Below are positions 1 through 64,000 of a stretch of DNA of 64,000 bases, one piece after another. Both the position numbers and the translations under genes were made by a program. Position 1 is the stretch's first letter; the number at the start of each line of letters is the position of its first letter. Below the pieces are notes generated by a model. It made no database searches and was not told the origin of the DNA. It worked only from the letters and a program-made list of their open reading frames with translations. Source of the DNA: Branchiostoma lanceolatum (Eukaryota; Chordata; Leptocardii; Amphioxiformes; Branchiostomatidae); assembly GCF_035083965.1 (NCBI RefSeq), contig NC_089727.1, positions 21,467,769 to 21,531,768 of the forward strand. The letters are read 5' to 3'.

Positions 1-101
1 TTTTCACATTCTTTTGTAGAGTCAAAGATTTTTTGTAAATTTTTATGAAGAGTTTTCAGCTTTCACCAGTGAAGTCAGAAAGAATGCTGTTGTGTTTTCA
101 G

Positions 102-3100
102 GGCCTTCAGTATCGTGGAGACCATCGAGAGTCAGTGGTCCATCGAGGGGCACCCGCTGGAAGAGTACAGCGTACAGCAGGTCTGATTATTTCTAAAGGC
201 ATCCAGAGCATTTTATGAGTCTTGAAACTTGAATAAAAAAACTCCAATATCTAGTCATTCCTACACATAGTAAGTTTCAATAACACTATACCATTACATA
301 TCGACATAAAGGAGCAAAGATATGATGTCGTTTTGTGGAGAAAACTGATAGAAATCCAAGCCCCAATAGACTGATCCTGTCGACTGTCCACCACAATTAG
401 TGGGAGAGTGACTGCATATCCGTCAAATATTTGCATTTTTATGTTTAATTTTGCATTTCTACGTTTTGACTGAGGTGGGCGGGGCTAATTGGTATCAGTC
501 CGCTATATATTTACGCTAGGCGCGTGAAACTAAAAGATCACCATGTAGCTTATTTTTGTGCCGCTTTTGAGCACTTTCGATAAGAAATCCGCATGCAAAT
601 GTGGTAAACAGTGGCATTAAATGTCAATTTCATAAAGATTACAGCAACTAGAATATTTCAAGCCTCATAAAATGCTCTGGGTGCCTTTAACCTGTAAACA
701 AACACGCAAAGAAAAAAATCATAGAAGGGAACATTGTTTTTGCTCTATTTCTTTCTCTACTTCCTCTTCTCCAAACAAATGAGGTCAGTGACCTGGACCA
801 GACGGCTGTCACCATGGTTACTGGTTATTAGGTTAAGTTGATTACATAATGCAAAAGTGGCAGGACAGAGCTAGAGGAGCTGGTTACCATGTTGTGTTTG
901 AGCAAGGAGGTTAAAATTTTAACCACCTTGGTTTGATCAGGGACATTATACACTTTTTTGTTTAAGAATAAGTCTGTAGTTTGTTTAAGGCTAGGTTATC
1001 ATTTATATATAATATGTATTAGCTTGCAAATGTTACCGTTTCTAGTCTTTCAATTGCTTGTCAATGATAATATCAATATGAAGTGTTGTTTTTAGGTTTT
1101 GTGTCTGTCTGTCTGTCTGTATGTATATCCCTGATTCCCAATGTAAAAACAGAATTGCCATACATGTATACATTTCATCTTTAAATACCAGTGCTCTGGT
1201 ATTTTTCTCTGTGAGGTTTGTAAGGTTAATGCAAAGCAGTATGGATGAGGGGGTGAAGCCTGCTATCCCTGATTGCCTTGTTATAATGTACATGCATGTT
1301 GTAATTGTACCATGCGATCCCCTCCTACTACAGGTGTTGGACTGTGACCGTACCAGGGGAAGTCATGGCTGTAGAGGAGGTGACACCTGTAACGCACTCG
1401 CATGGATGAACCAGGTTTGCTTCTCGAACTTCCTTTGTTCAGTCTTGCCTGAAAAGAGGCTAAAATTATTAAAGGCAACCATTATGATAGCAATATTAGG
1501 GCCCAAAATATGGAAATAAAAAAATGCTGCAATCTTTATGGTTACCGTTACTGTAGTGACATCTCGTAGCACTACATGTATTTAGCACATTTGCATAACA
1601 ACTTGAACAACATAGGCTATTTTTTTCAATCATGAGCAGTGGTAAATTTATCTCGGAGTCTGCAGTCTACTGTAAATGCAGAAATGTTCATGGTGGTTTT
1701 ATGGTTGTCCAATACTGTAGCAGTGTGTGACTATAGCACTGCCGCAAACTTAAAATCATCGCAAACAATTTTCCCCCTAGCGCGAAATAAAACCATGCAA
1801 ACTGAAATGCATTTACAGTACTTGAGTCTGTTTTAGAGCCCTTTCCTTGTAACGCCCACTGGAGCACACTGAATGAAGAACCCCTGCATGGTCATGGTCC
1901 TAATTTCACTTTATTTCCATTTCTTTTTTTCAGACGACTGCCAACCTTGTTCCCAAGAAGGACTATCCCTACACGGGGAAAGACGGAGAGTGCAAATTCT
2001 TCTCCAAGTAAGTTTCATCCAGACTGTTTTAATTATATTTCTAGCAGCCCTTCTACTGGTCAGGCCCCTTAAGAAGGTGATAGCCAAAACCTCTAAATCA
2101 GGAGAATTCAAGGGATATTCTATCCTGTTGATTTTTGCATACATGTAATATACTATGTGCTAACAAGGACAACACACTGGGATATACTAGTCTCCAAGCA
2201 GACCCAACGTTTGCAAAGACCGTATCCAACTGGCAGAAGGAGTTTTTATCGCTGTTGATATGACAACGAGGAGGGGCAGCGACACCATCATTGAACCGAA
2301 ACGCTCCTCCCTGTCTGATTTGAGGCAAATCCCGACGGTGCCTGACAACTTCTCTGGCTGACTGGAGCTTCTCTAGTTAGCTTGTGCAATTTTGGCACCG
2401 TGGAGATCTGCTTGGAGATTCGGATATACATGCATGCTCATTAGAGAGCTAAACATGAACCTCATTATTGTCATCCTGTGAGATGTAATATAGAAAATCA
2501 ATCAGTGATCGCTAATCTTCCTGGACTTAGAGGTGTTTGACCACAAGCTCTCTTTGCACAATCAGCCCCTGGCAGTCAAGAGATTGGGAATTTTAATGGT
2601 GACTTTTAAAGTTCCCAGATTTGAATATTTGAGTCATTTTGTTTTGTTGTGTTCTATTCCAGCACCACGGACAGTGTCCACCTCACTAACTATACCTGCA
2701 GAGGGTAAGGAGCACCTCAAACTGTCTACGTCTGCCCCAGTTTTAAGGACCGGGGGTGTAATTTCTCACAGTTCTGCAAGAGGGTGTTTATAGTTTGAGG
2801 GGGTGAAATTTTGTATTGCTTGTTATGATGGTGTCATAGTAGCTTTATGTAAAGATAAGCAACTAATGGAGAAATACTAATGGAGTTGTATTAAGACAAC
2901 AAGAGCTATGATTATCTCTTTTACATTAACCTAATGTCTTGAATTTATCTATTTTTTTTTCTATTGGGCTATATGTCTTCACTGCATTTGTATATCAATT
3001 AATTCAAAATATAGTTTGTGGTTAAAAACCTGCTATCCAACTAATCTTGTTCAGTGTCAGTGACAAAAAGTAGTGGATGCTACTTGAAATGTCTGACCAT

Positions 3101-5402
3101 TTCCAAAATCATATCCAGTTGCTTCAGAGTAACTGCTATTTGGCGTAGTGGAGAAATATTTCTGTTGACATTGTAGATACGAGAACCACGAGGACGAGAT
3201 GGTGCGCCTGTTGCACAACCACGGTACGCTGGCGATCATCGTGGACGCCACGAGCTGGCAGGACTACCTGGGCGGCATCATCCAACACCACTGTTCACAC
3301 GACTACAACAACCACGCCGTGCAGATAGTGGGCTACAACATCAAGGGTGGGTATCACACTGTTGTTTTTATATAATTATCATGGGCTACAACATCAAGGG
3401 TGGGTATCATGCTGTTGTTCTTATCATCGGCTACAACATCAAGGGTGGGTATCACAACGCTGTTTCTGTCATGGGCTACAACATCAAGGGTAGACAGCAC
3501 ACTGCAGTTCTTACCATTGGCTACAGCATCAAGGGTGGGTGTCACACTGTTGTTCTTATCACAGGCTGCAACATCAAGGGTGGGTATCACACTGTTGTTC
3601 TTGTCACAGGCTACAACATCAAGGGTGGGTATCACACTGTTGTTCTTATCACAGGCTGCAACATCAAGGGTGGGTATCACACTGTTGTTCTTATCACAGG
3701 CTGCAACATCAAGGGTGGGTATCACACTGTTGTTCTTATCACAGGCTGCAACATCAAGGGTGGGTATCACACTGTTGTTCTTGTCACAGGCTACAACATC
3801 AAGGGTGGGTATCACACTGTTGTTCTTATCACAGGCTATAACATCAAGGGTGGGTATCACACTGCTGTTTCTACAGTAACTGTAAATCACTTGAATTAAT
3901 ATGGTGGTAGGAAAATATAGCGGTTGGGGGGAAATGGAGTAGGTCACGGCACTTAATTTTATATGTGGGAACAAACATAACTGTCTCAAATATTAGTGAT
4001 CAAATATTAGCGATGATGAAATTTTAGCTGTTGACTAGTGACCGTTAAATCAGCTAAAATTCAGTTACAGTTAACAAATCAAGAATTACAGTATATAATT
4101 ATATCATGGGTTACAGCATCAAGGGTGGGTATCACAATGCAGTTCTTATAATTGGCTGCAATATCAAGGGTGGGTATCACAATGCAGTTCTTATTATTAG
4201 CTGCGACATCAATGGTGGGTATCATAGTGTTATCTTCTTATCATGCCCGCTGCAAAAGCAAGAGAGGGTGTCATATGGCTATTTTCACCCTTTGCTACAA
4301 CGTCAAGATAGTGTCACCGTCACAGTTATTTTTCTCATTGCTTACAAAAGCATTGATTTGATGGGTATCATACCATTGTTTCAGTCGATAGCTGCTCCAC
4401 GCAGGTAAATGTTACAACATGATTGGTGTTGACTGTCGCACCACATGAAAAGTAGAGCTCCTACAAGCTGTAGTCACTACACCAGAATAGTGTGGCTGCA
4501 GTTTATGATTGATTCACTAGGGGTCCTCATTGCAGCATGTCCATTTCAGGGGATGTCCCTTACTTCATAGTGAGAAACTCCTGGGGTTCAGGCTGGGGGC
4601 TTGATGGATATCTGCACATCAGAATAGGCAGCAACCTGTGTGGTGAGTTTGATATATTTCTACTATGTAATTGAATGTGGTTTGTAAATCATTGTGAATA
4701 TCTATAAAGCTAGCTAGGTTTAAGCTTTTGTAAAATTTGTGTATAAATGTTATGGAACTTTTTTTGTGTTACTAACAACTTTCATTTAGAAAAAAATCTA
4801 TCCTACAGATTAGATATAATTGTCATGGACATGGGATGTATGTAATATGATTGCTACTGTTAAAAGTTTTTAGTTTTGCGGAAAACTTGTTTTGATATTA
4901 CCTTGATTTTGTTCCCAAATGATTTTCATCTCAAGTTTCGCCATGTTTTCTAAAATGTAATGATAAAAAAAATCGCATCTCTTTTTTAGTATTACTTCTA
5001 TCATGGAAGGCAAATATTGTTTTTGCTCCATTTCTTCTTCTGTTTCAAACACATAAGGTCAATGACCTGAACCAGACAGCTGTCTCTTCTTCTGTTTCAA
5101 ACAAATAAGGTCGATGACCTGAACCAGACAGCTGTCACCATGGTTACGGGTAAAGAAGCAGACACCCTGTGGTGTTTAGTTACATAATGTAGCAAGTGAC
5201 AGGACAGAGCTTGAGGGGCTGGTCAACATGTATATATTATGTGTTTGAGTAGGAATGAACTGAACAGTAGTATATATAAGGCTAGACAATAGGAAGAATA
5301 TCTTGTAGTTGCCTGCAAAAATTTGTTACCTTTTTAGTTGATTAAAATACTTAATTTCATTTTTCAGGTGTTGCCAATCAGGTGTCAACTGTGTCTGTGT
5401 GA
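102..5402 (+). CDS. CTSO: Cathepsin O-like papain-family cysteine protease, 3' part (7 exons, 5' end off window)
   Basis: Lysosomal-type C1A peptidase. Exons by splice sites and phase: 102-180, 1334-1414, 1934-2007, 2663-2704, 3177-3346, 4550-4642, 5368-5402 (TGA at 5400). They join without frame conflict into about 190 residues of a catalytic domain usually near 214. The first exon starts inside the Trp codon of the CWAFS active-site motif ([10 protein letters not shown] follows), so the catalytic Cys is in an exon left of the window. The catalytic His ([11 protein letters not shown]) and Asn ([13 protein letters not shown]) are present. The stretch [17 protein letters not shown] is what I recall as diagnostic of cathepsin O rather than L or B, and the tail ([14 protein letters not shown]) also fits. 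The exon ending at 3346 has its donor copied in a minisatellite just downstream. Tail to tail with PISD and TDO2. Confidence 0.9.
745..910 (+). repeat. Dispersed repeat in CTSO intron, copy A
   Basis: Shares its order of blocks with 5029-5255: TTTGCTC-ATTTCTTCTTC, AGGTCA-n-TGACCT, CCAGACGGCTGTCACCATGG, then TTACATAATG and GGACAGAGCT. No long reading frame. It contains a perfect inverted AGGTCA pair and a palindromic GTCACCATGGTTAC. Type of element unknown. Confidence 0.6.
782..794. promoter_or_regulatory. AGGTCA inverted repeat, 1-base spacer (nuclear-receptor-like half sites)
   Basis: AGGTCA-G-TGACCT is a perfect IR-1 arrangement of the nuclear receptor half site. It lies within a dispersed repeat and recurs at 5056-5068. 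Binding is inference. Confidence 0.3.
1668..1820. mobile_element. TACTGTAAATGCA-family MITE-like element
   Basis: Begins TACTGTAAATGCAGAAATGT and ends AATGCATTTACAGTA, so the ends are inverted copies. The interior has the family's GGTGGTTTTAT and GCGAAATAAAACCA blocks. Related copies: 12900-13094, 17854-18084, 30164-30385, 41079-41272, 42404-42705, 45751-45960. Confidence 0.65.
2191..2418. mobile_element. CTCCAAGCAGA-family MITE-like element
   Basis: Starts TCTCCAAGCAGAC and ends ATCTGCTTGGAGA, giving terminal inverted repeats of about 12 bp around 228 bp without coding potential. The same ends bound a second element at 61628-61737. Lies in a CTSO intron. Confidence 0.5.
3331..3880 (+). repeat. 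45-bp minisatellite built from the CTSO exon/intron junction, about 12 units
   Basis: Unit 1 (3331-3382) starts inside CTSO exon 3177-3346: GGCTACAACATCAAGG is exonic, and GTGGGTATCACAC begins the intron. Units restart at 3384, 3429, 3474, 3519, 3564, 3609, 3654, 3699, 3744, 3789 and 3834. Because 45 is divisible by three, open frames run through the array on both strands; they are repeat artefacts. Unit 1 itself reads into a TAA at 3373. Each unit keeps AAGG|GTGGGT, a usable 5' splice site, and the later units also end TTATCACAG, a usable 3' splice site. Confidence 0.95.
4106..4225 (+). repeat. Detached degenerate units of the CTSO junction minisatellite
   Basis: Three diverged units (for example TTACAGCATCAAGGGTGGG) at about 45-bp spacing, 230 bp after the main array and in the same intron. 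They point to an older, longer array or a second expansion. Confidence 0.8.
5029..5255 (+). repeat. Dispersed repeat in CTSO intron, copy B, with an internal 50-bp tandem duplication
   Basis: Second copy of the element at 745-910. Its front part (TCTTCTGTTTCAAACA...CAGACAGCTGTC) is duplicated in tandem, so the AGGTCA/TGACCT motif appears twice, once perfect (5056-5068) and once with one change. It ends just before the last CTSO exon. Confidence 0.6.
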
Positions 5403-5584
5403 GGAGAGGAGGAAGAATTCAAATTTACTGTAATTTCATTTATCTTAGAAGAGACCTAATTTTGCAATAGGAGGGGAAAGGAGTCTATCACAATGATTTA
5501 GGTTTGAGGTTGAATCAATTCTGTAGTACTGTAGTAATGCATTTAAAATGCATATTTGTGATGTCATAATTTCGTCACTGCAAA

Positions 5585-5590
5585 AATAAA
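5585..5590 (+). other. Possible polyadenylation signal of CTSO (proximal)
   Basis: AATAAA about 180 bp after the CTSO stop codon. A second AATAAA lies at 6031-6036. Either could end the transcript; neither can be proved from sequence alone. Confidence 0.4.
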
Positions 5591-6030
5591 ACAACCCCAA
5601 ACATTTCCAAATCTACAGTATAGCAATCAATATAATCATGAACAAGTTACTCTATTCTTGTCTATGTATTACAGTATAAGTTAAGTATACATTTTTGTAT
5701 AACAGAAAATGAAAAGAGTGTATATTTTCAAAGTATTTGTAAGTTAAAACAAAGCAACTTTTTGCTCCCGTACTGTTAACCATATCTCCCGTACTGTTAA
5801 CAATATCTCTATAATATGACAATAATTTACTAAATTCATAGCAGTTTATGGACTACTATTAGAAAGGAGAGTAGCAGGCCTTGGGAATTACATGTACTAC
5901 ATGTATATTGCTAACCATTAACTTTAATCATGTACTAAATGGAAGAAAAATTCTATAATATTAAATGTGTGATTTTTATATTTAGTCTTAAGTTGTTATT
6001 TCCTTTAATTTAACTGCAAGCAACAATATC

Positions 6031-6036
6031 AATAAA
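6031..6036 (+). other. Possible polyadenylation signal of CTSO (distal)
   Basis: AATAAA about 630 bp after the CTSO stop, in AT-rich sequence with no splice-like exon in between. Alternative to the proximal signal. Confidence 0.35.
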
Positions 6037-6360
6037 GAAGACAAACCATTCAGAAATTCCACAACCACCTTGTTTATTTCATATCTGATTACAATGTATG
6101 GATCCAGTTCCAAAACTTAAGTTAACAGGATTTTGTGATAAGAAGTTGAAAGTGAAATAATATTGTTTACTGTTACACTATATTCACACTTTTGGTCCAT
6201 AAGCCCCCGTAAAGGCACTGAATTATATTGTATTTGGTCACATGTATGATATACAATGAATATATATCACATTACAAGCATAATTAGTATAACACAACAT
6301 AATCCAGTGCAGGTGTTGGGAACTGGTAGGTTTTTGGCCATTGCACATGGGGTGAGCCCT

Positions 6361-6660
6361 AGCCTGGTATCCACTGTATTCCAGTTATGGTTCGCTTCTC
6401 TGGTGTCTTCTACGCAGAATAGAAGACGGTTGGCATTTGAATTAAAATTTTACGCCTAATTATAGGGAAAGACCAGAATGGCTAATATTGTGATTGTAAC
6501 AGGGTTCAAACAGGCATTCTGAGGTGCCAAATATTTGATTCCTAAAATAATGGTGAAATGACCAAACGATGTCTTCGGGACAAGGGGGCAAGACTATTCT
6601 TCCTGAAGCGATTGTTGGAGCAAAGCGAAGCTGGAATATGATGGATACCGGCCTATAGGC
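6361..6660. mobile_element. MITE-like element with about 25-bp terminal inverted repeats
   Basis: Left end CCTGGTATCCACTGTATTCC mirrors right end GGAATATGATGGATACCGG. The element is 300 bp and non-coding. Class not assigned because the target duplication is unclear. Confidence 0.55.
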
Positions 6661-8448
6661 GAACAACCAGCTTACGCTCAATGCATTGTACATGTACATG
6701 AAATGTACTTTTGATGTTATTGGCCGTGAGTGCTACAATGTATGTAACATGCCTCTGCATGGAAACACGTCTAGACGAAGAATTCTGAGGGACCTTAAAC
6801 TTTCTCGGAACTGTGAGTTGTCTTATCATTTTACAAACTTCCTTAGACCGATCTTGACTTTCCATTACAATTAGCAGTTCAACCAACTGAGAATTTAGCA
6901 TTTAGTGGCATTAATCCAATGAAACAGTATCAAATATTTTGCATCTGTATGGATTTACTTTTCATTTCTTCATTTTGAGGGAGAAATGAACACTGCTACA
7001 GGATATTGTATGAGAACAGTATGAAAGTACCAGTGGTATGGCCTATATATGGCGTGTGCCTCACTGGACTGCACGAAATGTGCTTGCCTTGAAAATTGTG
7101 CCGATTTTGTGAATTTTTACCAATTTTCGCATTCACATTGACGTGACCTCTACAAACAAAATCACTGTGACCAAAATGTCACTGACACTGAATTTCTCAG
7201 TCTCGGCTCCAAATCAGTCACAAATTATCTTTATTGGAAATCACAGTGTTACCACTGAGTTAAAAGCCAAGATACAATAATCAAGTTAATCAAGAGAGGT
7301 TTACCGTGATCGGGCCATATTTGTGCCCATTTGCACTGTTCTGCTAATTGCAAAATTCTTCAAATTTGAATTTTTTCTTTACAATTTCAGGCAACAAATT
7401 TGTGCCAGTTTGCACCACTTTGTGACTGTCTTTCGCCATTTGGAACAATATGGTGAGGTCCAGTGAGACAGCCACAAATCTGAAGTAATCTGAAGTATTA
7501 GCCTTCACCCTGGATCCTGAAACTAATAACAAATTTTGCTATAATTATGATACAATATGTATTGATAACATTTTGCAACAGCATTAACTTGTGGTGAAAT
7601 TTTCCAAACACACCAATACAATAAATGACCTCTTAATGTAACCTTCTCCCTGCTACCTAACCCCATTACCATAACAAGTGGGTGCCAAATGGCTACCTTA
7701 GCCCGCTGAAGGTTAAACAATTATAAACCTGAACATACATCTAAAGATGAAAGAGTAACTCGAACTTGAACTGATGGCAAGGTTAGTTTTTTATAAAAAA
7801 GTTGAAATCTAGAAAAATGTTCACCCCCACAAAACAAATGGAATGTTCTTGTACCTCCGTTTTCAATTGGTCGATTTGGCAGCCTAGGTTGTTTTGATGA
7901 TATTATATTTGGCAACTTTACACTTTCAATAAACAAAGTTCACACTTTATTATAAGATATTGCATAGGTCTTCAAGTTGCTCAAAACAGCTGTCTTACAT
8001 ACAATGTACAGACTTCCCATGCCTAGAAAAAAAAAATTGTGTTCCTAGTTAACCAATCCAAGCAAAAACCAGCCTATTTTTGGTCGACCACTGGCAAGAG
8101 ACATACAATTTTAGTTTGAATTTGAGTGATGTAACGAAATTCAAATTGGATAATTGCAATATGATGTTAGGAATACCAGTGTTGAGATGCAATTTTACAA
8201 TTTGATGAATTTCAGAAACACAACATTAATTTTCCTAGGCCCAATCCCAAAACAGAGTTCCTACGTTTTTTTTTCTCCAAACGATTGCCTTAACACACAG
8301 CATTGTATGATATTTGTGCGAGTACAATTGTATGCATCAACAGTTATCAAAAAACAATATTTTTGGCAACAGAAACTTTTACGTTTCTGAAACTATAATG
8401 CACAATAACATTACATGCAAGACTTAGTACCAGTAGTCTACCATTGGA

Positions 8449-9250
8449 CCCGAAAAGAAACAAAAAACAAACAAAAACACTCAATACTCCGATTTGTAAC
8501 TGCTTTCAGCTTAATACCCTGCTTTCAGCTTAATAACGGCTCAATTAGGGGGACAAAATTCTTTATGTTTACTTAGTATATTAGGCAAAAATTATTCTAT
8601 TTCGTGAAACTAAAGAACATAAAATTCAAGCAAGTTGGCAAATATCGCAGTTGGACATATACGGCTCTATGACAGTAATTTTATGTTCCTTTGTTCAAGA
8701 ATTGCTATAAAGTTATTTTGACACTTTCCACAACCATATGAAGTATCTATAAACATTTAGCGGCTCGATTAGCAACACAATTCTCTACACAACTGATCAC
8801 CCGGCCAAAATAATTCTATTTCAAGGTTCTCAGACTACACAGAATTCAAGCATGTTGGCAACCCGAGAAGAAACACAAAACAAACAAAAACACTCAATAC
8901 CCCCTGATTTGTAACAGCTTTCAGCTTAATAACGGCTCAATCAGGAACATAATTCTTAACGTTAGTATATTAGACCAAAAATATTCTATTTCGGGAAACA
9001 AAGAGAACAAAAAATTCAAGCAAGTTGGCAAATGTCCCAGTTGGACGTATACGACTCTTTGACAGTAATTTTTTGTGCCTTTGTTCAAGAACTGTTATAA
9101 AGACACTGTCTTTCCACCACCATTCCAGGTGTCTACAAACATTTAGCGGCACTATTAGCAACATAATTATCTACGCAACTATTTACCCGGCCAAAATAAT
9201 TCTATCTCAAGGTTCTCAGACTACACAAAATGCAAGCATGTTGGCAAATA
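8449..9250. repeat. Tandem duplication, about 413-bp unit, two copies
   Basis: Copy 1 runs 8449-8861 and copy 2 from 8862 to about 9250. Shared landmarks in the same order: AACAAACAAAAACACTCAAT, CTTTCAGCTTAATAACGG, TTCAAGCAAGTTGGCAAAT, ACATTTAGCGGC, CCCGGCCAAAATAATTCTAT. Each copy has similar halves ending AAGCAAGTTGGC and AAGCATGTTGGC, so the unit is itself an older duplication. Confidence 0.85.
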
Positions 9251-10230
9251 CATTTTGACACTTTTTGACACATGTTTGTCCAAGAATCCTTCTAAAGTAT
9301 TTTGACACTTTGCCCCACCATGTTAGGTGTCAACAAACAACATAAACTACAAAATATAACTAGATATTCTCTCACATTAAAAACATACACCATTTAACCT
9401 CAGTTTTCCTGAGTCTTCCCTTTGAGTCACCAAGTCAAAGATAAGTTGAATATATACTCTGCTAACTCTACAAAGTTGAACTAGAAATACGGCATTCTTT
9501 CTAGATATCGATGGCACTTGTGTCATAATAAAGAGAATCATAAACATTGCACATCTAAGATACCAACAAAATTTCTTGAATTTACAAAATGATCATTTTT
9601 CCGAAGGGTTAGTCCGAGCCCATCTTCTTCCACCACCTTTTACTTCCCCAACTGAAGTCAGGTACTCATTTTTACACCTGTGCTTTACACCTAGGAAAAT
9701 TAACATTTTTTAAAGTGCCTTTGCCTAGGACACAAAGTCTAGCCTTAAGCCATTTGATACCACAAATAAATTTCTGAAACATCCCTTTAAAAACAAGAAC
9801 CAGTATAAAATGAGGAGTGTTTTCAATGTTTTGGAGCTGATGGAAAAAAAAAAGTTTCCTAATTTGGTTCATTCAACCATAAATATTGATTCCCTCATTG
9901 CTCCGTATAGAGCGCATGATAAATCGATACACCAACACATGAACAAAACACCACCTATAGATTTGAAAAAAAAGGAAGATACAGAAATCAACAAATAACC
10001 ATTGAAAAATGAGCACTTGAGGCTCAGAAGGGGGGGAATCTGGATTCAAAGTTTGAAACCCTTGTGATGTAACGTTATACTTTTAGAGTTAAAAAAAAAT
10101 GAAATGACCGTCCAATAGAATGTATGAAATCATTTTTGCAAAACATTTCTTGGGGTTTTGTTGGTCCACTTGAAGTGTTAGTGTACACAAATCATTGATT
10201 GCCAGATTCATTAAACCCCCTCTTGACCCT

Positions 10231-13200
10231 TCAGAATGTGTAAGCGTTGAGGGCAGCTCTGGAGGACCCCTGAGTACCCTTTTCGGTCTCAACGCCGCAC
10301 TTGTGCCGCGGGTTGAAGCACCCGACGCTCTGACCGACCCGGATCTTTTGCCCGTGGTGCACGTTGAACACGAAACTTTTCGGGGCCTCGAAAACGAGGA
10401 CGATGGTTGAACCGATGTTGAATTCGCCGTACTGGTCCCCCTTGTGCAGTTCCACCCCCCTCCCCAAGTGGTCCAGGAAGATGTGATCGAAGAAGTCACC
10501 GTTGACATGGTTTTCCGCAGGGTTGTTTGTGTACAGGGCCTGGAGGGATTATGAAAAACAAAGTTTTACAAAATCAACATTCATCAAAAATCGTTGTGAA
10601 ATATTTGGAGTTTTTGTAATAATTTTATTAATTTCTTAATCGACAGAATATATCATAACCATGTCTATTTCACACATTACTCCACTTTCGCGGGTTCCTG
10701 GTTTTTGCCTGAGTGACAACGTTCCCTTATACTGCTAGTCTGCGGAAGAATCTTGGATGCAGCCCTGCTCAACCTTAACCATCCTGCCAATCTCCAGTTA
10801 CAACTCATGAGCTAGTAGTATAGACCAAACTTTGACCAAGGCACCAAGACAAACAAAGAAACAAACAAACCGAAAACAGACCCAAAAATATGTCAGACCT
10901 AAAGTGCAAGGGTTTTGCTAACACCCCATTACACATAGCTGAACATGGCTCCCGACCACTAAGCCAACTACATGTATGGTGGTATGTTGGAAGCAGTCTG
11001 ACCAGTTTTAGATTTATAGTCAAATATAACTCCTAAGCACAATCCTGACCACATAACTTGACTAACAGTACAAAGTAAAGCCAGCTCACCGTGTCAAAAT
11101 AGATCTTGACGGAGCCGACGTTGGTGGCGCCGACCGGGCTCATGGAGAAGAAGCCCTCGGACCAGCGACCGGACAGGACGACACGCTCGTTCAGGTTGAA
11201 GACGTTATTCACACAGTTGAGGATCCAGGGGTTGACAGTCACTAGGGCACCTGCGACAGAGGAACATACTTTACAGACTATAGAAGGGTTCAGTCACAGT
11301 TACTAAGCTTAATCACTAATATTGTGGAGCGGACAACAACATGAGGGCCTGCATGCTCTTTTCCATGAGGCGTAGGCAGCCTATTTTTATTTCCCGTAAT
11401 TCGTAGGGAAAGCCGTCTTAGTCATGTAATTAGTAGGAAGGACACCAAATTTAGTGTAATCGCCTTCCATAATTCTAGTGTAATACAGAGGGTGTTCTTC
11501 TGAATTCAGCGTAAAGCATTGTCAGGACCCCCCATGCGGACAATCCTACAAGCAAAGGTGGCAAGCGTCAAAGGTTAAATGACATGCCCCCTGACTTGGC
11601 AAGTGTCAAAGGTTCACTGACATGCCCCCTGACCTGGAAAGTGTCAAGGGTTAACTGACATGCCCCATGACCCGGAAAGCGGCAAAGGTTAACTGTCATG
11701 CCGCCTAACCTGGGAAGTGTCAATGAAAGTTTAACCCTTGACCCTTGACATTGGAAGTGCCAAAGGTTAACTAACCCTGATCTAGAAATTGTCAAAGGTT
11801 AAGAGTTATGCCGCCTGACCTGGAAAGTGTCAAAGGTTAAAAGTTATGCCCCCTGACCTGGGAAGTGTCAAAGGTTAAGAGTTATGCCCCCTGACCTGAG
11901 AAGTGTCAAAGGTTAAGAGTTAAGCCCCCTGACCTGGGAAGTGCCTCCTGTGCAGGACCTCCCAGTCTGCGGGTGAGTGAAAGCGGTGGTAGTCGCCCGG
12001 TGCGAGGTAGATGGTGATGTGGAACAAGCTGTTGACATCAGGGTGCTCCAGGATCATGTTCTGGTAGTCGTCTATTCCAACTTCCTCCTGTGGACAAAAA
12101 ATATCAAAAAAGGGAAAACATTTTAGACTGCCAGCCATGTTTCTGATACTATCACTAGCCTCTGCTATATCTAGTTGTAGGTAGCATGTGTAGTGAAGTA
12201 GTTAGTGGCCCTGCCTCTGAAACTAGAAGCCGTGAGTTTGATCCTGGCTGTGTCACTCACCCTACATGCACGCTACAAGAGGGGTTGAGGTCCTTAGGAC
12301 AGGACAATAAGCCACAGTTCACTGTTAATTTGTTACTTTTCCTATTCCTTTAACTATTATAGTACTATTAGTCATTTCTTTTTCTTCTGGGGGGGAGGGG
12401 CTTTTTATACTAGATACAGAGTGGGCCTAAACAATTTGATTTGGAAATTTTGGTTGACCTCTGACCTCATAACCTTTCGCCAATCCCCAGTTGTTGTTAC
12501 TGCGGCCCAGGAACCTCTCGAGCGAGTAGGTCACGCCCTTGACCTGCTCCAGTTGGCTGTTGGTCACGCGGCCGAAATGCACCACTGTCCCATCCGCAGG
12601 GCTCACCTGTAGGGAGAAAATGGCATCTCATCAGATCGTCACATATTGTATGTGTACATGTATTTGTTTGTGTTTCTGGAGCAATACTTAATGAATGAAT
12701 GAATGAATGAATGAAGACCTTTATTGTATGTTCGTGCCCCCAGGGGCTAGATACAGGTCATTTATCATAAACCTAACTAACATGTAAGTGACATACATGT
12801 ATACAGTGAAATATATACAGCATGGTAGACGAAAGTAATAAGCTAAGCTAATCCAGTAGAGTCAACTTAATAAGAACCTATGGATGGATTGTGATGATAG
12901 TTAATGCAGAAATGTTTGCAGCGACTGTTTTCACGCGAACTTCAAAACACCGCTAACATTTTTGTCCAATACAATGTAGTAGTATGTTACTATAGCGCTG
13001 CCGCTAACTCAAAACCACCACAAACACTCCATTCTGGCCATAGCGCGAATTGCCGCGAAATAAAAACCACACGAATTTAAATGCATTTACAGTATGTGGG
13101 CATGTTTTGGGAGATGAAGGTGAACTCAGAATTTTGGCCCCCAGGCAGAAATTCTTGGTACTGCAGCAGAACCTCCTTTTATTGTATCTTTTGCCCTGGG

Positions 13201-13809
13201 CATGGAAGTGTCTTACAGATTCCAATTTATAGCTGACCCACCGTTCAGCTACAACTATGAAGATGTTTCCAGACTGTGTGACTAGACCACCATAGGGGTC
13301 CTCCAGTGCACTGGGATGTTGTTGTTTTGTACTGTTGAGGTGGTGTCCGGGAGGTTTTGTTTTTGCACAGTTCACATTTACACCAAAAATAGAGGAAATA
13401 ATGAAGAAAATATGCTGTAAAGGGGTTGTACATGTCAGTACCTGTCATTCACACTAAGATCTATTCGCAAGAATAATTTCAATTTTTGCTCCAAAATCTT
13501 ACATAGTGTGCCTTTAAGGCTACCGGATTCTTTCTTCCTTCTTCTAATAAGAAAACACAAAATTGTACTTACTATTCTATGGACGGGGTCTAAGGGTCTT
13601 GCGTTTGGCTTGAGTCTTCTTGTGAAGAAGTCCTGTATACATGTGTACTGTGAAGGGTCCGAGATGATGGCTTCTTTGAGATTCGCGCCGAAGATCCAGC
13701 AGTAGAGGCGTACGACCGGGCCGCGCAGCCAGGTGGGAAGAACGAGGCTCTGGATCGCTCCCCAAAGACGAGACAGCTCGCGCCACGGCAGGAAGAAGTA
13801 GAAGTAGAC
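10231..13809 (-). CDS. PISD: Phosphatidylserine decarboxylase proenzyme (mitochondrial type), five core exons
   Basis: Converts phosphatidylserine to phosphatidylethanolamine at the mitochondrial inner membrane. Exons in transcript order: 13809-13573, 12606-12466, 12087-11934, 11250-11090, 10539-10231 (stop). Phases agree; the donor at 12466 was chosen among nearby GTs because it keeps the frame. Family signatures: [18 protein letters not shown], the Asp of VSPADG, the second His of [23 protein letters not shown], and the self-cleavage motif NIGST, where the Ser becomes the pyruvoyl group. Those Asp, His and Ser residues are the known self-cleavage triad. The alpha chain is 59 residues, nearly twice what I recall for human, because of a 28-30-residue tail after VGQSVG. 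The intron after 11934 carries a junction minisatellite. N-terminal exon proposed separately. Confidence 0.92.
11545..11945 (-). repeat. 38-40-bp minisatellite built from a PISD exon/intron junction, about 10 units
   Basis: On the minus strand the PISD exon ends CACTTCCCAG with intron GTCAGGGGGC. That junction recurs about every 38-40 bp through the intron (plus-strand landmarks AAGTGTCAAAGGTT near 11557, 11599, 11639, 11677, 11716, 11756, 11787, 11826, 11864, 11901). Units also contain CTCTTAACCTTTGACAC, which resembles a branch point and weak pyrimidine tract ahead of CAG|GT. Confidence 0.92.
12170..12330 (+). mobile_element. tRNA-derived SINE head (probable)
   Basis: TAGTGAAGTAGTTAGTGG resembles a Pol III A box and GAGTTTGATCCTGGC a B box about 30 bp later. 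What follows does not fold as a clean tRNA. Lies in a PISD intron. Confidence 0.4.
12690..12785 (-). mobile_element. Non-LTR element 3' end with ATTC-repeat tail
   Basis: On the minus strand: GGGGGCACGAACATACAATAAAGG, trimmed here to its key parts GGGGGCACGAAC and CAATAAAGGTC, followed by a run of ATTC repeats. A short simple-repeat tail after such a sequence is typical of CR1/L2-like LINEs and the SINEs they mobilise. Confidence 0.45.
12900..13094. mobile_element. TACTGTAAATGCA-family MITE-like element
   Basis: Left end degraded (TTAATGCAGAAATGTTTGC); right end AATGCATTTACAGTA intact. Interior GCGAAATAAAAACCAC matches the family. In a PISD intron. Confidence 0.6.
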
Positions 13810-14645
13810 CTGAAGGGGGAAAAAAAAATAACATGTTTAAATTTGCCTCCAATACATTAAAAAAATCTGTCATTCTTATCTTGAGTTCTCTTCTTGGGAA
13901 CGATTTAACAAAAACGAGCTGCTAGGGGGACAAAACTTATGTCACTTGTTCCCATGCATAAGAGCTAACAACCAAAAAATTGTAACCATAGTATCTCCCA
14001 AACATCATGAGATGCAAAAACCAGTTACTGTAGTTTTGCTGCAGTCCCAAGGTTACACACCAGGGGGCCTAAAATTAACGATCACCTTTTCAAGAAGTGC
14101 CCAATGCATATAACACTACTGAATACGTGTACATGTAGCGTAAAATGTCAATCCATCCAGAAGGTCTTAATTATGAGTTATGCCAACTACAAATATAAAT
14201 ATCCAGAAATACAAACACAGACGAAAACATGTTTGAAAATACCTTCAATTTTTACGAAGGTAGAAATTGTATATAACATTGGAATCATATTGTTTTATAC
14301 AAGATTGTTGTGAATTTAAGTATATTTTCTATCCTGGTCACCCCTTTAAGCATAACCTAAATAGAACAACCATTCGAGATTCAAACGATTTGACAGGCAA
14401 ATATTTGAATTTAAATGCCAGCTGATTATGATGCTATTTTAAGACCTAGTTCCAAAGTCCATGTTATCATAAGTGAAGGCCTCACACGTCCACTACACGT
14501 GAGAAATGTTACATCATTGAATACCAGGTGCCACATGACATAAATTGTATACACTTGGAAACTACCCAGTGCTATTTTGAGGTTATTCAGCTAAATGTAC
14601 TTTAAGGGTGCATTTTTATCCAAAAAAACATAATTTATCAGAAAA

Positions 14646-15976
14646 CTAGAGTTCCACGAACACTTTATCTTCGCCAAATAATCAAGGCTTATTATGGAGA
14701 GTGATTAATATTTACATGCTTATCACCCGCTGCAAATTTGATCATGCACCATACCATTTGGAAGTTATGCTGGGGGGGGGGGGGGGGGAATGAGTCCAGT
14801 CTAGATAGTGTTAAAAATCATTTGGTGGTACAGGACTAGTATATGTGTAGAGTGTGCTGATATATGTAACAAGTTTAATGAACTTTCAGATGCTACAAGT
14901 ATCGAATTCCTGCCATTGATCACTATGGAATTATGGTTTTTCCTCATCAATTATGCATATTGGCTCCCATATGCATAATTACCATCTATCTAAATCAAAT
15001 TATAACTTAAGCTATTAACAAACCAAAAATCATGATGATCCATTGACCCCTTCTTGAGTTATTACCAAATGAAGGGCGCACAGCTGGCACACAGCTGGGT
15101 GACCTAAATCCTAAGCCAGGCAATCCTCCAAGTGTCCCTGAATTGAGGTCGAGTAACAGCTTTCAATGCGATTATACATTACTCTCTTTAATTATGTAAA
15201 TGAAGTCCCAATTTGCATACTATACATTTCATTATGTTAATCATCACCTAAGGTACCTGCGTACCAAAAGCAATAAAGATACACCAAACCCTGCATGAGT
15301 TATCCTCCTCCAAAGTTTCATACATAAAGGCCCACTGCAGCTCAAAACAAGTCGTCAAGAGGCCCAAACTTACACCACTTGTTCCCTGCCCCAAGACCCA
15401 TCCACTATAAAAAAATCATCTACCTGGCGCCTCCAGAAAATTTCACCCCAAACTTTGAAGCTCCGCTGCAATACTTTAGATACCCGCTAGAAGGCCCATT
15501 ATCCAACTTGACCTTCCTTTCTGTAAACCTTACCCACCCACTAAGTATCATGCAGGACCATCGACAGTTTCTCGAGTTATGTTGGCGACATACAAATACA
15601 CATACACACAAAGCCCGCTGCAGTACCGACGGAAAATGCCAGGGGAACCATTTTTGAACTTGACCTCCGTTTCTACAACATCTACACACCTGCAAAAAAT
15701 CATGAAGATCCATCAACGTTTCCGTCACTTTTTTTTGCCTACATACAAACACAAAAAATTCAAAGTCCGCTGCAGTACTGTTGAAAAACGCAAGGTGAAC
15801 CATTTTCGAACTTGACCTTCCTCTGCACAGCCACTACACACCTACCAAAAATCATAAAGATTCATTGAAGTTTTCTTGAGTTATGTTCCAGACATACATA
15901 CAGACCCACCCAACAGATTTTTCAACCGAAAACATAATCTTCCCCGAGTACTAATACTCGGCGAAGATAATAATAC
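14646..15976. mobile_element. 1.3-kb repeat element with TTATCTTCGCC / GGCGAAGATAA ends
   Basis: Begins CTAGAGTTCCACGAACAC then TTATCTTCGCC, and ends GGCGAAGATAATAATACC after the hairpin CGAGTACTAATACTCG. Inside, units of 160-180 bp share CCGCTGCAGTAC, AACTTGACCTTCC and a Py-CGAGTTATGTT-n-AGACATAC block, in at least three rounds (15420-15960). The same opening and blocks recur at 52445-53075, 57190-57345 and 60088-60180. Class unknown. Confidence 0.55.
14771..14787 (+). repeat. G homopolymer run
   Basis: About 17 consecutive G. Length may be unreliable in the assembly. Confidence 0.8.
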
Positions 15977-16087
15977 CCGCTTCTAGACTGTGGAATGCTC
16001 CTTTAAGCTACCCCCATCTTGGATCCGAGATCTTGAATTTTCAAAAATACAATTTTTTTTAGCAAAGAATATAATTCATTATGAACA

Positions 16088-16248
16088 TTAGCCTCCTGTG
16101 CAGGCTTCCTACAACGGTGGCATATATATTAGGGGGGGGGGGGGGGGGGTCTCTAATGCCAGCAAGGGAGTTGTGTAGCCGACTACACAACTCCCTTGGC
16201 TACACAGCTCCCTTGCTGACATTAGAGAGGCTAATGAACAGGAGGCTT
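16088..16248. mobile_element. Foldback hairpin element with G-run insertion
   Basis: TAGCCTCCTG near 16090 is mirrored by AACAGGAGGCTT at 16237-16248. TCTCTAATGCCAGCAAGGGA at 16151 is mirrored by CCCTTGCTGACATTAGAGA. Inside, GTTGTGTAGC-CGA-CTACACAAC forms the tip. A run of about 19 G interrupts one arm. Confidence 0.65.
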
Positions 16249-17853
16249 AAATGAACATATCAAAAGTTGCATTTCCCATTCTACTAGCATGCGAGTCTTG
16301 AGAGCTTAGGCAATAGGCCGGAATTCCAAATCTGAAATATGTCACCATCCACAATATATTGCGTGCTTCTACGTACATGTATAGACCAGGAAAAAAAGCT
16401 ACCCACCCCTTTGATAGAATTGGTAGCATCTACGTTACACAAAGCAGTTATTGAACCAGGATGTTGGGAGAGGAAAAATATCAGCTCTACCACTTTAGAA
16501 TTTCACAATCATTCAATCCATCACTGAACAGTAAACAGATCAATACACAAGAGATTATGGCTTTACCTGTATAATATATAGGGCAAAGCATGGAAAAATC
16601 CCCAAATGTTAAAGGGGAATCAAATATATTAGTTAGCTCAGCTGTGTTTTTCAAAACTTTTCAAAGGCAAGAAATTATAAGGTTTTGTATAAACAACAAG
16701 TAACTTAAAGGAAGCTTTTTGATTGATGGCCATTCAAAAACATGCTAACGTAACATGACCTATTTACGTGCAGAACCTATTTACATCCGGTTTGGCTCAT
16801 GTCCACATGTCGCGGTGTATTATGCCAAAGCCTGTTCTCATGAGCAATAAAGAACATCATCAGTATGATCCTTAGCCATCTCTTTAATTTTTGCACAGCA
16901 AAACATAATGGCCATGCGTTTACCACGTGAACGCCACGTGCCGTGCATGTGGGGGAAATTTACAGATAAACACTGTTTTTTTTCCATCGCGTTAAGCAAG
17001 TGGCCGGACAGACATAGTGATTTTACCATCATTTGTCTGCTACTTTGGACAGTTACTGTGCATTTTTTTCTGGTCTATGTTCTTGAAGCATAGCGCTAGA
17101 AGTGGACAATAATGGGTTACCCTAGCACAATTCTTCACTATATACCTCATCAGTATAAATACATGCTCGCACGGCGTTAAACAGGTGGAGAAAAACTTAC
17201 AGACCATGCATTTTCTTTTTAGAAGAGCTGATATTTCTGCCCATGGGTTTGAAATTCGGCTCTGTCCGCGCGGTTTTAAGATAAATACGTTTTGAATAAA
17301 TTGGACGTTAACTGGTCACCTTACGTTAGCTAGGGTTACTGCTTTTATAATTGTGTTGGCACTTAAGCACAACTGTGCCTCAATTTAGAGTTTTCCATAA
17401 TATCATATAAGTAAGTACTAGTTCTGTAATTATTATAGTAGTATTAGGAACAACGTTTAGGGACTGTCCCCCCAGACATTTTAACAATAATTATTTTACT
17501 AGATGGATTCCTTCAGGCACTCTCTTAAAGCTACGACTCATGACACACTAGCTTCTTGGAAGACATAGCCCATAACTGCTTTCTTTGTACTGTATTATAA
17601 TTACACTACATACTTCACAGCATTCTTTAATGATGTACAGTACATGCAATGCCTTGGGGGTAGTGTGACTGTCAGACAATTTTATGCCGCTCTGTAGGCA
17701 CACACACAACACAGTTTGTTAAATGTTAAAAACCGCCTCAGGAAAAACAGCCAACATTCTAGAAAGTGCCACGTCCCCCCAAACAGGTAGCTGCTGTTTT
17801 TAACCCCTCCAATCTCTGAAGCTGAAACGCTGCACAATAAAGGTTAAACTAAG

Positions 17854-18084
17854 TACTGTGAACGTATTTAACTAATTTTAAGTTCATGAGCTTTTCATTT
17901 TGCGGTAGGGAAGAAATGGAGTGTTGGCGGTGGTTTAAAGTTTGTGTTTGAAACAATTGTAGCACTATGCATGTACAGTCATAGACGGGCAAAAGTTTCG
18001 CGGTGGTTTTAAGTTCGCGCTGAAAGTTCACTGCGAAAACCGCAAACATAAAACCATCGGGAACATAATTCTGCATTTACAGTA
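17854..18084. mobile_element. TACTGTAAATGCA-family MITE-like element
   Basis: Ends TACTGTGAACG and CTGCATTTACAGTA, with interior TTTGCGGTAGG, GCGGTGGTTTTAAGTTCGCG and ACCGCAAACATAAAACCA. In the presumed PISD first intron. Confidence 0.6.
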
Positions 18085-19144
18085 CTGCATACACGTAGTA
18101 GGCGTGGCTCAGAGCAGATAGGTGTGACTAGTTGTGCCATATAAATTAGTACATGACACCGATGTTACTCTTAGCTCTGTTACGCTGAATGGCTATAAAT
18201 AATATACAGGTGCAGGAGTTTTTCTAAAGTGGGAAGAAGGGTGCTGCCCCCTCATGCTCTATAAGAGGAGATTTGATTTATTTATTTGGCTTTAGAATTT
18301 CTGCTAAAATGGTCCTGGTCTGGAGAGCCGTTTCACCAATCTTTCTGAAAGGATTTTTTAATTTGTTTCTTATTGCCTAAGTTCTCAGACTGAAATCTGA
18401 CTTATCATTGCTAGTTTTTGTGTTCTAAAAAAAAAAAAGATGTATCCACTCCACCCAGGCACCCCCCTTTAATATCACATGGACCATCCCTGGAAAATGA
18501 CAATCCTTCATTCTTTCAAAAAACAGCTGAATATGCAAACATGACAGCCGCCTTTTGTATAATCTGTACAACTGTATATACCATTCCTCTGCTGTAAGAA
18601 ACAGTGATTGTAAGCAAATCACTTAAAATCTGACTTCAACACCAAATGAATAAATAAGCGGGTTGTAACAAATTCATTTGAAGAAAAAGTATGTGTCATA
18701 AAATAAATTAATGACTATGAGCTATTTTCTACTAGCAATGGCGTGAAAAACAAATAGAAACGGCAATAACAATTGAATAAATCAATACCACAACAAAAAG
18801 GGGTGTGAACAACATCATAGATAAGAAGATGGCCCAAAGACAACAAACCCTAATTTTAGTACTGGTACCATGGTAGCTGGACCATTCCACAAAAATGTCT
18901 GTTGGTTGCCAATTTCAACACAGATGGGTCACTCCCTTTTTGTGTAAATCTTTAATATTCAGAGTTAAAACGCCTTTTAAATTGTGCCTCAAATGACCAT
19001 TGGGAATATTTGAATATCATCATTCTAATATTTTGAATTAAAAAAAAAATGTCAACTACACATCTGCTTGGAGCTCATCGTCAGCGGGGTGACTCAGCCC
19101 AAGAGCCGGTAACCTAGCCGCAGACGTCCCGCTTGTAAACGCAC

Positions 19145-19198
19145 CTGCAGCCGCCGCCAGAACGACAACTCAGCCACCAGAGATATTTCCACGCTCAT
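19145..19198 (-). CDS. PISD: Possible first coding exon of PISD
   Basis: On the minus strand an ATG at 19198 opens 18 codons (MSVEISLVAELSFWRRLQ) and ends at CAG|GTGCGT, a good donor in phase 0. The next PISD exon (13809) also opens in phase 0. An in-frame TAA lies four codons upstream and the -3 base is a purine, so this ATG would be the true start. The surrounding 19050-19340 is locally GC- and CpG-rich in AT-rich DNA, as a promoter/first exon would be. The basic end (FWRR) suits a mitochondrial leader, but the peptide is too short to prove homology. Joined to the core exons it gives 351 residues. Confidence 0.45.
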
Positions 19199-19345
19199 TG
19201 CTCCTTATTCCCTCCTCATAGATCGCTCCAAGAATCATGGAATTCCTTTAAGACGTCTTAAGGGGGCTAAGAACAGCGCCTTCCTTCCCTTGACACGCCG
19301 GCCGGCCCCCACGCTTTACGCTCCGGAAAATTCCACGCCCCATTC
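19199..19345 (-). promoter_or_regulatory. Probable PISD promoter region
   Basis: GC-rich block upstream of the proposed PISD ATG, with GACGTC (a CRE-like core) at 19253 and CGCCGGCCGGCC. No TATA box seen. Promoter status follows only from position and composition. Confidence 0.35.
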
Positions 19346-20523
19346 AAGAGAGAGGGGCCAAGATCCCCTAACCGCCAAAAATTTTACAGACTATAATTTC
19401 TGCACTTCAAAATAAAAATGGAAACAATTCTCTTGTCACCAACAGTCAGTATAGATCTAAAATTATCAAATAAGTTTGATTTGTAAAATGTCTGATATTT
19501 TAAAGACCTTTTGATTGTAATTATTAGGCGTATTTGATACCGTCTATGTGGTCATGGGGTAATCACCCCACTAGACGGTACCATTTACAAACCAATCAGC
19601 GTTGGGGGGAAAGTTTATTTTGAAGGATTTGCTTTGTTAATGCGAACTAGTTTTGTGTCCGCGGTAAGCTTATTAATGAATTTCAAACCATCTCTATATT
19701 GTGTTTTCGACATTAGAATATTTGAAAGAATCATTATGTTATGAAGACCCCGTTTGCTTAATTGTTTAAAAGATGTTGTCCCCCTTGACACTTTTATCCC
19801 GGTCCTTACCCTCGGGCCATTCCATTCATTCCATGGGAAAGTGAAAAATGTAGGTCAGTAATGCCTCAAAGCAGATGTGAGGAGAAATGGAGATGTTTAC
19901 TGACTATGTACAGCCACAGTCATAGTCTCTACCAGACCTCTCTGAGGGCCGTTCATTGACATTTCTAAAACCAGTTTGAGAAAAGTCGCCTGTTTTAAAG
20001 ACTATGTTTTATCAGAGTGAATTAGTTAGTTACTTTATAGATTAATACACATCTTGATTACGAGCACAAGTATATTTTGATGAACTGAACATAGAAGTAC
20101 AATGTTTACTATACATCAACTGTTCAAAGCCAAGGTGTTAATCTGTTAACAGAGTGAAATACAGAGACTCTGTTTCAAATTTCAGCACAAAAATTTATTT
20201 TCCGGATCAACTGTCTACCACCAAAAAGGCTTAAGTGTCGCTCGGGTAAACGGAAACACAGCATTCTTTCCAAAGTATTGTTTTACATGCCTGCACCTTT
20301 GGGCAATACAAATGTACGTTCCACAAGACAGTACCCAAAGTTTTCTACCAGACGAGGGAAAATATTCTTTTAGGTGAATTTTTTACTTTCTACTAACTTA
20401 AAGTTTAAGGCAGTAACAACCAAGCTACATGTATACGGCTGCATCTTAACTATTGCGTGTGTGCATGTCAACAATTTTGCGCAGAGCAAGATATTTGTAC
20501 ATGTTTGTTGACCAAAAATGTGC

Positions 20524-20526
<3 letters not shown>

Positions 20527-20561
<35 letters not shown>

Positions 20562-20580
20562 ACACACACACACACACAGA
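20527..20580 (+). repeat. CA dinucleotide microsatellite
   Basis: About 26 CA units with one TACA interruption. The frames across it on both strands are artefacts. Confidence 0.95.
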
Positions 20581-21471
20581 ACACCAAAAAACAATACCTC
20601 TATTTTTCACGGAGGTAACAAGACCTAACATTACATGTAAGTGACAACACAAAACAATAGTTCCTGCTGTTTATTTCATGTACTGCAACAGATCACATCA
20701 AATCACAAATCTCAGCCAAAAATAGGGTAAACTTCGCAACATATCCAGTTGAAGTTTTTAAGCTTGATCAACACACCAACAAATATATACAGACAAGCAT
20801 TCTATCTTCTAATGTTACATGAAAATAGACCTCTGCTATAATATTTCGATGTTGTTTTATTGCTATGTTGCATCTCTTTGTTGCTTTTATTTACGTGCTT
20901 ATAGCCTTATAATTCTATGACACTTTTTTTTCTATTTAAGCCTTTTAAGTTCATGACACTTTTTCTATTCAAGCCTTTTAAGTTCATGACACTTTTTCTA
21001 TTAGGTTTCTACTACTGCTATATCTGTTATCATCTTGCATTGGTACATCTATTGTGAAAACCAAGGGAGGGTACCTGTACAGAAAATTCCTGGTCCGGAC
21101 CTGAACTTAATTATAGTAGTAACTTGTATACTCTTTGAGTGATACAAACCATGTTCAAATTGTGTAATATTGGAATGATACAATTATTTTCAGGGCACAG
21201 TAGTGCTGACAATTTAAAGAGCAACCATAAAATGAACCTACGCTCTAACTGGTCCAAAACTGTCTACTGATTCTCATCGTTTCTTTTTCGAACCGGTCTA
21301 GAAAGAAATATTTGTTTCATACCGGTACTATGCATGTACTGGTACCCACCACTAAAGAAAACAAAAGAAAATACATTTTTGTACACTGATTTTGCCCTTC
21401 ATAAATTTTATCCAGAAGAAGCTAGTACAAGTCAGTACTAAGTGAATCAAATTTTTAAGGGACTATATGAA

Positions 21472-22104
21472 GGGTATGCCTAAACACCTCACCCGACCTC
21501 ATCCGACCTCACCCGACCTCATCCGAGTCTAAAATGCAGTGCATACGGGGCAGGGACATTATTTGACGTTCTGGATACATTAAATATGCAATTATAAATG
21601 CAAAACAAGCAGCAAACTTGAAGTATTTACCAGTTTCTATAGGTAACGGGAGGTCAAGACAGCCGGCGCAATGAATACACACTACGTGCGTGTATTCGAG
21701 GCTGAAAAACACTTTGTGTACAGTTATTGTGTACAGATACTGTGTACAGTCATTGTGTACAGTTACTATGAGTGGTTTGTGATGAAAATTTAATTAGTAC
21801 CCACCGTCTTATCGTTCTGTTGGACAAAAATGAATAAAAAAGGTATGAAGAACTTCCCCATGTAGACCCCAACAGTGGCATGATCCAATATGGCGGCCAG
21901 AATATCTTCTATCTTGGAAACGAGCGGAGTAACTTATAAAAACTGGTAAATACTTAGAGTTTGCTGCTTGTTTTGCATTCATAATTGCATATTCAACGTA
22001 TCCAGAATGTCAAATAATGTCCCTACCCCGTATACACTGCATTTTAGACTCGGATGAGGTCGGGTGAGGTCGGATGAGGTCAGGTGAGGTGTTTAGGCAT
22101 ACCG
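21472..22104. mobile_element. Mutator-like non-autonomous element with about 165-bp inverted ends
   Basis: Left end GGGTATGCCTAAACACCTCA mirrors right end TGAGGTGTTTAGGCATACCG. Inverted similarity continues through CATCCGAGTCTAAAATGCAG, GGACATTATTTGACGTTCTG and AAGTATTTACCAGTTT, about 165 bp per arm. The insertion is flanked by a perfect 9-bp direct repeat CTATATGAA (21463-21471 and 22105-22113). Long inverted ends plus a 9-bp target duplication are the MULE signature. No transposase frame inside 633 bp. Confidence 0.85.
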
Positions 22105-23437
22105 CTATATGAACAATTTCTGGGCACAATGTTTTACACCAAAAACACTGACAAATTAGAGAAAAATCTCTCCTTTGTGGGTAGTTGCTCATTGCAGTTT
22201 CCTTGCTATTTTGTTGCAACGTTTGGAGGTATGTTTGCTGTGTGAGAGCAATCTAAGGAACGTAGCAGAACTAGAATAGGAAGAAAAGCGATGACTGGTG
22301 CAACAATGAAGTGTTCGAAGTACACTACCTTTGTTTTGTTTTGGGGAGGGGGACTTTCAAAACTTTCAACTGGACAGAAATACACATCAACATCATCATA
22401 CAACTTTCACTACTTAATTGGTCGATATGGCTTTTCTACAAAATCATAAGTCATGGTAGTACATATGCAATATATCTCTCTAATGAACAATCAAAATTAT
22501 TAATTCTTTGGTCTAAATTGCTCTTAGTTTTGTGTCTAAGATATGAATTTAGTACTTACTTTACTTTACGTGACATAATCTAGGTTTAGATTTTTGCATA
22601 TTTATCATCAAAAGATAACTGCTATTCCATAGTAAATCCTTTATCATTTCAAAAGTTTGATATACGGACTGACATGCAGAAACCTGTCTAAGACAACTGT
22701 AGTAATATCACAATATGTATGTTCATTTTTAATAACATTTTTGGGTAATCAAAAAATGCTGTGCATCACTATGCAACCACCTTATGAATCTGCTATGTTT
22801 TGAAGCCGAGACACAAAACACAAAATAAAAAAATGAAAAACAAATCATGATATTCTATGAATTTGACGGTACACTGAGTAGTTAGTTTAGCAGATAGTGC
22901 TAGCAGCAACTTTCTCAATGACGTGACAGTATAGGTACAGGATGAATGCTACTACTAGTAAGACTTAAAGAGCAACTTTTCCAAACCAATGCCCGTCAGG
23001 TAGTTTCATGGCTTCTTTTTTTTTCTTCACTTATACAAGTTAGGCCCCACGCGGTAGGAGTAATTGACTATTGAATCTACATGTATGGTGCTATATAATC
23101 AATCCATAACAGAGGTAGGTAGAAAGTACTTATAAGTCTGGTTCCTATAGATCTGGACTTATTAAACGATTAGGAACGATTAGCAAAGTTATAATTATCA
23201 AATGAATATTTCTAATAATGTAAATCAGCAGTCTCAGAAACTGGCTTTCTCACAGAACGGCTAAGTTTAGTAAATATTCAGCCAAAAGTATTAGAACAGC
23301 ATCAAGTGTACTTTCAAAGACAGTTCATCAGGATACAAGCTGCATATAGCTGAATGCTAACATGCTGTGATATGTTGAAAAAACACTGACTGGTTTCAAG
23401 CAATGTCAGCTAGTTTTTATCCTGAGTAACTTTGTAT

Positions 23438-23443
23438 TTTATT
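23438..23443 (-). other. Possible TDO2 polyadenylation signal
   Basis: AATAAA on the minus strand about 275 bp after the TDO2 stop codon. Confidence 0.35.
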
Positions 23444-23715
23444 CGCCTACATTTTTTACGGCTAGCAGTGCAGATGAAAAGAATAAATTATTGTCTATTT
23501 GCATATTATTAACACTGAAAAATCTCACAATCCAATCAGGTTTAAACCAACTTATGTAGCGAGTGATTCTTATGCCAGTATATCTAAAAATCACTCTTCT
23601 TTAATTTTTATAATAGCGCAGCAGTTTCCTACTATGATGGCTTTTTCTCTTTTTGTTCTTCCTGATTCAGTTTTACCCTTTAACACTTCAAGGGCAAAGA
23701 AATAGGTTGCATTGT

Positions 23716-46876
<23,161 letters not shown>

Positions 46877-49309
46877 CTTGGATCAGTCTCCAGGTGGTAT
46901 TTTACGTCCTTTTCCCGGATTTTCGAGCTGTTTTGGAAATGTTTTTGTCCTGGACGCACGTCAAACACACAACCTGAGCCTCACGCGCCAAAACTGGGAT
47001 GACCTACTGACATATGGGCCATACCAAGCTTTAAGGGGGTAACCGAAATTTCAAAACTTTCAATTCTTGAAGAATTACAATTTAAAAGCGACAAAATTGC
47101 ATGTTTTGAAATTGAATGAATATCTATTAAAATGTAATTATGTGAAACACGTCAATATTGAATATATTTCTCCTTTAAGAATTTACCGCCTTTTTTTCTG
47201 GATGGTACGGCCCATAGGTATGACGTCAAACCCCAGGAGGTGTGTTGGGGGTGTGATTGTTTGTTGACCAATTAAGTTTAGCTATAAGAATAGACTTAAG
47301 ACTTCAATTTCTTTGTCCTCGCGTCAACTGCCAGGTATCTGCTATAGATTCTTTTTTGATGATCTTGTGGATGAAACCATTATCGTGGAAGGGGTGCAAC
47401 TTTTAATGTGCGTTTACTTTTCTAGTTGTGTTTTGTCCAGAAAAAAAAGTGAAAAGTTACCGAGAAGAAAATTAACAGCAAATCTTTTCTAAGCGTGATT
47501 TCAACCTTATTTTCTATTTCTGGAAAAAAAAGTTTTCCGTAGAAAGGAACAGTTGAACTGTGGGGTGTGTCGGGGGCGTGTTCGATTGATCATGAGTTCG
47601 CAACCTTTACGGACTTTAGACCAAAGGGCATTGGGTGAAGGTCGGTTGCATTTGAACACGTTAACACTTTATTTGTCCCTGCCGGATTCGGGTATTCAAA
47701 CATAACCTTATTCATGTTGACATATCGCCGCTTATTGACTGCTTCCCATTGGATGCCGGTGAACGTTGGATGTTTGTTTGTTTGTTTGTTTTATTCAGAT
47801 CTCCATTAGTGTACAACAATTTCTACACTAATCTTCCTGGAGTCCACCTAATTAAATACAATTTTATCAATACAATAACAATACACTAGTTAAATCAAAT
47901 ACAGTACAGGAAGAACGAAAACAATTGTTAGATAGTAAATCATACAAAATTAATTATGATGGATGTATGGTCCAATGAATTTATGAATCATATAGGATCC
48001 ATGTAAAAAGTAATATTTGAAAGACTCCAAATCAAAACATTAAGGACATTGAAGTTTCAAGATTAACTCTTAAATGAAAAAAATTCGTATGAGCTGGTAT
48101 TAATGACAATCTTGCTCGCTCACTGGTTGCTTACTGATCGCGTCCTTTGTAGGAAGAGTGTTTGTGGGTTTCTATATATAATGGCGCAGTCATAATTCGT
48201 CGTAGGCTGCATGTCGGACGAATTTGATGCAGAATTTTCAAGCAGGATGTCAACACTGTAGGATGTGACAGAACAAATCGCCGGTGAGGATCTGAGACTA
48301 GCCTAGCTCTACCAGGCTCCACAGGTCGCTGGAAAATAGTAGAAATTGGCCAAATAGACGGATAACATGCCAGAGTTGTTGGTCCGCTAAAGAAGTTACG
48401 GTCGATAGGTTGCAAACTGTAACTTCTTTAGCGGACCAACACCTCTGGCATGTTATCCGTCTATTTGGCCAATTTCTACTATTTTTCAGCGACCTGTGGA
48501 GCCTGGTAGAGGCTAATCTGAGACAGCTTTTTCCGTAACATGTACAGTGACACCGTACAACTGACCTTGTGTACGACATCTAAACGACAATCCCAAGAAT
48601 GCGCTCGTTTTGCGATCTTGCGACGATCGTTTATACGTGGCGACGAATGTGTCAGCTACATGTAGGCCCCATACCGACAAATACGAAGGTATACATGTAG
48701 AACACTGCAAACCAAGCAAATGCAAAGTTCTAACTTTGGTCAATACTTTTGGCCAATCAAAAAACCTCCTGGTGTTGGAGGGGAAGTTACCAGCCAATCA
48801 CGTTGACTCTTGGCCTGAGCCGTAGACGTGATTGGCCGTGGTGACGGCAGGGCAGCGATTGGGCGCCGAGAAGGCATTTCAAGTAAGAACAGATCGCATT
48901 CCTTTACGCCAGGACTATTACTTGATATACACTGAGAGGATGCATGTTATCAGCTTGGAATGAGGCATCATGAGGGTGCGATTCAACTGTGAATCTTTCA
49001 TCGTTTCATGATTGTGTCGGAACTATCTGAGCTGTATTTTTAAACTAACTAACAAGAAATGGTTGTGAGATGTAGACAAATATCATGTAACAAAGACTTT
49101 TTACCAGAATTCATGATGCATGTTTTTGAAATCTTTAAAAAAAGGCATTAAAGACGTCTTAGTACATGGAAATCCTATCGCCTGATCAACTAGTATTTTA
49201 TCAAACAAACACGGCTAATACTAATATTCAGGTAATACAGACATAGTGGCAGAATCATTTAGGAAAATGTCAAGAATACAACGTATATGCCCCAAAAACA
49301 GATTTCCGA
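46877..49309. other. Intergenic region upstream of TDO2
   Basis: The first 150 bp should hold the TDO2 promoter (no TATA box seen). A run of TTTG units with CAGATCTCCATTAGTGT (47770-47820) looks like a LINE/SINE 3' end. The foldback element 48299-48515 and a CCAATCACGTTGA/CGTAGACGTGATTGG stem (48797-48835) follow. No exon supported. Confidence 0.5.
48299..48515. mobile_element. Foldback MITE, about 98-bp arms, 9-bp target duplication
   Basis: ATCTGAGAC at 48290-48298 and 48516-48524 flank the element. Left arm (to about 48400) and right arm (from about 48417) match almost base for base: CTACCAGGCTCCACAGGTCG / CGACCTGTGGAGCCTGGTAG outward, CTAAAGAAGTTAC / GTAACTTCTTTAG inward, with a loop of about 16 bases. 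I count two mismatches plus a 4-bp TAGC insertion near the left end. High arm identity means it is young. Confidence 0.88.
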
Positions 49310-49395
49310 CGACCACGGTGGGACTCGAACCCACAACCTCCGAATAGCTGATCCAACTAGAAGTCCGGTGCGCTAGTCCATTGCGCCACGTGGCC
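49310..49395 (-). tRNA. tRNA-Arg (anticodon UCU), intron-containing
   Basis: Minus strand: acceptor GGCCACG pairs with CGTGGTC (one G-T), then discriminator G. A box TGGCGCAATGGACTAGC; anticodon arm CCGGA-CTTCTA...TTCGG with anticodon TCT at its usual place. A 12-base intron GTTGGATCAGCT follows position 37, as in other animal tRNA-Arg(TCT) genes. B box GGGTTCGAGTCCC. A T5 run 6-13 bases past the 3' end would stop Pol III. All stems pair, so I expect it is functional. Confidence 0.95.
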
Positions 49396-50436
49396 CGCAT
49401 ACTTACATTCTTGTTACTATACTGGCCTATACCGAGCGGTACCATTTTTCGTCCACGTCGAGACTGTGTATACAAATACTACATATGTATGCAAAATTCA
49501 TCATCTTATGCCAACCCCACCGCTTGCATACTAAGTTACAGTAAGTATATCAAACTAGTAGCGTTGGCGCTAGCCAGCCGTCAGCCAATCAGATACTTCC
49601 CCTCATTTTGTTGGATGGAAAATGCACTTCTATATTGATGAAATCCGTTTAAAGTACTTATAAACATTTTGGTCTTCAATCAACGGTCATTCAACGCTCG
49701 TCGCCCCATCTAATTTTCGTCTCGTAAAAGGTCGCTTCTATATTGATGAAATCCGTTTAAAGTACTAATAAACATTTTGGTCTTCAATGTCCTCGCCTTT
49801 TGAATCGGTCGTCGCTTTTTTACATGTATTAGCACGCTCCGTCACATTAAGTGCATATTCGCTCTGTTTTTCTGTGTCTTATCCTGGCGTAGTTGATTAG
49901 GGATGAGGGTTTGACTCGGGTTCGATTCGAGATTCCACTTTTTTTATTTCGATTTTTTTTTTTACCATTCATCACGATTCTGTCATTCCTTTGTATTTGA
50001 AATGTTCTTTATATGCGTTCAAATTGCTTCTTGTCAGCCTCCAGAGCATAATGAAACGCTCGGATATGTTATCCCGACCGGGCAGCAATATGACGACGAC
50101 CGTCCGTTTAGGACATGTGCGTCGCCTTAATGGAGCCTTACAGATAGCCAGACAGCTAACCTACGTTTGCTAGGCGACGTTGAACTGCAAGCTAAATTAA
50201 CGTTACAGGCTTCGCGGTCGTCTATTGGCCAATAAAGCAAATGTAACTCAGAGAAGATGCAGTTATTTAGTAATTGTTTTATTGTTGGCTTCAACCACAA
50301 GAAAGAAAGAGCCAATATAAAGTAAAGAATAAAGCAAACAAGATAGAAGTAAAACAAGTTAAATCCCTCCATTCGTATATTCATATATGTATGAAATGGA
50401 TGAATACCAGTAGGTGTTAAATGAATTACTAGATTA

Positions 50437-50676
50437 ATGTCAAACTGCATGTCAAACACGGTGGAAGACGAAACACATTTTATTTCAAATTGCTCCTTCT
50501 ACGATCAAGAAAGAAAGGAGCTGTTTAAAGAGGCCACCAAATTCCATACTAATTTCTCCACGTGTACAAAAAAAAGAAAACTACTCTCCTCTCAACACCA
50601 CAAAACCCACACATTACAGAAAAAGTTGGATCATTCGTCTTCCACTGTCTTGGAAAAAGAAGTCAAACCCAAATAA
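50437..50676 (+). mobile_element. LINE polyprotein C-terminal fragment
   Basis: Open frame with NTVEDETHFISNCSFYDQER, KELFKEATKF. 'VEDExHFLxxCPxYxxxR' is the motif after the reverse transcriptase of several animal LINEs. The frame drifts into lysine-rich sequence and the element has no visible rest, so it is a relic. Confidence 0.55.
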
Positions 50677-51884
50677 GTTAAAATTTAGTGTCAGTATTAA
50701 GACTAGAATAGACGCATGTTATATTGTCCTGTTCGTCCTTTCATATTACATGTACTTGCAATTAGCCTACAAGCAAGAACTTGCAATAAACTTTATATAT
50801 ATTAATGCTTATTGTTGAAAGCCTTGCAGTTGTATGGCCACAAGGGTACAGTAAACTGTTCTAATTGTTACCATTATATATATGTTGGTTTCGTACGCAC
50901 GTTTTACTTTAAGTCTATTTCTTCTTTGCAATTGATATTGGTATTTGTATACATGTATGTATATATTTCTCCTAATGTGTATTTTTTTAAAATCTTTATG
51001 CTGTGCAGGGGAGACAACTGGTAGTGGTGATTCATATCACCTGTTTTGTCTCCCCCTCCAATCATTTTAATGGTGGAGTCGACTGATTATATAATGCGAT
51101 AAAGTTTATATTTAGGAGTTTGGAATTCTACAACTTCATGTATCTGCTACATCAAATACTAATGACTTTAAAAACGTGTCTGTTGATCAAGTGCAAGGGC
51201 ATAAATATCACATCTCTACTTGTCTAATTCGTTTGCCGACTTTGACATTCGAGTCTCCTGTATGAATGTATGAATGTTAACGTTAATTACCACATTTCTT
51301 ACAAGGTGCTTAATCTCAACTGTTCTAATTATATCCATTCTAAAATACATTTCAAAGAGGCAAACACTTTGGTATGTAGAAAGTCCTTAGGAGGGCTACC
51401 ACCTCATGACTGGTTGCAGTTGTTCGGTTTTACTCCGGCTGATTTCTGGAGATGAAGAGAAAATCGTTAATGATAAATAAATGATTAATAAATGATTATC
51501 GAAAAATTAAGACCCATGTTTTCCAAGGTGTTTACGATATCACAATGAATGGCCTGTGACCTATATATAACTACCAATTAAACCGCCTAGTTCGCTTCGC
51601 TCAATTCTATTCAGTGGAAATAAACCGCTGGCCAGGCCTTATGTTACCGTAAAGTAAAAAAGAGGGTTAACGTTGTTAACTCTACTACTATGCAGCGAAT
51701 TCAATCTGACACTTGAAAAGAAGTTCAAATCTCATTATTCCGAAAAAAAGTGCATTATCATTGATGCACGACTTTCTCTTTACAGTAACAGGGTTACCCG
51801 GTATATCTTTACAGGTACGGGTTGTTAGCCTTTTGCCTTTAACGTGCTCGTCTGCTCGATCCAACTCCTACAAATTTAATTTTT

Positions 51885-52050
51885 GAAAACGGGGCCCCCA
51901 TTTTACATCCCTTCCGAAAGACGGTTGTAGCCCCAACATGTGTTCTGGTCCAGGATCAGAATGAACCGGGGTCTACTGGAAACGAACTAATTGGAACCAG
52001 TAGCTCATCTGTGAAGCTTCTACCAGTTGAGCTGTAGAGACATCTCTACA
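51885..52050 (-). mobile_element. tRNA-derived SINE
   Basis: Minus strand: ACAGCTCAACTGGTAGAAGC (A box), CTACTGGTTCCAATTAG (degenerate B box), GTCTTTCGGAAGGGATGTAA, matching the SINE body phrase CTTTCGG-n-GGGACGT. Just downstream of the TIR-ankyrin stop. Confidence 0.55.
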
Positions 52051-52053
52051 AAT

Positions 52054-52059
52054 TTTATT
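52054..52059 (-). other. Possible polyadenylation signal of the TIR-ankyrin gene
   Basis: AATAAA on the minus strand about 105 bp after the stop codon at 52163. Confidence 0.4.
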
Positions 52060-52162
52060 TAGTGCCATAGATGGAAACATTGGCACATTGAGTAAAACAG
52101 ACTTGTAAATATCAACTATCTTTTCTTCTGGCTATTGCGATCTGCAAAACTTTGCCGTCATC

Positions 52163-55100
52163 TTATGAGACGGGTGCCTGAAACCTAGACCAATAAGAAT
52201 ATAGAATATTACGAACCCTCATGAACTGCCGAGTCTCCCCACCACGTGCCACATCAAACGCATTCTTTCCATCCTGTATAGGGAGACATTGGATGTTATG
52301 ATCGTGGTAGTCTTGAAAAATGTGCAAACTATCATTGCCAAGGGACGGACATAAAAACATCACATATCTAATATACGCTCAACAATAGTCCTAGGGGCAG
52401 AATGACCAGAGTCAAATTGTTGGGTCACTCGAAACCTATACACAGCTAGAGTTCCACGACCCCATATCTTATCATTTATCTATGCATTGAAATGCAAATG
52501 ATATGCAAAGAAATCTCTTATCAGTATAATAGTAAATTTATTACCTTCTTTTTCCAAATCACAAATGTTGCCAATGAGAGATTATTGTCGCATTTCCTCA
52601 ATAATTATGCAAATTATGTACATAGTCTATGTCCGATTATATCTCTAATGGTATGTCAACACGTGTCGTTAGTATGTCCTATTTTAATAGCGAAATCAAC
52701 ACACTATTACATTGGTCTTCATCAATTAAAGTTGCAAACAGCTCAACAATATCTTGCAAATATATTCATCCCATCTCGACTTATCCTGTTTGGAGGTTAA
52801 TCGCCCCCTGCAGTTGCTAGTAGGTCCAAACATTTGTTGCTTCTTCCCGGAAACATGAGGTATCTACCAACCAAAATTTGTGACCAGAGCTTGAGATATC
52901 TAAACCCAAAATGCCGCTGCAGTACCATGGAAAGGGGCTAGGAGGCCCAAAATCTAATCATTTCGAGGTCTTGTCAAGACCTACCCACAAATTTTAAGAC
53001 AATCCATCCAGACTCGAGTTATCCTGTTCACAGACGATCATACAGACAGACTTTGTGGCGGAGGTGATAACGGTCAGTACAAAAGGAACATGATTTAGTA
53101 CACTAAGTCCGGTTTCTTTCTTTCATACTTTCTAAATGTGCCGAAATATTTCTCCGCCTACAAGGTCTCGATACGTATTTCGGGAACTTTGCTTGAATAT
53201 TTGTTTTCGTGCTGTGTTTCGTACTGCCCAGCCTCATATATATGAGATTATTGGCAGTTATCATAGCCTATTAGCCGGATCTCTCTTTGTGTTGTCTATG
53301 AGGTCAATCTCGAGCAAGTCTATAGTTATTATATATTACCTTATTGCGGGCCATTACATCAGCACCGGACCGAATCAGAAGCTCACAAATTCCAGTGTTG
53401 CCCCTTTCAGCAGCCTCGTGTAGGGGGGTATTCAGGTCCTGTAGAGAAAAACAGGTCAGTGTACGTAAGTAGTGGTGGGTTACGATTTGTTAGAAGCGGC
53501 AATGGTGTCGTTACAGGGTGCAACGTAGTCGACGTGAGACAAAGTTCCCATCTGGACAGACTGAGTTTGAATTCATTATGGGCAACACTTCTGATGGTGA
53601 TTTATTGAAAGATCTTGCCCGAAAGATTCTTCCAAGTAGTTACTAAGTTAAACGTACAGTTTGTTAAAACGGCCGGTGACATAGAAACAAGTGATCAAGC
53701 TGAAAACCAATGGGCTAGATCTAGCTCAGTTGGATTTACTTTTTTGTAAGGTGTGCGGATGACTACAATCCGCAATTGAAGACATGTTAAGAGCTCTAAA
53801 CTTGCAATTGTCTAGTTTGATGTACATGTTGATAGTCTTGAAGGTAATGCAATATGTATTACCGAGTTCCTGGACATGATGTTTGCGCCAGAACGAATCA
53901 GAACCTCGCAGGTCCATGTGTGGTCATACATAGCAGCAATATGGAGTGGTGTACACTGGCCCTGTGTATAAAAAAAAAAAAAACTAGTCAGCTGCTAGTT
54001 GTATAGCAGCTGACTGTCACCTTCCTCATGGCAGTACCGACTGGTACTATTTCACGCTGCAGGTACTAGTATGTGCCGCGCGCTGCTAACAATTCGGTCC
54101 TAAACGTAACGCATCGTCATATATGCAAAGTTGGGGCAGAGTAATTTTTACTTGTGACGTCGCGTGAGGTTGACCCAGAACCAAGAGGTCCTGTGTTCGA
54201 ACCCCCTGGTATTCCCCGTTGACGTTTCGACTACAAGATTAATGAAGTACCATATGCGCATGCACTGTCACTAATGGGTCATTCAATAAAAACAAAACAA
54301 ACAAACAAACAAACAAACAAATGTTGGGTCCTCGGGAAAGGCACTTAACACGAATTTCCTTATTTAACTTAATAAGCACTAAGATGATTAGTACTAAGCT
54401 TAAATTAGGGACATCACTTGGATAGGGCTTTAAATAGAGGTCTCGTGTTTGAAGAGAGCCATACCTCGAACACGCAAAAGAAACAACAACACTTATCGAA
54501 AAGAGTAATCGTCGTTCTAGGTGTGCGTGGATCAAATAGAAGTGTGCGGAAATGCAGCTTGTACTCATTAGTACAAGCCTGGTGTGTTATACGGTTTATC
54601 GGGTATGCAGTACAAACAATATAATCAATCAACCATTCAAACAAACAAACAAACAAACAATCAGTAAAAAAAAACAGATGCTTACTGCTAAGTCCTTCGC
54701 CTCCAGATTGTCGCCGTGTTGAATCAGCAGTTCTGCCACCTCTGCATGCCCTGACATGCTAGCTAGATGCAATGGTGTTTGATGAATCTGTCGGGGAAAA
54801 CAGCATTTAAGTCATATCATAAAAATTCTATCCAAATACAGCACTTCTTCCTTGTGCAAAAATATCAAGAATCTGCTGTGTGACAAATCGTGAAGTATAA
54901 AGAACACGGCCAGTAAGATTACCCCACCAATGTTTACCAAGTGTTTGAAGTCCTTGAGCTGAAATCCATCCTGCAGACCACCTTCCAGCCCCCTCCTCAC
55001 AGTCTGCACATCTCCGAACAACACGGCTTGATGGAACGTCCCCGCATCCACCTTGGGAGGGGCTGCTCCAATCAATACGGAATGGAGATGAAATAATGTT

Positions 55101-56047
55101 TATCATATCATTTATGATATTCCGTACCACTAGCCCTTAAACTTTCTCTTGCACCTCTTTTCAAGCGTTTTTATCAGATGCAGGTTTTCCTTTTGTCAGC
55201 AAGCGAGCTAGTCATTGAGTGTGTTGTGAGTTTATGTGTGTGTCTGTGTTTTTTTTATTATCTATCTAATTTTTTTTTGTCTCTCAGTCTGTCTGTGCGT
55301 ATGTATGCATGTGTATGTGTGCGTTGTGCATGTGCATGTATGTGTGTACATGTGTGTGTATGTCTCTCTCTCCGTCTGTGAGTGGGTGGGAGTGTTCTAC
55401 ACATTTGTTAATCCCATAAGCCATGTCTATCACAAACCTGCAGGACGAGTCACGTGACGTCTTGTGGTAGACAGCCGTTGCATGATCTCAGCAGCGATGC
55501 TTCGCAGCTCATTCTTAATATCATCTCTCTGTACACGTCTCGCACTCATCTGTTTCAACGTGGGGGAGTACTTTCCTACAGCCTCACTGAATGCCTTGAA
55601 GTTGTCTTTGTTAGCATCAACCCAAATGGGGAACACTGGTTTGTTGTTTCTCAGGCATGTTTCAAATTCTAGCCTAGGCCAGTAGGATTTGTTAAGGAAT
55701 GATGTGCTGACGACGATGACAGCAAGCTCTAAACTTTCACTCGATAAGGTCGAAATTATTCTGTCCCTGATGGCGTCACCAGGTTTAAGGGAAACATCAT
55801 CGAAAAATATGTCTTTTTCAGGCAAACCCTGTTGTTGCAGGGTGCCGACCAATGGGCGGACAAAGGAGCCTTTGTCTTCGCCTGCGTGGATGATAAATAC
55901 ACGAGGCTCTGGAAAAAGAGGAGATAAAAAAAATATAAATTTCGCTGAGAGCCAAAGACACTTGAGTTGGTATCATATTTAACAAGAGTTCATCGACATA
56001 GTACCTTCGCAATCCAACGTTCCTCTCATTAGCTCTGCATTGAACAT
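52163..56047 (-). CDS. TIR domain plus ankyrin repeat protein, seven exons
   Basis: Exons in transcript order: 56047-56005, 55908-55438, 55062-54938, 54787-54686, 53961-53863, 53438-53340, 52273-52163 (stop). Phases fit and give 349 residues. TIR domain, residues 16-165: RVFIIHAGEDKGSFVRPLV (first strand), DIFFDDVSLKPGDAIRDRI (BB loop with PGD), AVIVVSTSFLNKSYWPRLEFE. The Trp91-x3-Glu95 spacing matches the catalytic Glu of NAD-cleaving TIRs (plant S-x-WCLDE). Then FHQAVLFGDVQTVRRGLEGG and ankyrin repeats, one exon each: TPLHLASMSGHAEVAELLI, TPLHIAAMYDHTWTCEVLI, TPLHEAAERGNTGICELLI, and a last degenerate DGKNAFDVARGG. No membrane segment or signal peptide. Probably an intracellular immune or stress protein; no orthologue name offered. 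The start is uncertain because the frame stays open 20 codons upstream into a MITE. Confidence 0.85.
52445..53075. repeat. CTAGAGTTCCACGACC-family repeat in a TIR-ankyrin intron
   Basis: CTAGAGTTCCACGACCCC at 52446, CCGCTGCAGTACCATGG at 52914, ACTCGAGTTATCCTGTTCAC at 53012 and CAGACAGAC then GGCGGAGGTGATAA at the end. Colinear with 14646-15976. Confidence 0.55.
54165..54545 (+). mobile_element. tRNA-derived SINE with AAAC-type repeat inside
   Basis: B box GTGTTCGAACCCC at 54193, CAAACAAACAAACAAACAAA run, CCTCGGGAAAGGCACTTAAC, AAATTAGGGACATCAC, GAAGAGAGCCATACCTCG, CACTTATCGAAAAGAGTA, GTGTGCGTGGATCAAAT. Same body order as 45035-45310. Confidence 0.65.
55236..55385 (+). repeat. GT/TG-rich simple sequence
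   Basis: TGTGTGTCTGTG, TGTGCGTTGTGCATGTGCATG and similar blocks. In the TIR-ankyrin intron just downstream of the TIR exon. Confidence 0.75.
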
Positions 56048-56091
56048 CCTATCAAGTAACCTCACTCCCAATGCAACAGGCTGTGTGTACC

Positions 56092-56299
56092 CTGGCGTAC
56101 TGGCCAGCTCTCCGTCCTTCTAGCGGCCTGGCCAGCCGCCAGTCAATTCGATATTCCCCGTCCTGTTGTAAGTGAAAAAGTTAACAGCCAATCACGGTGC
56201 TTTTCTTGACCGTAGACGGCGACGTGATTGTCTGGTGACGGCTGGCCAGCGCTGACGAAGCAAGCACGAGAAGGACGGAACGCAGGCCGATACGCCAGT
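56092..56299. mobile_element. CTGGCGTA MITE beside the TIR-ankyrin 5' end
   Basis: CTGGCGTACTGGCC and GGCCGATACGCCAG are inverted ends. CTGGCCAGCCGCCAG / GACGGCTGGCCAGC and CAGCCAATCACGG / GACGTGATTGTCTG form inner stems. 208 bp, non-coding. Its left end lies about 45 bp upstream of the modelled ATG of the TIR-ankyrin gene. Confidence 0.65.
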
Positions 56300-56546
56300 G
56301 GGAGCTTGATGTAGAAAAAAAATTAGGTCTTACAATTTATTCTTCTACACCACTTGCATATGTCACAAGATACTAGTTTCCATAATCTTCCACTATGCTA
56401 TCATAACATTTTTTGATCTTATTCCCACAAAAGAAACGGGAGTTCCGTGACGACCTGTCTACACCATTACCAGTGTTCTCCTCCGGAGTCTAATAAAAAG
56501 GTACGCCAAAAATAATTACTCAAGCAACTGGATAAGATTTTGAAAC

Positions 56547-56590
56547 AGTCAGACGTTTCAGACAGTATCCACTGTCTTTCGTCAGTGACT
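56547..56590 (-). ncRNA. Hammerhead ribozyme-like motif (minimal, Penelope-associated type)
   Basis: Minus strand: AGTCA (stem I), core CTGACGA, stem II AGACAGT-GGAT-ACTGTCT, core GAAA, then C-GTC with TGACT closing stem I. The core bases (CUGANGA, GAAA, cleavage triplet GUC) all fit. Stem III is only the palindrome ACGT with no loop, so it could work only as a dimer, as I recall for short-stem-III hammerheads. One extra A sits between CTGACGA and stem II. It lies 160 bp downstream of a Penelope-like ORF on the same strand, where such ribozymes occur. Confidence 0.65.
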
Positions 56591-56751
56591 AACGATAGGA
56601 CTGAGAACACCAGGTTTTATACCAAAACTCTGAATAGATATGGTAATGAGGTAAAGACAATTTAGGATGTCTTGAAGTAGTCTTTAAAAAGAAGATTAAT
56701 TCAAGACAAAGTTTATGCCAATAGTTCAATTAGCTACTGTTGTTCTAGTAC

Positions 56752-57092
56752 AGTAACTAAATGTTGCTTGTCCGGGGGTGGGGGGTGGTGGGCAGTGCAT
56801 TATCCCAGGTGCCTGAAAGTTGAACGCGTAGACCCCCTTTCCTGTTGAGGGCGGGGTTGTACATCCTCTCATATATTGCTTCTCTAATTCCCCGTTCGAA
56901 CCAGCGTTCTTCACGATCTAGGATGTCCGTGGATTCGAAATTGAATGAGTGTCCCTGGTTGTGTTTTAGATGGTGGTAAATGGCAGAGGAGTAGCGGTTA
57001 GCGCTCTTTCTGCAATGTTCTTTGTACCTTTCTTTTAGTGGTAGACTTGTCTCCCCACTCCCTCTAATAAAAAGGTCCTTGCAGTTAAAAAT
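56752..57092 (-). mobile_element. Penelope-like element remnant, GIY-YIG endonuclease region
   Basis: An uninterrupted minus-strand frame reads CKDLFIRGSGETSLPLKERY, EHCRKSANRYSSAIYHHLKH, NQGHSFNFESTDILDREERW, FERGIREAIYERMYNPALNR and KGGLRVQLSGTWDNAL before a stop near 56752. GETSxxLKERxxEH, SAIxxHxxxxGH, ILDREERWFERGIREAI and LNRxGGLR are the Penelope GIY-YIG pattern. 5'-truncated near 57092; the reverse transcriptase part is absent. Confidence 0.85.
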
Positions 57093-57354
57093 ACTAGGAG
57101 GCTAAAACCTACTCTTGTCTACTTCTCCACAAGCTATCTACCTTTGTAAAGATTGTAGCCATGCATATGCCATGTCTATAAAAAGGAGATAAAAGTCCTG
57201 CTGCAGTAACATGGAAAGCTGCCAGGCGCCCATATGCATAATTCTATCATGTATTCTTTTGCCAACACCTGCTAACATACCAAAATATCATGAACATTCG
57301 TCCTGATCTTCTCGAGTTTACAACTGTTTAAAAAGACAGACAGCACTGTCTCTG

Positions 57355-57561
57355 TTAGCACAGTGTCACACGCATCTGAAAAATAACTTTTTGGCGAATG
57401 TAATAATATAGCCGAATCTTCAGGCGCACATAACATGTTACTGGCTGCATATTATCTTGAATGGTAATTTTATCCGTAAATAGATCTTTTTCAGAAATAC
57501 CTTTTCTACCACGGTCTGCGGAGGTGCCGTGCTGGGCCTGATATTCTTGAAATCCGAACAT
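57355..57561 (-). pseudogene. Possible degenerate TIR fragment
   Basis: A minus-strand frame carries KGISEKDLFTDKITIQDNM, which lines up with GLPEKDIFFDDVSLKPGDAI of the TIR gene next door (G-EKD-F-D shared). Nothing else in the frame looks like a TIR domain and no splice structure continues it. Either a decayed tandem duplicate or chance. Confidence 0.25.
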
Positions 57562-60500
57562 TCTTTCGCCGTAGATGATCGTAGATAGCTGTGCTTCAAT
57601 GCGTCACAATGCGTTCGGTCCTGTGATAAGAAAAATTAACTTAACAAAAGGGCCGGACTTGGATTGAAAGAAAACTATTTATAATCATACGAAATTATGT
57701 ATTTCACAAGTTCTGTGCAATATTGTAAAGAGATCATTATAATTACCTCCATTAAAACTCTCGTTTCTGTTTGTGTGTTTGTTTGAGTGTTTGTGTGCTT
57801 GATTGTGTGTTTGTGCGCTTGTTTGTGTTTCCATATATTCGTGGACAGCATAATTCGATGGATGGATGGTAGTGCTGCGTCTAAAATGATGTCTAAAATA
57901 CCGGATCATGAAGTACCGGTACTGTACTGATATAAATTTACACCAGGTATACGCTTATTTTGTGACTGATCTCCTGACCCCATGGCCATTGCCTCATGCA
58001 ACACTAGACGTGACCAAAGTGACACCTTTGAACAGCGTTACTAATAAAACCTCCTTGCTAATATGCAACAGATCATTCAGGCAGGTGGGGAGTTTTGAAA
58101 GCAAGGTCAAGAGAGTTTGGCGGTAGGAAACCTAGTACTGTTCTTTGAATAAAGATACTGACAAGTTGAAAACAGCTAATTTATGTTTCTGTCATTTTTG
58201 AAAATGTTCAGAAAGACACATGTTAATTTTTCAAATTGTTCAGGTACCGGACCTGTACCTAAACCTCTATACCGGTACCTGTACCTGTACCTGATATACG
58301 TTTAGGTACGCAGCACTAATGGATGGATTGTGATGATATTTAGTATGTAGGTATACAATGTAGGTCTTGGTCTTGATACGGCAGAACTTCCGGTTTTGGT
58401 ATCTTTTGTCCTGGACATGCTATCGTCTTGTTAGCACAATTTTACTAATGTTTTCGCACGGTTTGAGGTATACGTATTGGCACATTCTATTTTATTTTGG
58501 CAAGACACGGTCTGAGTTTGGTTTCCGAACTGTCATGAATTTGCCGTTAGCCTTTGGCTTAACGGCGGGGCCAAACACGGGTCACCGGTAATGATACCCT
58601 CCCTAACAATGAAGCTTCGACCTTGATTAGCAACCGACAGCCGTGTTAACTGTCGCTAGCTGCACAGACGTAGCAGCAGAGACGATTGCAGGGGTTATTT
58701 TGCTTACACTTGCTTGAAGTCTTAGACGTACCCCGTACGGCAGTCACGGATCTTGAGCTCTAACTCACTCTATAGAAACCCATAGCTTAGCTCTACATTA
58801 GTGCAGATAGAAATGACGTCCGTAATTTTTGACGGTACACTGGTGTTCTTCCCTTCACTCCCACTTTATATTCCAGACCGAGTATTGTGTTCGCAACGAT
58901 TCGTGAGCACGTCTGACCCCTGTGCCAAGTGGGGTTTTTAGCATCCCCATGACAAAGTGAAATATCTTTCAATTGGGTGATTACAGCTTGGAGGACCAAT
59001 TCAAGGGCTCTGCTTTGGTGGTGGGGGGGGGGTTGGTATTTGCAGGCTAGCCTTCACGGTAGAATTTGTCGGAAATGCATTTGATGACTGTTGACATAAC
59101 AGGTTAGCATATGAGGATCATTTTTTATGGCCTGAACTTTTGATTCCTAAGTTGACACCGGCTTCGTTTTCTCCACTTTCCCACATGGCTGTATGAATCT
59201 GCATTAAAAAACAGTTGTGTCTACGTCAACCTACCATTACACCGTGAAGAGGCATAGGGTTCAATCACAAACGGTGAGGGACGCGTTTCGACTGTGCAAC
59301 ATTCTCCGGGGTTTAATGGTGAATTTTGGGACATCGGAAAGATAAAGACCGACATAGCCAGAATCCGGCTAGTTAATGTATAAGAGGTCTGGCTAAGATT
59401 GGTCATTCTTACCTCAGTGTTGGCTGACTTCCTTATTCCAGAAAGACACCTACCCGGAAACAACAGGTTCCTTGGCTCTACCTGAAGTTACCGGGTCTAG
59501 TTCCTGTATCACTCCGAGTGCAAAAGAGTCCGGTCTAAAAACAAAACAATTTGGCCCTAAAAGTGTGTGTTTAGGACAATGATAAAGTCCATTTCAGCGA
59601 TACCAACTAGTATGAAAAGTATTTGAGATGAATGGTTGTTTATTATTGACAGGATTAGTTGGGAAAGTTTCGGCATACACGCGGTTGTCAGACGTGTATT
59701 GCCTTTCTGTCCTGAGTGATGCGGTTATATTTGGGCGCTGGCGGCCAGAGAGAACCTCTAGCGGATACTGGATATGTACAGTTATAAATGCCCCACATTT
59801 CTTATTGCCTGCCTACATAACAGTGTGCTTGCAACAATAAACAAAAAGCATTCAGCAAACCCAGTAATAGAGCGGATGTAAATGATAGAGATTGTCACAA
59901 GCTCTTTAGTGGGAAGGTGGAAGTGTTACGTTTAAGTTGTCTTTGTGATATATGGAGTTGACATAAATATTCTTCTTCAGGTTTGATTGGAGATGATTTC
60001 CCAGAATCCTCAAGGTAGTAATTTTATTTTGTTGCCAGCACATCTAGGAAGAAAACATTATAGCTTTAACGTTGATTGGTATTGTAACTAGAGGTCCACG
60101 ACCCCAAACTTCGCCGACTGATGTTAGCCTTTTCGAGTCGCATATCATGTTTTCCATTCATTGTGCAAATTATGACCTAATTTGCATAAATCTTGTCAGA
60201 TGGTCGTATTCTTTACCGGAATAACACAAAGTGTTAGTTCAAAGTATGAGATTCTCAACTTAGCAAAGAAAGCTATTGAGCATTTCCTAATAATTAATGT
60301 GAATGAATCCAAAACTTTTGCATCCTGCTGCCGTCAAATTCTTTTTACTTTTGAACAGGTCCGCTAGTCGGCGCTGTTGCGTGGTCCAGTTTCTGTACCG
60401 CAGCTGCAGTTGTAGCGAAGCCATGCGCACCTGTTATCTTCATAGGACTTACCTTCATAGGACGTAGTCATAACAAATTTGTGATAGCAAGACCTAAATT

Positions 60501-60932
60501 GACTTCGTCGGCGTCCATGGGCGCCGCCATGCTGGATTTGATGTCACGCGAGGGCCATCTTGTTTTGCTCAGAATGTGTTTCATCGTCACCTTGGTTTCA
60601 CTTATACTCTGGGGGCTGGGAGAGATCCAGAGGGACTATTCATCTTACACGAGGTTTAGGAAGGAGAGAACATATATCGACTTCATTTTCATGAATTCAT
60701 GGAATGGGAGAAAGGAAACATACATTTCACACGAGGTTGAATGTGTCTGGGAAAAGGTCTGGGAAGAGGGGGACCATCCGCTTTAAATAAACTTTAGGGA
60801 ATGGTAGAGAGGGGCTGTTCATTTCATTTAGATTGGGCTCAAGGGTCCGGAATGGGCAATCTGTTTTACATTGGGTGGCTGTCTAGGTAGAGAGGAACTA
60901 TCCATTTCACGTGGGATGAAGGATCTGGGAAA

Positions 60933-61240
60933 GGAAGGATCATCCATTTTACATGGGGTAGAGGGTCTTAAAAGGAAGGATCATCCATTTTACATGGGGT
61001 AGAGGGTCTTAAAAGGAAGGATCATCCATTTTACATGGGGTAGAGGGTCTTAAAAGGGAGGGACCATCCATTTGACATGGGGTTGAGATTCTGCGGGAAA
61101 GTAAAGGGATCATCCATTTCACATGGGGTAAAGGTCTGGAAAGGGAGGGACCATCCATTTCACATAAAATTTAGAGGCTGGGAGAGAGGGACCATGCATT
61201 TTAGGTGAGGTTTGGGGGAGGGAACATCCATTTCATGCCA
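60933..61240 (+). repeat. 41-bp minisatellite, three perfect units then degenerate ones
   Basis: GGAAGGATCATCCATTTTAC then ATGGGGTAGAGGGTCTTAAAA: identical units at 60933-60973, 60974-61014 and 61015-61055. Further diverged units (GGGACCATCCATTT-ACAT) run on to 61240, with looser relatives from about 60640. Confidence 0.9.
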
Positions 61241-61627
61241 GTTTGTGGGTGGGCAGGGAGAAAGCATCAACTTCCCTCAAAATCTAATAGTAAGAACACC
61301 TGGTTTCAAACTCTTTATTTGAATGTATTTTTTTAAACAAAACAGAGGAATGCAAAGTGTACAGAGGAAAATGCTTTTGATCACAATGCTCTGGTGTATT
61401 TTTCTTGGACAAGGTGGTCAGTCTTGTACTACTAGATACACACAAACGTAAGCAAATCAATTTATAGGATTTACAACAAAGGCTACAGATTTAGATGCCA
61501 TTAGAGCACATTACATCATTTGGCTACCGGTGCCTACTGTACGCTACATAGACAGAAAGGACATTCTTATATCTTCTAAACAAAACAGTTGTGTAAATGT
61601 TCATTAAATTTGACATTAGTTTGTTAC

Positions 61628-61737
61628 CCTCCAAGCAGAGGTCGGCTCCAGCTGTATTTCTATATTTTAGGCATTTTTGTTGGACTTTCCCTTTTGTCCG
61701 GTTTTCATGTTGCCAAGCCGAACATCTGCTTGGAGAG
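61628..61737. mobile_element. CTCCAAGCAGA-family MITE-like element, copy 2
   Basis: CTCCAAGCAGAGGTCGGCT and AGCCGAACATCTGCTTGGAGA are near-perfect inverted ends around 110 bp. Single ends of the family also appear at 19060-19075 and 46088-46105. Confidence 0.65.
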
Positions 61738-61744
61738 TAGTGGC

Positions 61745-61985
61745 ACATGAGTCTATGCTAAAAATGCTATTTTATTATAGCTTTGAAAAAAATTGTAAAA
61801 TTTTTAGCTTAGCATTTTTGAGCAAGCTATTTCACAAATTTTTTTTCTAAGCTAAATACGTTTAAAAATGCTAAGCTAAAATAGCTAACTAAAAATGGTA
61901 AATGTAGTTAAAATGCTAACTAACAAAACTAAAAATGCTAAGTTAAAATCCTATTTCTTACTAAACTAAAAAGGCTAATTAAGCT
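61745..61985. repeat. AAAATGCTA / AGCTAA low-complexity repeat
   Basis: Irregular repeats of AAAATGCTAA, AGCTAAAA and CTAACTAA in both orientations. Compositional repeat without coding sense. Confidence 0.75.
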
Positions 61986-62329
61986 AACAGATGTATGTCA
62001 CAAACGCTGATAATGTAAAAGCATTGTACAGAGGTAGCTCGGAACCTTTATGGACTGTATTTTGAACTTATTTTGCAGCTTCAGGCTAAGGCATCCGTCA
62101 GATAGTTAATGTGTTTGTGTTAGTATGTTGAAGTTGACTGGGTGCATGTGTGCGATTAAGTATTAAATGCCATGAGTGTTAGTTTGTGTTTGTATGTAGT
62201 GTGTACGTCTGTGGTCCAACATCAGCCTAAGCCATGAAATAAGTAGCCAAAATTTCAATAGGACTTAGAATAGATGGCTACAGGCTACCTCTGTACCATA
62301 AAAACAGGCATTATCAACATATTCAAAAT

Positions 62330-62830
62330 TTGAAAAAAATTCAAAAAATTGAAATTGACCCTACCTAACAAATCTTAACTTGATTTATCTAATGCTAGGT
62401 CACATTTCCAAGCCAGGGCCAGGCTGTTTGAGAAAACAGAATGAAAAATGAGTATCAAGAATAAATTTAATCTAAGGTTGTACCTTTTTTTAGGTTTTGT
62501 GTGTTTTGCTGTCTTTTATATAATTTTTTGCGTTCCCACAAGCTTTGGAAATGTGCCCTTAAGCATAACATAGTACATGATTGCAGAAAAAAGAAGAAAA
62601 AATTGAACTTGACCTTCCCTAACACATAATAAGCTTAACTACATATATATCTAATTATGGGGTCACAAAGCTGGGGCCGACTGGGCTGCTTGAGAAAACA
62701 ATGAAAAATGCATGAAAAGAATATACATTATGAATTTATGGTAAGGAGTACTTTTCTAAGGTTTTGCACGTACATTTTTTTTCAAGTTTCGTGACCCTAA
62801 CATAACATAGCATACATGATTGCTGTAAAA
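62330..62830 (+). repeat. Tandem duplication, about 255-bp unit, two diverged copies
   Basis: Shared in order: AAAAAATTGAA-TTGACC, CCTAACA-AT, GGTCACA, GCTGGGGCC / CCAGGGCCAGGCTG, TTGAGAAAACA, AATGAAAAATG, AAGGTTTTG, AACATAG-ACATGATTGC. Copy 1 62330-62585, copy 2 62586-62830. Confidence 0.75.
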
Positions 62831-63139
62831 GTGTACACTTTGCATTCCATAAAAGGTCATTGACAAGAACTTCATTTACAGACTGCTGGGGGCATGACGG
62901 GAAGTTAAGTTGATTTGTGATTGTTTTTTAGTTCTAGGTTCAACCTAGAGTAGGTTTGAGGGTATACCTGAAGCAATATCAGCAGAAAGAATCATGATGT
63001 CTTGATGGATGGCAAGGTGTTGAGCACATTTTGATGACACCCTGAGTGACATTGCTGGCGGGGGGTTAGGACATTTCAAAAGCACTAGCTACTTCTCCAC
63101 ACAGGGCTCCCGCCTATTTCTGCAATATTAAAACCTAAT

Positions 63140-63530
63140 ACATGGTAAACTCGGTTTCTGTAACTATGCCGATAGCCGGGATTGCTCTCGGAGTAGCTTC
63201 AAAGTTCATAGTTTCAGAAAACAGAGATTTTCCTGGTTCTGTTAGCTCATAACTACTCAGACTCTCCAACCACCTGCCTTCTTTTCTGGCCCTGTGCCGT
63301 TGTCGTGGTTCGGGACTCCAAGATACGACACAAGGCAAATTACGTAATGGTCTAGGTTCCCGACGACCCACTGACCACCACATAAACAGAAAGGACAACA
63401 GATGGTAGAAGAATCCAAGCAGTCATAAGCTAACAGAACCAGGAAAATCCCCGTTCTCTGAAACTATGAACTTCACAATCACTCCGCAAACAATCTCAGC
63501 CATCGACACAGCCACGGAAACTAAACGAAC
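63140..63530. repeat. Inverted duplication of an apparently coding segment
   Basis: Minus strand at 63140-63250 reads ELTEPGKSLFSETMNF then ATPRAIPAIGIVTET. Plus strand at 63425-63530 reads KLTEPGKSPFSETMNF then ITPQTISAIDTATET. The arms are inverted copies with the same frame open in both, though diverged. The plus arm continues open to 63747. Protein family not recognised. Confidence 0.7.
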
Positions 63531-63853
63531 CACACATCGGGCCTATACACCACAGAAACGGGCTGAAGCCCTGCATGTAAAAGTAGCCACCACTCATAAA
63601 ATGCCCCAACCCCCTACCAACAACATCACTCAGGATGTCAACAAAACACACGTCAAGCACCCTACCATCAACCAAGAGATTGTGACTAGCCCTGCTGACA
63701 ACGCCTCAGGTACAGAGAGGGAATGGTACGTTCAGTTAAAGCTATAAATGCAACATCACAAATCATTAATTTCCCATCACGCCTTTTTGTTCTAGTCCCA
63801 GCCTAGTCCTGTGGAAACATTTTGCACTTCGAACTGCTTTCCTTGATAATGAT

Positions 63854-64000
63854 TCAAACACTCAACAATTCCGGGTCCTCTGGTAGGGCGTACACATGAG
63901 CACCGGTCTTCCTGGATGTCACTTGGATGGCGTACTTGGCGTTGGACGACAACCTCTCAGCAGAGTAAGTCCTTGGAGATGTCTCCTTCCAAGCTTCTTT
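63854..64000 (-). CDS. Last coding exon of an unidentified gene, fibronectin III-like end (partial)
   Basis: The minus strand is open from the window edge to TGA at 63856-63854, 48 codons in phase with 64000. It reads TYSAERLSSNAKYAIQVTSR then KTGAHVYALPEDPELLSV. W...Y...L..N.KY.IQV.....G is the pattern of strands E-G of a fibronectin type III domain, where the Tyr and Leu are core residues. Codon use is GC-rich like the CTSO and TDO2 exons and unlike the flanks. The rest of the gene lies right of the window, so the product cannot be named. Confidence 0.6.
   Translation of the reverse strand, partial: KEAWKETSPRTYSAERLSSNAKYAIQVTSRKTGAHVYALPEDPELLSV

Follow-up and report, generated by a model that had tools for sequence, protein, structure and literature searches.

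The window analysed here, a stretch of 64,000 nucleotides from Branchiostoma lanceolatum (contig NC_089727.1, positions 21,467,769 to 21,531,768), contains the genes CTSO, PISD and TDO2 as neighbours of one another; CTSO and TDO2 are also adjacent in vertebrates. A papain-family gene on the plus strand fills the first 5.4 kb, its start lying beyond the window edge. Its exons at 102-180, 1334-1414, 1934-2007, 2663-2704, 3177-3346, 4550-4642 and from 5368 to the stop give one continuous protein; the exon ends were adjusted by hand and the splice sites were scored at these same positions. PDB chains, e.g. that of cruzain, align to residues 1-187 of the 190 in the joined model, although those named among the best 60 of 168 PDB matches are other papain-family enzymes and cathepsin O is absent from these 60. 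Together with its match to the Pfam family Peptidase_C1 (PF00112, E 3.4e-44), the 60% identity that 57 aa share with a CTSO segment, which served as an approximate query in place of a CTSO protein database, suggests that the gene is CTSO-type, as the earlier note had proposed. The TDO2-like exons were located at 23737-40593 on the minus strand by tblastn with a likewise approximate protein query. Several other elements were seen in the window, namely a MITE-like element at 1660-1830 (TACTGTAAATGCAGAAATGTT...) with related pieces near 12962, 18043, 30164, 42401 and 45750, a 52-bp direct duplication (5033-5136, 96% alike) in the last CTSO intron that by eye resembles a stretch near 780, and frames at 53300-56000 on the minus strand that by eye resemble ankyrin repeats and a TIR domain.

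The CTSO exon at 3177-3346 ends in phase 1 at AAGG, as judged by translation, splice sites, the Peptidase_C1 match and the papain-family matches in the PDB, and the acceptor of the next exon (4550-4642; translation, Pfam and frame test) is in frame with its donor. Joining AAGG/ to /GGGATG at acceptor 4550 (here and below, a slash in a motif marks the splice point) produces the protein that matches Peptidase_C1, so the exon end given in the earlier note is the right one. A donor moved by 4 bases (TGG/GTATCA) was rejected, since a check by hand shows that it loses the frame with acceptor 4550, and since its score is -3.83 compared with 3.49.

This exon end is part of a minisatellite whose unit comprises the last 16 exon bases and 29 intron bases (GGCTACAACATCAAGG/GTGGGTATCAC...). 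Tandem repeats over exon-intron boundaries are known from Adh3 of B. floridae and B. lanceolatum, where they were named "mirages" (excerpts of PMC3087553); the amphioxus Adh precedent named in the earlier note is thereby confirmed second-hand (also in excerpts of PMC3902484). Cutting the CTSO array at the donor delimits 12 contiguous units and three more, 15 clear units in all. Unit 1 (3331-3383, plus strand) has 53 bp, of which 16 are exonic and 37 intronic, and thus exceeds the other contiguous units by eight bases; it contains the donor AAGG/GTGGGT at 3347 and an in-frame TAA at 3373. Units 2-12 (3384-3878, plus strand; TRF and alignment) have 45 bp each. TRF itself reports a 45-bp repeat with 11.0 copies at 3376-3869 (score 757), plus 2.4 further copies at 4117-4224. 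The earlier note was correct in letting the unit begin 16 bases within the exon and reach 29 bases into the intron, although unit 1 reaches 37, and the approximately 12 donor copies placed at 3331-3880 correspond to the 12 contiguous units at 3331-3878, but the array is longer, having three more units and decayed ones.

The two parts of the array are separated by a MITE-like stretch of about 230 bases (3879-4108, exact ends uncertain) with imperfect inverted arms at 3873-3899 and 4045-4071 (70%), of which no close full copy was found in the window. By eye, the bases preceding unit 2 (TATATAATTATCATGGG, 3367-3384) look like those preceding unit 13 (TATATAATTATATCATGGG, 4088-4109). It is as if the stretch had been inserted beside an old unit of the 53-bp type. 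Units 13-15 (4109-4246, plus strand; TRF, unit scan and alignment) are diverged, and they are followed by one to three decayed units (4247-4387, plus strand; unit model scan and alignment). The decayed unit at 4248 is fairly clear, with a score of 19.3 in the unit weight matrix where the background maximum is -1.3, albeit with an nhmmer E-value of only 0.033 over the window, and those at 4293 (-12.2) and 4345 (-17.5) are weak.

Units 8 and 9, 6 and 10, and 7 and 11 are identical, whereas units 2-4 and 12-15 differ from each other at 5-22 of 45 bases. Since the middle units are identical in pairs and the end units are divergent, the core appears to have turned over recently and the ends appear to be old. 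Identical units are also prone to collapse or expansion in assembly, and one globin mirage was apparently misassembled in a draft genome, according to excerpts of PMC3087553; for the core of identical units, the count may be no more than an estimate by the assembly. That the number of units, as opposed to the existence of the array, is an assembly artefact is nonetheless unlikely, given that units 2-5 and 12-15 have private differences and flank a foreign stretch.

Of the 1203 bases of the intron, 670 belong to clear units (56%, or 67% when the decayed ones are included), and one may consider whether the array created the whole intron by tandem duplication rather than enlarging it. Intron gain of this kind was proposed from mirages (PMC3087553), and introns made by repeat expansion have been described in Cryptococcus (PMC2395259), both as given in excerpts of these papers. 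However, an intron gained in this way should end in a unit-derived acceptor, while the last ~160 bases, including the acceptor, are not unit-like, and this origin is very unlikely.

The donor hexamer GTGGGT is present in 14 of the 15 clear units, that is in 11 of the 12 contiguous ones (10 of 11 in units 2-12) and in all three of the diverged units 13-15, the exception being unit 4, whose donor at 3490 reads GTAGAC. The proposal that every unit repeats a full donor, so that the splicing machinery faces a dozen equals, is accordingly right as to the repetition but not for unit 4. The true donor scores 3.49, which places it at the 98th percentile of the GT dinucleotides across the window and fourth among the six CTSO donors, and of these six it is predicted to pair most stably with the U1 5' end (-11.3 kcal/mol); both values are approximate, coming from human-type weight tables and an assumed U1 5' end. 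Predicted local accessibility was low at all 15 donors, with no advantage for 3347. RNA folding was therefore rejected as what singles out the first donor, since predicted accessibility does not favour it.

Relative to the consensus, the 14 intronic units have changes at 17 of 308 sites in the donor-side half and at 49 of 322 in the tail (Fisher p 7.5e-5, with the caveat that units are not independent). The register is inexact, with the quietest 22-column stretch lying about 5 columns later than exon plus donor (13 changes vs. 17). Because of this offset and of the non-independence of units, donor-side conservation is weak evidence. The lower change in the donor-side half would not be expected from plain neutral decay, and it could be taken, together with the persistence of GTGGGT even in the diverged units 13-15, to mean that the additional donors serve as functional decoys or as platforms for U1 loading and so tune CTSO output, by retention or by U1-dependent protection against early polyadenylation. 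With the conservation register inexact, and since an equal bias would follow if units exchanged sequence with the exon copy, which is under constraint, we regard such a function as extremely improbable.

When transcripts are read past the first donor they meet the TAA at 3373, as had been pointed out, the frame being open at 3169-3372. This stop sits in the stretch that lengthens unit 1 by eight bases, and units 2-12 are open in the frame that encodes GYNIK. All 14 later donors, when joined directly, reach stop 3373, and the first donor with acceptor 4550 alone gives the natural protein. The earlier claim that only the first donor yields a correct protein thus stands for direct joins, but it does not extend to internal exons, for which 28 of 49 acceptor-donor pairs are in frame.

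These pairs arise because seven units have an AG of their own. Units 6-12 (3564-3849, plus strand) read CACAG/GC(TAC/TGC/TAT)AACATCAAGG/GT, preceded by ...TGTTGTTCTT(A/G)TCACAG, with the AG 15 nt upstream of the donor, so that by acceptor score and frame test each holds a candidate symmetric exon of 15 nt. By the human-type table the seven unit acceptors (3565, 3610, 3655, 3700, 3745, 3790 and 3835) score 6.23 vs. 2.52 at the true acceptor 4550; the former value lies at the 99th percentile of the AG dinucleotides across the window and exceeds four of the seven acceptors of the CTSO gene. About half of the CTSO copies thus look, by their letters, like tiny exons. Inclusion of a 15-nt piece would insert GYNIK or GCNIK in frame; the piece itself (15 nt) and the period of the array (45 bp) are both multiples of three. 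Among the 49 pairs of a unit acceptor with a downstream donor, a test that left out the AGs at 3527 and 3877 near the array (scores 2.40 and 3.24), the 28 that are open and in frame are those ending in units 6-12, and the remaining 21, ending in units 13-15, fail the frame test. In random 45-bp tandem units an acceptor of at least 6.2 occurred in 435 of 20000 trials and one of at least 2.5 in 2453 of 20000.

The acceptor result, spotted post hoc, is a lead rather than a test. A neutral origin of the array does not predict seven high-scoring acceptors. One may consider that units 6-12 form a latent array of microexons, spliced at least weakly as exons of 15 nt or of 60, 105... nt, whose GYNIK/GCNIK repeats would be placed behind the active-site His strand of the protease. 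Human UBC, which yields isoforms differing in unit number via tandem splice sites (excerpts of PMC10809524), gives a precedent, and the scores above the gene's own, the open frames and the rarity of acceptors of at least 6.2 among random units point the same way. On the other hand, adjacent units leave an intron of 30 nt, the score derives from approximate human-type frequencies and was examined after the sequence was seen, and an acceptor that equals or exceeds the true one (2.5) came up in the 2453 random units given above. Exons of 15 nt are, moreover, difficult to define. We consider it highly improbable that these microexons are spliced; most likely the extra acceptors in units 6-12 are by-products of array drift that are rarely or never used.

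The exon boundaries of CTSO, PISD and TDO2 (19 donors and 21 acceptors, one TDO2 acceptor being left out and the first CTSO acceptor having 91 searchable bases) were compared with their neighbouring introns, and a strong intron copy was found at two of the donors and at none of the acceptors. At the CTSO boundary (3346) the surrounding 32 bases are found again 32/32, 262 bases into the intron, and at the PISD boundary (11933) 26/32; the other 38 boundaries range from 14/32 to 20/32. Background draws could include the site itself, which gave many maxima of 32, and rows without such a self-hit have 19-21. Since 32/32 recurs where the 38 other boundaries reach 14-20/32, chance is excluded for the CTSO array.

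The PISD exon (11934-12087, minus strand; Pfam PF02666) ends in ...HRRHFPG with the donor CAG/GTCAGG, the first intron base being 11933, and its end at 11934 (...CACAGGAGGCACTTCCCAG/GTCAGGGGGCTTAA) gives an in-frame join to the exon at 11250. Across this donor lies a second mirage (11559-11943, minus strand; 38-bp units by TRF), in which the exon tail CACTTCCCAG with its donor returns about every 38 bases in variable form. Reading through the first PISD donor leads to a stop after FPGQGA. Intact AG/GT with a pyrimidine-rich lead is present in five of the eight downstream units listed, a list that omits one irregular unit between 11781 and 11709. Scored as acceptors, these five reach 3.85, 3.90, 4.51, 5.84 and 3.90 vs. 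4.10 at the true acceptor, so that two exceed it and three are slightly lower; in random 38-bp units an acceptor of at least 3.8 occurred in 1107 trials. The PISD array is the same phenomenon as the CTSO array, unrelated to it and on the opposite strand.

That every tandem array in the window is a mirage was rejected, as among the four TRF arrays with at least 5 units of at least 20 bp only those at CTSO and PISD are mirages. A TDO2 intron contains the 21-bp array at 36997-37181, which is ~1.4 kb away from the closest exon located; ATG/GTAACC donor-like sites occur in several of its minus-strand units, away from an exon edge. For the 41/83-bp array at 60892-61165, no Pfam match was found across 58.7-63.7 kb; its reverse-complement consensus has an acceptor-like motif, CCTTTTCCAG/A.

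It is probable that the CTSO array is a mirage minisatellite in which the first donor is used nearly always and the extra acceptors are by-products of drift, and most likely both the CTSO and the PISD arrays are neutral. A small duplication over the exon 3' end and its 5' splice site would have seeded the minisatellite. As the divergence of units suggests, the array would then have expanded in the intron by slippage or unequal exchange, being homogenised in its middle and decayed at its far end, while the exon-adjacent unit would be kept in place by coding. The first donor would be chosen nearly always as the sole natural exon end. Since the copies share the donor sequence, it is probably not donor strength but exon definition, acting from the body of the exon, that makes the choice. 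A message spliced from a wrong donor would run into the stop at 3373 and presumably be removed by decay. The arrays would be tolerated because the first donor is used.

A very unlikely alternative to this neutral history is that mirages evolve into complete splice modules, every unit carrying both a 3' and a 5' site, whereby splicing errors within the array would keep the frame; the PISD units would then be zero-length (recursive, AG/GT) and the CTSO units 15-nt symmetric microexons. Even occasional use of such modules would make the CTSO array an exon nursery whose count varies between individuals and cells, and GYNIK repeats would be added to the protease. The CTSO pre-mRNA, in which over a dozen copies of the same sequence follow the one correct donor, is a natural test of 5' splice-site choice at constant strength, and if unit number varies, donor choice can be tested by genotype. 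The acquired acceptors offer an observable route from minisatellite to new exon. Finally, two mirages among 19 donors in a 64-kb window hint that such arrays may be common in this genome.

Mirages as such were already known in amphioxus, and what is added here are the acceptors within the CTSO units and the second mirage at PISD. By anatomy the CTSO array is a mirage, i.e. an added locus of a known repeat type, since its unit straddles the exon-intron boundary (15 clear units) and copies the splice signal (14 of 15). According to excerpts of PMC3087553, minisatellite-like duplications cover exon-intron borders in the amphioxus globin genes BflGb6 and BflGb9, and two haplotypes differ in unit number (6 and 3); the same paper cites Adh3 and two further mirage loci, and its authors' own RT-PCR together with the Adh3 data suggests that splicing stays regular despite mirages. 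Excerpts of PMC3902484 name Adh, TnC and PGBD5 as mirage loci, and from both papers the unit length is 10-72 bp in Adh3 and 150-160 bp in the globins. Compared with these loci, the CTSO array has units of 45 bp and at least 15 of them, and seven of its units have an acceptor that leads to a frame-preserving 15-nt exon, a combination absent from the published descriptions found, in so far as their excerpts extend.

With recursive splice sites (zero-length exons) the PISD units, as candidate sites only, share the pyrimidine-rich lead and CAG/GTCAGG. Known recursive sites occur singly and in long introns, whereas PISD has an array in a short intron, three of its five acceptors being slightly below the true one.

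A likeness in arrangement is also offered by arrays of dual-specific splice sites, such as those of human UBC and VCX3A (excerpts of PMC10809524), which, as here, consist of tandem units with both 3' and 5' signals. The UBC gene, whose dual-specific AGGT sites are arrayed in tandem, yields spliced products that vary in unit number, and introns with dual-specific sites are enriched in tandem repeats (same excerpts). The PISD units resemble such sites in having AG/GT at one point (five of the eight downstream units listed), while the AG and GT of the seven CTSO units are 15 nt apart and do not form a dual-specific AG/GT; our literature search returned no paper linking dual-specific splice sites with amphioxus among the matches listed. 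In addition, UBC units are coding, whereas CTSO and PISD units are intronic and lie after the true donor. Repeat units with splice signals also alter gene structure in Cryptococcus (PMC2395259) and in human segmental duplications (PMC2812944), according to excerpts of these papers. The CTSO array is like these tandem-repeat introns in that repeat units bearing splice signals reshape the structure of a gene, with the difference that here the array enlarges an existing intron.
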